Of a stretch of 64,000 nt of DNA, positions 1-64,000 are shown one piece after another. The first letter of the stretch is position 1, and each line of letters opens with the position of its first letter. The DNA comes from Parazoarcus communis SWub3 = DSM 12120 (GTDB lineage: Bacteria > Pseudomonadota > Gammaproteobacteria > Burkholderiales > Rhodocyclaceae), in NCBI RefSeq assembly GCF_003226565.1, contig NZ_QKOE01000003.1, positions 124,001 through 188,000 of the forward strand, given 5' to 3'. Both the position numbers and the translations under genes were made by a program. The notes under the pieces were generated by a model, which saw nothing but the letters and a program-made list of their open reading frames with translations, searched no databases and was not told where the DNA came from.

Positions 1-89
1 AGCACCGCCAGCCCGCCGATCCACGCGCGCCGCCAGCCCCGCCCAGCCACGGCCGACTGCATCCGCTCGTCGTCCGCGTGCGCGGTCAT
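1..89 (-). CDS. Start of an unidentified gene, cut by the window edge
   Basis: An ATG at 89 lies four bases beyond the trpC stop and opens a frame that stays open to the left edge. It encodes about 29 residues beginning MTAHADDERM. The stop of trpC overlaps a GAGG that could serve as its ribosome binding site, so the gene would be translationally coupled to the trp operon. The fragment is too short to identify. Near its visible end it turns hydrophobic (WIGGLAV), which would fit an N-terminal membrane segment. Confidence 0.4.
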   Translation of the reverse strand, partial: MTAHADDERMQSAVAGRGWRRAWIGGLAV

Positions 90-93
90 CGCC

Positions 94-882
94 TCAACCG
101 AACAGGGCTTTCAGCCCATCGCCCGGCTCCGGCACACGCATGAAGGCTTCGCCGACCAGGAAGGCATTGACGCCGTGGCCCCGCATCAGCGCCACATCCT
201 GGGGTGCCAGAATGCCCGATTCGGTGACCACGATGCGATCAGCTGGAATGCCGGACAGCAGATCCAGCGTGGTCTGCAGCGCAACCTCAAAGGTACGCAG
301 ATTACGATTGTTGATCCCGACCAGGGGCGTCCGTAGCTGCAGTGCGAGTTCAAGCTCTGCGCCGTCATGTACCTCGACCAGCACCGCCATGCCGAGCTCA
401 GCAGCGATCGCCTCCATCTCGCGCATCTGCTCGAGACTGAGACATGCAGCAATCAGCAGAATGGCATCGGCGCCCATCGCACGCGCCTCGAACACCTGGT
501 AGGCATCAACGAGGAAATCCTTGCGCAACACCGGCAGCCCGCATGCGGCCCGTGCAGCCTGCAGGTATTCCGGTGCGCCCTGAAAGAATGGCCGGTCGGT
601 CAGCACCGACAGGCAAGCCGCCCCGGCAGCCTCGTAGGACCTGGCGATATCGGCCGGGCGAAAGTCCTCGCGGATCACACCCTTGGACGGGCTGGCCTTC
701 TTGATCTCGGAGATCACCGCGGCCTTCCCCGCTGCAATCCTGTCCCGGATGGCACCCACGAAATCGCGCGGCTGAGCTTGCTCGCGCGCCGCCCGCTGAA
801 CTTGGGCAAGTGGCTTGAGCGAAAGTGCAGCCGCAACTTCCTCGACCTTCACCGCGCAGATCTTCTGCAGGATATCGCTCAC
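94..882 (-). CDS. trpC: Indole-3-glycerol phosphate synthase
   Basis: This cytoplasmic TIM-barrel enzyme closes the ring of 1-(2-carboxyphenylamino)-1-deoxyribulose-5-phosphate to give indole-3-glycerol phosphate in tryptophan synthesis. The 262 residues match a monofunctional TrpC. Visible landmarks are [10 protein letters not shown] (residues 59-68, catalytic Glu59 and Lys61), LRKDFL (119-124, catalytic Lys121), Glu170, GINNRNL (189-195) and ESGI (221-224). The start is a GTG whose first bases overlap the trpD stop, so it is probably coupled to trpD. It is the last complete gene of the trp operon in the window. There is no fused TrpF domain. Confidence 0.97.
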
Positions 883-1919
883 TTCGTGCCTCCGAGTCGC
901 TGCGTGCAGCGCACATACTCGTCAAGTTTGGCACGCGCCGCGCCGCTGGCGACGATTTCGCGCGCACGCTCGATGCCAGCCGCGATCGAGCCGACCAGGT
1001 TGGCCGCATACAAGGCCACGCCCGCGTTGAAGACCACGATGTCGCGCGCCGGTCCGGCGACATTCTCCAATGCGCCAATCAACACCTGACGTGACTCCTC
1101 GGGCGTTTCCACCCGCAGATTGCGGCTGCCAACCATGGCCAGACCGAAATCTTCGGGATGGATCTCGTACTCGCTGACCTTGCCGTCCTTGAGCTCCCCG
1201 ACCAGGGTCGCCGCCCCCAGACTGACCTCGTCCATGCCGTCCTGACCATGCACGACCAGGACATGGTTGGCGCCGAGACGCTCCATGACCCGCACCAGGA
1301 TACCGACCAGGTCGGGGTGAAACACCCCAAGCAAGGTATTGGGCGCCCCCGCCGGATTGGTCAGCGGCCCAAGGATGTTGAAGATGGTGCGCACGCCCAT
1401 TTCACGCCGCACTGGTGCCACATTCTTCATCGCGCTGTGGTGATTGGGCGCGAACATGAAACCGATGCCGCACTGCTCGACACTCGCGGCAACCTGCTCC
1501 GGCGTCAGCATGATGTTGGCGCCAAGCGCCTCCAGCGCATCCGCACTGCCCGACTTGGATGACACGCCACGGTTGCCATGCTTGGCCACGCGGGCGCCGG
1601 CCGCTGCCGCAACGAACATGGTTGCGGTAGAAATATTGAAAGTATGCGAACCGTCACCGCCCGTGCCGACAATGTCGACAAAATGATCGTGGGGCGGCGG
1701 CACAAGCACCTTGGTGGCCAGTTCGCGCATCACCTCGGCCGCCGCGGTAATCTCGCCAATGGTTTCCTTCTTGACCCGCAAGCCGGTCAGGATGGCCGCA
1801 GTCATCACCGGCGAGACCTCCCCCGCCATGATCTGGCGCATCAACGACAGCATTTCGTCGTAGAAGATCTCGCGGTGCTCGATGGTGCGTTGCAAGGCCT
1901 GTTGCGCGGTAATTGTCAT
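879..1919 (-). CDS. trpD: Anthranilate phosphoribosyltransferase
   Basis: Transfers phosphoribose from PRPP to anthranilate, the second step of the tryptophan branch. The 346-residue product carries the PRPP loop GTGGDG (85-90) and the [15 protein letters not shown] segment (113-127) typical of the family. I chose ATG 1919 because a GGGAG lies a few bases upstream. An ATG at 1943 forms an ATGA overlap with the trpG stop and would add eight residues; that alternative cannot be excluded. It is a separate gene, not fused to TrpG as in enteric bacteria. Confidence 0.96.
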
Positions 1920-1939
1920 GGATGCTCCCTGCGTCTTGC

Positions 1940-2527
1940 TCATGCTGCGACCGGCAGGCCGGCGCTGCGTTCCAGGAAATTGCGCAGCAGGTCGTGACCG
2001 CGCTCGGTAAGGATGGATTCGGGATGAAACTGTACGCCCTCGACATCGAGCGTCCGGTGCCGCACCCCCATGATTTCACCGTCCTCGGTCCACGCGGTCA
2101 CCTCCAGGCAATCCGGCAGCGTCGCGCGCTCGATCGCAAGCGAGTGGTAGCGGGTACAAGTCAGTGGATTGGGCAGACCGCGGAACACGCCAGCATCAAG
2201 GTGATGCACCGGCGAAGTCTTGCCGTGCATCAACTGCTGTGCATGCACGATACACCCGCCAAATGCGGCACCGATGCTCTGATGCCCCAGGCAGACGCCG
2301 AGGATCGGCAGCTTGCCGGCGAACTCGCGGATCGCTGCGACCGAGATTCCGGCTTCGGCAGGCGAGCAGGGCCCAGGGGAGACCACCAGTTGATCGGGCT
2401 TGAGTGCAGCAATCTGTTCCAGCGTGATTTCGTCGTTGCGGTACACCTTGACCTTGGCACCCAACTCACCGAAGTACTGCACCAGATTGTAGGTAAAGCT
2501 GTCGTAGTTATCGATCATCAGCAACAT
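1940..2527 (-). CDS. trpG: Anthranilate synthase glutamine amidotransferase subunit (may also serve as PabA)
   Basis: The class I glutamine amidotransferase releases ammonia from glutamine for TrpE. Visible are the oxyanion PGPC (51-54), the nucleophile Cys79 in GVCLGHQ and the His168/Glu170 pair in QFHPE. Length is 195 residues, normal for an unfused subunit. It starts ten bases after trpE and overlaps the longer trpD frame, so expression is probably coupled. In many proteobacteria this subunit also serves PabB in folate synthesis; that dual role is not shown by the sequence. Confidence 0.97.
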
Positions 2528-2537
2528 GGCACGCTCC

Positions 2538-4010
2538 TCAGGCTTGGGTATCGAGGCCGGATTCGGCCATTTCTGCAGCCCGCAGCATGGCCCGCGCCTT
2601 GTTCTGGGTTTCCTGCCATTCGGCGTCGGGGTCGGAGTCGGCCACGATGCCTGCACCCGCCTGGACATGAATCTGACCATCCTTGAGTACCGCGGTACGG
2701 ATCGCGATCGCCAGGTCCATGTCGCCGTGGAAGCCGACGTAGCCCGCCGCACCCGCATAGATGCCACGTTTGACCGGCTCGAGCTCGTCGATGATTTCCA
2801 TGGCCCGGACCTTCGGCGCCCCGGACACGGTGCCGGCCGGGAACGTGGCACGCAACACCGCCAGCGCATTCAGGCCGTCCTTGAGCTTGCCCTCGACGTT
2901 GGACACGATGTGCATCACATGCGAGTAGCGCTCAACGGTGAATTTTTCGGTCACCCGCACGCTGCCGGTCTCGGACACCCGCCCGGCGTCGTTGCGGCCA
3001 AGGTCGAGCAACTGCAGGTGCTCGGCACACTCCTTCTGATCGGCAAGCAGGTCCGTCTCGAGCGCCTGGTCCTCCGCCACTGTGGCGCCACGCTTGCGGG
3101 TGCCGGCGATCGGTCGCACCGTGACCGTATCGTCCTCGAGGCGCACCAGGATTTCCGGCGAGGCACCGACAACGTGGAAGTCCTCGAAGTTGAAATAGAA
3201 CATGTAGGGCGACGGGTTGAGCGAGCGGATCGCCCGGTACAGCGCCATCGGATGCGCCGCGAAGGGCTTGCTCATGCGCTGCGACAGCACCACCTGCATG
3301 ATGTCACCGTCAACGATGTACTGTTTTGCACGGCGCACGGCATCCTTGAACGCCTCTTCGCCGAAGCTCGAAACCGGCTCGACCGAAGCGCTACGACATT
3401 CAGTGGGGATCTGCACCGGCGCACGCAAGCGGCCGAGCAACTCCTGCAGGCGCTTCTTCGCACGCTTGTACGCCCCCGGCACCTCCGGCTCGGCGTAAAC
3501 CACCAACGTCAGCTTGCCGGTCAGATTATCGACAATGGCGATTTCTTCCGACAGCAACAACAGGATGTCCGGTGTGCCCAGCGAGTCAGGCTTGTCCGTC
3601 TTGGCCAGCTTGGGTTCGATATAGCGTACGGTGTCGTAGCCGAAGCAGCCGACCAGACCGCCGGCAAAGCGCGGCAAGTGCTCACGCGGCGGCACCTTGA
3701 TGCGGTTCATGAACTCGGCGACAAAATTGAGCGGATCGCCATAGTCACGGCGCTCGACCAGACGGTTGCCAGTCAGCAGCAGCGCCGAACGGCCATAGAC
3801 CTCGATCCGGGTCGGGGAGGCAAGACCGATGAAGGAGTAACGCCCAAACCGCTCGCCGCCCTGCACCGACTCAAGCAGATAGGTATAGGGCTCGTTGGCG
3901 AGCTTCAGGTAGATGGACAGCGGGGTGTCGAGATCGGCAAAGGTCTCGAGTGTGACCGGGATGCGGTTATAGCCCTCGGCGGTGAGGGCATTGAATTCTT
4001 GTTCGAGCAT
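2538..4010 (-). CDS. trpE: Anthranilate synthase component I
   Basis: Converts chorismate plus ammonia to anthranilate, the committed and usually Trp-inhibited step. The 490 residues hold the N-terminal feedback-site motif LLESV (45-49) followed by the C-terminal chorismate-binding domain, with the characteristic PIAGTRKRG near residue 305. The ATG at 4010 is preceded by GGAG at good spacing. Upstream lies a 244-base gap after gph that contains a small Trp-rich frame and hairpins, annotated separately, which could control this gene. Confidence 0.97.
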
Positions 4011-4013
4011 GAG

Positions 4014-4159
4014 CGCTCCACATGGGATGAGTTGATTCGGACAGTGTGCTGCGGGCAGGCCGGACAGGGCGCATCAAGCGGTGCAATCCGGCGACCCGCA
4101 AAGGGTTCGCGGTATCAGTGGCCCACAGGCCAACGCCAACCAGCCCGCCACGTAGAGCG
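4014..4159 (-). promoter_or_regulatory. Candidate translational attenuator before trpE
   Basis: On the minus strand, bases 4159-4152 (CGCTCTAC, just before the first Trp codon of the leader frame) can pair over eight positions, one of them a G-U, with bases 4021-4014 (GTGGAGCG), which contain the trpE Shine-Dalgarno. Two more hairpins lie between: TGGCC/GGCCA (4132-4119), overlapping the last Trp codon, and GCGaACCC/GGGTCGC (4110-4091). No U tract follows any of them, so a transcription terminator is not supported. The pairing was found by eye and its significance was not computed. Confidence 0.35.
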
Positions 4160-4213
4160 GAAGCCGGAAGCCTTGGACAGGGTGTGGTGCGAAACCTGGT
4201 ATGCGTACGTCAC
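4115..4213 (-). CDS. Candidate trp leader peptide
   Basis: A 32-codon frame starting with GTG ends ahead of trpE and has Trp at residues 22, 26 and 28 (TWRAGWRWP). Trp is the rarest amino acid, and such clusters directly upstream of trpE are the hallmark of attenuator leader peptides. Weak points are the GTG start without a clear Shine-Dalgarno and the length, which is more than double that of the classic enteric leader. It lies wholly between gph and trpE. Confidence 0.4.
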   Translation of the reverse strand: MTYAYQVSHHTLSKASGFRSTWRAGWRWPVGH

Positions 4214-4254
4214 GATTCGATCTGTAGTGGAGATGCCTGACGGAGCGGAAGATG

Positions 4255-4926
4255 TCAGCGCGGGATGATATGGTCCAGCACTTCGATCGCGGTCGATAGT
4301 AGCCCATCGCATTCGATGGTGTCCACCGGCACACCCTCGCTGTAGCCATAACTGACCAGCAACACCGGCATGCCAGCACCGCGCGCGGCCAGCGCATCGT
4401 TGGCCGAGTCGCCGATCATCAAGCCCTCGCATGGCGAAATATCGAGCAGGGTGCAGGCATGATGCAGCACGGCCGGGTCGGGCTTCTTCACCGTCAACGT
4501 GTCGCCACTCACGACCACATCGAAATAGTCGTCGATCTTCATCCGCTGCAGCAGCGGCAGGGTGAAGGCCTCGGCCTTGTTGGTTACCACGGCCAGCTTG
4601 CGCCCCTGCCCCCTGAGCGCCTCGAGCGTCTCAAGCACGCCAGGATAGATGCGTGTGGATTGGCCGTTGACTTCAGCATAATGACGCCGGAACACGGCCA
4701 CCGCATGATCGATCTCCGCCGCGGTGGCTCGTGCGTTTTCGGTCATGCAGCGGGCAACCAGATTGGGGATGCCCTTGCCAACGAAACTGTGGATCTCCTC
4801 CTGGCTGCGCAGGGGCCGGTCGAGCTCGGCCAGCATCCGGTTGGCACCTTCAGCCAGATCGCCGATGGTATCGAGCAGGGTGCCATCGAGATCAAATAAC
4901 ACCGCATGGGGCGCATAATGGCTCAT
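4255..4926 (-). CDS. gph: Phosphoglycolate phosphatase (HAD family)
   Basis: A HAD-superfamily phosphatase that removes 2-phosphoglycolate arising from DNA repair and oxygenase side reactions. The 223 residues show motif [10 protein letters not shown] (12-20), motif II in VVTNKAEA near 115, the conserved Lys of the KKPDP segment and motif [17 protein letters not shown]. The start codon overlaps the rpe stop by four bases (ATGA). Its place between rpe and trpE is common in proteobacteria. HAD substrate assignments rest on context, so the specific substrate is less certain than the fold. Confidence 0.9.
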
Positions 4927-5618
4927 GCACGCACCTTGCCCAGTTCAGCGCGCAGGCTGCCAATGATGCTGTCGTAACGATTCGGATCACTGTCGCTACC
5001 CGCACCGAACACCGCCGATCCAGCCACAAAGGTGTCAGCGCCTGCACGTGCGATCTCGGCAATGTTGTCGACCTTTACCCCGCCATCGATCTCCAGCAGG
5101 ATCCGCCGCCCGGTGACCGCCGTGTAAGCGTCAATCCGCGCACGGGCAGCGCGCAGCTTGGCAAGGGTTTCCGGAATGAACTTCTGCCCACCAAAACCGG
5201 GGTTCACACTCATCAGCAGGATCACATCGAGCTTGTCCATGACGTGGTCCAGGTAATGCAGGGGCGTCGCCGGGTTGAACACCAACCCGGCCTGACACCC
5301 CGAATCGCGGATCAGTCCAAGGGTGCGATCGACATGCTCCGAGGCTTCCGGGTGAAAGGTAATGATGTTGGCACCTGCTTTGGCGAAATCCGGCACGATG
5401 CGATCGACAGGCTTGACCATCAGGTGTACATCGATCGGTGCCGTGGTAACCGGACGGATCGCCTCACACACCAGGGGGCCGATGGTCAGGTTAGGAACGT
5501 AATGGTTATCCATCACGTCGAAATGAATCCAGTCGGCGCCAGCGGCGACCACATTGCTGACCTCCTCACCCAGTTTGGCAAAATTGGCGGACAGCAGGCT
5601 GGGTGCAATACGGAACAT
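4923..5618 (-). CDS. rpe: Ribulose-phosphate 3-epimerase
   Basis: Interconverts ribulose-5-phosphate and xylulose-5-phosphate in the pentose phosphate pathway. The 231-residue TIM barrel begins with [13 protein letters not shown], typical of the family. It contains the metal and catalytic segments [25 protein letters not shown] and EIDGGV. It is the first gene of the rpe-gph-trp run. The next gene upstream ends 83 bases away at 5702, and I saw no convincing consensus promoter in that gap. Confidence 0.97.
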
Positions 5619-5701
5619 GGGCGGACTCCGGAAAGGATCGAAGCCGCGATTCTAACCGGCGCCGGACAGATCGTGCGGATCCGTCCGGGCCGCGAGCAAG
5701 A

Positions 5702-8056
5702 TCAACGCACGCAGACCTTGCGTACCTGCTTGATGTCGGTGAGCCCCGCCAGGACTTTTTCGATACCGTCCTGACGCAGGGTCCGCATCCCATCGCTCAT
5801 TGCCGCCCCCAGTAGCTCGCTCGCTCTTGCACGCTCGAGGATCAACTCCTTGATGTGGTCGCTCCCCAACATCAGTTCATGCAGCCCCACCCGCCCCCGA
5901 TAACCCTGAGTACACTCCGGGCAACCATTCGCGCGGTAAAGCACAAACTTGCCTTGATCGTTGGCATGACGCGCACGCCACAGCGACAGGATCGCTTCAC
6001 GCGCTGCTACCGGGTTGGCCACAAAGGCGGGCGTTCCCTGCATGTCCGCACAGTACTCGTCCAGCAGGTGGTCGATCTCGGCATGATCAGGTTCGTAGGC
6101 CACCTTGCAGTTTTTGCACAATCGCTTTGCCAGTCGCTGGGCCAGCACACCCAGCAGGGCATCAGCAAAATTGAACGGGTCCATACCCATATCAAGCAAG
6201 CGGACCACCGACTCCGGAGCGCTGTTGGTGTGCAGCGTGGAAAAGACCAGGTGGCCCGTCAGCGAGGCCTCGATACCAACTGCCACCGTCTCCTTGTCGC
6301 GCATTTCGCCCACCATGATCACGTCCGGATCGGCGCGCAGGAAGGCCCGCATCATGGTCGCAAAATCGAGTCCGGCCTTGCGATTGACCTGAACCTGGCG
6401 CAAGCCTTTCTGGGTGATTTCTACCGGATCCTCGGCCGTCCAGATCTTTGTCTCCGGGGTGTTCAGATACCCAAGGATGGAATGTAGTGTCGTCGTCTTG
6501 CCCGACCCGGTCGGACCACAGACGAAGAACAGTCCGTACGGCTTGGCAACCGCCCCCTTCAGCGCATCCAGATTGCCCTCGCTCAGATCCAGCCCGTCAA
6601 GTGGCACCGGCTCATTGCTCGACAGGACACGCATGACCACATCTTCCAGCCCACCGGCGGTCGGCAAGGTCGCGACACGCAACTCGATATCGAGCGGCGC
6701 GTACTTGCGGAACTTGATCTTGCCGTCCTGCGGCTTGCGACGCTCTGAGATATCCAGGTCGCACATGATCTTGATGCGGGTAATCAGCGGATTGCGATAG
6801 CTCGCGGGCACCTCGATGTAGGGCACCAGGGTGCCGTCGCGGCGGAACCGGATCAGGGTCTTTTCCTTGCCCGGACGCGGCTCGATGTGAATATCCGACG
6901 CGCCCTGCTTGTAAGCATCGATGATGACCTTGTTGACCAGTTTGACCAACTCGTTGTCGGATGCGGCGTTGACGTCATCGCCAAAACTGGCGTCATCGCT
7001 GCCCTCATCCATGTCCGACAACAGGTCACTGACCGAGCCCATCTCGAGCGAGGGCTCGAAGAACTGATTGACGGTCCGTTCGAATTCATCTCGAGTGGTT
7101 ACGCGAAAGACCAGGCGCTTTTTGGGAAAGACGTTCTGCGCAATCCGCGAGGTCTTGACCTGCTCCGGATCGACAGCCAGGATCACGACGCCTTCGTTGG
7201 TCTCTTCCAGTGGCAACCAATGGCTTTGCTGTACATAGTCGCGCTTCAGGTAGCGCAACAGATCCATCGGCTTCACCCGATTGGGATTGAATGGCTCGTA
7301 GGGAACACCGTAAAAGCGCGCAGCTGCCTCGCCCAGATCGACCGCACTCAAGCCCAGATTGCCCAGCAGCAGCGATTCCAGCGGCGCCCCACTGTCACGC
7401 GCTTCACGGGTCAGCTCACCAAGCTCCTCGGCAGTGATCCTACCGTCTGCCACCAGGGCGTCGAAACGCGATCGCAGATGCGCTGGCGCCTGGATATGCC
7501 TTGAAAGCGCCACTCCAAGCGTCTGCGCCAAACCCAGCAGCCCCTCTTCGGCCACAGGCGAAAACGGCGTACCGGATTTGCTGTTGATCAGCTGGATCAC
7601 ACCCACCCGTTTGCCGCTTTCCGGGTCATTGATCGCTGCGGCCAGCATCTCGCGGGCGCGAAACCCGGTGCTGTCGTCCACTTCATGGCGGAACTCGAGC
7701 TGCGGGGAAATCGCCTTCAATGCTGCCGGATCATAGACATCGGGAAGATTGACCGTCTTTCCCGTCAGCGCGACGTAGCCGGCAATGCTGTTCTCCGCGA
7801 TCGGCAAGCGGATGCTTTGAACCGAATTCAGACCAAGCTTGACCTTGGTGACAATGGCTGCCCCAGTCTCATCAACGGTGTAGATTGTCAGGCGAACAGC
7901 ATCAAACAGCACGCACAACTCGGCTGACAGCTCGAAAATGATCTCGTCGATATCATGCGTGGCATGAATGCGCGTGGTGATCGCCTGCAGCCCCTTGAAG
8001 AAGGCCAGCCTGCGCGCCACATCACCCGCCCCACCCACCTTGCCGCTCACACTCAT
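5702..8056 (-). CDS. GspE/PilB-family ATPase with N-terminal GAF domain
   Basis: A 784-residue hexameric secretion/pilus-type ATPase preceded by a sensor domain. Order: GAF domain (about 25-190), a GspE N-terminal (MshEN-like) region (about 200-330), an acidic linker (about 340-370), then the ATPase core with Walker A GPTGSGKTTT (514-523), the Asp-box AEDPVE, Walker B and His boxes, and a four-Cys zinc site (Cys647, Cys650, Cys712, Cys715). No GspF, secretin or pilin gene is adjacent. The neighbours are signalling genes instead. The GAF segment has a degenerate NKFDE-like pattern (Asn158, Lys160, Phe165, Glu170), so cyclic-nucleotide binding is possible but unproven. Start chosen at ATG 8056; the frame extends upstream to 8176 without recognisable sequence. 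Confidence 0.9.
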   Translation of the reverse strand: MSVSGKVGGAGDVARRLAFFKGLQAITTRIHATHDIDEIIFELSAELCVLFDAVRLTIYTVDETGAAIVTKVKLGLNSVQSIRLPIAENSIAGYVALTGKTVNLPDVYDPAALKAISPQLEFRHEVDDSTGFRAREMLAAAINDPESGKRVGVIQLINSKSGTPFSPVAEEGLLGLAQTLGVALSRHIQAPAHLRSRFDALVADGRITAEELGELTREARDSGAPLESLLLGNLGLSAVDLGEAAARFYGVPYEPFNPNRVKPMDLLRYLKRDYVQQSHWLPLEETNEGVVILAVDPEQVKTSRIAQNVFPKKRLVFRVTTRDEFERTVNQFFEPSLEMGSVSDLLSDMDEGSDDASFGDDVNAASDNELVKLVNKVIIDAYKQGASDIHIEPRPGKEKTLIRFRRDGTLVPYIEVPASYRNPLITRIKIMCDLDISERRKPQDGKIKFRKYAPLDIELRVATLPTAGGLEDVVMRVLSSNEPVPLDGLDLSEGNLDALKGAVAKPYGLFFVCGPTGSGKTTTLHSILGYLNTPETKIWTAEDPVEITQKGLRQVQVNRKAGLDFATMMRAFLRADPDVIMVGEMRDKETVAVGIEASLTGHLVFSTLHTNSAPESVVRLLDMGMDPFNFADALLGVLAQRLAKRLCKNCKVAYEPDHAEIDHLLDEYCADMQGTPAFVANPVAAREAILSLWRARHANDQGKFVLYRANGCPECTQGYRGRVGLHELMLGSDHIKELILERARASELLGAAMSDGMRTLRQDGIEKVLAGLTDIKQVRKVCVR

Positions 8057-8120
8057 TTCCGATACCCGACTCAACGTGATAGATGGACGAATTCTACCGA
8101 TACACGATGCAGCGACCGGT

Positions 8121-8888
8121 TCAGAATTCGATGACCTGTCCCTGCACCAATGCTTGCGGGCGAAGGCGCCCGCCATGACTCTCGATCTGCTGCAGGATAC
8201 GCTCGCCCATGCCGGGCTTGAGATGGCTGATATACACCTCGGGCGCGACAGACAATTCGCTCAGCATGGTCGCCAGCATTCCCGGGCACAAATGGCGTGA
8301 TGCCATTGCCAGACCTCGCTGTTCATCCGGGAAGGCGGTTTCAACGATCAGGTGGCGCAAGGCCGGCAAGGCGTTGATCGCCTCGACCAACTCAGGGCAG
8401 TACGCTGTATCGCCGGAATACAGCAACTGCGCTTGCCCACTATCGATGCAATACGACACTGCAGGTACCGTATGGTGTGCCGGGAGGGCGGTAAAGACCC
8501 GACCGCCAAGCGACACGGACTCGCCAAGCAACATTGGCTGAAAACGCATGAAAGGCCGCTGACGATCCGGTATCGAACTGAAGTCAGGCCACACCAACCA
8601 GTTGAATATATGCGAACGCAGGATACGCAGGGTCTCTGGTGTGGCGTACACCGTAAGCGGATATCCTCGTCCATCCCCCACCGAATCCACCAGCAGGGGG
8701 ATCGAGGCGATGTGGTCGAGATGAGAATGCGTGATGAAGATGTGGTCAATTCGCTTGAGTGCATCCAGCTCAAGATCACCGACGCCGGTACCACAGTCGA
8801 CCAACACATCGTCATCGACAAGAAAGGCCGTGGTACGCGCCGAGGCACCACCAATCCCGCCACTGCACCCGAGCACCGTGAGCTTCAT
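8121..8888 (-). CDS. Metallo-beta-lactamase-fold phosphodiesterase, class II cyclic-nucleotide PDE-like
   Basis: The 255-residue protein has the metallo-hydrolase metal motif HSHLDH (54-59) within THSHLDHIASIPLLVD, a wording typical of class II cAMP phosphodiesterases. It also has a HH pair in PAHHTVPA, SGDT and a late SHLKPG. Class II enzymes (yeast PDE1, Vibrio CpdP) hydrolyse 3',5'-cyclic nucleotides. The best-supported start is ATG 8888, after GGGTGA; an upstream in-frame ATG at 8942 has no good ribosome site. It lies 64 bases from the GAF-ATPase gene on the same strand. There is no obvious signal peptide, so it should be cytoplasmic. The substrate is inferred from family resemblance. Confidence 0.75.
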   Translation of the reverse strand: MKLTVLGCSGGIGGASARTTAFLVDDDVLVDCGTGVGDLELDALKRIDHIFITHSHLDHIASIPLLVDSVGDGRGYPLTVYATPETLRILRSHIFNWLVWPDFSSIPDRQRPFMRFQPMLLGESVSLGGRVFTALPAHHTVPAVSYCIDSGQAQLLYSGDTAYCPELVEAINALPALRHLIVETAFPDEQRGLAMASRHLCPGMLATMLSELSVAPEVYISHLKPGMGERILQQIESHGGRLRPQALVQGQVIEF

Positions 8889-9009
8889 GAACGCTTTTTC
8901 ACCCAGGCGGACCGGATCACTGCCATACACCTCTGCCTTCACATCTTCTGCGAGAAAAATAGCACTCTGGCCACGAAGCCCCTATGGCAAATATCACGAG
9001 GCATGGCGC

Positions 9010-9744
9010 TCAGGCGCGCAGGAAGAACTCCATCTTGACACCCGCGATCTCGATGATGTCATGGTCGGCAAGGCGATGCGCCTGTGCATCGAGCGTACGC
9101 CCGTTCACAGTCGGAAACGTTGCGCCTTCAACATGCGTGATGAAATACCCGTGTGGCCTCCGGGTAATCACCGCCACTTGCCGTCCAGGCTTGCCCAGCG
9201 TGGTCAGCGACTTGCTCAACTCAAGCTCACGTCCGGCGTTGGCGCCACTGAGCACCTGAATCACGCCCAGCTGGTCGACAGTAGCGGCAACCGGCGTTGA
9301 CCGCTCGAGCGCATCCATGGGCAGGACTTGCGTCGCCGTGGCACTGCTATCAGCCGCTGCCGCCACCGCACCGCTGTCACTGATGCTGGCACCGATATCG
9401 AAGGGCTTGAGTGCCGCAGTGCTGACCAAGTCCGACGACGACAGCCCCGACTGAGTCGCATCAGTCAAGAACTTGAGCCGGTACTTGCCAAGTTCGATCA
9501 CGTCATTGTTCTGCAGCACGTGCTTCTTGATCGGCTGCCCATTGACATAGGTACCGTTGGTACTGTTCTGATCCTCGAGAAAGGCATCATTGAGGATACT
9601 GGTGATCACCGCGTGTTGACCGCTGATCGCCAGGTTGTCGATCTGCACGTCGTTGTTGGGCTTGCGCCCGATCGAGATCCTCTCCTTGTCCAGGGAGATC
9701 TCCTTCAGCACCAGACCATCCATGCTCAAGATCAGCTTCGGCAT
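9010..9744 (-). CDS. FHA-domain protein (two FHA modules)
   Basis: FHA domains bind phosphothreonine peptides. In this 244-residue protein the first module (about 1-95) is canonical: GR at 26-27, SxxH at 41-44 and NSTNGTYVNG at 60-69. A second, divergent module fills about 160-244, with LGKPG in place of the GR motif and VNGRTL in place of the NGT strand; it probably lacks full phosphopeptide binding. An Ala/Ser/Thr-rich linker joins them. The start at ATG 9744 gives MPKLIL, the usual first strand. The gene sits between a PP2C phosphatase and a PDE-like gene. Its phosphorylated partner is not identifiable. Confidence 0.85.
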   Translation of the reverse strand: MPKLILSMDGLVLKEISLDKERISIGRKPNNDVQIDNLAISGQHAVITSILNDAFLEDQNSTNGTYVNGQPIKKHVLQNNDVIELGKYRLKFLTDATQSGLSSSDLVSTAALKPFDIGASISDSGAVAAAADSSATATQVLPMDALERSTPVAATVDQLGVIQVLSGANAGRELELSKSLTTLGKPGRQVAVITRRPHGYFITHVEGATFPTVNGRTLDAQAHRLADHDIIEIAGVKMEFFLRA

Positions 9745-9800
9745 TGCCCACACCCGTATAACAATCGGCACACACGTACCGTCAAGACGCAATGATGACC

Positions 9801-10553
9801 CTAGCCGGCAAACCACGCAATGATGACGGACACATTGTCCCGCCCTCCATGCGCAATCGCAGCCTCAACCAGCGCCTGAGCCGCCTCTTCAGGCTCCAGC
9901 GCACCTGACAGCAAGCCAGCGATCTCGGCCTCGACCAACATGTCGGTCAGACCATCAGAGCACAACAGGAAACGATCCCCGGCTTGCAGCGGATGCACGC
10001 CGATGTCCGGAACAACCTCTTCAGCCACCCCGACCCCACGTGTCAGCAACCCCCGATACGACAGGGTTCCCGCCTCACTGGCGTCGATCATGCCGGCATC
10101 GATCTGCTCCTGCAACACCGTGTGATCACGCGTCAGACAGGTCAGCACGCCACGCCTCAGACGATACAGCCGCGAGTCTCCCACATGGACATGAACGAGA
10201 TGTCGGCGATCGAGCACGGCAGCGACCAGCGTCGCCCCCATCCCCGCCAACTCAGGCATTCCCATGGCGGTGCAGCGGATCGCGGAATTGGCGGCCACCA
10301 CGCCCTGCAGCAAGGCTTCAGCGCAGACCTCGGATGGCGGATCCTGCGACAGACGATCCTGCAGGCAATGCAACATCTGACTGATGGTCAGCGCCGCTGC
10401 AACATCCCCTCCCCGATACCCACCCATTCCATCAGCCAGCAACAACCAGCCATGCGCCTCGTCCACCCAGACCGCGTCCTCATTGCGCGCACGAACACAA
10501 CCGACATGCGACAGACTGGCGCACCTCAAGCGCTCACCGGAGCCTCCGGTCAC
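9801..10553 (-). CDS. PP2C-family Ser/Thr protein phosphatase
   Basis: A 250-residue metal-dependent phosphatase that should remove phosphate from Ser/Thr residues in the cytoplasm. Visible motifs are RNEDAV (23-28), DGMGG (41-45), GMGATL, VGDSRLYR, CSDGLTD and GGRDNVSV, which supply the metal-binding aspartates. I chose the GTG at 10553 because GGGGAG lies five bases ahead; the frame could also open at a GTG at 10634. The gene leads a same-strand run with the FHA, PDE-like and GAF-ATPase genes. No Ser/Thr kinase is present in the window. Confidence 0.9.
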   Translation of the reverse strand: MTGGSGERLRCASLSHVGCVRARNEDAVWVDEAHGWLLLADGMGGYRGGDVAAALTISQMLHCLQDRLSQDPPSEVCAEALLQGVVAANSAIRCTAMGMPELAGMGATLVAAVLDRRHLVHVHVGDSRLYRLRRGVLTCLTRDHTVLQEQIDAGMIDASEAGTLSYRGLLTRGVGVAEEVVPDIGVHPLQAGDRFLLCSDGLTDMLVEAEIAGLLSGALEPEEAAQALVEAAIAHGGRDNVSVIIAWFAG

Positions 10554-10669
10554 GCCATCTCCCCGGTCGTCTGGATTATCGACTCTCACCCGGCCCTCAA
10601 CTGGAAAAAGACCCTGCCGGCCACATGACACCACGACGTGTACATTCTAGCGCCCCATGTCCGGGCTCG

Positions 10670-10697
10670 AAAAAAAAGCGCCGGTCACCCGGCGCTT
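10670..10697 (-). terminator. Rho-independent terminator of sucCD
   Basis: On the minus strand an eight-base-pair perfect stem AGCGCCGG/CCGGCGCT with a GTGA loop is followed by eight T residues. It begins 27 bases past the sucD stop. It also separates sucCD from the PP2C gene on the same strand. Confidence 0.93.
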
Positions 10698-10723
10698 CTT
10701 TCAGTGCTTCGTCCTGGACCGAA

Positions 10724-11617
10724 TCAGAGCATGGCCTTGAGCAGCTTGCCCATCTCGGACGGGTTACGCGTCACCTTGAAGCCACACTCTTCCATGATGG
10801 CGAGCTTGGCATCGGCGGTATCCGCACCACCAGAGATCAATGCACCAGCATGACCCATGCGCTTGCCCGCCGGCGCAGTGACACCCGCGATGAAGCCGAC
10901 GATGGGCTTCTTCATGTTGTCCTTGCACCACTGGGCAGCTTCGGCTTCGTCCGGACCGCCGATTTCGCCGATCATGATCACCGCATCGGTATCCGGATCG
11001 TCGTTGAACATGCGCATCACATCGATGTGCTTCAGACCGTTGATCGGATCGCCACCGATACCGACCGCCGACGACTGACCCAGGCCGATTTCAGTCAACT
11101 GGGCAACCGCTTCATAGGTCAGCGTGCCGGAGCGCGACACCACACCGATACGACCCTTGCGATGGATATGGCCCGGCATGATGCCGATCTTGATTTCGTC
11201 CGGCGTGATCAGACCCGGGCAGTTCGGACCCAGCAGCAGGGTTTCCTTGCCGCCGGCAGCAACCTTGGCCTTCATCTTGTTGCGCACGATCAGCATGTCG
11301 CGAACAGGAATGCCTTCGGTAATGCAGATTGCCAGATCAAGATCGGCCTCGACCGCTTCCCAGATCGCATCGGCGGCGCCAGCGGGCGGCACGTAGATCA
11401 CGGACACGGTTGCACCCGTCTCGGCAGCGGCTTCCTTCACCGAAGCGTAGATGGGGATGTCGAAGATCTTCTCGCCAGCCTTCTTGGGGTTCACACCAGC
11501 CACGAAGCAGTTCTTGCCATTGGCGTATTCCTGGCACTTTTCGGTATGGAACTGGCCGGTCTTGCCGGTGATGCCCTGGGTGATGACCTTGGTGTCTTTA
11601 TTGATCAGGATAGACAT
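10724..11617 (-). CDS. sucD: Succinyl-CoA synthetase alpha subunit
   Basis: With SucC it couples succinyl-CoA cleavage to nucleotide triphosphate formation in the TCA cycle. The 297-residue subunit holds the CoA-binding Rossmann region (QGITGKTG near the N-terminus) and the phospho-histidine loop in [11 protein letters not shown], near residue 246. ATG 11617 follows AAGGAG at eight bases; a TTG two codons upstream is less likely. It lies 12 bases after sucC and a strong terminator follows. Confidence 0.97.
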
Positions 11618-11629
11618 TCGCAACGCTCC

Positions 11630-12790
11630 TTACTTGACCGCAGCGACGATCTTGGTCGCAGCTTCCGCCATGGTGTCGGCGGAGATGATCGGCAGACCCG
11701 ACTCGGCGAGGATCTTCTTGCCGAGGTCTTCGTTGGTGCCCTTCATGCGCACCACGAGCGGGACGGAAAGGTTGACTTCACGCGCTGCAGTCACCACGCC
11801 GGTAGCGATGGTGTCACACTTCATGATGCCGCCGAAGATGTTGACCAGAATGCCCTTGACCTTGGGGTTCTTGAGCATGATCTTGAAAGCTTCGGTGACC
11901 TTCTCGGTGGTCGCGCCACCACCAACGTCAAGGAAGTTGGCCGGCTCGGCGCCGAACAGCTTGATCGTGTCCATGGTCGCCATCGCCAGACCGGCGCCAT
12001 TGACCAGACAACCGATATTGCCGTCGAGGCTGATGTAGGCGAGGTCGAACTTGGAGGCCTCGATTTCGTCGGCATCTTCCTCATCGAGATCGCGATAGGC
12101 GACGATCTCGGGATGACGATAAAGCGCGTTGGAGTCGAAGTTGAACTTGGCGTCCAGGGCCTTCACCGTGCCATTGCCTTCGTGGATCAGCGGATTGATT
12201 TCCGCCAGCGAGGCATCGGTTTCCATGTAGCAGGTGTAGAGTTTCTTGAGTGCATCGACCGCCTGCGCGACCGAGCTATCGGGCATGCCGATACCCTTGG
12301 CGAGTTCGGTCGCCTGAGCGTCGGTCAGACCCGTTGCCGGATCGACAAACACCTTGAGGATCTTTTCGGGGGTATTGTGGGCAACTTCCTCGATATCCAT
12401 GCCGCCTTCGGACGACGCCATGATGGCGACGCGCTGGGTAGCACGATCGGTCAGTGCAGCAACGTAGTATTCATGCTGGATGTCAGCGCCTTCCTCGATC
12501 AGCAGGTTGCGCACCTTCTGACCTTCCGGTCCGGTCTGATGAGTGATGAGCTGCATGCCGAGGATCTCGGACGCATACTTGCGCACTTCGTCAAGCGACT
12601 TGGCAAGCTTGACGCCGCCGCCCTTGCCGCGGCCGCCGGCGTGAATCTGGGCCTTGACCACCCAGATCTTGCCGCCAAGCTCTTCGGCTGCCTTCACTGC
12701 GCCTTCAACGCTGGTGCAGTGGATGCCACGCGGCGTCACGACGCCGAACTTTCTTAGAACTTCTTTTGCCTGATACTCATGAATCTTCAT
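11630..12790 (-). CDS. sucC: Succinyl-CoA synthetase beta subunit
   Basis: The ATP-grasp partner of SucD, binding nucleotide and succinate. It has 386 residues, the usual length. It opens with [17 protein letters not shown] and carries the [16 protein letters not shown] loop and the C-terminal [10 protein letters not shown] segment typical of the family. It is first in a two-gene sucCD operon with a 241-base upstream gap that contains a TATAAT on this strand. Confidence 0.97.
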
Positions 12791-12976
12791 GGTTGCCCTT
12801 CGATCGAAGTCGTGGCGTACAGAGCGCCGCGAGCAGGTTGATGGGACGCTTCGGAGCTTCGCTCCACGACGAACGCCGTCTCCCTCGACCGACGCCCACC
12901 GCTATCGGCCGGGCGCGTACACCCGACCTGTCCATTGGCAGGCCACTGCAATGCGTGGTAACCGCAAGAACACCAA

Positions 12977-12982
12977 ATTATA
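12977..12982 (-). promoter_or_regulatory. Putative -10 box of the sucCD promoter
   Basis: A perfect TATAAT lies on the minus strand, giving a leader of roughly 180 bases before sucC. No good -35 hexamer stands 16-18 bases upstream, so an activator may be needed or the box may be fortuitous. The rest of 12791-13031 shows no convincing gene. Confidence 0.45.
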
Positions 12983-13031
12983 ACCGGATTTCTGCAATGC
13001 ACACGGGCGCAAACAGCCTTTGTAACAGCGA

Positions 13032-13580
13032 TCACAGGGTGCCTTTCCGGTACCAGCGCGGGTAGTAACGCTGCACTGCGGCAGACGAGGTCTCCAGGGC
13101 GTGACAACGATCGAGCTGAAACGGCTTCTCACCGTGATCTTCGTTGTCGCGCCGGAAGGTCGCGAAGGTCTGGATCGCGGCAGTCGGCAGAGACAGCAGC
13201 AACTCCGACAGGTGAGAACACCCCCGGACATCGGCAAACATCTCACCAACCGTCTTGCGAAACCCCCTCACCAGATTCAATCCCACCAGTTGCTGGTAGG
13301 CCGGTCCGATCGTGTCGCAATCGCCCGGGTAAGGCACCCTGTCGGAACAGGCCTCTGCGGCCAGGATGGTAAAGGATTGATCCAGCGTGATGCGCACACG
13401 CATCAGATGCACGGGCTCTCCGGCCGGACGAACGCCAGAGGCAATCGGATAATCCTGATCCTTGACATCGACGAGGCTGGCATCGAGCTCCAGCAGACCA
13501 TCCTCGCGTCGATATCCCTCGATCTCGATGCGGCGGACATGAACCCTTTCTCGGGCACAAGCAGGAATGGGAAGCGGCAT
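13032..13580 (-). CDS. DUF2889-type conserved protein
   Basis: A 182-residue protein opening MPLPIPACARERVHVRRIEIEGYRR in outline (basic start, then the GYRREDGL region and a DVKD segment). This matches, from memory, the DUF2889 family of proteobacterial proteins of unknown role. There is no signal peptide or membrane span. A Cys-containing middle section (EACSDRVPYPGDC) and a tyrosine/tryptophan-rich tail (RYYPRWYRKG) are visible. It is alone on its strand between sucC and the divergent fimV-like gene. No function can be assigned. Confidence 0.75.
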   Translation of the reverse strand: MPLPIPACARERVHVRRIEIEGYRREDGLLELDASLVDVKDQDYPIASGVRPAGEPVHLMRVRITLDQSFTILAAEACSDRVPYPGDCDTIGPAYQQLVGLNLVRGFRKTVGEMFADVRGCSHLSELLLSLPTAAIQTFATFRRDNEDHGEKPFQLDRCHALETSSAAVQRYYPRWYRKGTL

Positions 13581-13780
13581 GATGGACGTACGCAGGCGTA
13601 TGGATACATGAGTTTAAACCGTTTTCCGTCTCGGCCAAGGCTGTACGAAAGCGTTAGCATGACAAGTGCGCGCCGAAATCTCGAATAATTCCGCCTGAAC
13701 ATGCATCTCCACTGGAATGCCGCACAATAGTCTGATAAAAACGCCAACATGACCTTACGCAACCGCCGGCCACGCGGAAT

Positions 13781-15745
13781 ATGAAAACAAGACGGACTCG
13801 GATCGCCCTACTCGTCACCAGCCTGTCACTGGGCATACCCGCAACCGTGCACGCGACGGTCTTCGGAGAAATTCTATCCCTGTCACCGATCGGCGCTCCG
13901 CTACGCGTCGAGATCGCTGCCCCTGGCAACCGGCTTCGAGATCCGTCGTGCCTGCGTGTGGTCAGCCCGGAGTCGTCGACAGACGGCTTGCCCTCCATAA
14001 GACGCGCCCGTATCAGCATCACCGGCAGCGGTGCCGACACCCGGCTGGTGGTGAGCGCCGCCGAAGCCATGATGGAGCCCGCAGCAAGCCTCACGCTCGT
14101 CGACGCCTGCGAAGCGCGTTTCCGCAAGCAATACACCTTGCTGTTTCCTTACCCGGTGACCGCACCTGTACTGGCGGCCACACAGCAAGCCGCCAGCCCA
14201 ACTGCCAGCAAACGCCCTACGCGCGGCGATGCCCGGACCTGGGTGACAGCACCTGGCGAATCGCTCGACAGCCTGGGCAAAGCCCTCTACCCCCACGATA
14301 CCGATACCCGTAGGCGGTTTGTACGCGAAACACTGAGGGCCAATCAGGATATCTTCAGCGACGGCAGCTCGGCGACAACCCCCTTGCCTCCAGGCACCAC
14401 CCTCAACATCCCGGACCTGGCGCGACTGAGCGCAACCGCTCGCCCGGCGACGACGCCAGCAAGAGCGGAGCCACGCCCCGCCAAACCCTCGGCGCCTGCC
14501 GCATCACAGCCTGCAACCATTCCCGCCCCACTCAGCCCCTTGCCGACAGGGGCAGGTGAAGACAGGCTGGTGGTCGCGCCAGACCAGCCCACAACAAACC
14601 TACCGGCCTCTGTTGCCTCCGGCCAGATCAAGCTCAGTCCGCTTTCTGAAACGTCCCTGGCGCAACGTGAGCAACAGGTTGCATCGGCCATCGACCGCAC
14701 CACCATCATGCAGATGGAGTTGCTGGAACGGATAAAGGAACTCGAGCAGATTCAGGCACGGCTGATCGAACAGGCCAACCTGGTTGCCCAGCTTCCCGCC
14801 CCGACGGTTGTTGCCCCAAGCCCGCAGGCGGCCGGCACCACGCCACCAGCCATTCCCGAGCCCACACCGTCTTCAGTCTTCGACTGGCTATTGCCGTTGC
14901 TGCTAGGGCTTGGGACCGGTGTCATCGCCTTGACGCTGATCCAGCGCTCACGCCGTGGCCGAGCTGACGCCCGGACACAGGCCTCGTCCACCGCGGTAAC
15001 GAACACACCAAAGCCCACCACGACGCAAGTCACTGACAACGCCCCACCCCAGCCATCCGCACCCGACACGACGGCGTCCCTGCACGTTGCCGGCGTTGCA
15101 CCGCTAGAGTGGGACGGGGCGACAACCGAGACCGCCGATTATGGGCTGGGCCCGCTGGCGGAGGAAGAAGAGGTCGAAGAACACGACTCTGCCATCGAAC
15201 TTGCCGAGATCATGATGAGCTTCGGGCGGGTCCATGGTGCCGCGGAAACCCTTGCGGACTTTATTCGCGGCAATCCCAAGCAAGCCGTTACCCCGTGGCT
15301 CAAGCTCCTTGAGGTTTATCGTGCAGCGGGGCTTCGTGCCGAGTTCGATGGCCTTGCGCGGCAACTGAACAAGACCTTCAACGTCAAGGCCGTCACCTGG
15401 GACAATTTCGATGAGGCACGCAGCGCCCCCGACGCCCTGGAAAAGATGCCCCACCTGATCAAGACCGTTGAAGAGACCTGGGGGACACGTGAATGCCAAG
15501 CCTATCTGCAACGACTGCTACGGGATAACCGTGATGGCACACGGCAGGGTTTCCCGCTGACAGTCATTGACGACATTCTTTGCTTGAACGCGGTACTCGA
15601 GCAGCAGCTGGGCCCCTACAAAGCGGAGCTGGAGCCAGAAGCACGACCGGCGGCGGCCTACGACGACCCCCCTGAAACCGAGCCACCCCACAACGGCCCG
15701 CCAACCACCTTGATCCCGCCGGGCGCGCTGGACAGCAAACACTAG
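13781..15745 (+). CDS. FimV/HubP-like polar pilus-assembly protein
   Basis: FimV-family proteins organise the cell pole and promote type IV pilus assembly. The 654 residues show a signal peptide (1-25, cut after VHA), a FimV N-terminal beta domain (VFGEILSLSPIGAPLRVEI, from 27), a LysM-like peptidoglycan-binding section (about 150-190), a long Pro/Ala linker, a short coiled coil (about 290-325) and one membrane span (about 365-388). A cytoplasmic acidic/TPR-like tail includes the ELAEIMMSFGR segment. It stands alone, with 200 bases upstream and the Nif3-like gene converging from the right. Confidence 0.8.
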   Translation: MKTRRTRIALLVTSLSLGIPATVHATVFGEILSLSPIGAPLRVEIAAPGNRLRDPSCLRVVSPESSTDGLPSIRRARISITGSGADTRLVVSAAEAMMEPAASLTLVDACEARFRKQYTLLFPYPVTAPVLAATQQAASPTASKRPTRGDARTWVTAPGESLDSLGKALYPHDTDTRRRFVRETLRANQDIFSDGSSATTPLPPGTTLNIPDLARLSATARPATTPARAEPRPAKPSAPAASQPATIPAPLSPLPTGAGEDRLVVAPDQPTTNLPASVASGQIKLSPLSETSLAQREQQVASAIDRTTIMQMELLERIKELEQIQARLIEQANLVAQLPAPTVVAPSPQAAGTTPPAIPEPTPSSVFDWLLPLLLGLGTGVIALTLIQRSRRGRADARTQASSTAVTNTPKPTTTQVTDNAPPQPSAPDTTASLHVAGVAPLEWDGATTETADYGLGPLAEEEEVEEHDSAIELAEIMMSFGRVHGAAETLADFIRGNPKQAVTPWLKLLEVYRAAGLRAEFDGLARQLNKTFNVKAVTWDNFDEARSAPDALEKMPHLIKTVEETWGTRECQAYLQRLLRDNRDGTRQGFPLTVIDDILCLNAVLEQQLGPYKAELEPEARPAAAYDDPPETEPPHNGPPTTLIPPGALDSKH

Positions 15746-15776
15746 GCCAGCCCGGCAGGGCGCCTGGCGCCGACAG

Positions 15777-16526
15777 TCAGACGGGGTTCGGGAGATCCAG
15801 GAAACTGGCCTCCAGACCGAGCACATCGCGCAGATAGCCAGCCATCGCCATGGCACCATAGCGTTCGGTCGCATGATGTCCCGCTGCGATGTACGGCACA
15901 CCGGACTCGCGCGCAATGTGAGTGGTCTGTTCGGATATTTCACCCGACACATAGACATCCACACCCGCAGCAATCGCCTGCTCGAAATAGCCCTGCGCGC
16001 CTCCGGTGCACCATGCAAGCCGGCCCACCGGCCGCGCCGGATCCCCCACCAGCACCGGCTCGCGACCGAGGCGCAGGGCCAACTGTTCGGCAAGCTCGGC
16101 CGCCGTCCCGCCCGCGCGTTCGGGCACCCCCAACCAACCGATATCCTGCTCGCCAAAACGCCCGTCCGCGCACCAACCCATCAAGCGGGCCAGCTGTGCG
16201 TTGTTACCCAACTCGGGATGCACGTCCAGCGGCAGGTGATAGGCGAACAAACTGATGTCATGCTGCAGCAGGGTTGCAAGCCGACGCTTGCGCATGCCAA
16301 CGACGCGCCCATCCTCACCCTTCCAGAAATAGCCATGATGCACCAGCACTGCGTCGTAAGCGCCGGCGACCGCAGCATCAAGCAGGGCCTGGCTGGCGGT
16401 CACGCCGCACAGCACCCGGGCGACCTCCGGCCGACCTTCCACTTGCAATCCGTTTGGGCAATAATCCCGCAGTCGGGCCGACTCCATCACCCCGTCCAGA
16501 TGAGCCTGCAAGGCTGTCAATTGCAT
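15777..16526 (-). CDS. Nif3-like dinuclear metal centre (DUF34/YbgI) protein
   Basis: A 249-residue member of the Nif3/YbgI family, a widely conserved fold with a two-metal site of uncertain biochemical role (suggested GTP cyclohydrolase-like or metal insertion functions). Visible signatures are DYCPNGLQVEG near the N-terminus, VHHGYFWKGE, the HLPLDVHP segment and GHHATERYG near the C-terminus, supplying the conserved His and Glu ligands. The start at ATG 16526 gives MQLTALQ; the frame reaches further upstream but over poor sequence. It is divergent from the DegS/AlgW-like gene across 81 bases. Confidence 0.88.
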   Translation of the reverse strand: MQLTALQAHLDGVMESARLRDYCPNGLQVEGRPEVARVLCGVTASQALLDAAVAGAYDAVLVHHGYFWKGEDGRVVGMRKRRLATLLQHDISLFAYHLPLDVHPELGNNAQLARLMGWCADGRFGEQDIGWLGVPERAGGTAAELAEQLALRLGREPVLVGDPARPVGRLAWCTGGAQGYFEQAIAAGVDVYVSGEISEQTTHIARESGVPYIAAGHHATERYGAMAMAGYLRDVLGLEASFLDLPNPV

Positions 16527-16607
16527 GGTTTCCCCACCCTCATTCCTGCCCCTGTCCTGCGGCCTGTTTCTCGTGCCGCCATCCTGTCCTGAAATCGAGT
16601 TTCCATT

Positions 16608-17759
16608 ATGCGCCGCCTGTGGCTGATCTTTGCACAGGCCGTGACCGCAAGCGTCGCGGTTCTGTTCGTACTCAATACCCTGAAACCGGAATGGCTTCAT
16701 GACGCCACGCCAGATGCCGTCATCTCCATCTTCGAGACACCGCGCGCACCCGCGCCGTCCACGGCCCCTGGATCCTATGCGGATGCCGCAGAGCGATCAA
16801 TGCCCGCCGTCGTCCACATTTTCACCAGCAAATCCAGTCGTGCCCAGCGCCACCCGCTGATGAACGACCCTTTGTTCCGCCATTTTTTTGGTGACGGCAA
16901 CAACGAATCGCAACGGAGCGCAGGGCTGGGCTCGGGCGTCATCGTCAGCCCCGAAGGCTACATCCTGACCAACAACCACGTCATCGAAGCCGCTGACGAA
17001 ATCGAAGTCTCACTCAACGACGGACGGAAGTATGCCGCCCGCGTCATTGGCCGCGACCCGGAAACCGACCTGGCCGTACTGCGCATCCAGACCGATACCG
17101 TACTGCCGGCGATCACCTTTGCAACAGGCGAGCCACTGCGTGTAGGCGACGTCGTGCTCGCCATCGGCAACCCCTTTGGCGTTGGCCAGACCGTCACCAT
17201 GGGCATCATCTCGGCCCTCGGCCGCAGCCAGCTCGGCATCAACACCTTCGAGAACTACATCCAGACCGATGCAGCGATCAACCCTGGCAACTCGGGCGGC
17301 GCCCTTGTCGACGGAAGCGGCAGTCTGGTCGGCATCAATACCGCGATCTACTCGCGCTCCGGTGGCTCACTCGGCATCGGGTTTGCCATCCCGGTTTCCA
17401 TCGCACGCGACGTGCTGGAGCAGATCATTGCCTCCGGTGAAGTCGTACGCGGCTGGGTGGGCGTGGAAATTCGTGAACTGACCCCGGAGCTGGCCAACAC
17501 CTTTGGCCTGCGCAACACTGCGGGGGCACTGATCGCAGGCGTGCTGAGAGGCAGTCCGGCGGAACGAGGCGGCATTCGCCCCGGCGACATCCTGCTAGAC
17601 GTCGATGGGCGCTCGGTGCAAGACCCGAAAGGCATGCTCGAAATGGTCGCAGCCCTGCCGCCAGGCAAAACTGCAAGCTTCCGTGTCCGCCGCTCGGGCG
17701 AGGAAATCGAACTGAAAGTCGCAGTCGGTCGTCGTCCGACACCTCAGGCAGTACGCTGA
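16608..17759 (+). CDS. DegS/AlgW-like membrane-anchored serine protease
   Basis: A 383-residue HtrA protease with one PDZ domain. An N-terminal hydrophobic anchor (about 5-24) is followed by the trypsin-like domain with catalytic His124 (TNNHVIE), Asp154 (DPETDLAV) and Ser229 (PGNSGGAL). The PDZ domain covers about 280-370. One PDZ plus an uncleaved-looking anchor fits the DegS/AlgW class, which cleaves anti-sigma factors in the envelope stress response. DegP/DegQ have two PDZ domains. No rseA or rpoE gene is near, so this role is inferred from architecture. Confidence 0.88.
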   Translation: MRRLWLIFAQAVTASVAVLFVLNTLKPEWLHDATPDAVISIFETPRAPAPSTAPGSYADAAERSMPAVVHIFTSKSSRAQRHPLMNDPLFRHFFGDGNNESQRSAGLGSGVIVSPEGYILTNNHVIEAADEIEVSLNDGRKYAARVIGRDPETDLAVLRIQTDTVLPAITFATGEPLRVGDVVLAIGNPFGVGQTVTMGIISALGRSQLGINTFENYIQTDAAINPGNSGGALVDGSGSLVGINTAIYSRSGGSLGIGFAIPVSIARDVLEQIIASGEVVRGWVGVEIRELTPELANTFGLRNTAGALIAGVLRGSPAERGGIRPGDILLDVDGRSVQDPKGMLEMVAALPPGKTASFRVRRSGEEIELKVAVGRRPTPQAVR

Positions 17760-17766
17760 AACACGC

Positions 17767-17797
17767 CACGCCGGGCATCTGGTCGATGCCCGGCGTG
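17767..17797. terminator. Long hairpin between convergent protease and tatC genes
   Basis: A perfect 13-base-pair inverted repeat (CACGCCGGGCATC and its complement) with a five-base loop lies in the 53-base gap between convergent genes. It has no T run on either strand, so it is not a classic intrinsic terminator. It may block read-through or stabilise mRNA ends on both strands. Confidence 0.55.
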
Positions 17798-17812
17798 AAT
17801 CGAGCCCTGACC

Positions 17813-18616
17813 TTACTTGGCGTCGCGCTCGCTCGCTTCGATACGATCCAGCTCCCGGTCCATCTCGTCAGTCGATGGTGGCACATAGTCCGAGACGGGC
17901 GCCGGCTTGGAGATCATGCCAGCAATGATGATGCCGAGTTCGAACAGCAGACACATCGGCACAGCCAGCATGAACTGCGAGATCACATCAGGCGGCGTAA
18001 TGATGGCCGCGATCACGAAGGCACCGACGATTACGTAAGGCCGGGCCTCCTTCAGCTTGGCGATGCTGACCACACCCGTCTTGACCAGCAGGATAACCGC
18101 CACCGGCACCTCGAAGGTCAGGCCAAAGGCGATGAACATCGACATCACGAAGGACAGGTACTGCTCGATATCCGGCGCGGGAACGATGCTCTTTGGCGCG
18201 AACTCGGCGATAAAGCGGAAAACCGTGCCGAACACGAAGAAGTAACAGAACGCCATGCCCAGCAGGAACAGCAAGGTACTGCCGGCAACCAGCGGGATCG
18301 CCAGCTTGCGCTCATGCGCGTACAGCCCTGGCGCGACGAACGCCCAGGCCTGATACAGCACCACCGGCAAAGCCAGCACGAAAGCCACCATCATGGTGAC
18401 CTTGACCGGCACAAAGAATGGCGTGACGACACCGGTGGCAATCATGTGGGTACCTTCCGGCAAGGTATCCATCATCGGCTTGGCAAGGACGTCGTAAATG
18501 TCGCCGGCCCACGGCATCAGACAGACAAAGACGATGACGAGGGCGACGATGGCCCGCAACATGCGATCACGCAACTCGATGAGGTGCGCAATGAAAGTTT
18601 CCTGGGTTTCGCTCAT
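17813..18616 (-). CDS. tatC: Sec-independent translocase subunit TatC
   Basis: Polytopic inner-membrane receptor of the twin-arginine export pathway for folded proteins. The 267 residues contain the N-terminal FIAHLIELRDR segment that contacts the twin-arginine signal, six hydrophobic spans and the VPVAVILL/FVIAAIITPPD regions. It is last of tatABC, its start overlapping the tatB stop by four bases. The C-terminal tail beyond the last span is long and acidic/basic mixed. Confidence 0.97.
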   Translation of the reverse strand: MSETQETFIAHLIELRDRMLRAIVALVIVFVCLMPWAGDIYDVLAKPMMDTLPEGTHMIATGVVTPFFVPVKVTMMVAFVLALPVVLYQAWAFVAPGLYAHERKLAIPLVAGSTLLFLLGMAFCYFFVFGTVFRFIAEFAPKSIVPAPDIEQYLSFVMSMFIAFGLTFEVPVAVILLVKTGVVSIAKLKEARPYVIVGAFVIAAIITPPDVISQFMLAVPMCLLFELGIIIAGMISKPAPVSDYVPPSTDEMDRELDRIEASERDAK

Positions 18617-19032
18617 GCCTTGTCCGCCGGTACTGACTGACGTTTCTCCGAATCCAGCCCAAGCTCTAGCTGCGGTCCAGCATCACTCAGCGCGGTATTT
18701 GCCACTCCCTGGCCGATAGGGGCAGTACCATCGGGCAGCGCGGACTTGAGATCGGTGACGGCATCACCGACACCGGACTCGAAACGGTCCATCTGCGAGC
18801 GCACCGAGGTTTCCACCTCACGCGCCTGCTCCTGAACCTGCTGTTGAAGCTTCTTCAGCTCATCGAGCTGCATTTCGCGCTGGATATCGGACTTCACATC
18901 CGACACATAACGCTGCAGACGTCCCAGCAAGTGACCCGCCGTACGTGCAACCTTGGGCAGCCGCTCGGGGCCCACCACGATCAGCATCACCACGCCGATG
19001 ACGGCGAGTTCCGAAAAACCGAAATCGAACAT
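18613..19032 (-). CDS. tatB: Sec-independent translocase subunit TatB
   Basis: Forms the substrate-recognition complex with TatC. The 139-residue protein has one N-terminal span (MFDFGFSELAVIGVVMLIVV), the GPERLP hinge motif, then an amphipathic helix and a charged cytoplasmic tail of about 100 residues. These features distinguish TatB from TatA. It follows tatA after 64 bases that contain a strong hairpin. Confidence 0.95.
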   Translation of the reverse strand: MFDFGFSELAVIGVVMLIVVGPERLPKVARTAGHLLGRLQRYVSDVKSDIQREMQLDELKKLQQQVQEQAREVETSVRSQMDRFESGVGDAVTDLKSALPDGTAPIGQGVANTALSDAGPQLELGLDSEKRQSVPADKA

Positions 19033-19055
19033 TTTTCCTGCCCAGGGCGAAAACG

Positions 19056-19077
19056 AAGGGGCGCTAAGGCGCCCCTT
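19056..19077 (-). terminator. Intercistronic hairpin between tatA and tatB
   Basis: A perfect nine-base-pair stem AAGGGGCGC/GCGCCCCTT with a CTTA loop lies between the tatA stop and tatB start. On the minus strand it is followed by CGTTTTCG, only a weak T run. It could act as a partial terminator or stabilise the tatA 3' end, lowering tatB and tatC output relative to tatA. Confidence 0.55.
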
Positions 19078-19096
19078 GCTCGCAGATCAAAGCATT

Positions 19097-19330
19097 TCAG
19101 GAGGAAGACTTCTCGACCTTCTCACGCGCCTCGCCTTCGATGGTCTGGCCTGCAGCAATCTTCTGCTGGGAAGAGGCATCGGCCGCGGTATCCGCTTCCT
19201 TCATACCGTCCTTGAACCCTTTGACCGCGCCGCCCAGATCCTGGCCGATATTGCGCAGTTTCTTGGTGCCGAAAACCAGCATGACGATGACCAGAACGAT
19301 CAGCCAATGCCAGATACTGAATGAACCCAT
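19097..19330 (-). CDS. tatA: Sec-independent translocase subunit TatA
   Basis: The pore-forming Tat subunit, made in excess over TatB and TatC in known systems. Its 77 residues comprise a single N-terminal span ([15 protein letters not shown]), the GTKKLRN hinge and an amphipathic helix ([15 protein letters not shown]). It lies ten bases after the HIT gene and is part of a long minus-strand his-HIT-tat run. Confidence 0.96.
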
Positions 19331-19340
19331 ACCGCTCTCC

Positions 19341-19688
19341 TTAACGCTTCAACATGGGCGGCAGCGGTTGCGGACCACCCAAAATATGGACATGAAGATG
19401 ATACACCTCCTGCAAGCCGACCCGCCCAGTGTTCACAATGACTCTGAACCCATCATTGCAGCCTTGTTCCCGGGCGATACGTCCTGCTACCACCATCAGA
19501 CGCCCCATGACAGCTTCGTGCTCGGACGTCAGACTGGCCATCGACGAAATATGCACCCTCGGGATGACCAGGATATGAATTGGCGCCAAGGGCTCGATGT
19601 CGTGGAAAGCCAACACCCACTCATCCTCGAACACCTTACGCGCAGCGAGCTCTCCACCCACAATGCGGCAGAAGACGCAGCCCGACAT
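19341..19688 (-). CDS. HIT-family (HinT-like) nucleotide hydrolase
   Basis: Histidine-triad proteins hydrolyse purine nucleoside phosphoramidates or aminoacyl-AMP. The 115 residues show the HLHVH triad (97-101), the N-terminal CVFCRIV pair of cysteines and IPRVHISS. Length and motif match HinT. It lies directly after hisE on the same strand, as in many betaproteobacteria, probably read through from the his genes. Confidence 0.93.
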
Positions 19689-19696
19689 GACAGGAC

Positions 19697-20020
19697 TCAG
19701 GCCGTGCGTGACTTCTTCTCGTCGATGCCCGAAACCCCCTCACGCCGACGAAACTCGGCCAACACGTCATCAACCGACAAGCCGAAATGCGCCAACAGCA
19801 CCATGGAGTGGAACCACAGATCGGTCACCTCCCACACCACATGGAGCATGTCCTTGTCCTTCGCCGCCATGATGGTTTCGGCCGCCTCCTCGGCAACCTT
19901 CTTGCAGATGGCGTCGGTGCCCTTGGCATACAGGCTGGAGACATAAGACGAATCGGGATCGGCCTTCTTGCGCTCAGCCAGCGTTGCCGCAACACGATGC
20001 AGCACTTCAATATCGATCAT
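19697..20020 (-). CDS. hisE: Phosphoribosyl-ATP pyrophosphatase
   Basis: Hydrolyses phosphoribosyl-ATP to phosphoribosyl-AMP, the second step of histidine synthesis. The 107 residues include [10 protein letters not shown], the acidic metal-binding helix, and WEVTDLWFH. The ATG at 20020 overlaps the hisI stop by four bases. It is a separate gene, unlike the fused hisIE of enterics. The last residues are a basic EKKSRTA tail. Confidence 0.95.
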
Positions 20021-20412
20021 GAGTAGATGTCCTTCGGGTCTTTCAGAACCGGATCGACAGCCTCCCAGCGGCCATCGGCGAAATACTTCTGGAAGAAGCA
20101 ACTGTGGCGTCCGGTATGGCAGGCAATGCCGCCCACCTGCTCAATCTTGAGCAACACCACATCGTTGTCGCAATCGATACGGATCTCGCGCACCTTCTGG
20201 GTATGCCCGGACTCCTCGCCCTTGTGCCAGAGTTTACGCCGCGAACGTGACCAATAGATGGCTTCACCCGTCTCGGCGGTGCGCTGCAATGCATCGCGGT
20301 TCATCCACGCGAACATCAGCACGTCGCCGGTGGTGGCTTCCTGGGCGATGACCGGCACCAGCCCGTTCTCATCCCACTTGACCTCATTGAGCCAGCGATT
20401 GGCATTGCTCAC
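20017..20412 (-). CDS. hisI: Phosphoribosyl-AMP cyclohydrolase
   Basis: Opens the adenine ring of phosphoribosyl-AMP, the third histidine step. The 131-residue protein shows the metal-site DCDND and the zinc-binding segment [10 protein letters not shown] near residue 105, plus the [13 protein letters not shown] phosphate site. Its start overlaps the hisF stop and its stop overlaps the hisE start, so hisF-hisI-hisE are tightly coupled. Confidence 0.97.
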
Positions 20413-21167
20413 AGGCGCACCTCAATTCCTCTGGCACGCATCAATTCCTTCGCTTCGCGTACCGTGTGCTGACCAAAATGAAAGATGCTTGCTGCAAGTA
20501 CGGCATCCGCCCGACCTGCTGAAACCCCCTCGGCCAGGTGTTCAAGCGTGCCGACACCGCCGCTGGCGATGACGGGGATCCGTACGGCATCGGAGACCGC
20601 ACGTGTCAGCCCCAGATCGAAGCCAATCTTGGTGCCGTCGCGATCCATGCTGGTCAGCAGGATCTCGCCTGCACCCAGCGCCTCGACCCGTTGCGCCCAC
20701 TCTATGGCGTCCAGACCGGTATTATTGCGTCCGCCGTGGGTGAAGACCTGCCACTTTCCCGGCGCGGTCTGCTTGGCATCGATCGCGACCACGATGCACT
20801 GACTGCCAACCTTGCCACTGGCATCCGCAACTACCTGAGGATTGTTGACTGCGGCCGTGTTGATGCTGACCTTGTCCGCGCCCGCATTGAGCAGACGACG
20901 CACATCGTCGACCGTGCGCACCCCCCCACCCACGGTCAGCGGAATGAAGACCTGGTCGGCGACCTGTTCAACCACGTGCAGGATGATGTCCCGGTCGTCA
21001 GAACTGGCAGTGATGTCGAGAAACGTAATCTCGTCAGCACCCTGTTCGTCGTAGCGTTTGGCAATCTCCACAGGATCGCCTGCATCACGCAACTCGACAA
21101 AATTGACTCCCTTGACGACACGCCCGGCACTGACATCCAGACAGGGGATGATGCGCTTGGCCAGCAT
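20409..21167 (-). CDS. hisF: Imidazole glycerol phosphate synthase cyclase subunit
   Basis: The TIM-barrel half of IGP synthase, using ammonia from HisH to make imidazole glycerol phosphate and AICAR. The 252 residues show catalytic Asp11 in [14 protein letters not shown], the GGGVRT phosphate loop, Asp near 130 in VVAIDAKQ, and the [11 protein letters not shown] loop. The start overlaps the last base of hisA. Confidence 0.97.
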
Positions 21168-21916
21168 CAGGCGGTCTGCCCATTGAGTTCGTCCGCGCGC
21201 GCCTGACCCGCGGCGAAATCAAGCGACCCTTCGTAAATGGCTCGCCCGGTGATCGCACCCATGATGCCCTCACCCTCCACCGCACACAGCGCATCGATGT
21301 CGGACAACGAGGCAACACCGCCACTGGCAATGACCGGAATGCGCAATGCCTGGGCCAGCCGTACCGTCGCCTCGATATTGACCCCGGACAGCATGCCATC
21401 ACGCCCGATATCGGTATAGATCACCGACTCGACGCCATAGTCCTCGAACTTCTTCGCAAGGTCGATTACGTCGTGCCCCGTCAGCTTGGACCAGCCATCG
21501 ACCGCAACCTTACCGTCACGCGCATCCAGGCCAACGATGATGTGACCAGGAAACGCACTGCAGGCGTCATGCAGGAAGCCGGGATTCTTGACCGCCGCAG
21601 TACCGATGATGACGTAGCTGATCCCGTTGTCGAGGTAGGTTTCGATCGTATCGAGATCACGAATACCTCCACCCAGTTGTACAGGAATATCGTCACCGAC
21701 CTCGTCGGTAATGGCACGGATCGCAGCACCGTTCTTGGGCTTACCGGCAAAGGCGCCGTTCAGGTCGACCAGATGCAGGCGACGTGCGCCCTGATCAATC
21801 CAGTGGCGCGCCATGGCGGCCGGCTCTTCCGAGAACACGGTGGCATCGTCCATTTCGCCCTGCTTGAGGCGAACACAATGACCGTCCTTGAGATCGATGG
21901 CGGGAATGAGCAGCAT
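21167..21916 (-). CDS. hisA: ProFAR isomerase
   Basis: Isomerises N'-[(5'-phosphoribosyl)formimino]-5-aminoimidazole-4-carboxamide ribonucleotide in histidine synthesis. The 249-residue barrel opens [17 protein letters not shown], with the catalytic Asp at residue 8. It has the QLGGGIR loop and a second catalytic Asp in [10 protein letters not shown]. It follows hisH after 42 bases. Confidence 0.97.
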
Positions 21917-21958
21917 ACCGGAATAGGATTTGACGTTGAGAAAGGGAATGGTCGCGGA

Positions 21959-22597
21959 TCAAGGCGCCCAGCGGATGAAGTTAGACAGCAGACGCAATCC
22001 AGCGTGGGCGCTTTTCTCGGGGTGAAACTGGACCGCAAAGATATTAGCCCGTGCAACAGCACTGGTAAAGCGCCGGCCATAAGCGGTTTGTGCTGCGACC
22101 ACCGCCTCATCAGCCGGCGCAACAAAGTAGCTGTGCACGAAATAGAAACGCTCGCCATCGGGGATACCGTCCCACATCGGGTGCGGCCCGGCCTGCCAGA
22201 CCTCATTCCAGCCCATGTGCGGCACTTTCAGCCGAGCCCCGTCTGCAGCCAGCATCTCGGCTTCACGGAAACGGATCACATTCCCCGCAAGGATGCCCAA
22301 GCCCGCCACCTCGCCTTCCTCGCTGTGATCGAACAACATCTGCTGACCGATACAGATACCGAGGAAGGGCTTGGACGCAGCGGCATCGAGCACCGCAGTG
22401 CGCAAGCCACGCAAATCGAGTTCTCGCATGCAATCAGGCATCGCGCCCTGACCGGGAAACACCACCCGATCGGACGCTGCCACCACGGCAGGATCCGACG
22501 TCACCTGAACGAGATGACCCGGTGCGACATGCTCGATCGCCTTGGCGACGGAGCGAAGATTACCCATGCCGTAATCGATGATGGCCACAGTGGTCAT
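21959..22597 (-). CDS. hisH: Imidazole glycerol phosphate synthase glutaminase subunit
   Basis: A class I glutamine amidotransferase that feeds ammonia to HisF. The 212 residues include FPGQGAMPDCM (oxyanion side), the nucleophilic Cys in FLGICIGQQ near residue 82 and the His/Glu pair in QFHPEKS near the C-terminus. It lies 51 bases after hisB. That gap and the hisH-hisA gap are the widest inside this part of the operon. Confidence 0.97.
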   Translation of the reverse strand: MTTVAIIDYGMGNLRSVAKAIEHVAPGHLVQVTSDPAVVAASDRVVFPGQGAMPDCMRELDLRGLRTAVLDAAASKPFLGICIGQQMLFDHSEEGEVAGLGILAGNVIRFREAEMLAADGARLKVPHMGWNEVWQAGPHPMWDGIPDGERFYFVHSYFVAPADEAVVAAQTAYGRRFTSAVARANIFAVQFHPEKSAHAGLRLLSNFIRWAP

Positions 22598-22648
22598 CGT
22601 TTCAGTGCTCGCGTATGAAAATGAAGAAGGAGGTGGATCGCTTACCGA

Positions 22649-23236
22649 TCAGAGCGCGCCCTTGGTAGACGGAATCACGCCTGCCGCACGCTCGTCACGC
22701 TCGGCCGCCATGCGCAGCGCACGGGCAAAGGCCTTGAAGATGGTCTCGCACTGATGGTGCGCATTGTCACCACGCAAGTTGTCGATATGCAGCGTGACCC
22801 CGGCGTGATTGACAAACCCCTGGAAGAACTCACGTGCCAGATCGACATCGAAGTTGCCGATGCGCGCACGGGTGTATTCGACAAAGTAGTGCAGCCCCGG
22901 ACGACCGGAAAAATCCACGACGACCCGCGACAAGGCTTCATCGAGCGGCACGTAGGCATGGCCATAACGGCGCACCCCTTTCTTGTCGCCCAGCGCCTTG
23001 GCAAAGGCTTGACCAATGGTGATGCCGACATCTTCCACCGTGTGGTGATCGTCGATATGCGTATCACCCTGACAATGCACATCAAGGTCGATCAATCCGT
23101 GCCGGACGATCTGATCGAGCATGTGATCCAGAAAGGGCACGCCGGTTTCAAGCGTGCCTTGGCCGGTGCCATCAAGGTTGATGCGCACCGATATCTTGGT
23201 TTCGAGGGTGTCGCGGCTGACTTCTGCGTGTCGCAT
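22649..23236 (-). CDS. hisB: Imidazoleglycerol-phosphate dehydratase
   Basis: Dehydrates IGP to imidazole acetol phosphate at a dimanganese site. The 195-residue form (ATG 23236, [13 protein letters not shown]) matches monofunctional HisB. His-rich metal motifs DHHTVEDVG and AHHQCE are both present, and there is no fused phosphatase. An in-frame ATG at 23275 would add 13 residues; neither has a strong ribosome site. The gene is divergent from hisC across 96 bases, so this segment of the operon needs its own promoter. Confidence 0.95.
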
Positions 23237-23332
23237 GGACAGTATTGGGCTACGGATGAAGGGATCAAGGGCCATGATACCATCGCCTGACGAATTGCAC
23301 CGACCCCATAGCCCCTTGCGGAAAGATCAAGC

Positions 23333-24406
23333 ATGAGCCGTTTCTGGAGCGCCGTCACCCACGGCCTGACCCCCTATGTACCGGGCGAGCAGCCCAAGAT
23401 CGACAATCTGGTCAAGCTCAACACCAACGAACACCCTTACGGTCCATCACCACGTGTGATCGAGGCCATCCAGGCAGCCGCCTCGGATGCGCTGCGCCTG
23501 TACCCCGACCCCAACGCCGATCGTCTGAAACTGGCACTGGCTGCGCGTCACGGTGTACGCCCCGATCAGGTCTTTGTCGGCAACGGCTCGGACGAAGTCC
23601 TGGCCCACGCCTTTCTCGGCCTGCTCAAGCACGAATTGCCGCTATGGATGCCGGACATTTCTTACAGCTTCTATCCGGTGTACTGTGGGCTGTACGAGAT
23701 CGCTCACCGCATCATTCCCCTGACCGAGGACTTCACCTTGAGGGTAGAGGACTATCTACCTCAAGGTGAACGCCGCGCCGGCGCGATCATTTTCCCCAAC
23801 CCCAACGCCCCCACGGGTCGGCTGCTGCCACTGGAAGCAGTCGAGCGCATCGTCGCCGGCAACCCGGAAGCCGTCGTGCTGGTTGACGAGGCCTACGTGG
23901 ATTTTGGCGGCGACAGTGCAATTCCACTGGTCGACCGTTACCCGAACCTGCTGGTTGTGCACACCTTCTCGAAGAGCCGTTCGCTGGCCGGTTTGCGGGT
24001 CGGCTTTGCAATCGGCCATGCCGACCTGATCGCGGGTCTGGAGCGGGTGAAGAACAGCTTCAACTCTTACCCGCTGGACCGTCTGGCAATTGCCGGCGCA
24101 GTGGCGTCGGTAGAGGACGAAGCCTATTTCCAGCAGAGTTGCCGCAAGGTTATTGCGAGCAGGGAAGCGCTGAGCACGCAGATGACGGAACTGGGCTTCG
24201 ACGTCCTGCCATCCGCGGCAAACTTCATCTTCGCCCGCCATCCGTCACGCGACGGGGCAGAACTCGCCGCGGCGCTGCGCCAACGCGCGATCATCGTGCG
24301 CCACTTCAAGGCTGCGCGCATCGATCAGTTCCTGCGCATCACCGTGGGCACGGACGAGCAATGCGCCGCGCTGGTCACAGCCCTGCGGAAGATTCTGCAC
24401 GCCTGA
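23333..24406 (+). CDS. hisC: Histidinol-phosphate aminotransferase
   Basis: PLP-dependent transamination of imidazole acetol phosphate. The 357 residues show NTNEHPYG (31-38), Asp185 and Tyr188 in VDEAYVDF, the PLP lysine Lys214 in TFSKSRS and Arg222. The gene lies between hisD and hisB but on the opposite strand, whereas the usual betaproteobacterial order has all of them collinear. A GGAAAG precedes the ATG. It appears intact. Confidence 0.96.
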
Positions 24407-24430
24407 AGCGCGTCAGGCTCTCAAGCCCTC

Positions 24431-24460
24431 GGGTCGAGCGCCGGATGGTGCGCTCGACCC
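24431..24460. terminator. Long hairpin between convergent hisC and hisD
   Basis: A perfect 11-base-pair inverted repeat GGGTCGAGCGC/GCGCTCGACCC with an eight-base loop fills the 80-base gap between the convergent ends. There is no T run. It probably marks both transcript ends and lies near one boundary of the inverted hisC segment. Confidence 0.55.
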
Positions 24461-24486
24461 GTTCGCAACAATCACGTCACTGCAGC

Positions 24487-25794
24487 TCAGACCTTGAGCC
24501 GCATCTCCGCAGAACGGGCGTGCGCCTGCAAGCCCTCGCCGTGCGCAAGAATGGAAGCCACCTTACCCAGATGCTGGGCTCCCGCCTCCGAGATATGCAC
24601 GATGCTGGTCCGTTTCTGGAAGTCATAGGTTCCCAAAGGCGACGAGAAACGTGCAGAACGCATTGTCGGCAACACGTGATTGGGACCGGCGCAGTAATCA
24701 CCCAAGGCCTCAACCGCCCAGTGCCCGACAAAGATCGCACCCGCGTGGCGGATATGATCGACCCAGTCCTCGGCGTTTTCCAGCGACAGCTCAAGGTGCT
24801 CCGGCGCGATGCGGTTGGCAATTGCGCAGGCCTGGTCCAGGCTGTCGACATGAATCAAGGCCCCCCGGTTGACCAAGGACTTCGCGATGGTCTCGTGACG
24901 CGGCATGGTCGGTAACAGACGGTCGATCGCCTCGTGCACGGCCTCGATGAAGCCGGCGTCGGTACACAGAAGGATGGATTGCGCCAACTCGTCATGTTCG
25001 GCCTGCGCGAACATGTCCATTGCCACCCAGTCCGCATGACCACTACCGTCGGAAATGATCAGCACCTCGGACGGCCCAGCCACCATGTCGATACCAACGG
25101 TGCCAAACACTCGGCGCTTGGCTTCTGCAACGTAGGCATTGCCGGGACCGACGATCTTGTCTACTTGCGGGATGGTCTGAGTGCCATAAGCCAGCGCGGC
25201 CACTGCCTGCGCACCGCCAATGGTGAAGACCCGGTCGACACCGGTAATGGCTGCAGCCGCCAGCACCAGGGGATTCTTCTCGCCCCGTGGCGTCGGCACC
25301 ACCATGATCAGCTCACCCACACCCGCCACCTTGGCCGGAATGGCGTTCATCAGCACCGAACTCGGATAGGAGGCACGCCCACCCGGCACATACAGACCCA
25401 CACGATCGAGCGGCGTCACCTTCTGCCCCAGCCGGGTACCATCGGCCTCGGTAAACGTCCACGACTCGCCCTTCTGGCGCTCGTGATAGATACGCACGCG
25501 ATCAGCCGCGATGGTCAGCGCCTCACGCTGCTCGGACGAAAGACTGGCGAGCGCGGCGTGCAACTCCACCTTCGGCAACTCCAGCGCAGCCATCGAACTG
25601 ACGTCCAGTCCGTCGAATCGACGGGTGTACTCCACCACCGCAGCGTCGCCCGTGTTACGCACGGCACGCAGGATTTCAGTGACAGCAACATCAATACGTT
25701 CGTCAGCGGCCGACTCGAAAGCCAGCAGGGCATCCAGGGTGCTGAGAAATTCGGGCTCGCGCGCATCAAGGCGGCGGATGGCAGTCTGGCTCAT
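24487..25794 (-). CDS. hisD: Histidinol dehydrogenase
   Basis: Zinc enzyme for the last two oxidations from histidinol to histidine. The 435-residue product carries the GRASYPSS loop, [17 protein letters not shown], the GPSEVL segment, [13 protein letters not shown] and the late EHLELSL and GPNHVLPT motifs, covering the catalytic and zinc residues. ATG 25794 ([10 protein letters not shown]) is preferred over an ATG 42 bases upstream inside the short gap to hisG. It follows hisG by ten bases. Confidence 0.97.
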
Positions 25795-25804
25795 GGCAGT
25801 CAAC

Positions 25805-26449
25805 TCAGGATTGGATCGCGCCGGAGAAGGCGTCAAGCAGGGGCTGAATCAGCTCGCGCTTGAGCTTGAGGGAAGCCTGATTGACGATCAGGCGCGAGCT
25901 GATCGGCATGATGTCTTCGACTTCCTCGAGATTGTTTGCACGCAGCGTGCCGCCCGTCGATACCAGATCAACGATGGCATCGGCCAGCCCCACCAACGGC
26001 GCCAGCTCCATCGAACCATACAATTTGATCAGATCGACATGCATGCCCTTGCCGGCAAAATGCGCCTTGGCCGCATTGATGTATTTGGTGGCCACGCGGA
26101 TACGTCCACCGGGGCGAATCGCTGCGGCATAGTCGAACCCCTTCTGCACCGCCACGCACAAACGGCAACGGGCAATATTGAGATCGAGCGGCTGATAGAG
26201 CCCCGCCCCTCCATGCTCAATCAAGACGTCCTTGCCGGCAATACCCAGATCGGCGGCGCCATACTGGACGTAGGTCGGCGTGTCGGTCGCACGCACGATG
26301 ACCAGGCGCACATCCGGACGATTGGTGCCAATGATGAGTTTGCGCGAGGTCTCGGGGTTGTCGGTCGGCACGATGCCGGCAGCCGCAAGCAGCGGCAGGG
26401 TTTCTTCGAAGATGCGGCCCTTGGACAGGGCAAGGGTGATGCTGGACAC
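25805..26449 (-). CDS. hisG: ATP phosphoribosyltransferase, short form
   Basis: First committed step of histidine synthesis (ATP plus PRPP). At 214 residues it lacks the C-terminal regulatory domain, so it is the short HisG(S) type that works with a HisZ subunit; no hisZ is in the window. Motifs ALSKGRIFE, the [12 protein letters not shown] region and the PRPP loop [14 protein letters not shown] are visible. It heads the hisGD transcript with a likely -10 box 29 bases upstream. Confidence 0.96.
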
Positions 26450-26477
26450 GGATCTGACCTTGACGAATCGGGCACGT

Positions 26478-26483
26478 ATTGTA
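26478..26483 (-). promoter_or_regulatory. Putative -10 box of the hisG promoter
   Basis: TACAAT on the minus strand would give a leader of about 20 bases before hisG. No -35 consensus is visible at the right distance. A 12-base perfect palindrome lies immediately upstream, where a regulator could act. Confidence 0.4.
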
Positions 26484-26488
26484 ACCCG

Positions 26489-26500
26489 CAGAAGCTTCTG
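26489..26500. repeat. Perfect 12-base palindrome between hisG and rnk
   Basis: CAGAAGCTTCTG is self-complementary over all 12 bases. It lies in the divergent hisG/rnk intergenic region, next to the presumed hisG -10 box. It is an operator candidate with no assignable regulator. Confidence 0.4.
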
Positions 26501-26518
26501 TTAGCCTGCGCGCAATCG

Positions 26519-26554
26519 GCTGAGCCGCCCTCGCGGCTCGGCCTTTTTCTTTTT
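26519..26554 (+). terminator. Intrinsic terminator upstream of rnk, sense orientation
   Basis: A ten-base-pair stem GCTGAGCCGC/GCGGCTCGGC (one G-T pair) with a four-base loop is followed by CTTTTTCTTTTT. It points toward rnk although no plus-strand gene lies before it (hisG is divergent). It ends only about 20 bases before the rnk start. It may be an attenuator in the rnk leader or the end of a short transcript. Confidence 0.8.
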
Positions 26555-26575
26555 GGATGTCCAGGAGGGGCCACC

Positions 26576-26974
26576 ATGAAACCGGAAATCATCGTCTCGG
26601 CGCAAGACATGGATAGTCTGGAGGGCTTGCTCGCCGCACCCGCGGCGCGCAGCCGCAGTGATCTGAACGAGTTGCGTCACGAACTCGAAAGGGCTGACGT
26701 ACGCGAAGCGGGGGAGATGCCGACTGACGTCATCACCATGAACAGTCGCGCACGCTTCCTCGAAGAAACAACCGGCAAGGAATACGAACTCACCCTCGCA
26801 TTCCCCAGGGACGCCAGTGCCGACGCCGGACGGGTATCGGTATTTTCGCCCGCAGGCAGCGCATTACTGGGCCTCTCGGTCGGCCAGAGCATCGACTGGA
26901 CTTCACTCGACGGCCGTACCATCCGGCTCAAGGTCCTTGCGGTCGAACAACCGTCGGCCGTCTCCGCCGATTAA
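26576..26974 (+). CDS. rnk: Rnk-type regulator of nucleoside diphosphate kinase
   Basis: A 132-residue GreA/GreB-C-terminal-like protein that in relatives binds RNA polymerase and affects nucleotide pools. It begins MKPEIIVSAQDMDSLEGLL and ends with the FKBP-like beta domain (VSVFSPAGSALLGLSVGQSIDW), the usual Rnk layout. The start follows CAGGAGGGG. A longer open frame upstream runs antisense to hisG/hisD and is not coding. It is preceded by an intrinsic terminator in its own leader. Confidence 0.88.
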   Translation: MKPEIIVSAQDMDSLEGLLAAPAARSRSDLNELRHELERADVREAGEMPTDVITMNSRARFLEETTGKEYELTLAFPRDASADAGRVSVFSPAGSALLGLSVGQSIDWTSLDGRTIRLKVLAVEQPSAVSAD

Positions 26975-27102
26975 GCGATTCCAGCAAGGCGTGTACACAA
27001 CCACACGCCATCTGGAAGCCGCCACGCCCAAGCGGCCATCGCAAGCCGGGGGCGGCAACCCGGTTAAAGCAGACCTTCACCAGGATCGGATCGCATCAGA
27101 CG

Positions 27103-27136
27103 ACCCGGAGAGGCATACAGGCCTCCCCCGGGTTTT
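27103..27136 (+). terminator. Probable terminator of rnk
   Basis: A stem ACCCGG...CCGGGT with an inner AGGC/GCCT pair (small internal loop) is followed by TTTT. It lies 129 bases past rnk, between the convergent rnk and murA genes. Confidence 0.5.
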
Positions 27137-27162
27137 CGTGCTGCCCGCAATCCGATGAAGGC

Positions 27163-28681
<1,519 letters not shown>

Positions 28682-28694
28682 GATTGAACTCCTA

Positions 28695-29495
28695 TCAGGC
28701 GCGCAGCTTGTAGCCCTTGGCCAGCATGGCCAGGGTGATTGCTGCGAGCACGACAAAACACCCGCCGACCACGCCGAGACTCAACCATGGCGACACATCG
28801 GATTGCCCGAAGAAACCATAGCGGAAGCCGTCGATCATGAAGAAGAACGGATTGACATGGGACACGTCCTGCCACAGTTGCGGCAAGCCATGAATAGAAT
28901 AGAACACGCCGGACAACATCGTGAGCGGCATGATCAGGAAATTCTGGAACGCGGCCAACTGGTCGAACTTGTCGGCCCAGATCCCCGCAATCACGCCCAG
29001 CGAGCCCAGGATGGCACCGCCCATCACGGCAAAAGACAACACCCACAACGGATACGCCAGCTGCAGTTCGACAAAGGGGATGGACACCAGCAACACCCCC
29101 AGGCCCACAAACAACCCGCGCAGCACCGAGGCGATCACATACGCAGCATAGAACTCACGATAGGACAGCGGCGGCAGCAGCACGAAAATGATGTTGCCGG
29201 TGATCTTGCTCTGGATCAACGACGACGAACTGTTGGCAAACGCATTCTGCAACAGCGACATCATCACCAATCCGGGCACCAGGAAAGTGGTGTAAGCGAT
29301 GTCGCCATAGACCGTCACGTGGCGATCGAGCACGTGCGAAAAGATCAGCAGGAACAGCACCGCATTGAGCACCGGCGCCATCACGGTCTGAAAGCTCACT
29401 TTCCAGAATCGCAGCACTTCCTTGTACAGCAGCGTACGGAAGCCCACCCAGGGCGCCTCGGCCCCCACCTCGATCCGCGGCACGCGTTCAGACAC
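28695..29495 (-). CDS. ABC-2 type transporter permease
   Basis: A 266-residue inner-membrane permease with about six hydrophobic spans and the ABC-2 signature region around ITGNIIFVLLPPLSYREFY. It overlaps the upstream ATPase gene by eight bases and forms a simple exporter with it. The pair sits between mlaB and bolA, an arrangement common in betaproteobacteria. Substrate unknown; the resemblance to YadH/NodJ-type permeases is only by general layout. Confidence 0.9.
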   Translation of the reverse strand: MSERVPRIEVGAEAPWVGFRTLLYKEVLRFWKVSFQTVMAPVLNAVLFLLIFSHVLDRHVTVYGDIAYTTFLVPGLVMMSLLQNAFANSSSSLIQSKITGNIIFVLLPPLSYREFYAAYVIASVLRGLFVGLGVLLVSIPFVELQLAYPLWVLSFAVMGGAILGSLGVIAGIWADKFDQLAAFQNFLIMPLTMLSGVFYSIHGLPQLWQDVSHVNPFFFMIDGFRYGFFGQSDVSPWLSLGVVGGCFVVLAAITLAMLAKGYKLRA

Positions 29496-30384
29496 GATGC
29501 ATCACCTCAATGAACACCCTCTCGAGATCCGGCTCACCCAACTGCATTTCCATGACGCCAGCCCCCGCTTCACGCAGGCGCGCAAGCACTTGCTCGACCT
29601 CGGCAAAACTGTCGAAGGCAAACTCGACCCAACCGCCATCGACCTCGACGCCGCCCAACGCCAGGGCGGCCGCCGGCTGGCCGACCTTGACCCTCAGGCT
29701 GTGGGTCGCGAAACGCCGCAGCAGGTTGTCGGTGGTATCCAGCGCCACCACCTTGCCGGCCTTCAGCATTGCGATCCGTCCACACAGGGTCTCGGCCTCT
29801 TCAAGGTAGTGCGTGGTCAGAACGATGGTATGACCGTCACGGTTGAGCTTGCGCACAAACTGCCACAGTCCCTGACGCAATTCGACATCCACACCGGCCG
29901 TCGGCTCGTCGAGCACAATGACTGGCGGACGGTGCACCAGCGCCTGCGCAACCAGCACCCGCCGCTTCATGCCGCCTGACAGCGAGCGCATGTTGGATGA
30001 AGCCTTCGCAGTCAGATCAAGGCTGGCAAGAATCTCGTCGATCCAGTCATCATTACCACGAATGCCGAAATAACCCGACTGGATGCGGAGCAACTCGCGC
30101 ACGGTAAAGAAGGGATCAAAAACCAGCTCCTGTGGCACCACCCCCAGATTGCGCCGCGCATTGCGATAGTCACGCACGACATCGTGCCCCATGACCTCCA
30201 GGACACCGCCATCGGGCCGGACCAGACCGGCCAACGCCGAGATCAGCGTCGTTTTGCCCGCACCATTGGGGCCAAGCAGGCCAAAAAACTCACCTTGACC
30301 AATTTCGAGGTCGACTCCACCAAGCGCCTTCAGCGCACCATAGGACTTGGTGACGGAAGCGATCCGGATTGCGGGAACGGTCAT
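29488..30384 (-). CDS. ABC transporter ATP-binding protein
   Basis: A 298-residue ATPase with Walker A GPNGAGKT (38-45), Q-loop, signature LSGGMKRR (135-142), Walker B VIVLDEPTAGVD and the H-loop TTHYLEEAE. The C-terminal third is a family-specific extension. It works with the adjacent ABC-2 permease, resembling YadG/NodI-type exporters. It follows mlaB after eight bases, so it is probably co-transcribed with the mla genes. Confidence 0.93.
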   Translation of the reverse strand: MTVPAIRIASVTKSYGALKALGGVDLEIGQGEFFGLLGPNGAGKTTLISALAGLVRPDGGVLEVMGHDVVRDYRNARRNLGVVPQELVFDPFFTVRELLRIQSGYFGIRGNDDWIDEILASLDLTAKASSNMRSLSGGMKRRVLVAQALVHRPPVIVLDEPTAGVDVELRQGLWQFVRKLNRDGHTIVLTTHYLEEAETLCGRIAMLKAGKVVALDTTDNLLRRFATHSLRVKVGQPAAALALGGVEVDGGWVEFAFDSFAEVEQVLARLREAGAGVMEMQLGEPDLERVFIEVMHRV

Positions 30385-30392
30385 CGGGAAAC

Positions 30393-30668
30393 TCAGCGGG
30401 ACAGCGACAGCAGATCGCTCAGATCATACAAGGCGGCAAGACTGAGCAGCCCTGCCGGCAAGGCACGCACCGTCACCGCGCCACCAGACTCGCGGGTGCG
30501 ACGCATCCACTCAAGCAGCAACGCCAAGGCAGCAGAGTCCGCCTCGCCGACTGCCGAAAAATCAACGACAACATCGCCAGCCGGCAGGGGTCGATTGACC
30601 CACGCCCCAACACTGCGCATGGTCAGCGCCCCTTCCAGGCGCACAACCTCGGCACCTGTTGTCGTCAC
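30393..30668 (-). CDS. mlaB: STAS-domain protein MlaB
   Basis: The 91-residue STAS protein stabilises the MlaFEDB complex in the inner membrane. The conserved VVVDFSAVGEADSAALALL helix start is visible, with the serine typical of MlaB. Its start overlaps the mlaC stop by four bases. Position directly after mlaC supports the name more strongly than the short sequence alone. Confidence 0.88.
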   Translation of the reverse strand: MTTTGAEVVRLEGALTMRSVGAWVNRPLPAGDVVVDFSAVGEADSAALALLLEWMRRTRESGGAVTVRALPAGLLSLAALYDLSDLLSLSR

Positions 30669-31294
30669 TTGGCGCCCTGCGGGGTCTCGAGCGACCGGTT
30701 CTTTTCCTCGAGGGACCGAATCAGGCCATCGATGCCACCTGCACGAATCTCGTCACCAAAGCTACCGCGATAATTGGTGACCAGGCTCACCCCTGCGACC
30801 ACCACATCGAACACTTTCCAGCCCTTTTCGGTCTTCTCCAGCGTGTAGTCGATGCCGATGGGCTGGGCACCGGACTGGCGTACTTCGGTCCTTACCTGAA
30901 CCGTCGTATCAGCAGCCGTCTGACGGACAGGCCGGAACTCGATCACCTGATCGCGATACTGGGTCAGGGCATTGGAATACGTGCGCACCAGCAGGGTCTG
31001 GAACGCATCGACCAGACGCCCCTGCTGCTCAGGCGTGGCATTGCGCCAGTCACGCCCAACCGCCAGCATGGTCATGCGCCGGAAGTTGAAATGCGGCAGC
31101 ACCTTGTCCTGCACCAAGCCAAACACACGCTGAGTGTCGCCCGCCTGAATCGCACGATCCTTCCGCACGATCTCCAGCACTTCGTTAGTGACATCGCGCA
31201 CCAGCACATCAGGCGCCTTCACCTCAACATCAGCTGACGCCAGCGGCACCAGACCCAGGAACAGCGCAAAAAAACAGGACAGGACTCGTTGCAT
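30665..31294 (-). CDS. mlaC: Periplasmic phospholipid shuttle MlaC
   Basis: Carries phospholipid between MlaA at the outer membrane and MlaFEDB at the inner membrane. The 209-residue precursor has a signal peptide (1-21, cut after ASA) and the MlaC fold, with VLPHFNFRRMTMLAVGRDWR and the GIDYTLEKTEKGWKVFDV strands. ATG 31294 starts the signal peptide; a start five codons upstream is weaker. Confidence 0.95.
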   Translation of the reverse strand: MQRVLSCFFALFLGLVPLASADVEVKAPDVLVRDVTNEVLEIVRKDRAIQAGDTQRVFGLVQDKVLPHFNFRRMTMLAVGRDWRNATPEQQGRLVDAFQTLLVRTYSNALTQYRDQVIEFRPVRQTAADTTVQVRTEVRQSGAQPIGIDYTLEKTEKGWKVFDVVVAGVSLVTNYRGSFGDEIRAGGIDGLIRSLEEKNRSLETPQGAK

Positions 31295-31310
31295 ATCACA
31301 TACCACCAAA

Positions 31311-32168
31311 TCAATTCATGCCATCGGGCGAGCGACCCAACATCACCAGCTCACCCACTCCAAGCAACTCCAGCTCTTCAACAGCGACACGTGCCAGGAC
31401 ATCCAGCGACTCACCCACCGGCATACGATGCGCTTCGTCACCGTTGAAATCTTCATATACACGCGGCGGATTACCGTCGAAAACTTTGTAACGTCGCTGT
31501 TCGAGATAGAAATCACGGACGTAACGGTATTTATCCAGAGTCGCCTCGTTCAGCGTCTTGTCGAGTCCCAGCAAGCGCGAGCGGGTATGCGTCAGCCGGA
31601 CAGCCGTCAAGGTATTGCGGGTCGGGACATGCTGGATCGACCAGACATTGTCCTCGAGCATGTCAAAGGGCAACGCGGCAGCATCGCGCAGCGTACGCGG
31701 ACCGAAGAAGGGCAGCACCACATAAGCCCCTTCACCGACCCCCCAGGCGCCCAGCGTCTGGCCGAAATCTTCGTCGTGCTTGGGCAAACCGGCCTCCGAT
31801 GCAATATCGAGGATGCCAGCGAATCCCAAAGTGGTATTGACCAGGAAGCGCATGACGTCACTGATTGCGTCGGCCACCTTGCCCTGCAGCAGGTTATTCA
31901 TCGCAATCCAGGGATCGCCAAGATTGCCAAAAACGTTACCGATGCCCGTCCGTACCGGAGAAGGCAGCACGGCTTCATACGCCTGTGCTGCCGGCCGGAT
32001 CACTGCCTTGTCAACGCCCTCGTTGAACGAGAACATCGCCCGGTTGTAGCCCTCGAGCGGATCCTGTGGATTTCCGGTACTCGCACAGCCGGCGACCAGC
32101 ACCAGCATGCCTGCAACTACCCAGTTGCGAGCACCCGAACACAGGCGATCAAATCTGGAATTCAACAT
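31311..32168 (-). CDS. mlaA: Outer-membrane lipoprotein MlaA (VacJ)
   Basis: Removes mislocalised phospholipid from the outer leaflet of the outer membrane. The 285 residues include a lipoprotein signal with lipobox VAGC (Cys28), then DPLEGYNRAMFSFN and the channel region VNTTLGFAGILDIA, typical of MlaA. The ATG 32168 has AAAGGGG in front; another ATG at 32198 overlaps the mlaD stop and would add ten residues. The gene lies inside the mla operon between mlaD and mlaC, unlike E. coli. Confidence 0.95.
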   Translation of the reverse strand: MLNSRFDRLCSGARNWVVAGMLVLVAGCASTGNPQDPLEGYNRAMFSFNEGVDKAVIRPAAQAYEAVLPSPVRTGIGNVFGNLGDPWIAMNNLLQGKVADAISDVMRFLVNTTLGFAGILDIASEAGLPKHDEDFGQTLGAWGVGEGAYVVLPFFGPRTLRDAAALPFDMLEDNVWSIQHVPTRNTLTAVRLTHTRSRLLGLDKTLNEATLDKYRYVRDFYLEQRRYKVFDGNPPRVYEDFNGDEAHRMPVGESLDVLARVAVEELELLGVGELVMLGRSPDGMN

Positions 32169-32194
32169 CAACCCCTTTGGCGATTCGTGCCCAC

Positions 32195-32668
32195 TCATTG
32201 CTGAACCGGCGTTTCAGCCGCCTTGTTGAACATGAACTGACCGATCAGCTTCTCCAGCACCACAGCCGACTGGGTAATCTGGATACGGTCACCCTGCTTG
32301 AGTTCATCCACATCCGCCCCAGGCTCGAGTCCGACATACTGCTCGCCCAGCAGACCGGATGTCAGGATGGTCGCGATCGTATCGCGCGGAAATGCATATC
32401 GTGTATCCAGATCGAGCCGGACGACGGCTCGATAGGTTTCCGCATCGAAGCGGATATCCGCAACACGCCCCACCAGCACGCCGGCACTCTTGACCGGTGC
32501 ACGCACCTTGAGCCCGCCGATGTTGTCGAATGGCGCCTCGACGGAATAGAGCTGCGCCCCATTGAGGCCCGTGAAGTTTCCGACCTTCATGGCCAGAAAG
32601 ATCAGCGCTGCGCAACCCAGCGCCACAAATACACCTACCCACAGGTCGAGCGTCGTACGGCTCATCAT
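32195..32668 (-). CDS. mlaD: MCE-domain protein MlaD
   Basis: Inner-membrane-anchored MCE protein that forms the hexameric periplasmic ring of the Mla complex. The 157 residues contain one N-terminal span (about 9-28) and the MCE domain with [16 protein letters not shown] and [15 protein letters not shown]. It overlaps the mlaE stop by four bases. Confidence 0.95.
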
Positions 32669-33456
32669 TGACCCCGGAACATGAAAGAAGTCAGAACAAA
32701 ATCAAGCGCCAGGATGGCCAGCGCCGAACTCACGACCGTGCGGGTGATTGCCCGCGACACACCTTCGGCCGTCGGTACGCAGTCGTAACCCTCGAACACG
32801 GCGATCAGCGACACCGCCACTCCGAAGACCACAGACTTGATCACACCGTTCAACACGTCGTTACGAAAATCCACCGCAGCCTGCATCTGCGACCAGAACG
32901 CACCATCGTCTACGCCGATGAACACCACACCGATCAACCAGCCACCGAACACCCCCATGGCCGAGAACATCGCCGCCAGCAAAGGCATTGACAACACCCC
33001 CCCCCAGAATCGAGGCGCCACCACGCGCGCAATGGGATTGACTGCCATCATGTCCATCGCCTTGAGCTGCTCGGTGGTCTTCATCAGACCGATCTCGGCA
33101 GTGACCGCCGACCCAGCCCGGCTGGCAAACAACAACCCCGCCACCACCGGCCCGAGCTCCCGCACCAACGACAGCGCCACCAACACGCCCAGCGCGTCAC
33201 TGGAACCATAGCGCTGCAAGGTTTCATAACCCTGCAGGCCCAGCACGAGCCCGACGAAAAGACCTGAGACCAGGATGATCAGCAAGGACAAGACCCCGCT
33301 GAAGTAGATCTCCCGGATGGTCAGGTGCAGACGCCGGAACGACTGCCCCGAATACCACAGGATCATCAGCAGGAAGCGAGTGGCAAAACCAAGCCGCCAG
33401 ACTCCGTTGATGGTCATTGCACCCAGTTGCCGCAGTACCCTCGTCACCCCATTCAT
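32665..33456 (-). CDS. mlaE: Phospholipid ABC transporter permease MlaE
   Basis: The 263-residue permease of the MlaFEDB complex. Hydrophobic spans and the family segments [22 protein letters not shown] and [17 protein letters not shown] are clear. It overlaps mlaF by four bases and mlaD by four bases, so the three are tightly coupled. Confidence 0.96.
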
Positions 33457-34262
33457 GCGCCGCCACCTTCGAGCAGGGACGCCATCGGTGCCGCCGGATA
33501 GTGGAACGGCACCGGACCGTCCGCTTCGGCATGGACAAACTGATGAACGAAGGGGTCGGAAGAGGCCCGGATCTCATCCGGCGTACCCTGGGCAACAATC
33601 CGGCCCTCGGACACGAAATACACGTAATCAACAATCTCGAGTGACTCATGTACATCATGGGTGACCATGATCGTACTGGCGCCCAACGCATCATTCAGGC
33701 GGCGGATCAGCTGTCCGATGATCCCGAGCGAGATCGGATCCAGCCCGGCGAAAGGCTCGTCATACAGCACCAGCATCGGATCAAGCGCCACTGCCCTGGC
33801 AAGCGCCACTCGCCGGGCCATGCCACCGGACAGCTCGGCGGGCATCAAGGCGGCCGCACCACGCAGACCGACCGCCTGCAACTTCATCAGTACCAGATCA
33901 CGCACCAGACTTGCAGGCAGATCGGTGTGCTCGCGCAACGGAAACGCCACGTTGTCGAACACACTCATGTCGGTAAACAAGGCACCGAACTGGAACAACA
34001 TGCCCATGCGGCGACGCATCGCATACAAGGCGTCGGCCCCCATTTCTCCCACGTCCCGCCCGTCGACCTCCACCCTGCCGGATGAAGCCCGGATCTGCCC
34101 TCCGATCAGGCGCAACAGCGTGGTCTTGCCACAACCACTGCCACCCATGATGGCCACCACCTGCCCACGACGAACGGTCAGATCGATGCCACGCAGCACC
34201 TCCCGCTCGCCATAGGCAAAGCGGACATCGCGCATACGGACAAGAAGGGCTTCGGCTGACAC
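33453..34262 (-). CDS. mlaF: Phospholipid ABC transporter ATP-binding protein MlaF
   Basis: ATPase of the Mla system. The 269 residues show Walker A GGSGCGKT (40-47), signature LSGGMARR, Walker [14 protein letters not shown] and the VTHDVHE switch. It is the first gene of the mlaFEDACB operon. The 216-base gap before the divergent secretin gene holds a promoter for the other strand; I saw no clear consensus promoter for mlaF. Confidence 0.96.
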
Positions 34263-34423
34263 GGCAGAACAGTCCAGGCAGGTGACACGTGATCAAAGGC
34301 CGGGAGTTTATCAGAGTCAGGCTCACTTCCCCCGCCATCAGGGCCACGTTTTGAAAGCAAACAATAGCGGGAAGACCCAAGTGCCGACGCCATGGGACAA
34401 CTACCGGGCAGCGTACCCAGGAA

Positions 34424-34451
34424 TTGACTCGACCGAGACAAAATGTAAAAT
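34424..34451 (+). promoter_or_regulatory. Sigma-70 type promoter of the MSHA-like operon
   Basis: TTGACT (34424-34429) and TAAAAT (34446-34451) are separated by 16 bases. The start point would fall near 34459, giving a leader of about 20 bases before the secretin ATG at 34479. The region is AT-rich compared with its surroundings. Confidence 0.65.
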
Positions 34452-34478
34452 GAATATGCATTCAACATCAATCAGACA

Positions 34479-36164
34479 ATGCATATACGTACCGTCGCTA
34501 CCTGTTGCTTCCTGATGGCACTCGCCGGGTGTGCGCAACTGCCTCCAGCCGGGCCACCCGATCAGGCCACGCATGACACGCCGGAGTCTTCCGGCGAGCA
34601 TCCGCCAGCAGCAGCCTTGCCCCCAAGCACCGCCGGGCAGCCGCCTCCCGCACCCCCAAGCCCCGGATACTCGCTCTCGGTCAACCGCATCTCCGTCGAA
34701 CAGTTGTTGATTGCGATCGCTCGCGACGCGGACCTCGACCTCGACGTACACCCTGGCGTCACCGGCGTCGTCACGCTCAACGCCATCGACGAACCGCTGC
34801 CACGCCTGCTCGACCGCATCGCGCGACAGACCGGTCTCCGCTTCGAGCTCGACGGCCACCGACTGGCGGTCATGCCAGACACCCCGGTGCTTCGCAGCTA
34901 CCGCATTGACTACGTCAACCTGAGTCGCGCAATGAAGGGCGAAGTTGCGACAAGCACCCAGATCTCCACCAGTTCGAGCGCGCTGGGCGATGCCCGCCAC
35001 AACGACGGCGGCAATGCATCGCTGACCAAGATCGAAACCCTGTCCGCAAACCGCTTCTGGGAAACCCTTGAAACCAACATCCGCACCCTGTTGAAGGAAC
35101 ATGAGCGCTTCATCCAGCGTCGCCATTGCGATGACATGCGCCGCAGCGCCGAGTCCGCCGACGCCCAGGCAACGCCTTCGTGTGAGGACGCCGTCGAAGC
35201 CGACTTCATCGTCAGCAACCGCGAAACCGGTACGCTGATGATCCGCGCCACTTCTGCCCAGCACACGCGCATCGCCGAGTTTCTCGACCTGGTTCAGGCC
35301 GCCGCACACCGTCAGGTCACGATTGAAGCCACCATTGTCGAAATCACCCTGGCAGACGGGTACAAGCAAGGCATAGACTGGAACCGCCTCAACTCGCCCA
35401 ACGCCAGCCTCCGGCCGCGAGGCGCCGACACGGATGCCAGTGCGCTGTCGCCGACCATTACCTATCTGTCAAGCCTGCTCGACATCAAACTCGACCTGCT
35501 GGAGTCCTTCGGCACCGTCAAGGTCTTGTCCAGTCCCCGCCTTTCAGTCCTGAACAACCAGACCGCCATGCTCAAGGTGGTCGAAGAAGTGGTCTACTTC
35601 CTCGTCGACGCATCAACCACCACGTACGACGACAGCAGCCGCGAGAAGATCACCGCCACCACAACGCCACAGTCGGTGTCGGTCGGCATGGTGATGGCGC
35701 TGACACCCCAGATCGGCGCGGACGGTCACATCACCCTGAACGTACGCCCCACGATTTCATCAATCTCCGGCTTTCGAGACGATCCCAACCCTTCACTGGG
35801 TGCAATCCCCAACCGGGTCCCCCAGATCCGTACCCGCGAGATCGAATCGGTGCTGCGTCTCGCCGATGGTGAAGTCGCCATCCTCGGTGGGCTGATGGAA
35901 GACAAGATCGACTACGACACCGGCCGAATCCCGCTGTTCGGTGCCATTCCGGTACTCGGCGAACTGTTCACCCGCCGTGACAACTCCGTCCGGCGGACCG
36001 AACTGGCGATCTTCCTGCGGCCCCGCATCGTCGCCCGCGATGCGCCACCCCACCCGGTCGCCCGGCACCGGCACGCCTTGCCCACAGGCGACACGTTCCA
36101 TCTCGACTCGGCACCCGGTACGCGAAACTTCCCCGGCCGACTGATCATTCGCGAGGCACGTTAA
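34479..36164 (+). CDS. MshL/PilQ-type secretin lipoprotein
   Basis: Outer-membrane channel of an MSHA-like type IV pilus or related system. The 561-residue precursor has a lipoprotein signal with lipobox LAGC (Cys18), a Pro-rich linker (about 22-65), N-domains starting around 75 and the C-terminal secretin domain (about 320-525). The latter includes VKVLSSPRLSVLNNQTAMLKV in outline and the VPQIRTREIESVLRLADGE region. Gene order with a MshE-type ATPase and GspF-type platform favours MshL over PilQ or GspD. First gene of nine. Confidence 0.87.
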   Translation: MHIRTVATCCFLMALAGCAQLPPAGPPDQATHDTPESSGEHPPAAALPPSTAGQPPPAPPSPGYSLSVNRISVEQLLIAIARDADLDLDVHPGVTGVVTLNAIDEPLPRLLDRIARQTGLRFELDGHRLAVMPDTPVLRSYRIDYVNLSRAMKGEVATSTQISTSSSALGDARHNDGGNASLTKIETLSANRFWETLETNIRTLLKEHERFIQRRHCDDMRRSAESADAQATPSCEDAVEADFIVSNRETGTLMIRATSAQHTRIAEFLDLVQAAAHRQVTIEATIVEITLADGYKQGIDWNRLNSPNASLRPRGADTDASALSPTITYLSSLLDIKLDLLESFGTVKVLSSPRLSVLNNQTAMLKVVEEVVYFLVDASTTTYDDSSREKITATTTPQSVSVGMVMALTPQIGADGHITLNVRPTISSISGFRDDPNPSLGAIPNRVPQIRTREIESVLRLADGEVAILGGLMEDKIDYDTGRIPLFGAIPVLGELFTRRDNSVRRTELAIFLRPRIVARDAPPHPVARHRHALPTGDTFHLDSAPGTRNFPGRLIIREAR

Positions 36165-36168
36165 CGCC

Positions 36169-37914
36169 ATGAGCACACTCGCGATCAATGCCACCACCAG
36201 CAGGCCTCACGACCGCCGACCGCTGGGCGAGACCCTGCTGCAGACCGGACTGATCGGAGACGATCAGCTACGCACAGCCCTGCTCGAGCAAACGCTCCGC
36301 CCACGACCACTGGGCCGTATCCTGGTCGAACTGGGCTTCATCTCCGATGCAACATTGCGCGACACCCTCTCGGCCCGGCTGGGACAGCGCACGATAGACC
36401 TTCAACGTACGGTCATCGACACCGCCGCACTGGCCAGCGTACCCGAGACGCTGGCACGCACGCACGCGATCATCCCCCTGCACGTCGACCAGGCCCTCAA
36501 ACAAGCCGTCATTGCCAGCGGTGAAGCCCACGACCTCATCGCCATCGACGCCCTTCAGCGTCAGTTGGGCGCGGATTACCGCATCGAGATCCGGCTGGCG
36601 TCAGAGCCGGAGATCCGGCAGGCCATCGATCAGCACTATGGCCACACCCTGCAGATCGACGACATCCTGCATGAGATCGAAACCGGCAGCAGCGACAGCC
36701 GAAGCCCCGCCAGTGCAATGGACAAGCCGGAGTACCCGGTCGTGCGCCTGATCGACGCGCTGCTGGCCGATGCGGTCAAACAGGGCGCCTCCGACCTGCA
36801 TTTCGAGCCCGAAGCCGGCTTCCTGCGCATCCGTTATCGCATCGACGGACTGCTGCGCCAGATCCGTGTCCTGCACCACAGCTACTGGCCCGCGATGGCG
36901 ATCCGCATCAAGATCCTGGCAGGGTTGAACATTGCCGAAAACCGCTCACCCCAGGATGGCCGCATGGCGTTGAACCTTGCCGGTCGCCCCATCGACTTCC
37001 GCGTCTCCGTCCATCCCACCCTGCATGGCGAGAACATCGTCCTGCGCATCCTCGACCGGCACAAGGGCATCGTCGATCTCGACACACTAGGCCTCACTGC
37101 CAGCCAGCTCGCGCACATCGGACGCATGACCCGACGGCCGGAAGGGCTCACCCTGATCACCGGACCGACCGGCAGCGGAAAGACCACCACGCTCTATGCG
37201 CTGCTCCGCCAACTGGACCACGAGCATGTCAACATCATGACACTGGAGGATCCGGTGGAGTACCCGATGCCACGGGTCAGGCAGACCTCGATGGGCGAGA
37301 CTGCACGCATCGATTTCGCCAGCGGGGTGCGGGCGATGTTGCGCCAGGACCCGGACATCATCCTGATCGGCGAAATCCGCGACAGCGAAACAGCCGAGAT
37401 GGCACTGCGTGCAGCAATGACCGGTCACCAGGTGTTCTCGACACTGCACACCCGGTCGGCAATCGGCGCCATCGCCCGCCTGCTCGATCTTGGCCTTCAT
37501 CCCGACATCCTCGCCAGCAACCTGTCTGGCGTGATCGGCCAGCGGCTGATCAGGCGACTGTGCCCCGACTGCTGCAGTTCGAGCCCACCAACCGATCAGG
37601 AACGCGCCCTCTTCGCCCAGTTTGGCATCGCCGCCAGCGAGCATGTACTGGCACGGGCCAGGGGCTGCGCACGCTGTGGCGGCTCCGGCTTTCGCGGACG
37701 CCTCGCCTTGCTCGAGACCCTGACGCTCTCCGACACGCTGGAAGCCCTGATCGCGACACGTGCCAGCGCAGGCGAACTGAACCATCATGCCCGCACCGAG
37801 GGCTTCATCACCCTGGCGGAAGACGGACTGCGCCGTGTCATGGAGGGCGTCACCACACTCGATGAGGTCGGGCGCGTCGTTGATCTCACGCGACCAGGGG
37901 CGGCGCCGCGATGA
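36169..37914 (+). CDS. MshE-type pilus assembly ATPase
   Basis: A 581-residue GspE/PilB/MshE ATPase. The N-terminal MshEN region (about 15-160) contains RPLGETLLQTGLI and RPLGRILVELGFI repeats, the kind that bind cyclic-di-GMP in Vibrio MshE. The core has Walker A GPTGSGKTTT (332-341), LEDPVEYP, GEIRDSETAEM and TGHQVFSTLHT. A four-Cys zinc site comprises CPDC and CARC. It starts four bases after the secretin and overlaps the next gene. Cyclic-di-GMP control is an inference from the N-domain. Confidence 0.9.
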   Translation: MSTLAINATTSRPHDRRPLGETLLQTGLIGDDQLRTALLEQTLRPRPLGRILVELGFISDATLRDTLSARLGQRTIDLQRTVIDTAALASVPETLARTHAIIPLHVDQALKQAVIASGEAHDLIAIDALQRQLGADYRIEIRLASEPEIRQAIDQHYGHTLQIDDILHEIETGSSDSRSPASAMDKPEYPVVRLIDALLADAVKQGASDLHFEPEAGFLRIRYRIDGLLRQIRVLHHSYWPAMAIRIKILAGLNIAENRSPQDGRMALNLAGRPIDFRVSVHPTLHGENIVLRILDRHKGIVDLDTLGLTASQLAHIGRMTRRPEGLTLITGPTGSGKTTTLYALLRQLDHEHVNIMTLEDPVEYPMPRVRQTSMGETARIDFASGVRAMLRQDPDIILIGEIRDSETAEMALRAAMTGHQVFSTLHTRSAIGAIARLLDLGLHPDILASNLSGVIGQRLIRRLCPDCCSSSPPTDQERALFAQFGIAASEHVLARARGCARCGGSGFRGRLALLETLTLSDTLEALIATRASAGELNHHARTEGFITLAEDGLRRVMEGVTTLDEVGRVVDLTRPGAAPR

Positions 37915-39116
37915 CTTTGCACCGCTATCGCGCCATCGACCAGCAGGGCCGTCTGGTACGAGGCAACATCGACGCCGCTGGCCCTGTCGAACTGGAGGCC
38001 CGGCTTGCGCGACGCGGGCTGGAGTTGATCGACAGCCAGCCAGTGTGGTTCGCCCGCTTCGCCTTGAGCCACACCGCGCCACCGCGACGTGAGCTGATTC
38101 AGTTCTGCTTTCATCTGGAGCAACTGCTCGATGCTGGCATCCCGATGCTCGACGGCCTGCAGGATCTGCGCGACGCCACCCGCCATCCACGCATGCGCGA
38201 GATCGTCACTACGCTACGGGAGGACATCGAGAACGGTGTGCCACTCTCGGTCGCCGCTGAAGCGCATCCGCAAGCCTTCGACGCCATTGCCTGCAGCCTG
38301 CTGCATGCTGGCGAGCAGACTGGCGAACTCGCACCCATGCTGCGCCAGTTGGCCGAGACTCTGATCCGCGAGGACGAACTCTCGGCACATGCGCGCAAGC
38401 TTGCCATCTACCCGGCCATCGTACTAAGTGTGCTGGTGACAGCCGTCGTCATCGCGCTGACCTTCGTTGTTCCCGAGTTGGCGCAGCTGTTCCGCAGTAC
38501 CGGCCAGTCCCTGCCCCTGCAGACCCAGCTACTGATAGACGCCTCCAATGGCCTGCGCGAATACGGCTTGCTCAGCATGCCTGTCCTCGCCGCACTGTGT
38601 GCGGCCGTCGCCCTGGCAACGCAACGGTCTGATGCCTTTGCCCAGCGCATCGACCACATCCGCCTGCAGTTGCCGATCATTGGTCCGATCGCTCACAAGA
38701 TCGCAATCGCCCGCATTACACGGCTGTTCTCAATGCTCTACCGATCCGGCATCACCGTACTCGACGCGCTACGCAACACCGAGCACATGACTCGCAACCG
38801 CGTTGTCCGCAACAGTCTGAAGTTGGCATCGGTACGCATTGGATCCGGCAGCAGCATCTCGGCAGCCTTCGATGAGTCAGGCATCTTCCCCAGCCTGGTC
38901 ATCCGCATGCTGCGCGTCGGCGAGCAGACCGGCGCCCTCGACGATGCGCTGGACAAAGTCGTTTATTTCTATGAACGCGATGTCCGGGAATCGATCGAGC
39001 GCCTGCAGGCCAGCGCCGAACCGGCACTCACCCTGGCACTGGGGCTGGTGATGCTATGGATCATCTTCGCCGTGCTCGGCCCGATCTACGACATCCTGAC
39101 TCAACTCCCGGTGTAG
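37911..39116 (+). CDS. MshG/GspF-type inner-membrane platform protein
   Basis: The 401-residue platform protein around which pilins are assembled. Two GspF domains are visible: the first with FCFHLEQLLDAGIPMLDGL, the second with RLFSMLYRSGITVLDAL. Each is followed by a GEQTG motif and hydrophobic spans near 165-190, 205-225 and 370-395. Start overlaps the ATPase stop by four bases. Confidence 0.9.
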   Translation: MTLHRYRAIDQQGRLVRGNIDAAGPVELEARLARRGLELIDSQPVWFARFALSHTAPPRRELIQFCFHLEQLLDAGIPMLDGLQDLRDATRHPRMREIVTTLREDIENGVPLSVAAEAHPQAFDAIACSLLHAGEQTGELAPMLRQLAETLIREDELSAHARKLAIYPAIVLSVLVTAVVIALTFVVPELAQLFRSTGQSLPLQTQLLIDASNGLREYGLLSMPVLAALCAAVALATQRSDAFAQRIDHIRLQLPIIGPIAHKIAIARITRLFSMLYRSGITVLDALRNTEHMTRNRVVRNSLKLASVRIGSGSSISAAFDESGIFPSLVIRMLRVGEQTGALDDALDKVVYFYERDVRESIERLQASAEPALTLALGLVMLWIIFAVLGPIYDILTQLPV

Positions 39117-39123
39117 GCAAGCC

Positions 39124-40635
39124 ATGACTGCCCACATCCTGATCATCGTCGACGACAACGGCTTCGAAGTCTGGCAACGCCAGCGTCGCAACATCTGCCT
39201 GCGCTTACAGACGGACGGACATGCCGAACCTGCCCAACAGGCACTGGAAAGCTGGATCAAGCAGCACGCCACCCATCTCCCGTGCGCAATCCTGATCGAA
39301 AACGCCGATGAACGCCTTGTCCTCGACCACCTGCCACGTTGTGGCCGCAACGACCGTCTGACCCTGCTAGCACGCCGGCTCGCACAACAGTTTCCGGCAA
39401 CCCCCTACGTCACCCACTTTCCCCAGCCTTCACCCCACGACCCCACGAACCGCGAGACCATCCTGCTCGCCGGCCTTGGCACCACTGATGTGCTGGCCGC
39501 CCTGATCGCAATCATCGATCGCTTTAACCTGCCCATCGCCCGCATCGTCACCCCAACCCTGTTGCTGCAGACCCCGTCACTTCGCACCGCCAACCCGGAG
39601 CAGCACGAGTTGTTGCTGTGCTTCGATGGTGCAGCGATGCAGATCGTGCTGACCTCCCACGGCGCCCTGCGCTTCACCCGTCAATCCCGAGGACGTGCCA
39701 CCCTTCTGGCCGACAGCCTTCCCGACCACGTTCAGACGCTGGCCCAGACCTGCGCCTATCTGGTCGGACAGCGCTTGCTGGACACCCGGCAGGCCCCGCG
39801 GGCCAGGGTAATTGCCGCAACCAAGGATCACACGACCCTGGCAGCCCTTGCCGATGCCGGCATCGAGATCACGCTCGTCAATCCTCGATCATTGATGCGC
39901 CCGCTCCCGGCGCTTGCTCCCGACGCGGCCCAAAGCGAAACACGCGCACTGATGGTGCAATTGCTGGCCGAACATTCCAAGACCGGCTATCTGCCAGGCG
40001 CTCTCCGCCACCGCTACCCACTCTGGCGCAGCGCACGGCTCGCGATCGCCGCCGGAACAATCAGCTTGATCGCGGCGACCGGTCTCAGCGCGGCACGCCT
40101 GGCCGACGCCAACCTGCAGGCCAGCCAGTCGGCCCAACTGGAAACACGGATCGACGACACGCATCGTCAAGTGGCTGCACTGACCGAAGCCGAACAACGC
40201 AACACCGTTCCCTCACACGCGACGATTGCACTGGCACGCGCACTGCACGAACACCAGCAGCTTGAGATCTCATCCGGATCGGTCATGCATCACCTGTCCA
40301 TGCTGCTCGCCGATGCCCCCTCGCTACGTCTGCAACGCCTGGCCTGGCACCCCACCGCAACAGAAACCGCGACAAGGTCATCGCCCCCCCCGCTACCGAC
40401 GGACATCACCGTTTACGCCAGCATCCGAGCGGAAGATACGGCCGAAGCAGCAACCTCGGCACTCGAAGCGGCCATAGCCCGATGGCAGGCTCGATCAGGC
40501 CACCAACTCGACTGGCAGTGGCAGCCCAGCGGCGCAAAAGCGCTCACCGTGCCCACGAACATGCCCGTGCTTGACATCAAACTCACGATCGCACGGGACA
40601 TGCTGACTCAGCCCACAGACAAGGTGCAGCCATGA
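39124..40635 (+). CDS. Putative MshI/GspL-like inner-membrane assembly protein
   Basis: A 503-residue protein that I do not recognise at family level. By position, and by an N-terminal cytoplasmic half of about 295 residues followed by one membrane span (about 302-322) and a periplasmic half with a coiled-coil-like start, it fits MshI/GspL or a PilM-PilN fusion. A Cys-containing FDGAAMQIVLTSHGALRF strand resembles the actin-like fold. No nucleotide motif is clear. Confidence 0.55.
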   Translation: MTAHILIIVDDNGFEVWQRQRRNICLRLQTDGHAEPAQQALESWIKQHATHLPCAILIENADERLVLDHLPRCGRNDRLTLLARRLAQQFPATPYVTHFPQPSPHDPTNRETILLAGLGTTDVLAALIAIIDRFNLPIARIVTPTLLLQTPSLRTANPEQHELLLCFDGAAMQIVLTSHGALRFTRQSRGRATLLADSLPDHVQTLAQTCAYLVGQRLLDTRQAPRARVIAATKDHTTLAALADAGIEITLVNPRSLMRPLPALAPDAAQSETRALMVQLLAEHSKTGYLPGALRHRYPLWRSARLAIAAGTISLIAATGLSAARLADANLQASQSAQLETRIDDTHRQVAALTEAEQRNTVPSHATIALARALHEHQQLEISSGSVMHHLSMLLADAPSLRLQRLAWHPTATETATRSSPPPLPTDITVYASIRAEDTAEAATSALEAAIARWQARSGHQLDWQWQPSGAKALTVPTNMPVLDIKLTIARDMLTQPTDKVQP

Positions 40636-41207
40636 TCCTGCCAGGCAAGCCGGGCTGGCAGCTTCGACGCTTCAGCCTCAGTCTGATGACTGGCCTGCTT
40701 GCATTGTGCCTGCTGTACGCAAGCGACCAGTACCTCGATCAATCCTCCCGACGCCTGCGTGCTGCACAAGCCAGCCTGCTCGAAACACAACGGCAACTGG
40801 ACGCTCTGCGTCGGCTCCAGCAAGAAGCATTGGCCGCCCGCGCAGACCTGGCCGACCTGCTGGCGGGCGCCCCTCGATCAACGGAAACCGACTGGCGCAC
40901 GCCCTTCCGACACCTTCGCGACCTGCCACTGATCCTGCATCACCAACTCGAAAGCAGTCCACCCCGGACACAGCACGTCGACGACGGCATGACGCTGCAG
41001 TTGCGCGATCTCACCCTGCACCTGGACCTTGTACATGAAGGCGGACTACTGGCTGTCGCTGAATCCCTGTCCGTCCCTGCCGGCGCCCGCCTCCTTCCGC
41101 GCGGCTGCCAGGTGGAAAAGCCCCCGACCATTGTCCACGCAGCAGTGCAAGCCCACTGCCAGTTTCGCTGGATCACTGTCACCTTCAACGCAACGCCTAC
41201 ACCATGA
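40632..41207 (+). CDS. Putative MshJ/PilO-like assembly protein
   Basis: A 191-residue protein with one N-terminal span (about 15-33) followed by a coiled coil (about 40-75), then a small periplasmic domain. That is the MshJ/GspM/PilO layout. It overlaps the preceding gene by four bases. The sequence shows no specific motif, so the call rests on topology and order. Two cysteines near the C-terminus may form a disulfide. Confidence 0.55.
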   Translation: MILPGKPGWQLRRFSLSLMTGLLALCLLYASDQYLDQSSRRLRAAQASLLETQRQLDALRRLQQEALAARADLADLLAGAPRSTETDWRTPFRHLRDLPLILHHQLESSPPRTQHVDDGMTLQLRDLTLHLDLVHEGGLLAVAESLSVPAGARLLPRGCQVEKPPTIVHAAVQAHCQFRWITVTFNATPTP

Positions 41208-41647
41208 AGCCCATTACCCACGCAACGCTACTTGCGCTCGTCATATCGTGCGCCGGCACACAGGCCTTCGCAACAGAGCGCCGGCTGGGCACCCTGTTTC
41301 ACACCGCGACAGAGCGCGAGGCGCTTGCACACCGCGCCTTGAAGGTCGAAGCGCAATCCCCCGCCGAGCCACCCGTCCCGCACGACCTCCCCCCATTCCG
41401 CCTTGACGGCGTGCTGTGGAAAGACTCGCGTCCAGTCATGCTATGGGTAGATCGACAGCCGTTCTCCAGCGCGGCATCGCTCGGCGCGACCGTCAAGCTC
41501 CCCACTGACTGGCAGATCCACCTCGCGCCCGGTCACATCCGACTGATCGACGCCGCCGGGCAGACATCGCGACTTCATGCGGGCGAGCACTGGCCCCTGG
41601 CCTCCCCAGCCTTTCAGCTTGAGCGCAGCACGGCCAAAGCAAGATGA
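41204..41647 (+). CDS. Putative MshK-like periplasmic protein
   Basis: A 147-residue exported protein with a signal peptide (cut near residue 22, AFA). The FRLDGVLWKDSRPVMLWVDRQPF strand pattern in outline resembles the beta domains of MshK, PilP and GspC that link platform and secretin. It overlaps both neighbours by four bases. Assignment is by size, topology and order. Confidence 0.5.
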   Translation: MKPITHATLLALVISCAGTQAFATERRLGTLFHTATEREALAHRALKVEAQSPAEPPVPHDLPPFRLDGVLWKDSRPVMLWVDRQPFSSAASLGATVKLPTDWQIHLAPGHIRLIDAAGQTSRLHAGEHWPLASPAFQLERSTAKAR

Positions 41648-42882
41648 AAGTCCGGCACCTGCAAGGCGGCGCCATGCTCGCCGCCCTGACCTTGCTCCTG
41701 CTGATCGGCAGCCTGGCCGCATTGCTCGGTCTCGACGATCCTGGCATCCGCGCAGTCAGCCGTGCACAGATCCGTAGTGTCGAGGCCCTCGCCCAGGCAC
41801 GTAGCGCACTCATCGGCTACGCGGTCAGCTATGCAGAATCACACCCCGGGCAAGGCAGCGGCTACCTGCCTTGCCCGGACAGCGCGAACACGGGCTCCGC
41901 CACCATTGGGGCCTGCTTCGCACGCGACGACGGCGCCCTGGGGCGTTTGCCCTACCGCACCCTGGGGCTGGCCGACCTGCGCGACGGTTGGGGCGACTGC
42001 CTTTGGTATGCCGTGGGCGGTAGCGTCAAGAACAACCCCAAGCCACAGGTGCTCAACTGGGATAGTCCGGACCCATTCACCCTGGTCGACATCCATGGCA
42101 ACACGCTCGCCGGAGCAGACGCTGCAGCCGCCATCCTGTTCGCACCAGGCCGGCCCCTCGATGGACAGAGCCGCCCATCAGGCACTGGCAGCCGCTGCCC
42201 GGGCAGCCCGGATGCCGGCAACGACCTGCCCCATTTCCTCGACGGCAACTACGCTGCTCACCTGACCAGCGCACCGGTGTTCATCCAGGGCCTGCCGTCG
42301 CACCCTGGCAACAACGACGTCCTCGCCTGGATCACGATTGACGACATCTTCGCCGCGATGCGCAAGCGCAGCGACTTTGCCACACAGATCGACGCGGTCA
42401 TCGACCGCGCCGCGCAAGCCCTGGCCCTGCGCCTGGACAATGTCGGCTTTCTCGACGCTCATGTCACGCTTGAAGCGGGCAACCGGGCCAGTGGCCCGCT
42501 ACCCGATGCAGCCGCACTCGGCATCCCTTCGCCTTATGCGGATCCGCATGACAACTGGCGCGACCAGTTCCGTTTTGTCGCCTGCAAGGACGGCAGCACC
42601 TGCTTGATAGCAGACCTGGCAGACAGCGCGGCAACACCGGCCCAAGCGGTACAGACGACGTGTCGCGCCCTGCTGCTGTTCGGCGGAGAACGCATCCGTA
42701 CCGGGCCGCTGCAGCAGTCGCGCACAACCGCAGCCGAGCGTGCTGACCCGATGCAGTACCTGGAGCCACCCAATGTGGACAGCCTGCTGTCAGCCACCGG
42801 CGGATTTGCGGGTTACCGGCACTTCTCCATACCCGACCCCCTGCAGCCCTCGACTGCGGACGTGATCCGCTGCCTGCCATGA
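41644..42882 (+). CDS. Large pilin-like protein of the MSHA-like operon
   Basis: A 412-residue protein with an N-terminal hydrophobic helix after GGAML (about 9-30), similar to PilX/MshP-type minor pilins but without the usual Glu5. Beyond it are LPCP, a Cys-bearing loop, RLPYRTLGL and DGWGDCLWY, a module that recurs in the next gene. The large C-terminal part has many cysteines, suggesting disulfides in the exported form. It could be a tip or adhesin-like subunit. No closer family is recognised. Confidence 0.5.
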   Translation: MKVRHLQGGAMLAALTLLLLIGSLAALLGLDDPGIRAVSRAQIRSVEALAQARSALIGYAVSYAESHPGQGSGYLPCPDSANTGSATIGACFARDDGALGRLPYRTLGLADLRDGWGDCLWYAVGGSVKNNPKPQVLNWDSPDPFTLVDIHGNTLAGADAAAAILFAPGRPLDGQSRPSGTGSRCPGSPDAGNDLPHFLDGNYAAHLTSAPVFIQGLPSHPGNNDVLAWITIDDIFAAMRKRSDFATQIDAVIDRAAQALALRLDNVGFLDAHVTLEAGNRASGPLPDAAALGIPSPYADPHDNWRDQFRFVACKDGSTCLIADLADSAATPAQAVQTTCRALLLFGGERIRTGPLQQSRTTAAERADPMQYLEPPNVDSLLSATGGFAGYRHFSIPDPLQPSTADVIRCLP

Positions 42883-43574
42883 CCCTAGCACCGCTCACAC
42901 CGTATTGCAGCGGAAAACGCGACCAGGGTTTCACGCTGGCCGAAATGGCCATCGTCCTGCTCATTCTCGGCCTGCTCGCCAGCAGCCTGCTCCCTCCGTT
43001 GAGCGCGCGGATGGACGAGCGCGGCCGTCAAACCACCGCGGCCCGGCTGCAGGACATTGAGCACGCACTGATCGGTTTTGCCATCCTGCACGGCCGGCTA
43101 CCCTGCCCCAGCACCGAAGCCGATCCGGCCAGCGCGCATTACGGCCTCGAGCAGACCCCACCCTGCAACCACGCCCAACCGGGCTTTCTCCCATGGCGCA
43201 CACTGGGACTCACCGCGGTAGACGCCTGGGGACAGCCTCGATCGAACGTATCCGACTCCTGGGATGGGCACTGGCGCTACCGACCGGATCCGGGTCTGAG
43301 CGACAGCACGATCACTGCTGCGTCCGCCACCCAATCCAACATTCAGATCCGCGACCACGCCGGCAACGCAATCACCACACTCAGCGCTTCACGTGCTGCT
43401 GCGGTGGTGTTCTCGATGGGCGCCAACCGCCAGCCCGACGGACTCAACGCCACCCACAGCCCTAACGTCCCCACCTTCCAGGCGGGTGAGACCACCCCGG
43501 TGTTCGACGATCAAGTGCTGTGGATCGGCCTGCCCTTGCTGATCTCGCGGCTGGCCCAGGCCGGCCGACTATGA
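42879..43574 (+). CDS. Prepilin-type minor pilin
   Basis: A 231-residue prepilin with a 17-residue leader and the type III signal QGFTLAEMAIVLLILGLL (cleavage after Gly18, Glu at +5). The mature part has LPCP, a CN-containing loop, FLPWRTLGL and DAWGQP, matching the module in the preceding gene. It overlaps that gene by four bases. It should be processed by a prepilin peptidase, which is not encoded in the window. Confidence 0.85.
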   Translation: MTLAPLTPYCSGKRDQGFTLAEMAIVLLILGLLASSLLPPLSARMDERGRQTTAARLQDIEHALIGFAILHGRLPCPSTEADPASAHYGLEQTPPCNHAQPGFLPWRTLGLTAVDAWGQPRSNVSDSWDGHWRYRPDPGLSDSTITAASATQSNIQIRDHAGNAITTLSASRAAAVVFSMGANRQPDGLNATHSPNVPTFQAGETTPVFDDQVLWIGLPLLISRLAQAGRL

Positions 43575-43616
43575 CATTCCCCACTCATCCACCCACGCAA
43601 GACAAGGAGCGTATCC

Positions 43617-44273
43617 ATGCAGTCGAAATCCCGCAGCGCAGGCTTCACCCTGGTCGAGATCGCCATCGTACTGGTCATCGTCGGCCTGTTGATGGGCGGG
43701 GTCCTCAAAGGCCAGGAATTGATCAATAGCGCCAAGGTCAAGAATCTTGCCCAGGACTTCCGCACCATTCCGCTATACATCTACGGCTATCAGGACAAAT
43801 ACCGCGCACTCCCTGGTGACGACCTCAGGGCACAGACACATTTGTGTACAACGGCCGCTTGCACCGCGAACGGCGATGGCAACGGACAGATCGGTGGCAG
43901 CTGGGACGATACGGTCACCGCGACCCCCAGTGAGGCCGTCCTGTTCTGGCAGCACATCCGCCTTGCCCGGCTGGCCAGCGGCGCGACGGCAACCACCGAT
44001 GCCAGCTATCTGCCGGTCAACAGCGAGGGCGGGCGCATCGGGGTGCAGAGCGGGGGCGCGGCGGCACCGCTGGGCGTACAAGGTAGCCACGTCGTGTGCT
44101 CGGCCGCGATTCAGGGCAAATACATCCGTCAGCTTGATACCGCGCTCGACGACGGCAGCCCGGAAACGGGTAGCTTGCGGGCCGGCTCGTCGGTCAATGG
44201 CACGCTGACTGCCGTCAGCGCAGCCAATCCGCTGGACGACTCGACACCCTATGTCGTGTGCATGGGCATCTGA
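43617..44273 (+). CDS. Prepilin-type pilin, probable major subunit
   Basis: A 218-residue prepilin with a short leader and AGFTLVEIAIVLVIVGLL (cleavage after Gly9, Glu at +5). The following YGYQDKYRALPGDD segment is typical of a pilin family found in Azoarcus-like organisms. Two Cys pairs are present. It is last in the operon, 42 bases after the previous gene, with AAGGAG before the ATG; this strong site and position fit a major subunit. Confidence 0.85.
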   Translation: MQSKSRSAGFTLVEIAIVLVIVGLLMGGVLKGQELINSAKVKNLAQDFRTIPLYIYGYQDKYRALPGDDLRAQTHLCTTAACTANGDGNGQIGGSWDDTVTATPSEAVLFWQHIRLARLASGATATTDASYLPVNSEGGRIGVQSGGAAAPLGVQGSHVVCSAAIQGKYIRQLDTALDDGSPETGSLRAGSSVNGTLTAVSAANPLDDSTPYVVCMGI

Positions 44274-44276
44274 ACT

Positions 44277-44322
44277 GGCGGGCACGACACGATTTGAGGA
44301 TCGGGACGTCCTCCGGCCCGCC
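44277..44322. terminator. Possible hairpin at the end of the MSHA-like operon
   Basis: GGCGGGC/GCCCGCC pair around an inner GAGGA/TCCTC stem, in the 67-base gap between the convergent pilin and antiporter genes. There is no T run and the stem is interrupted, so terminator function is tentative. Confidence 0.3.
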
Positions 44323-44340
44323 CTGGCAACAACCCGCCCG

Positions 44341-46308
44341 TCAAGACCCTCGCAACAAGCGCTGCTCGGCCAGATCCAGCCCGGAAGGCAGGCCAAGCAG
44401 CACCACGACATCCCCCTCCATGAAACGGGTTTCGCTGCCAGGCGACAAGCCTCGGATACCACGGCGGCGCACGGCTGAAACACTCACTGCAATCTCGTCG
44501 AGGTTCAACTCCGCGATCGAACATCCGATTGCCGCGGCACCCACCGGCAAGGTCACCGAATGCAGGCGAGCCTGACTCGAATCCGGCTCACCGATGTCGG
44601 TTGCGCCATGAAAGAAGCCACGCATCAGTGCATAGCGCTGGTGACGGATGTCGCGGATCCGTCGCACAACACGATTGAGCGGCACACCAATCAGTGCAAG
44701 CGCATGCGAGGCCAGCATGATGCTGCCTTCGAACGCTTCGGGCACCACTTCGGCCGCACCACCTTGCGACAGCTTTTCCATGTCGGCCTCATCGGTCGCC
44801 CTGACCACAACCGGCAGATCCGGACGCAAGGCATGCACATGGTGCATCACCCGCAGGGCCGCCTCGACCTCGGCAAAGGAAATGACCACCGCACTGGCGC
44901 GCATGATGCCTGCCGCCATCAGGGTCTCACGCCGTGCCGCATCTCCGTAGACCACGGTGTCCCCAGCAGCCCCGGCCTCACGTACACGTTCCGGATCCAG
45001 GTCCAGCGCCACATAGCTGACGTTTTCCTGCTCCATGAAGCGCGCCATATACTGGCCGCTGCGTCCGTAACCGCACACAATGATGTGCTTGTCATTGGTC
45101 AGCGACTGCGCAGCCACCCGGGTCAGCTCCATCGAGCGCATCAGCCACTCGGATGCCACGAAACGCATCACCAGCTTGTCACTGATCTGCACGATCAGCG
45201 GTGCAAGCAGCATCGACAATACCAGGGCCGCAACCGTCGTCTGCATCAGGGGGTGAGGCATCAGTTCCAGACTGACCACCTGCGACAGCAACACAAAACC
45301 GAACTCACCGCCCGCACACAACCAGAGCCCGGAGCGCATCGCTGTGCCGGGCGGCGACCCAAAGGCGCGCGAGGCCGCAAATACGATCCCGAACTTCAGC
45401 GCCAGCAGGGCCACCACCAATCCGATCACCGCGGGCAGATTGTTCAGAATGGCGATCACGTCCAGGAACATGCCGACGGTGACAAAAAACAGACCGAGCA
45501 GTACATCGCGAAAAGGCTTGATATCCTCCTCGACCTGGTAGCGGTACTCGGTCTCGGAGATCAGCATGCCGGCGAGAAAAGCCCCCAGCGCCAACGACAA
45601 GCCCACCCGCTCCGACAGCCAGGCCAAGCCCAGCGTGATCAACAGTACGTTGAGCATGAACAACTCACCCGAGCGCCGCTTGGCCACCACGGTAAACCAC
45701 CAGCGCATCAGTTTCTGGCCGAACACCAGCACCAATGCCAGCAACACCACCACTTTCAGCGCAGCAAGCCCGAGCGTGAACATCAACTCCTCGGCCGGCC
45801 GAGACAGCGCCGGCAACAGGATCAGCAGGGGCACCACTGCAATATCCTGGAACAGCAGCACCCCGATCGTCTCGCGTCCATGGCGGCTGTCGAGTTCCAG
45901 CCGGTCACTCAGCAACTTGGACAGGATGGCGGTGGACGACATTGCCAAGGTACCACCCAGCGCAAAGCTCGCCACCCAGCCCAGTCCAAACAGACGGCCC
46001 ATCAGGGTGGTCAGCACAATGCAGGCCAACACCTGAACGGCCCCCAGCCCGAACACGATGCGTTTCATCGCGAACAAGCGTGGCAGGGAAAACTCCAGCC
46101 CGATCGAGAACATCAGGAAAACGACGCCGAATTCGGCCAGGTGGCTTGCACCGGCCGACTCGTGAACAAGATTCAGCGCGTGAGGCCCAACCACCGCACC
46201 GACAACGAGATAGCCCAGCACTGGCGGCAGATTGATGCTGCGAAAGACAGCCACAAGCACGACCGCAGCGGCCAGCAGCAACAGGACGACTTCCAGGGTG
46301 TTCAGCAT
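44341..46308 (-). CDS. KefB/YbaL-type cation:proton antiporter
   Basis: A 655-residue CPA2-family antiporter. About 12 hydrophobic spans cover 1-390, with GVVFLMFSIGLEFSLPRL and the LLFQDIAVVPLL segment. It continues with a TrkA-N Rossmann domain (HIIVCGYGRSGQ near 405) and a TrkA-C domain at the C-terminus (VVVLLGLP). It should exchange K+ or Na+ for protons at the inner membrane. The start is ATG 46308 (MLNTLEVVL). It is divergent from kdsD, a pairing common in betaproteobacteria. Confidence 0.9.
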   Translation of the reverse strand: MLNTLEVVLLLLAAAVVLVAVFRSINLPPVLGYLVVGAVVGPHALNLVHESAGASHLAEFGVVFLMFSIGLEFSLPRLFAMKRIVFGLGAVQVLACIVLTTLMGRLFGLGWVASFALGGTLAMSSTAILSKLLSDRLELDSRHGRETIGVLLFQDIAVVPLLILLPALSRPAEELMFTLGLAALKVVVLLALVLVFGQKLMRWWFTVVAKRRSGELFMLNVLLITLGLAWLSERVGLSLALGAFLAGMLISETEYRYQVEEDIKPFRDVLLGLFFVTVGMFLDVIAILNNLPAVIGLVVALLALKFGIVFAASRAFGSPPGTAMRSGLWLCAGGEFGFVLLSQVVSLELMPHPLMQTTVAALVLSMLLAPLIVQISDKLVMRFVASEWLMRSMELTRVAAQSLTNDKHIIVCGYGRSGQYMARFMEQENVSYVALDLDPERVREAGAAGDTVVYGDAARRETLMAAGIMRASAVVISFAEVEAALRVMHHVHALRPDLPVVVRATDEADMEKLSQGGAAEVVPEAFEGSIMLASHALALIGVPLNRVVRRIRDIRHQRYALMRGFFHGATDIGEPDSSQARLHSVTLPVGAAAIGCSIAELNLDEIAVSVSAVRRRGIRGLSPGSETRFMEGDVVVLLGLPSGLDLAEQRLLRGS

Positions 46309-46447
46309 CGGTTCCCGGCGCAGAGACGGAGAGCACCCGGCCCCGGAGACAGACGCGAGTGAGTTACAATCGAAACCTTCCACGGCACCCAGCCACGCCG
46401 GCGTACCCAGTGGATAGCGATTTCCGTCAGTTTAACCGCTTGCCCCC

Positions 46448-47443
46448 ATGAACCCAATTGCTCCCGACGCCGCTGCACTTGCCCGCGCCACCTCGCTTGG
46501 CCGCCGGGTCATCGAAATCGAAGCGGCGGCGGTCGCAGCGCTGGCCGATCGTCTCGGGCCGGATTTCGAACGCGCCATTGCGCTGATCCTGCAACGCAAG
46601 GGCCGGGTCATCGTGTCCGGCATCGGCAAATCCGGGCACATCGCACGCAAGCTCGCCGCCACGCTGGCCAGTACCGGCACACCCGCCTATTTCGTGCATG
46701 CGGCCGAAGCTGCCCATGGCGACCTCGGCATGATCACGGCAGAAGACGTCGTCATCGCCCTGTCCAACTCGGGTGCCAGCGAGGAGCTGCTGATGATCGT
46801 TCCTCAGGTCAAGCGCCGTGGCGCTACCCTGATCGCCATGACCGGCCGCCCGGACTCGCCACTGGCACGCGAAGCCGACGTTCACCTCGACGCGGCAGTC
46901 GCCGAGGAAGCTTGCCCGCTCAACCTGGCCCCGACAGCCAGCACCACCGCAGCACTCGCACTGGGCGACGCGTTGGCGGTTGCCTTGCTGGATGCCCGCG
47001 GCTTTGGCGCAGAAGACTTCGCCCGCTCGCATCCGGGCGGCAGCCTCGGACGCCGATTGCTGACCCACGTCCGCGACGTCATGCGCCCGCCCGAACGGGT
47101 ACCGCAATTGTCCGAACATGCAGCGCTGACTGAAACCCTGCTGGCCATGACGCAAGGCGGCATGGGCATGGCCGCCATCATCGCGGCGGACGGCACCCCG
47201 CTGGGCATCTTCACCGACGGCGACCTGCGTCGCGCCCTCGAACGCGGCATTGACGTCCGCCAGGCCGGCCTGAACGAAGTCATCACCCGTAACCCGCGCT
47301 CAATCAGCCCGGATGCGCTGGCGGTCGAAGCCGCTGAAATGATGGAGCGGCTGCGCATCAGCCAGTTGCTTGTCGTCAACAGCGCCGGAAAACTCGCGGG
47401 TGCGCTGACCACACATGACCTGATGCAGGCCCGGGTAATCTGA
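46448..47443 (+). CDS. kdsD: D-arabinose 5-phosphate isomerase
   Basis: Converts ribulose-5-phosphate to arabinose-5-phosphate for Kdo synthesis. The 331 residues show an SIS domain (about 40-180; GIGKSGHIARK, HAAEAAHGDLGM) and two CBS domains (about 210-331). It is followed by lptC after only four bases, with no kdsC between as in many proteobacteria. Confidence 0.95.
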   Translation: MNPIAPDAAALARATSLGRRVIEIEAAAVAALADRLGPDFERAIALILQRKGRVIVSGIGKSGHIARKLAATLASTGTPAYFVHAAEAAHGDLGMITAEDVVIALSNSGASEELLMIVPQVKRRGATLIAMTGRPDSPLAREADVHLDAAVAEEACPLNLAPTASTTAALALGDALAVALLDARGFGAEDFARSHPGGSLGRRLLTHVRDVMRPPERVPQLSEHAALTETLLAMTQGGMGMAAIIAADGTPLGIFTDGDLRRALERGIDVRQAGLNEVITRNPRSISPDALAVEAAEMMERLRISQLLVVNSAGKLAGALTTHDLMQARVI

Positions 47444-47447
47444 ATCC

Positions 47448-48026
47448 ATGCGCGCCAGTTACCGACTCTATCCGCTGATTGCACTCGGACTGCTCGCCGG
47501 CGCATCGATCTGGCTCGAGCGTCTGAGCCGCGTCGACGAAACCCGCCCCGCTGCGGTCAGTAGCGACACCCCCGACTTCATTGCTGAAAACACACGTATC
47601 GTGGGCTTTGGTCAGGACGGCGAGCAGCGCTATGCGCTGGTCGCCAACCGCCTTACCCACCTGCCAGCCAGCGATCGCACGATGGTCGATGCCCCGAGGC
47701 TGGAACTCGATAACCAGGGCAGACGACTGACCATACATGCCACCTCGGGCGAGGTCGCCTCCGGCGCCGAACGCGTCGACTTCCGCGGTGATGTCGTGGC
47801 CTGGCGCGCTGCCGCCCCAGGAGGCGCGGAAATGACCTTCCGCTCCGAACACCTCACTGTGTGGCCGGACGACCATCGCGCAGAAACCCAGCAAGCACTC
47901 AAGCTCACCCAGGGCGCCACCACGGCAGAAGCCCTCGGCATGCGTGCAGACAATCTGTTCGGCACGCTGGACCTCGTCGGTCAGGCCCGGGTGCAGATCC
48001 CTCGCCGCCAAGGAAGCAAGTCATGA
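47448..48026 (+). CDS. lptC: LPS transport protein LptC
   Basis: Bitopic inner-membrane protein that passes LPS from LptBFG to LptA. The 192 residues have an N-terminal span (about 7-22) and a beta-jellyroll periplasmic domain (PDFIAENTRIVGFGQDG; GAERVDFRGDV). The C-terminus reads DLVGQARVQI, as in the family. It overlaps lptA by four bases. Confidence 0.92.
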   Translation: MRASYRLYPLIALGLLAGASIWLERLSRVDETRPAAVSSDTPDFIAENTRIVGFGQDGEQRYALVANRLTHLPASDRTMVDAPRLELDNQGRRLTIHATSGEVASGAERVDFRGDVVAWRAAAPGGAEMTFRSEHLTVWPDDHRAETQQALKLTQGATTAEALGMRADNLFGTLDLVGQARVQIPRRQGSKS

Positions 48027-48553
48027 ATTACACCCTGCCCTCGATCCTTTTGATCGCGGCCACACTCGCTTCGCCCGCACTCGCCGAGCGTGCCGACCGC
48101 GACAAGCCAGTCGATATCGAAGCCAACCGCGTCACGGTTGACGACCGGAACAAGGTCCACATCTTTGAAGGCGACGTCGTATTGACCCAGGGCACGCTGA
48201 TGATCAAGGGTGACAAACTCGTCGTCACCCAGGGCGCAGATGGCTTCCAGACCGGGGTCGCCACGGCATCTGGCGGACGTCTGGCTTCGTTCCGCCAGAG
48301 ACGCGAGGGAAGTACCGAGTATGTGGACGGCGAAGCGGAACGTATCGAGTACGACAGCCGGGCGGAGAAGGCTAGACTGTTCAACCGCGCCCACGTCCGC
48401 AGTGGCGGAGACGAAGTTCGCGGCCACTACATCGAATACGATTCCGTCAGCGAGAACTACCTCGTCACCAACGCCCCTGGCAGCACACCCGAAAGCAGCA
48501 CGGGCGGCCGGGTACGCGCAACGATTCAACCCAAGGGCGACAACAAGCCCTGA
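48023..48553 (+). CDS. lptA: LPS transport periplasmic protein LptA
   Basis: Periplasmic bridge for LPS transport. The 176-residue precursor has a signal peptide (cut near ALA, residue 21), then DKPVDIEANRVTVDD and VHIFEGDVVLTQGTLMIKGD, the typical jellyroll repeats. ATG 48023 overlaps the lptC stop; a longer frame upstream is spurious. No lptB follows; the next gene is an enoyl-CoA hydratase 161 bases on. Confidence 0.93.
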   Translation: MNYTLPSILLIAATLASPALAERADRDKPVDIEANRVTVDDRNKVHIFEGDVVLTQGTLMIKGDKLVVTQGADGFQTGVATASGGRLASFRQRREGSTEYVDGEAERIEYDSRAEKARLFNRAHVRSGGDEVRGHYIEYDSVSENYLVTNAPGSTPESSTGGRVRATIQPKGDNKP

Positions 48554-48714
48554 CAGGGCGTACCCCGCGCGCGCGGATGCGCTGACCCCGGCACGCCCGG
48601 ACATGATCCGGCGAGCGCCTGGCAGGCATTCCGGTCGCACGCGTCGGCCTCAGCCCGATTCAGACCGGTGGCGCCAGATCGCCTCCGGATAACAAGCGCA
48701 AGCAAGGAGAAAGC

Positions 48715-49491
48715 ATGTCTTACGAACTGATCCTGGTCGAAACCCGCGGCCGCGTCGGCATGATCACGCTGAACCGTCCGAAGGCGCTCAACGCGCTCAA
48801 CGACAACCTGGTTGACGAAATCGGCAAGGCCCTCGATGGTTTCGAGGCCGACGAGAACATCGGCGCCATCCTCATCACGGGCTCCGAGAAGGCCTTTGCA
48901 GCCGGCGCCGACATCGGCGCCATGGCCACCTTCTCCTACATGGACGCCTACAAAGGCGACTACATCACCCGCAACTGGGAGCGGGTGAAAACCTGCCGCA
49001 AGCCGGTGATCGCCGCAGTGGCGGGCTTTGCCCTGGGTGGCGGCTGCGAGTTGGCGATGATGTGCGACATCATCATCGCCGCCGACACGGCCAAGTTCGG
49101 CCAGCCCGAAATCAAGCTCGGCATCCTGCCCGGCGCCGGCGGCACCCAGCGTCTGCCACGGGCCGTGGGCAAGGCCAAGGCCATGGACATGTGCCTGACC
49201 GCGCGCTTCATGGATGCGGTGGAGGCCGAGCGCGCCGGACTGGTATCCCGTGTCGTACCTGCAGACAAACTGGTCGATGAAGCGCTGGGGGCCGCAGAAG
49301 CCATTGCCAGCTATTCGCTACCGGTCGTGATGATGATCAAGGAATCGATCAATCGCTCGTTCGAAAGCAGCCTCAATGAAGGTCTGTTGTTCGAACGTCG
49401 CGTATTTCATTCTGCGTTCGCGCTGAAGGACCAGAAAGAAGGCATGGCGGCCTTTGTCGAGAAGCGCAAGCCCTCCTTCGATCACGAATAA
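48715..49491 (+). CDS. Enoyl-CoA hydratase
   Basis: A 258-residue crotonase-fold enzyme that hydrates trans-2-enoyl-CoA in beta-oxidation or related degradative routes. Both catalytic glutamates of the classic hydratase are present: Glu112 in [11 protein letters not shown] and Glu132 in FGQPEIKLG. The oxyanion glycines are in AAGADI and GFALGGG. AAGGAG precedes the ATG. It stands between lptA and a strong terminator, near a phasin gene. The 161-base gap before it shows no gene. Confidence 0.93.
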
Positions 49492-49530
49492 GCCTGTTAC
49501 CACGCGGCCAGCCTGAGCTGGCCGGCATCG

Positions 49531-49564
49531 AGCCCCCTCGGCCCCCGCGGCAAGGGGGCTTTTT
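49531..49564 (+). terminator. Intrinsic terminator after enoyl-CoA hydratase
   Basis: An eight-base-pair stem AGCCCCCT/AGGGGGCT with a 14-base loop, followed by five T residues, 39 bases past the stop. It opens the 332-base gap 49492-49823, which otherwise holds the phasin promoter and operators described separately. Confidence 0.85.
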
Positions 49565-49696
49565 CACGTCTGTGCAACACAGCCGATGCATGCTGCCAAC
49601 ACCGCTGGAAAGCACCTTCCAGCGTGCTTTCCGCATACAGGAGACGGTTCTGTAAGCAATTCGTAAGCATCTGAATTGAAATAGTTTTCAGTTTTT

Positions 49697-49707
49697 GTGC
49701 GTTGCAC
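49697..49707. promoter_or_regulatory. Putative PhaR-type operator, upstream copy
   Basis: GTGC-GTT-GCAC, an inverted repeat containing TGC-N3-GCA, lies 11 bases before the -35 box of the phasin promoter. The TGC-N3-GCA core is like sites described for the PHA regulator PhaR. No phaR gene is in the window. Confidence 0.45.
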
Positions 49708-49717
49708 CAAATAAGTG

Positions 49718-49745
49718 TTGACAAGCCAGATCGTCCGCCTATAAT
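49718..49745 (+). promoter_or_regulatory. Near-consensus sigma-70 promoter of the phasin gene
   Basis: A perfect TTGACA (49718-49723) and a perfect TATAAT (49740-49745) with a 16-base spacer. The start would lie near 49752, leaving a leader of about 72 bases. A promoter this strong fits the very high expression of phasins and implies repression when no PHA is present. Confidence 0.85.
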
Positions 49746-49756
49746 TCGAACCATGC

Positions 49757-49765
49757 TGCACCGCA
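49757..49765. promoter_or_regulatory. Putative PhaR-type operator, downstream copy
   Basis: TGC-ACC-GCA, within TGCTGCACCGCAACA, lies just after the expected transcription start. With the upstream copy it brackets the promoter, a layout that suits a repressor. Confidence 0.45.
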
Positions 49766-49823
49766 ACAGGCCGACACGGTTGTCGGAGGTTGCGATTAAT
49801 GTCTTTTTCCAAAGGAGATGACC

Positions 49824-50390
49824 ATGTCCGTATTCGCCACCCCCGAGCAAATCGCCGCTGCCAGCAAGGCCAACATCGAAACCCTGCTGAGCCTGACCAA
49901 CAGCGCTTTCGCCAACGCCGAGCGTCTGACCGCCCTGAACCTGAACACCGCCCGCTCGATCCTCGAAGACAGTGTTGCCAACGCCAAGTCGCTGCTGGCT
50001 GTCAAGGACGTGCAAGAACTGGTGACCCTGCAGACCTCGCTGGCCCAGCCGCTGGTTGAAAAGGCTGTTGCCTACGCTCGCAGCGTCTACGAAATCGCTT
50101 CGCAAAGCCAGGAAGAACTGTCCAAGGTTTTCGAAGGCCAGGTTGCTGAGCTGAACAAGGGCGTCGCCACCGCGCTGGACAAGGCTGCCAAGTCCGCACC
50201 CGCAGGTTCCGACGTTGCCGTGGCTGCCGTGAAGTCGGCCATCGCCGCCGCCAACAGCGCCTACGACAGCTTCAGCAAGGCTGCCAAGCAAGCCGCCGAA
50301 ATCGCCGAAGCCAACGTGGCCGCCGCGACCAACGCGACCGTCAAGGCTGTCAGCACCACCACCAAGGCTGCTTCGAAGAAGGCTGCCTAA
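49824..50390 (+). CDS. phaP: Phasin (PHA granule-associated protein)
   Basis: Coats polyhydroxyalkanoate granules and controls their size and number. The 188-residue protein is Ala-rich and helical, opening MSVFATPEQIAAASKANIE, followed by heptad-like repeats and an Ala/Lys-rich tail ending KAASKKAA. ATG 49824 lies six bases after GGAG; the ATG at 49818 abuts the GGAG and is less likely. It has its own strong promoter and terminator, so it is monocistronic. PHA synthase is not in the window. Confidence 0.93.
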   Translation: MSVFATPEQIAAASKANIETLLSLTNSAFANAERLTALNLNTARSILEDSVANAKSLLAVKDVQELVTLQTSLAQPLVEKAVAYARSVYEIASQSQEELSKVFEGQVAELNKGVATALDKAAKSAPAGSDVAVAAVKSAIAAANSAYDSFSKAAKQAAEIAEANVAAATNATVKAVSTTTKAASKKAA

Positions 50391-50412
50391 GCTTTACGGT
50401 CCGCCGAAAAGC

Positions 50413-50444
50413 AAAAAAGCCCCGCAGCAATGCGGGGCTTTTTT
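50413..50444. terminator. Intrinsic terminator after phasin, usable on both strands
   Basis: GCCCCGCA/TGCGGGGC with a GCAA loop, flanked by AAAAAA and TTTTTT, so both strands carry a stem with a T run. It ends the phasin gene and could also end the minus-strand plsC transcript. Confidence 0.93.
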
Positions 50445-50499
50445 CGTTAACGCATGAGCAAGGCCGGAGATGGCCAACCCCTGGGGAAAACGGGCTTGC

Positions 50500-51252
50500 T
50501 CAAGCCACCGGGCTTTCGGCGCCGCCGCTATCCGCAAGGTAGTGATGCGGAAACAGGCGCCGCATCTCGCCTTCGATCCAAGCCTCCGAGCGTGCATTGA
50601 TCTCTTCGACCTTTACACCTTTCACATCAATGACCGGGCCGATACTGACGACAATCTCGCCAGGGCGCTTCAGAAACGCATTTCTCCGCCAGAACTCTCC
50701 AGCATTGTGTGCCACCGGTACCACCGGCACCCCGGCACGCTTGGCCAGAATGGCACCTCCCGGCTTGTAGCGATGCGAGCTTCCAGGCGCCACGCGCGTC
50801 CCTTCCGGAAACACCACCACCCACAATCCTTCCTTGAGCCGCGCCCGTCCCTGCTCCACCACCTGAGACAGCGCATCCTTTCCGGCCGCACGATCAATGG
50901 CAATCCCAGGGATCTGCGCCAAGCCCCAGCCGAAGAATGGCACCCGCAACAACTCGCGCTTCAGCACAAAACACAGCGGCGGAAAGATCTGCTGCAACGC
51001 GATCGTCTCCCAGGCAGACTGATGCTTGGAAAGAATCACAGCCGGACCAGCAGGCATGTTCTCGGCACCGACAATCCGATAACGGATACCCAACACATGA
51101 CGAATCACCCACATCATGATCGGCACCCAGGAGGTGATGATCCGGTGCCGCGTCATCGGCGGCAGCCAGAAGATCATGATGCCGAAAAGGGCGTAAGGAA
51201 CAGTAATCAATGCCAGCAGGATGGCGAACAGGACTGAACGGAACAGGATCAC
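50500..51252 (-). CDS. plsC: 1-acyl-sn-glycerol-3-phosphate acyltransferase
   Basis: Makes phosphatidic acid from lysophosphatidic acid at the inner membrane. The 250 residues have an N-terminal hydrophobic region (about 5-30), the acyltransferase motif KHQSAWE (76-82; HX4E instead of the classic HX4D) and FPEGTR near 150. HX4E is common in betaproteobacterial members, so activity is not in doubt. It is downstream of gmhB on the same strand after 33 bases. Confidence 0.9.
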   Translation of the reverse strand: MILFRSVLFAILLALITVPYALFGIMIFWLPPMTRHRIITSWVPIMMWVIRHVLGIRYRIVGAENMPAGPAVILSKHQSAWETIALQQIFPPLCFVLKRELLRVPFFGWGLAQIPGIAIDRAAGKDALSQVVEQGRARLKEGLWVVVFPEGTRVAPGSSHRYKPGGAILAKRAGVPVVPVAHNAGEFWRRNAFLKRPGEIVVSIGPVIDVKGVKVEEINARSEAWIEGEMRRLFPHHYLADSGGAESPVA

Positions 51253-51285
51253 GGCATTTGCTCTGAATGGATGGGCAGGGGTCGG

Positions 51286-51819
51286 TCAGGCGGTCAGCTC
51301 GGCGACCACTGCCGCAAGATCGGCATGGACGACCGTCCCCTCCGGCAGCGCCGGATCGAGCTGAGTCTTGCCACCTTTTCCGGTCAGTACCAGATAAGGC
51401 TTGCACCCCACCGCCACACCTGCCTGCAGGTCGCGCAGACTGTCGCCCACCACGGGTACGCCGCTCAGGTCTACATTGAAGCGCTCACCGATCTGAACAA
51501 ACATGCCGGGTTTGGGCTTGCGACAGTCGCAGGTGGAGTCGGCAGAATGAGGGCAGAAAAAGATCGCGTCCAGCCGCCCGCCCGCCTGAGCCAGGCTGCG
51601 TACCATCTTGTCATTGATCGCGTTCAAGGTATCCATGCCGAACAGGCCGCGCCCCACACCGGACTGATTTGACGCCACCACAACCCGCCAGCCCCATTGA
51701 TTGAGACGGGCAATGGCTTCGAGCGAACCGGGTATCGGCTTCCACTCGTCCGGGGATTTGATGAACTGGTCGGAGTCGAAATTAATGACCCCGTCGCGGT
51801 CCAGGATGATGAGTTTCAT
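51286..51819 (-). CDS. gmhB: D-glycero-beta-D-manno-heptose 1,7-bisphosphate 7-phosphatase
   Basis: HAD phosphatase for LPS core heptose. The 177 residues show DRDGVIN (7-13), the SNQSGVGRG motif, a zinc-binding Cys/His loop (CPHSADSTCDCRKPKPGM) and GDSLRDLQAG. The metal loop distinguishes it from other HAD enzymes. ATG 51819 starts MKLIILDRDG. It follows glyS with a long hairpin between. Confidence 0.93.
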   Translation of the reverse strand: MKLIILDRDGVINFDSDQFIKSPDEWKPIPGSLEAIARLNQWGWRVVVASNQSGVGRGLFGMDTLNAINDKMVRSLAQAGGRLDAIFFCPHSADSTCDCRKPKPGMFVQIGERFNVDLSGVPVVGDSLRDLQAGVAVGCKPYLVLTGKGGKTQLDPALPEGTVVHADLAAVVAELTA

Positions 51820-51833
51820 GCACACACTCCGCA

Positions 51834-51870
51834 CCGAAGGCGATCCGGGCAATAGCCGGACCGCCTTCGG
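51834..51870 (-). terminator. Extended hairpin between glyS and gmhB
   Basis: Outer stem CCGAAGGCG/CGCCTTCGG of nine pairs, inner stem TCCGG/CCGGA of five, seven-base loop. It starts a few bases after the glyS stop. There is no T run, so it may be an mRNA-processing or stability element rather than a full terminator. Confidence 0.5.
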
Positions 51871-51873
51871 GGA

Positions 51874-53967
51874 TCAGGCAGACAAGCGGGAAAGGTCCGC
51901 AACCTGGTTCATCAACCCGGCCAGCTGGGCCAGCAAGGCCAGCCGGTTCTGCCGGGTCAATGGTTCCTCGGCCATCACCATCACACCATCGAAGAACGCA
52001 TCCACCGCAGTTCTCAGCCCAGCCAGTACACGCAGCGCTTCGGTGTAGTTTTCGTTGGCTACATGAGAGCGCACCAGCGGGGCAATCTCGTTGACCTGGT
52101 GGAACAGCGCTTTCTCGGCTGCCTCCTGCAGCAGCGCGATGTCAGGCTCGCCCGGCTGGGTCTCGGTCTTCTTCAGGATGTTGACGATGCGCTTGTTGGC
52201 AGCCGCCAGGGCTTCCGACTCGGGCAAGGCCCGGAACGCCTCGACCGCATCGAGCTTGGCCGGCACCAGATCGATGCGAGTGGGGCGCAGCGCGAGCACC
52301 GCATCCGCCACCACCGCATCACGCCCACCCGCGCCCTCGCGCAACAGATTCTTGAGGCGCTCGAGCATGAAGTCCAGCAACTGTCCCTGGAAACCCTCTG
52401 ACGTCAACAAGCCGGGGCGGAATCCCGCAGCAGCGGCCTCGATCAGTTGTGGCAGCTCCAGCGGCAGCGGTGTTTCCATCAGGATGCGCAACACCCCGAG
52501 CGCAGCACGACGCAATGCAAACGGATCCTTGTCGCCGGTTGGCACCATGCCGATGCCGAAGAAACCGACCAGCGCGTCCAGCTTGTCGGCCAGCGCAACC
52601 GCGCAGGCCACGTTGCCCGCAGGCAGCGCATCGCCAGCGAAACGCGGCTGATAGTGCGCCTGTACGGCATCGGCAACGACCTCGCCTTCGCCATCGTGCA
52701 GCGCATAGTAGCGCCCCATGATGCCCTGCAGTTCGGGGAACTCGCCCACCATGTCGGTGACGAGGTCAGCCTTCGCCAGGCGGGCGGCGCGTTGTGCCGC
52801 AGCAACATCGGCCGACAGCAAACCGGCAATGCGACCGGCCAGCGCCTCGAGACGGTCGATGCGTTCGAGCTGACTGCCCAGCTTGTTGTGATAGACCACC
52901 GATGCCAGCCGTGGCAGACGCGCATCAAGCTTCTGCTTCTTGTCCTGCTCGAAGAAGAAGCGCGCATCCGACAGGCGCGGGCGCACCACCCGCTGATTGC
53001 CGGTGATGATGTTGGAGGCATCCTCCATCTGCATGTTGGAAACGATCAGGAAGCGGTTGAGCAGCTTGCCCGTCGCATCGAACAGCGGGAAATACTTCTG
53101 GTTGGAACGCATGGTCAGGATCAGGCATTCCTGCGGTACCGCCAGGAACTCAGCCTCGAACTCGCCGACATACACTGTCGGATGCTCGACCAGCGCCGCC
53201 ACTTCGTCGAGCAGATCGGCATAGTCGCCGATCGATGCCTGCTGCCGTGCGGCTTCGGCCAGCAACTGGCGCTCGATCTCGGCACGACGTTCTGCAAACG
53301 ACGGAATCACCTTGCCTTCGGCCAGCAGCGTGGGCTCGTAGGCCTCGGCGGTGGCGATGTCGATCTCGCCGCGGCTCATGAAACGGTGCCCCCGGGTGGT
53401 ACGGCCAGCACTCAGATCCAGCACCACGCCCGGCACCACATCCGCGCCGTGCAGCATGGTCAACTTGTGCACCGGACGCACGAAGGTGGCATCACCATCA
53501 CCCCAGCGCATCACCTTTGGAATCGGCAAGGCCTTGACCGCCTCCTGCACGATGCCGGCCAATACATCGGCCAGACGCGCGCCCGGCACCAGGGCGGTGT
53601 GGAACAGGGCCTCGGCCTTACCGTCCATGCGCCGCTCAAAGCCGGCAAGCGCATCGGCGGGAATCCCCTTCGCCTCCATCTTCTTCAGCAGGGCTGGCGT
53701 TGGCTTGCCCTCGGCGTCGAGGGCCACGGCAACAGGCATCAACTTCTCGGTCACTTCCTTCGCAGCGGCCTCCGCCAGGACAGCAGCCACCGTCACCGCC
53801 AGGCGACGCGGGCTGGCAAAACTGCGGTGCCCCGCATCTGCGGCCACCAGGCCCCGGTTTTTCAGGCCTTCCGCAATCTTGCCGGCAAAGGTTTCACCCA
53901 GGCGTGGCAGCGCCTTCGGCGGCAGTTCTTCGGTCAACAGTTCGATCAGCAGGGTCGCGTTACTCAT
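51874..53967 (-). CDS. glyS: Glycyl-tRNA synthetase beta subunit
   Basis: Beta chain of the heterotetrameric glycyl-tRNA synthetase, charging tRNA-Gly. Its 697 residues match the family. The [20 protein letters not shown] start and the SPRRLAVTV and ERVDRL-type regions are typical. ATG 53967 is the better start, seven bases after GGAGG; a GTG one codon earlier is possible. It overlaps the glyQ stop. Confidence 0.97.
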
Positions 53968-54878
53968 CACGCGGCCTCCTTGTTGTTCAGCATCGGGAAG
54001 CCAAGCGCTTCACGGGATTCGAAATAGGCTTGCGCCACCGCGCGCGACAGGTTGCGGATACGACCGATATAGGCAGCACGCTCGGTCACCGAGATCGCGC
54101 CACGAGCATCGAGCATATTGAAGGTGTGCGCCGCCTTCAGCACCATTTCATAAGCCGGCAGCGCCAGTCCCACTTCCATCACGCGCTTGGCTTCGGACTC
54201 GTAGTTGGAGAACAGCGAGAACAGGAAGTCGACGTTGGAGTGCTCGAAGTTGAAGGTCGATTGTTCGACCTCGTTCTGGTGATAGACGTCACCGTACGTC
54301 ACCTTGCGACCATCCGGCGCGACCGACCACACCAGGTCATAGACGTTTTCGACGCCTTGCAGATACATTGCCAGACGCTCGATACCGTAAGTGATCTCAC
54401 CCAGCACCGGCTTGCAATCCAGGCCACCGACCTGCTGGAAGTAGGTGAACTGGGTGACCTCCATGCCATCGAGCCAGACCTCCCAACCCAGGCCCCAGGC
54501 GCCCAGCGTGGGGTTTTCCCAGTCATCCTCGACAAAGCGGATGTCGTGCGCATTGGGATCGATCCCGAGGGCACGCAGGGAGTCGAGGTACAACTCCTGG
54601 ATGTTCAGCGGCGAAGGCTTGAGCACGACCTGGAACTGGTAGTAGTGCTGCAGGCGGTTGGGGTTTTCACCGTAGCGACCGTCCTTGGGGCGACGCGACG
54701 GCTGCACATAAGCGGCGTTCCACGGCTCCGGGCCAATGGCACGCAGAAAGGTTGCGGTATGCGAGGTGCCTGCACCCACTTCGAGGTCGTAGGGCTGCAG
54801 CAGCACACAGCCGCGTTCGCCCCAGAAATGCTGGAGCGTCAGGATGACTTGCTGGAAGGTCGGTTTCTTCAGGGACAT
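53967..54878 (-). CDS. glyQ: Glycyl-tRNA synthetase alpha subunit
   Basis: Catalytic class II subunit of glycyl-tRNA synthetase. The 303-residue protein opens [19 protein letters not shown] and shows [19 protein letters not shown] and [21 protein letters not shown], both typical. Start ATG 54878. It leads the glyQS pair; 133 bases separate it from lnt on the same strand, with nothing evident in the gap. Confidence 0.98.
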
Positions 54879-55011
54879 GGTCTCGGGCGGCTTGGCCGCG
54901 CAGCGAACGCAAAACATGGGATTTTACTGGTAATAGCGCATGCACGCGCACATCGGACGAAATCGTCTCGCGCAGACCGCGGTCGGCCCGAAGCATGCCG
55001 CCCGGCGGGAC

Positions 55012-56481
55012 TCAGACGGTACGTCGTCGCCAGATCGCCAGCATCAGGATGAAGAGGAAGGCGCCCACCACCGGCACATTGCCCCAGCGCGCATACGGCG
55101 TCATCCCGGCGTATCCCACAACCTCGACTTCGAGCACACCTTGTTCGAACGCAGGCAGCACTGCTTCGACCCGGCCATCAGGCTGCACCAGGGCGGTCAT
55201 GCCGGTATTGGTCGAACGCAACATCGGCCGTCCGGTCTCGAGCGCGCGCACCCGCGCCACCTGCAGATGCTGAGGCTGGGCAAGCGAATCGCCGTACCAG
55301 GCAAGATTGGAAAGATTCAACATCAAGGTCGCCTGCGGCAGACTACGGATCAGTTCCGCGCCAAACAGATCCTCATAGCAGATGTTGACCGCCACCAGCT
55401 GGCCCTTGAGGTGCATGGGCGGCTGATCGATCGCCCCCCGGGTCTGGTCCGACATCGGAATATCGGCAATACGATAAAACCAGCCGAACAGCGGTGGCGA
55501 ATACTCACCGAAAGGTACCAGATGCTGCTTGGCGTAATGCTGCCCCGCCCCCTCACCCAGGCTGATCGCCGCATTGAAGATCTCACCCGCCGAGCCGCGG
55601 GTGAACACCCCCAGCACCAGCGACGCACCACGCTCACCGACGATATCGCCCAGCAGATCGAGATAACCCTCGGGCAAGTGCTCGACCAGGGTTGGCAGCG
55701 TGGTTTCAGGCAACACCACGATATCGGCACGGCTGTTACGCACCAGCCGCAGATTCGACTGCAGCACCTCGGCAAAATACTCCGGCCGCCACTTGAGTCC
55801 CTGCTCGAAATTGGTCTGCACCAAGGCAACCGTAACCGGCGCACCCGTCGGCACGGTCCACGCCACCTGTCCCAGACCGGCGCCAAGCACCAGCACGCCA
55901 CCGGCAACGGCAAGCGCCGGGCGCCGCTGCCCGCCACCCGGCATCAAGGCCAGCAACGCAGCAAGGAAGGCCAGCGCGCCGCCAACGCCATACACCCCGA
56001 TGACCGGATGAAGTCCCGCCAGCGGGCTGGGCGATGTCTGGCTATATCCGATGGAAAGCCAGGGAAACCCGGTGAACGCGACCCCACGCAAGAACTCGGC
56101 GGCCATCCATACCCCGGAGAACACGCTGGCACGCCAGAGCAGACCACCGGTGCGCAGGCGCACGTACAGCCCGGCCGCCAGCGCAGGAAACATGGCAAGT
56201 ACCAGGCAGAACAGCACGATGGCCAGCGCCGCCAGCGCCCAGGGCATGCCGCCGTATCGATGCAGGGCAACGAACAGCCAGGATACCCCGGTCAGAAACG
56301 CCCCCAAGCCCCAGGCCAATCCCAGCAGAAAGCCCTGCCGGGTCGAAGGGACGCCGTCCAGCAGGCGCACCAGCACCCCAAGGCTGATCAAGGCCAGCGG
56401 AAAGACCCCAAACGGTGCAAACGCAAGCACCGCTCCCGCCCCAGCCAACACAGCGGCCCCCAAGGCCTGCGGGAAACGCAT
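55012..56481 (-). CDS. lnt: Apolipoprotein N-acyltransferase
   Basis: Adds the third acyl chain to lipoproteins at the inner membrane, needed for Lol sorting. The 489 residues contain about seven hydrophobic spans (first half) and a periplasmic nitrilase domain with catalytic Glu in LPETTLP, Lys in KQHLVPFGEY and Cys in NICYEDLFG. A C-terminal span is present. ATG 56481 gives MRFPQALG. Sixteen bases separate it from corC. Confidence 0.95.
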   Translation of the reverse strand: MRFPQALGAAVLAGAGAVLAFAPFGVFPLALISLGVLVRLLDGVPSTRQGFLLGLAWGLGAFLTGVSWLFVALHRYGGMPWALAALAIVLFCLVLAMFPALAAGLYVRLRTGGLLWRASVFSGVWMAAEFLRGVAFTGFPWLSIGYSQTSPSPLAGLHPVIGVYGVGGALAFLAALLALMPGGGQRRPALAVAGGVLVLGAGLGQVAWTVPTGAPVTVALVQTNFEQGLKWRPEYFAEVLQSNLRLVRNSRADIVVLPETTLPTLVEHLPEGYLDLLGDIVGERGASLVLGVFTRGSAGEIFNAAISLGEGAGQHYAKQHLVPFGEYSPPLFGWFYRIADIPMSDQTRGAIDQPPMHLKGQLVAVNICYEDLFGAELIRSLPQATLMLNLSNLAWYGDSLAQPQHLQVARVRALETGRPMLRSTNTGMTALVQPDGRVEAVLPAFEQGVLEVEVVGYAGMTPYARWGNVPVVGAFLFILMLAIWRRRTV

Positions 56482-56497
56482 CGTCAAACAAGCACCC

Positions 56498-57340
56498 TCA
56501 AGCCTCTCTCGCGTCGACCGCAGACGCGACGCGATCGACCAGCAAGGTGTGCACACGCCGGCTGTCGGCGCGCAGCACCTGAATCTTCAGACCCTCAAGA
56601 ACAATCGCCTCGCCCCGCTTGGGCAAGCGCCCCAACTGACGGATGACCAGACCCCCTACGGTGTCGACCTCTTCATCGCTGAAGTGCGTGGCAAAAGCGG
56701 CATTGAAGTCCTCGATCTCGGTGGTGGCCTTCACCCGGTAACGCCCCCCCTGATCGAGGCGAATGTTGTCACCAATCTCATCGAAGTCGTATTCGTCCTC
56801 GATGTCGCCGACGATCTGCTCGAGTACATCCTCGATGGTCACCAGACCGGCCACGCCGCCGTACTCGTCCACGACGATGGCCATATGGTTGCGACTGACG
56901 CGGAACTCGCGCAGCAAGACATTGAGTCGCTTGGATTCGGGCACGAAGACCGCTGGTCGCAGCATGTCGCGAAGATCGAACTCGCGACCGGCAAAATAGC
57001 GCAGCAAGTCCTTGGCCAGCAGGATGCCGGCAACATCGTCCTTGCCCTCACCCACTGCCGGAAACCGGGAGTGGGCCGTATCAATGACAAAACCTGCGAT
57101 CTTTTCCATGGAGTCGCCGAGATGAATGACATCCATCTGGGCGCGGGGAATCATCACGTCGCGCACCTGCATGTCCGACATCTGCAGGGCGCCCTCGATG
57201 ATGGAGAGGGCATCGGCATCGAGCAGATTGCGCTCGTACGCCGAGTGGAGCAGCGCGAGGAGTTCATCGCGATCTTCCGGTTCGCGCGAGATCAGGGCCG
57301 AAAGTCGCTCGATTAATGACGGTTTACTGGGACTGTCCAT
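56498..57340 (-). CDS. corC: CorC/HlyC-type CBS-domain protein
   Basis: A 280-residue soluble protein with two CBS domains (about 70-190) and a CorC_HlyC transporter-associated domain (about 205-280). Motifs include VRDVMIPRAQMDVI and HMAIVVDEYGGVAGLVTIEDVLEQIVGDI. Relatives influence magnesium/cobalt efflux. It lies in the miaB-phoH-ybeY-corC-lnt order seen across proteobacteria. Start at ATG 57340. Confidence 0.93.
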   Translation of the reverse strand: MDSPSKPSLIERLSALISREPEDRDELLALLHSAYERNLLDADALSIIEGALQMSDMQVRDVMIPRAQMDVIHLGDSMEKIAGFVIDTAHSRFPAVGEGKDDVAGILLAKDLLRYFAGREFDLRDMLRPAVFVPESKRLNVLLREFRVSRNHMAIVVDEYGGVAGLVTIEDVLEQIVGDIEDEYDFDEIGDNIRLDQGGRYRVKATTEIEDFNAAFATHFSDEEVDTVGGLVIRQLGRLPKRGEAIVLEGLKIQVLRADSRRVHTLLVDRVASAVDAREA

Positions 57341-57435
57341 GTTGTTGGTGGGTAAGGAATAAGGACTGCATACCTGCAAGCACGAAACGTGCAGGCAGGC
57401 ATCCACGCCTTACGCCTCACCCCTTGACTTCAAGC

Positions 57436-58194
57436 TCATGCATACGGATCAGCATAGCCCAGACCACGCAGGATTTCGCGCTCGCGCGCCTCCATGTGCT
57501 CGGCGTCGGCCTCGACCTCGTGATCAAACCCTTGCAGGTGCAGCATGCCATGCACCACCAGATGCGCAAAATGCGCGTCCAGCGACTTGCCCTGCTCGGC
57601 GGCTTCACGCACCACCACCGGCACACAAAGGACCAGGTCGCCCATCAACGGTGCGCCCTCGATCGCCGGCAAGCCCTCACCTTCACCACCATAGACGAAG
57701 GTCAGCACGTTGGTGGCGTAATCCTTGCCCCGGTAGCCACGATTGAGCTCACGCCCTTCGTCCTCGCCGACCAGTCGCACGGTCACCTCGACATCGCGCA
57801 ACAACGCAGCCTGCGCCCAACGCCGGATCTGGTGCTTCTTGGGGGCACTCAGACGGTCAGCGCCGTCGAGCACCTTCTGCACCTCGAGGTTGAGCATCGG
57901 AGGCGCCAGGGTTACTGGCAGATCAATGGACTCGACTGGCTGCATGTCATGGTGTACATCCACCCGCAGCGTGACCACATTACAGGCAGCCGATTGCAGG
58001 GTGATGACGGGCACCTCGTCCTCGGCGGCCGTATCAGCCTCCAGTTCAAGATCGCCCCAGGCCTGCGGCGGAAACGACAGCGTCAGCCGACGTCCTCCGG
58101 ACAGCTCGATCTCAATGCGCTCAGCCCGCATTCGGGTTGCCTTGCCGTTATCGTCGAACGCGGTGATACGTGTGCCTTCAGCCTGCTTCGCCAT
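57436..58194 (-). CDS. ybeY: Endoribonuclease YbeY with an N-terminal extension
   Basis: Metal-dependent RNase for rRNA maturation and ribosome quality control. The catalytic C-terminal part (about 101-252) has the [11 protein letters not shown] zinc motif near residue 220 and the VLTFVYGG segment. The first ~100 residues are an extra domain not present in E. coli YbeY (155 residues); it looks all-beta ([39 protein letters not shown]). The start ATG 58194 overlaps the phoH stop and follows AAGGG. An internal ATG at 57945 lacks a ribosome site, so the long form is preferred. Confidence 0.88.
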
Positions 58195-59173
58195 CCTGCG
58201 AACCCTTCTTGCGTTGTTCAGCTGCACGCGCATCGCGTGCTGCCTGATTGTCATATGCCTCAACGATACGCGCAACCAGCGGGTGGCGCACGACGTCTTC
58301 CTTCTGGAACTCGGTAAACGCCAGGCCACGCACCTTGCCCAGCACCTCGCGCGCCTCGAGCAAGCCACTGCGGTTGCCACGCGGCAGGTCAACCTGGGTC
58401 AGGTCGCCAGTCACCACCGCCTTTGCACCAAAGCCGATCCGGGTCAGGAACATCTTCATCTGCTCCGGCGTCGTGTTCTGCGCCTCATCCAGGATGATGA
58501 AGGCGTTGTTGAGCGTGCGCCCGCGCATGAAGGCCAGCGGCGCAACCTCGATGCTGCCGCGCTCGAACAGCTTGGTGACGCGATCAAACCCCATCAAATC
58601 GTACAACGCGTCATACAGCGGCCGCAGATAGGGGTCGACCTTCTGCGCCAGATCGCCCGGCAGGAAACCCAGCCGCTCGCCCGCCTCGACCGCCGGTCGG
58701 GTCAGGATGATGCGCTCGACCAGATCGCGCTCGAACGCATCGACAGCGCTGGCCACCGCCAGATACGTCTTGCCAGTACCCGCCGGACCAATGCCGAAGG
58801 CAATGTCGTGATCCTGAATATTGCGCAGGTATTCCACCTGCCGCGGGGTGCGCCCATGCAACTCGGTACGCCGCGTCAGCAGCACTGGCGCGGGCGGCTC
58901 GTCCTTGCCCTTGTTGGCGATCTCGATCAGGCCAAGCTGCACATCTTCGCGCAACAGATCCTTGGCAGCCCGCTCATAAAAATGCTTCAACGCCATCTCG
59001 CCGCGCAGCACCTGAGCCTGATGTCCATGCAGGGTAAAGTGCTCACCCCTGCGGCTGACGGTGATATCGAAGGCGTTTTCGATCTGACGCAGATTTTCGT
59101 CCAGCACACCGCACAGGTTTGCCAGCCGGGCGTTGTCCACCGGCTCGAAAAACACCTCAAGCGTTTTAGCCAT
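58178..59173 (-). CDS. ybeZ: PhoH-like ATPase (YbeZ)
   Basis: A 331-residue PhoH-family ATPase that partners YbeY in RNA metabolism. Walker [12 protein letters not shown] lies near residue 130 and Walker B in [18 protein letters not shown]. It starts one base before the miaB stop and overlaps ybeY by 17 bases. Its C-terminus is charged ([13 protein letters not shown]). Confidence 0.95.
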
Positions 59174-60526
59174 TCAGGATTCCCGGACCACAATCTCGCC
59201 GCGCAGGCTGTGCGGCAAGGCAGCGGTGATGCGCACCTCGATGAACTGTCCCACCAGACGATCGCGGTTTGGCGATGGCGCGGCAAAGTTCACCACTCGA
59301 TTGTTGTCGGTACGACCCATCAACTCTTCTTCGGCATTCTTTTTGGCCGCCCCCTCGACCAGGATGCGCTGCACCGACCCAACCATGGATTCGCTGACGA
59401 CCTGATACTGCTCGTCGATACGCTTCTGCAACCGGGCCAGCCAGCGCAGCTTGGTCTCCTGCGGCACAGGATCCTCGAGATCGGCCGCCGGCGTACCGGG
59501 GCGCGCGCTGTACACAAAGCTGAACGAACCATCGAATCCGACATCGTCAATCAGCTTCATGGTCTTCTCGAAATCCTCTTCGGTCTCACCAGGAAAGCCG
59601 ACGATAAAGTCCGACGTCAGCGACAGATCAGGGCGGGCCGCACGCAACTTGCGCACCACCGACTTGAACTCCAGCACCGAATAGCCCCGCTTCATCGCCG
59701 CCAGCACACGATCCGAGCCGGACTGGACCGGCAGGTGCAGTTGCGACACCAGCTTGGGCAGGCGGGCATAAGCTTCAATCAGGCGTGCGCTCATCTCGCG
59801 CGGATGAGAAGTGGTATAGCGGATGCGCTCGATGCCGGGAATCTCCGACACGCACTCCAGCAGGAAGGCAAAGTCACCCTCCTCCCCCCCCTCGCGCACA
59901 ATCTCGCCACGCCAGGCATTGACGTTCTGTCCCAGCAGGGTGACTTCCTTGACCCCCTGCGCAGCCAGCCCGGCCACTTCGGTCAGGATGTCGTCAAGCG
60001 GGCGGGAGACTTCCTCGCCGCGGGTATACGGCACCACACAGAAAGTGCAGTACTTCGAGCACCCCTCCATGATCGACACGAAGGCGCTCGCCCCCTCGAC
60101 ACGCGCCGGCGGCATCGCATCGAACTTTTCGATCTCGGGAAAGGAAATATCCACCTGCGAGCGCCCGGTCTGCTTGCGCGCCGCAATCAGCTTGGGCAGG
60201 CGATGAAGGGTCTGGGGACCAAACACCACATCCACATAAGGCGCGCGCTTGACGATGGCCTCGCCCTCCTGGCTGGCCACACATCCGCCGACGCCAATGA
60301 TCAGGTCAGGCTTCAGTTGCTTGAGCATCCGGACCCGGCCCAGATCATGAAACACCCGCTCCTGCGCCTTCTCGCGCACCGAACAGGTGTTGAACAGGAT
60401 GATGTCCGCGTCTTCAGGGTTATCGGTCTTGGTCAGGCTTTCGCCTGCAGCGAGTACGTCCGCCATCTTGTCGGAGTCGTACTCGTTCATCTGGCACCCG
60501 AAGGTGCGGATGTAGAGTTTCTTCAT
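59174..60526 (-). CDS. miaB: tRNA-2-methylthio-N6-dimethylallyladenosine synthase
   Basis: Radical-SAM methylthiotransferase acting on A37 of tRNA. The 450 residues have the N-terminal UPF0004 domain with cysteines in FGCQMNE and NTCSVRE, the radical-SAM motif CSKYCTFC near 160 and a C-terminal TRAM domain. The start [14 protein letters not shown] is standard. It follows the small exported protein by ten bases. Confidence 0.97.
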
Positions 60527-60536
60527 TCAGAATGCT

Positions 60537-60860
60537 TCACTGCTTGGGGTCTGGCATGGCGATCTCCTCGGGCGTGAGGATCCATACCTTGCGGATCTGC
60601 CCACCGTTGTCGATCTGTACACGCACCTTGTATTCGCCACTGGCGGACGCTGGCAGCACGATGCGGTTGTTGGCATCCCGAATCTGCGCACCCGGGCTCA
60701 ACATCAACAGCTTGCCATCAATGGCAACCCGGCTTTCACCCGCAAACTTGGCGACCGCACGCACCGCATCAGCGGGAAACGCGCGCAACACCACCGCCCC
60801 AAGCTGTTGAATGCACAGGAAAGTCGCCGAAAGGGCAAACAAGGCACGAACAAGGCGCAC
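60537..60860 (-). CDS. Small exported protein of unknown function
   Basis: A 107-residue product with an N-terminal hydrophobic segment (about 4-27) that reads as a signal peptide, then strands VAIDGKLLMLSPGAQIRD and YKVRVQIDNGGQIRKVWIL. No family is recognised with certainty. It lies ten bases upstream of miaB on the same strand and probably leads the miaB-phoH-ybeY-corC-lnt run. Confidence 0.65.
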   Translation of the reverse strand: MRLVRALFALSATFLCIQQLGAVVLRAFPADAVRAVAKFAGESRVAIDGKLLMLSPGAQIRDANNRIVLPASASGEYKVRVQIDNGGQIRKVWILTPEEIAMPDPKQ

Positions 60861-60896
60861 GATAAGGACACTGGCGGACTAGGATATAGGCCACCG

Positions 60897-60925
60897 ATGA
60901 TCCCCGATCAGCCCTTCGCTGTCAA
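60897..60925 (-). promoter_or_regulatory. Possible promoter of the miaB run
   Basis: On the minus strand TTGACA (60925-60920) is followed after 17 bases by GATCAT (60902-60897), a four-of-six -10 match. A second option, CTGATC and TATATC, lies just downstream. Neither is certain. Confidence 0.3.
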
Positions 60926-60971
60926 TGTAAAATCCTTATAAATCAAGCCCTCCTGTACCACCCTCAGCACA

Positions 60972-60987
60972 GATGAAACCTTTCATC
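60972..60987. repeat. 16-base inverted repeat
   Basis: GATGAAA-CC-TTTCATC in the gap between the small exported protein and the tRNA promoter. It could be an operator or chance; nothing else supports a role. Confidence 0.3.
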
Positions 60988-61022
60988 ACGACGCGTGCAG
61001 CACCCGCCAGCACACGCATGTA

Positions 61023-61052
61023 TTGACGTCCTCTCGGATCACCCGCTATAGT
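61023..61052 (+). promoter_or_regulatory. Promoter of the tRNA-Met gene
   Basis: TTGACG and TATAGT with an 18-base spacer; transcription would begin near 61059, seven bases before the mature tRNA. A GC-rich discriminator (AGCGCGC) follows, as expected for a stable-RNA promoter under stringent control. Confidence 0.75.
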
Positions 61053-61065
61053 AGCGCGCTCGGTT

Positions 61066-61142
61066 GGTGATGTAGCTCAGACGGTTAGAGCGACGGATTC
61101 ATAACCCGTAGGTCGGCAGTTCGATTCTGCCCATCACCACCA
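61066..61142 (+). tRNA. tRNA-Met (anticodon CAT)
   Basis: A 77-base cloverleaf: acceptor GGTGATG/CATCACC, D stem GCTC/GAGC, anticodon loop TTCATAA, T stem GGCAG/CTGCC with TTCGATT, and an encoded ACCA end. The anticodon stem ACGGA/CCCGT has an A-C mismatch at its last pair. Acceptor pairing G1-C72 argues against an initiator tRNA, so elongator Met is likeliest. Ile2 with a lysidine-modified CAT cannot be fully excluded by eye. Confidence 0.93.
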
Positions 61143-61150
61143 AAAAATTC

Positions 61151-61184
61151 AGGGGCTTGCAGCGATGCAAGCCCCTTTGCTTTT
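61151..61184 (+). terminator. Intrinsic terminator after tRNA-Met
   Basis: An 11-base-pair stem AGGGGCTTGCA/TGCAAGCCCCT with a GCGA loop, followed by TTGCTTTT, eight bases beyond the tRNA. Confidence 0.88.
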
Positions 61185-61225
61185 GTGTCGGGCTAACAAC
61201 GATGGGCGCCGGCTTTCGTCGGCCG

Positions 61226-61633
61226 TCAGGTCATGCCGGCCACCGGGCGTGCGCCCGCAAGCCGGGCAGCCTTCTCGTCGAAGGTCAGGAAGGGCAGCGC
61301 CTGCTCTGCGCTGCAACAGGCAAGATGCAGCGCGTCAGCAAAATCCGCGGCACCATGCTCGTACAGATAGCACGCGTACTCGACCGCCCCTTCTGCCTCA
61401 AACGACACATTCCGTACCTCCAGAAGTGCTCGCAGCGTCCCAAGGACGGTCGGCTTGTCGAAGCGGTACCGTGACCTCAGCACCCATTCGAGCTCCAGGG
61501 TCACGGTCCGGGTGATGTGGATGCACTCGCCCGCGGCAAGCGCCCCCTGGATGCACGCGACCGCCTGCCGGTACTGCTCCAGGTCATCGCGCACAAGATA
61601 ACGCACGAGGACGTTGGTATCGACCGAGGGCAT
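61226..61633 (-). CDS. PIN-domain toxin, VapC-like
   Basis: A 135-residue PIN-domain ribonuclease. Acidic residues in VDTNVLVRYL (Asp5), TLELEW (Glu) and FADALHLACC (Asp) outline the metal site. Family members cleave tRNA or other RNA when freed from their antitoxin. It follows the antitoxin gene with a one-base overlap. Two cysteines in LACCS are unusual but not diagnostic. Confidence 0.9.
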   Translation of the reverse strand: MPSVDTNVLVRYLVRDDLEQYRQAVACIQGALAAGECIHITRTVTLELEWVLRSRYRFDKPTVLGTLRALLEVRNVSFEAEGAVEYACYLYEHGAADFADALHLACCSAEQALPFLTFDEKAARLAGARPVAGMT

Positions 61634-61854
61634 CAGCGCCAGGCCTTCATCTCGTCCGTGCTCACCCCCCCTCCCTCGGGCGCCTGCAGTAACCCGGCCA
61701 TATCTTCCAAGGCGCGCTTCTTCGCCCGAAGAATGACCGTGCCATCCGGCAGCACCGTGAAGTTCACCTTGTCCCGGGGCTGCAGGTCGAGTGCTTCACG
61801 CACATCGATGGGGATGGTCACCTGGCCTTTGCTGGTAAGTGTTGCGAGCGACAT
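61633..61854 (-). CDS. AbrB/SpoVT-type antitoxin, VapB-like
   Basis: A 73-residue swapped-hairpin DNA-binding protein, with LTSKGQVTIPIDVREAL at the N-terminus and a short toxin-binding tail (STDEMKAWR). ATG 61854 has GGAG six bases upstream; an ATG four codons earlier is less likely. It precedes the PIN toxin and should repress its own promoter through the inverted repeat upstream. Confidence 0.9.
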   Translation of the reverse strand: MSLATLTSKGQVTIPIDVREALDLQPRDKVNFTVLPDGTVILRAKKRALEDMAGLLQAPEGGGVSTDEMKAWR

Positions 61855-61860
61855 GAGAAT

Positions 61861-61901
61861 CTCCATTTCCTTACCAAATATATTTTAGTAAGGAAATGGA
61901 G
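61861..61901. promoter_or_regulatory. Operator of the VapBC-like pair: 14-base perfect inverted repeat
   Basis: CTCCATTTCCTTAC and its exact complement flank a 13-base AT-only-but-one spacer. On the minus strand one arm contains the antitoxin Shine-Dalgarno (GGAG) and the spacer holds TAAAAT/TATATT, suitable as a -10. Bound antitoxin would cover promoter and ribosome site. The remaining gap up to 62135 shows no convincing gene. Confidence 0.7.
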
Positions 61902-62135
61902 GCTTTACAAGCGACCATTCCGGGAGCTGCGCTTGTTTTTCCCCTGCCCCGGAGAACACGATCACTTCCCTACTCCAAGTATTTGTGGTCGCACACGGCG
62001 CCTGACGCTGCGCTGCGAAATGTCTGACAGCGTCTCCACTGTGGTACTCCCGTACCACCCACTCTCCCCACCCTCGTCGCAGACTTGCCCTGATGGCCAT
62101 CAAGCGCCATCCACCACCCGACCGAGGAGACCGAC

Positions 62136-62714
62136 ATGGGCAAGAAGATACTGATGATCTGCGGTGACTACTGCGAGGACTACGAAACCATGGTGCCGTT
62201 CCAGACCCTGCTTGCGATCGGCCATACCGTACATGCGGTGTGTCCAGGCAAGAAGGCGGGCGACAGCATCGCCACCGCGGTTCATGATTTCGAGGGTGAC
62301 CAGACCTACAGCGAAAAACGTGGACATAACTTTGCGCTGAATGCCAGCTTCGACGATATCGATGCCAGCCACTACGACGCGCTGGTGATTCCAGGTGGGC
62401 GCGGGCCAGAGTACCTGCGGATGAACGACGCAGTCATTGCACTCATCCGTCACTTCTTCAGCACCAACAAGCCTGTGGCGGCAGTCTGCCATGGCGCCCA
62501 GTTGCTGGCCGGCGCACGCGTGCTCGAAGGGCGCCTGTGCTCCGCCTACCCGGCCTGCCGTGCCGAGGTGGAACTGGCCGGCGGACGCTATGCCGACATT
62601 CCCATTGACCAGGCAGTCACCGACGGCAATCTGGTCACCGCCCCCGCCTGGCCTGCCCACCCTGCCTGGCTGAGCCAGTTCATCGCACTACTGGGCACCC
62701 GGATCAGCCACTGA
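62136..62714 (+). CDS. DJ-1/PfpI-family protein
   Basis: A 192-residue class I glutamine-amidotransferase-like protein. The nucleophilic elbow AAVCHGAQLL (Cys near 122) and the preceding IPGGRGPEYLR are the family signature; an upstream Glu (GDYCEDYE) completes the usual site. Members act as protein/nucleotide deglycases, proteases or chaperones; which applies here is unknown. ACCGAGGAGACC precedes the ATG. Confidence 0.9.
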   Translation: MGKKILMICGDYCEDYETMVPFQTLLAIGHTVHAVCPGKKAGDSIATAVHDFEGDQTYSEKRGHNFALNASFDDIDASHYDALVIPGGRGPEYLRMNDAVIALIRHFFSTNKPVAAVCHGAQLLAGARVLEGRLCSAYPACRAEVELAGGRYADIPIDQAVTDGNLVTAPAWPAHPAWLSQFIALLGTRISH

Positions 62715-62723
62715 GCACACCGC

Positions 62724-62756
62724 GCCCGGAGCACGACAGGCATGTCGTCTCCGGGC
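62724..62756. terminator. Hairpin after the DJ-1/PfpI gene
   Basis: GCCCGGAG-(C)-ACGAC pairs with GTCGT-CTCCGGGC around a six-base loop, with one bulged base. It starts ten bases past the stop and has no T run. Confidence 0.45.
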
Positions 62757-62766
62757 ATTGCCGCAT

Positions 62767-62786
62767 CATTCGACTACAATCGAATG
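62767..62786. repeat. Seven-base inverted repeat
   Basis: CATTCGA-CTACAA-TCGAATG lies between the two hairpins downstream of the DJ-1/PfpI gene. Role unknown. Confidence 0.25.
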
Positions 62787-62792
62787 ACCGAG

Positions 62793-62823
62793 CCGCCAAG
62801 GACCGTGCGATGTGGCGGTTTTT
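62793..62823 (+). terminator. Probable intrinsic terminator after the DJ-1/PfpI gene
   Basis: CCGCCA/TGGCGG with a 14-base loop followed by five T residues. The stretch from here to 62969 shows nothing else. Confidence 0.55.
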
Positions 62824-62969
62824 CAATCTACGCAATGAAGATCATCCATCGTAGGGCAACAGCAGGGGCCATCACATCCATCAGACCAGCAACATTGACA
62901 CTGCACAGTCAGACGCCGCTCTGAGCCCCTGGACTCCAAACTGTTAGAACGGCAGAAGACAACACATTG

Positions 62970-64000
62970 TCATCGCTCCCGGCCAGCCTCGTGCCAAGCC
63001 TTTTTTACGGGTGACAACAGGTACTCAGCCACCGTTCGGTTTCCCAGCAAGATTTCTGCCGTCGTCTGCATGCCCACTGATAAACCGTACTTCACACCCT
63101 CAACCTCCAGCCCGCTTGCATCGACTGCGACCAAAGCCTTGTATCGCAAAGGACGCTGACCAGCGCCGTACAAACCTTTGTCGCGAGCCTCATCTTCACT
63201 TTGAGCATCGGCACTGACATGTTCGACAGTGCCTTGCCCCATGCCGTACTTCTGAAAAGAATAAGGCGCAAACTTCAGCTTGACAGTCTGCCCCTCGCGC
63301 ACGAAGCCGATATCTTCATTCGAAATCCAAACCTCGGCCTTGAGACTCTCATCGCTTGGAACCAGACTAGCCAGTACGGTACCAGGCTGCACTACCGTAC
63401 CAGCCGTATGGGTCGCCAGATCCTTGATCACGCCATCCTGCGGGGCTTTCAACTCCAGCAACTGACGCCGGTGTAGCTGCTTTTCCTTTTCCTTGGCCAG
63501 TTTGTCAATCTGAGCCTGTACCTCATGGCGCTCGGCATGCAACTGCCGGATGTGATCTGCTTCGATCTGCTCAAGCCTTTTCTGAGACTGGTCAATGCTG
63601 GCATGGGCGGCAGCGATCAGATGACCCTGTGTCACCAACTCCTGTTCCTTCTCGATGCGCTCGCGCCGCTTGTCAGAACCCATCAGACCTCCAGCAAAAC
63701 CTTCTGCAACCAAGCGCTGATAGGCCCGATCCTGTTCCCGGTAATGTGGGAGCACAGCCTCGAGCCGCTCTTTCTGCTGGCGGGCTGCAGCCAGTTCCTG
63801 CTGCGCCCTGAGCAAACGACTTCGCTCCTCAGCCAGCGTCGCGGCCAAGGCATTGAGGTTTGCCTGGTATTGCGCGCCGGTCTCACGCACGAGCGCCGCA
63901 GACACCAACATGTCCGGCGCGAAAGGCATACCGCCGAGTTCCGCATCAATGCGGGCAAGCACAAGCCGCTTACGGTCGTACTCGGTATTGATTGCCTCCA
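62970..64000 (-). CDS. Type I secretion periplasmic adaptor, HlyD family (5' end outside window)
   Basis: The frame continues through the right edge, where EAINTEYDRKRL precedes the first in-frame GTG at 63962, so that GTG is internal. The visible part has a long coiled coil (about 130 residues; RLEQIEADHIRQLHAE and similar), the lipoyl-like barrel with LKAPQDGVIKDLATHTAG, and the HlyD C-terminal VWISNEDIGFVREGQ and GMQTTAEI. It would link an ABC exporter to an outer-membrane channel for an RTX-type protein. Its partners lie outside the window. Confidence 0.85.
   Translation of the reverse strand, partial: EAINTEYDRKRLVLARIDAELGGMPFAPDMLVSAALVRETGAQYQANLNALAATLAEERSRLLRAQQELAAARQQKERLEAVLPHYREQDRAYQRLVAEGFAGGLMGSDKRRERIEKEQELVTQGHLIAAAHASIDQSQKRLEQIEADHIRQLHAERHEVQAQIDKLAKEKEKQLHRRQLLELKAPQDGVIKDLATHTAGTVVQPGTVLASLVPSDESLKAEVWISNEDIGFVREGQTVKLKFAPYSFQKYGMGQGTVEHVSADAQSEDEARDKGLYGAGQRPLRYKALVAVDASGLEVEGVKYGLSVGMQTTAEILLGNRTVAEYLLSPVKKAWHEAGRER

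Follow-up and report, generated by a model that had tools for sequence, protein, structure and literature searches.

The window, i.e. the whole 64,000-nucleotide stretch of Parazoarcus communis SWub3 DNA analysed here, contains nine intact, contiguous open reading frames on the forward strand (positions 34479-44273), confirming that the predicted nine-gene operon is real. ATGA overlaps were the most common junction, as the original prediction had it (5 of 8). The remaining three junctions are gaps of 4, 7 and 42 bp. A promoter had also been proposed ahead of the operon. One sigma-70-like site was found upstream, against a mean of 1.4 in shuffled sequences, a count that alone is not significant. 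The site was taken as real because TTGACN, a 16-bp spacer and TANNAT precede the operon in 5/5 genomes of the genus, the window's own and those of its four congeners. Two sigma-54 promoter patterns had no match in the window upstream of the secretin gene or the 218-residue pilin gene. The complete set of nine genes was present in all five species of the genus.

Table 1 Features of the nine-gene operon, with positions in the window and the evidence for each assignment.
Feature	Position	Strand	Evidence
Sigma-70-type promoter, TTGACT-16-TAAAAT	34424..34451	+	One site by scan; TTGACN-16-TANNAT conserved in genus
MshL-type secretin, 561 aa, lipobox LAGC	34479..36164	+	Secretin PF00263 2.5e-39; TIGR02519; lipobox
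MshE-type extension ATPase with MshEN domain, 581 aa	36169..37914	+	T2SSE 4.4e-122; MshEN 7.1e-12; NF053729; 5htl alignment
MshG-type platform protein, 401 aa	37911..39116	+	T2SSF 9.4e-52
MshI-type protein, 503 aa: PilM-fold domain ~1-290, TM 306-324, periplasmic part	39124..40635	+	AF2 model, Foldseek, VIA, hydropathy
MshJ-position protein, 191 aa	40632..41207	+	Profile A6; co-location with MshI
MshK-position exported protein, 147 aa	41204..41647	+	Profile A9; same domain in Thauera fusion
Large prepilin without Glu5, candidate tip subunit, 412 aa	41644..42882	+	AF2 model; G9 kept; VIA T4 pilins
Minor prepilin, 231 aa, G|FTLAE	42879..43574	+	N_methyl 3.7e-6
Candidate major pilin, 218 aa, G|FTLVE	43617..44273	+	N_methyl 1.3e-6; conservation; AAGGAG in 42-bp gap

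Five of the products were assigned to Pfam families: the secretin, the ATPase (T2SSE and MshEN), the platform protein (T2SSF) and two N_methyl prepilins. The best NCBIfam equivalog of the secretin was MshL (TIGR02519), with 242.4 bits, 8 bits below the cut-off of 250.2. The same profile stayed under its cut-off in 4/4 other compact relatives and in two of the three full relatives scanned, and an annotated Legionella MshL scored 256.0. The GspD equivalog (TIGR02517) reached 149.3 of 351.35 bits at the operon, and PilQ (TIGR02515) 135.5 of 284.35. A lipobox-type Cys was found in all 13 compact secretins, in 12 by pattern matching and in one (L073) by visual reading. For L067 and L068, where the pattern caught a Cys further upstream, the lipobox was likewise assigned visually. 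The sequence thus suggests a self-piloting lipoprotein.

The ATPase was above the cut-offs of both MshEN (PF05157, 45.6 bits) and the c-di-GMP motif NF053729 (54.7 bits), and it aligned to V. cholerae MshE (5htl). Its best NCBIfam match was GspE (TIGR02533, 504.8 of 630.25 bits), under the cut-off, as was PilB (TIGR02538, 486.2 of 675.65 bits); no MshE match was obtained in NCBIfam. The MshEN domain is also found in PilB, and is not exclusive to MshE. When the motif was aligned by eye, Arg9, Arg38 and Gln61 of V. cholerae were replaced by Pro18, Pro47 and Arg70, which makes c-di-GMP binding uncertain. A loss of the site peculiar to the window was rejected, Pro or Ile being common at the Arg9 position in the family (part of the rows caught by pattern, the rest judged by eye). 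The platform protein matched T2SSF with 174.7 bits and its gene adjoins the ATPase gene, as in full operons. Its best NCBIfam match was GspF, under the cut-off (291 of 424 bits), with no MshG match in libraries that contain no MshG model.

No Pfam family was above cut-off for the 503-, 191-, 147- and 412-residue proteins, in line with the prediction that the three linkers and the largest pilin-like protein are hard to recognise by sequence. The AF2 model of the 503-residue protein (pLDDT 86.5) matched 5eou (9.1e-11) and 1yf5 (1.2e-8) in Foldseek. In VIA, where residues 1-291 were compared, the best match was PilM (2ych; Z 17.2, rmsd 4.3, 277 aligned, residues 1-284), tied with FtsA chains of up to Z 16.4; GspL (1yf5) also matched, at Z 14.5. 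The cytoplasmic half, as modelled, has the PilM actin-like fold. By its layout, the periplasmic part can be called PilN-like. Pfam PilN (PF05137) had no match to this protein in the operon of the window's genome, the family profile touched the PilN of an M. xanthus model at E 0.095 only, and the MshI profile gave no significant match to PDB sequences.

The 191-residue protein is PilO/GspM-like and the 147-residue protein PilP/GspC-like, if position is taken as the guide. MshJ was found in the locus of MshI in 49 of the 57 named loci with MshI. Profile A6, at the MshJ position, has invariant H135, C159 and C176, and profile A9, at the MshK position, has invariant G29, L31, F32, R38, G69 and G127. 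Pfam PilO (PF04350) had no match to the 191-residue protein in the operon of the window's genome. Against the PDB, MshJ gave only coiled-coil-like matches (best, a sc-CC-6-95 chain, 1.7e-6), which were not accepted as homology, and the MshK profile gave no significant match. Linker identities between the window and its congeners were 25-32%. Among full operons at an ATPase identity of 58-72% (a random sample of 80 out of 618 pairs), the median was 33% for MshK and 29% for each of MshI and MshJ. Faster linker evolution in the compact lineage was therefore rejected, divergence being equal in full operons at matched ATPase identity. Judging from these identities, poorly recognisable linker sequence is ordinary for the MSHA-type family.

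The three pilin-like proteins of the original prediction proved to be two canonical N_methyl prepilins and a large prepilin without Glu5. The best-conserved protein of the operon was the 218-residue pilin, with 69-78% identity to the four congeners (53-78% for the operon pilins as a group), and AAGGAG lies in the 42-bp gap ahead of its gene. The best NCBIfam matches of the two small pilins were GspG and GspH, under cut-off. In the family of the 412-residue protein, G9 was present in 36/36 members and E at +5 in 0/36. Its AF2 model had a pLDDT of 91.1; in VIA, where residues 26-243 were compared, all three chains with Z≥2 were T4 pilins (best Z 4.0). Foldseek returned nothing for the model at E≤0.001, and the family profile matched no PDB sequence. 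An internal repeat suspected by eye was rejected (best non-self E 0.49).

Longer relatives of the 412-residue protein carry a lectin-like C-terminal domain, which the window's own pilin lacks. Lectins made up 19 of the 20 PDB rows listed (best E 0.0026), with E below 0.01 in only two of those 20. Pfam gave nothing significant for four long or mid-length relatives or for C-terminal parts, nor did NCBIfam for the C-terminal parts.

The absence of a prepilin peptidase and a retraction ATPase from the operon was confirmed, and both were found elsewhere in the genome. The single prepilin peptidase match adjoins pilB and a platform gene, and three ATPases of the PilT/PilU family were over cut-off outside the operon. 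The genome also encodes a separate T2SS, with GspE and GspD over equivalog cut-off, and a T4aP, with PilB over cut-off (the true PilB, at C166:110734, scores 823.7); PilN and PilO families are present elsewhere in the genome (Pfam). As described, the published MSH model has a locus without prepilin peptidase (PMC6668835).

That model lists mshA, mshE, mshG, mshL and mshM as mandatory, with at least three of them required (PMC6668835). True MshM was absent in 5/5 genomes of the genus, which have only a paralogue (175-192 bits, of a kind also present in the controls, vs 475-826 for true MshM). MshM was also missing from four further named loci that have both the secretin and the ATPase, so its loss alone is not special. 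The TPR protein MshN, said to have been gained when MSHA arose (PMC10191384), was absent in 5/5 genomes of the genus (53 bits for the top generic TPR match, against 313-508 in three controls) and in the 8/8 Thauera genomes searched. It was present in 30 of the 40 named loci holding secretin and ATPase; the other ten were all Azoarcus or Thauera. The idea that the compact clade is peculiar in having lost its cyclase and kinase-like genes was rejected: of 47 named loci in which both small pilins occur, 26 lacked both genes, and only 12 of these 26 were Azoarcus, Thauera or L072.

In the tree, Azoarcus and Thauera loci formed one clade nested among full operons (13 rows, SH-aLRT 100), with the window on a long branch. 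Gene order matches fuller MSHA-type operons. The operon lies between mlaFE and kefB-kdsD-lptC, and several fuller relatives occupy the same chromosomal site: both flanks are common to the window and three full operons (L051, L052, L058), and one flank to 20 more. For 19 full loci, the available sequence showed neither flank. The 'MSHA-like' label was thus borne out by the secretin (best equivalog MshL), the MshEN ATPase, the PilM-fold MshI, the gene order and, partly, the site. On gene content and phylogeny, the operon appears clearly as a reduced descendant of a larger MSHA machine, with parts lost in Azoarcus and Thauera.

Reduction has gone further in Thauera. MshJ was missing in seven of the eight Thauera genomes, and in the same seven the PilM-like domain is joined to an MshK-like domain, which replaces the usual periplasmic half. 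In eight Thauera loci, the PilM-like protein ends in the MshK-like domain. In the fusion, the PilM-like domain is followed by a single membrane helix, then by a linker rich in Pro and Ala (72-94 residues) and finally by the MshK-like domain. The lost parts would have had PilN- and PilO-like roles by position, without significant sequence match. We tentatively suggest, with somewhat less than even confidence, that the window represents an intermediate stage in the step-by-step dismantling of MSHA; its endpoint in most Thauera would be a seven-gene filament system whose sole dedicated inner-membrane alignment complex is the fusion protein, its MshK-like domain facing the secretin.

The probable product of the operon is a surface adhesive pilus, assembled by a type IV filament machine of reduced MSHA type (T4eP). 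The 218-residue pilin would be the main filament subunit, and the 231- and 412-residue pilins may form the tip. All three prepilins would be processed by the single prepilin peptidase of the genome. The MshE-type ATPase would extend the fibre, perhaps under c-di-GMP control, and a shared PilT-family motor would retract it. The lipidated secretin may reach the outer membrane without MshM or MshN. In the V. cholerae experiments described, surface pili required mshA, mshE and mshL and were not lowered by deletion of mshM, mshN or mshI (PMC4624765); for the same MSHA, PilT is reported as required for extension and retraction alike (PMC9815625).

The original prediction suggested that a short pseudopilus, serving secretion, adhesion or DNA uptake, might be built. 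For secretion and DNA uptake this was not supported: each part cited as absent is either usually lacking in MSHA loci or encoded at another place in the genome, which has its own T2SS and T4aP. As a dedicated secretion system, in which the 412-residue pilin caps a piston and substrate is pushed through the secretin, the pseudopilus is unlikely. GspK, which caps the T2SS piston, lacks Glu5, as does the 412-residue family throughout; the GspL match of MshI, the T2SS families as best NCBIfam matches of ATPase, platform and small pilins, and the few minor pilins in the operon also fit a secretion system. However, the genome already has a T2SS over equivalog cut-offs, the operon secretin is nearer MshL than GspD (242 vs 149 bits), and the lectin-like domain of the long pilin relatives argues against it. 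Stepwise gene loss across Azoarcus and Thauera and the window's long branch could also mark a decaying, functionless MSHA remnant. This we consider improbable, since all nine genes are present and the promoter conserved in 5/5 species of the genus, the pilins are well kept among congeners, and no broken copy was noticed in passing among compact named loci. A DNA-uptake pilus is very improbable: one type IV filament machine of very small size, the Com pilus, is described as importing DNA (PMC10191384), but the identified operon neighbours are mla, kefB, kdsD and lptC genes, and the genome holds a T4aP ATPase over cut-off and PilN and PilO families.

The operon series (full, nine genes, seven genes) is a natural one that reveals which parts are removable by evolution, for a system that the type 4 filament parts table of a 2023 review omits as too poorly characterised (PMC10191384). 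The V. cholerae deletion results on MshM and MshN are in keeping with this series, which is also a natural test of PilN and PilO dispensability. For Neisseria meningitidis, PilN and PilO are listed in a set of eight proteins given as both necessary and sufficient for assembly (PMC10191384). The loss in most Thauera examined exceeds what such machines were thought to tolerate. If the seven-gene endpoint holds and its pili are built without borrowing from a T4aP, a bacterium that has an outer membrane can make a type IV pilus without PilN- and PilO-type layers.

With the MSHA of V. cholerae, the operon shares MshL-, MshE-, MshG-, MshI-, MshJ- and MshK-type parts. PilT is encoded outside the MSHA locus there, and PilT-family ATPases lie outside the pilus locus in both. 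Unlike V. cholerae MSHA, which consists of two operons of nine and seven genes (PMC4624765), it is one nine-gene run with three pilins and without MshM and MshN. MSH clusters of the same family are reported in the betaproteobacteria Sideroxydans ES-1 and Gallionella ES-2 (PMC3770913). Our survey covered other Sideroxydans and Gallionellales loci than those of ES-1 and ES-2; those with secretin and ATPase retain MshN, unlike the window. The GspL-like cytoplasmic half of MshI and the large prepilin without Glu5 resemble parts of the T2SS, whereas the MshL-like secretin and MshEN ATPase differ from it, and the true T2SS is separate in the genome. The chlamydial T2SS, said to have no GspL and GspM homologues (PMC6668835), has lost inner-membrane assembly proteins, as in Thauera; Thauera, however, retains the PilM-like domain, fused to the MshK-like domain.

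The nine-gene operon of the original prediction, with ATGA overlaps at most junctions, was recovered as nine ORFs, and such overlaps were found at five of the eight gene junctions (see table). Pfam matches were obtained for the secretin, the ATPase and the platform protein, and prepilin signatures in the 231- and 218-residue proteins. For the 503-, 191-, 147- and 412-residue proteins, no Pfam family above cut-off was found. A promoter search of the region gave a single sigma-70-like site, which by itself is uninformative, no better than the 1.4 sites expected from shuffles. The proposed single promoter gained support from conservation: the window and each of its four congeners have TTGACN, a 16-bp spacer and TANNAT upstream of the operon. 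In one surveyed locus (L047), the promoter site overlaps the listed ORF, whose true start would then have to lie further in.

Location and order of the operon genes, and of other loci mentioned in the text
Feature	Sequence	Position	Strand	Length (aa)
Sigma-70-like site	window	34424-34451		
Nine-gene operon	window	34479-44273	+	
Operon gene 1, secretin	window		+	561
Operon gene 2, ATPase	window		+	581
Operon gene 3, platform	window		+	401
Operon gene 4	window		+	503
Operon gene 5	window		+	191
Operon gene 6	window		+	147
Operon gene 7, prepilin-like	window		+	412
Operon gene 8, prepilin-like	window		+	231
Operon gene 9, prepilin-like	window		+	218
GspE/PilB-family ATPase, long N-terminal region	window	5702-8176	-	824
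Second T2SS-like locus, window's genome	L041	7085-9385 and 11684-13462		
Second, separate small version	L055	4620-12495		
Class III nucleotide cyclase and kinase-like (HATPase) gene	L051	14150-17129		

MshL was the best equivalog for the secretin, 8 bits below its cut-off, which was also missed by four other secretins of compact loci (those without MshN) and by two of three full-operon relatives. The best NCBIfam matches of the ATPase and the platform protein were GspE and GspF, both below cut-off; no MshE or MshG model was seen in NCBIfam. The ATPase carries an MshEN domain and could be aligned to V. cholerae MshE. Its c-di-GMP-site residues were compared by eye, using those named in PMC5013675. 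In this alignment, Gly11, Gly40, Gln32 and the Leu residues were retained, and Arg9, Arg38 and Gln61 were replaced by Pro18, Pro47 and Arg70; Pro or Ile is frequent at the Arg9 position across the ATPase family. The window also encodes a GspE/PilB-family ATPase outside the operon (see table). The second T2SS-like locus of the genome has a GspE-like ATPase below the equivalog cut-off and a secretin without NCBIfam match at E<=1e-60.

The 503-residue protein is MshI-type. In its structure model (pLDDT 86.5), the first 290 residues matched PilM best (2ych, Z 17.2), closely trailed by FtsA and GspL, and a single membrane helix is predicted after this part (306-324). From its layout, the periplasmic part may be PilN-like; Pfam PilN did not match the protein, and a PDB profile search with it gave no significant matches. 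By position, the 191- and 147-residue proteins were named MshJ and MshK.

The 412-residue family has a prepilin-like start: all 36 relatives have Gly9, and none has Glu at +5. Three of the 183 chains realigned to the 412-residue model (pLDDT 91.1) reached Z 2, all of them type IV pilins; the best Z was 4.0, covering residues 26-243. Foldseek gave no match at E<=0.001. Longer relatives have an extra C-terminal domain, which is lacking in the window's protein. Among the 20 PDB rows listed for a 15-row profile of this domain, 19 were lectins, nearly all legume, and one a small toxin (best E 0.0026, two rows <0.01). The lectin-like domain occurred on pilins of L136, L132, L134, L054 and other long relatives, and repeated stretches were also seen by eye in the L053 relative.

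For the survey, genome contigs were scanned with the 412-residue family, and the best 80 of 292 relatives became named loci. Forty of these 80 had both secretin and ATPase, 30 of them with MshN (a TPR protein) and 26 with MshM (an ExeA-like AAA protein). The ten without MshN were from Azoarcus (two, both congeners of the window) and Thauera (eight); MshM was missing from the same ten and from four others. Whole-genome searches, each with three positive controls, found neither MshN nor true MshM in the five genomes of the window's genus, and MshN was not found in the eight Thauera genomes searched. All ten compact loci were sited between mlaFE and kefB or kdsD. Both flanks were present in three full operons (L051, L052, L058), one in twenty and, within the DNA surveyed around each, neither in nineteen; the common site is therefore demonstrated for the nearer relatives only.

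In an ATPase and platform tree (57 rows, quick method, SH-aLRT support only), eight Thauera rows grouped with the window and four rows from congeners in a single clade (support 100), which lies within the full operons. The tree gave no resolved order for the closest neighbours of this clade, and the window's branch was long. Two further MshN-less rows are of a different kind: L125 begins at a contig end, and L103 lacks both secretin and MshN at the site.

Other arrangements were also observed. L055, from another family of the order, has a small version between the same flanks, with a 331-aa ATPase whose N-terminus is too short for MshEN. Zoogloea and relatives (L083, L089, L095, L096, L080, L078) have a split MSHA: MshK, pilins and sometimes a cyclase adjoin kefB-kdsD, and an MshL relative lies elsewhere in all six genomes. 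A cyclase and/or kinase-like gene, as within the full operon L051, occurred in 21 of the 47 named loci (best 80 of 292) with both small pilins.

Reduction went further in Thauera. MshJ was present in 49 of the 57 named loci (best 80 of 292) with an MshI relative, and the other eight were all Thauera (L063, L065, L066, L067, L069, L070, L071, L073). Their MshI relatives retained the PilM-like part, and the remainder matched the MshK profile, with whole-sequence E values of 8e-11 to 8e-6 at a database size of 10000. The best stretch (E 3e-10 to 6e-5) was near the C-terminus in all eight. The whole-MshI-family profile alignment ended at 227-357 of 444 in these proteins; in T. linaloolentis it reached 418, and the two named Azoarcus aligned up to 443-444. 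The usual MshI periplasmic part is missing in the eight, and an MshK-like domain stands at the protein end. Seven fusions have a predicted membrane helix and a 72-94-residue linker, at least half Pro and Ala; L071 had no helix above the prediction limit. Searches of eight whole Thauera genomes found MshJ only in T. linaloolentis, which has no fusion and was sister to the other seven Thauera in the tree. Pfam PilN and PilO matches were found elsewhere in all ten genomes searched, therefore the Thauera systems could possibly borrow these proteins from the type IVa pilus (T4aP).

The operon probably builds an MSHA-type surface pilus, in which the 218-residue pilin would be the main subunit and the 412-residue pilin may sit at the tip. 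The alternative of a pseudopilus serving secretion, raised in the original prediction, is weakened by the separate type II secretion system (T2SS) and separate T4aP of the genome. A prepilin peptidase is indeed missing from the operon; the sole match in the genome adjoins pilB and a platform gene elsewhere. The genome also has three PilT-family ATPases.

The published MSH model does not include a peptidase at the locus (PMC6668835), and V. cholerae MSHA requires PilT (PMC9815625). Surface pili of V. cholerae require mshA, mshE and mshL, are increased by mshI deletion, and stay at wild-type level after mshM or mshN deletion (PMC4624765); both genes lost here are thus dispensable there. A 2013 paper described MSH clusters from betaproteobacteria (PMC3770913). 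Among the openly accessible papers listed, titles, abstract starts and passages on MSHA in Thauera, Azoarcus, Zoogloea, Rhodocyclaceae and betaproteobacteria, on MshI/J/K in relation to PilN/PilO, on PilM/N/O fusions and on minimal machinery gave no description of the compact form or the fusion.
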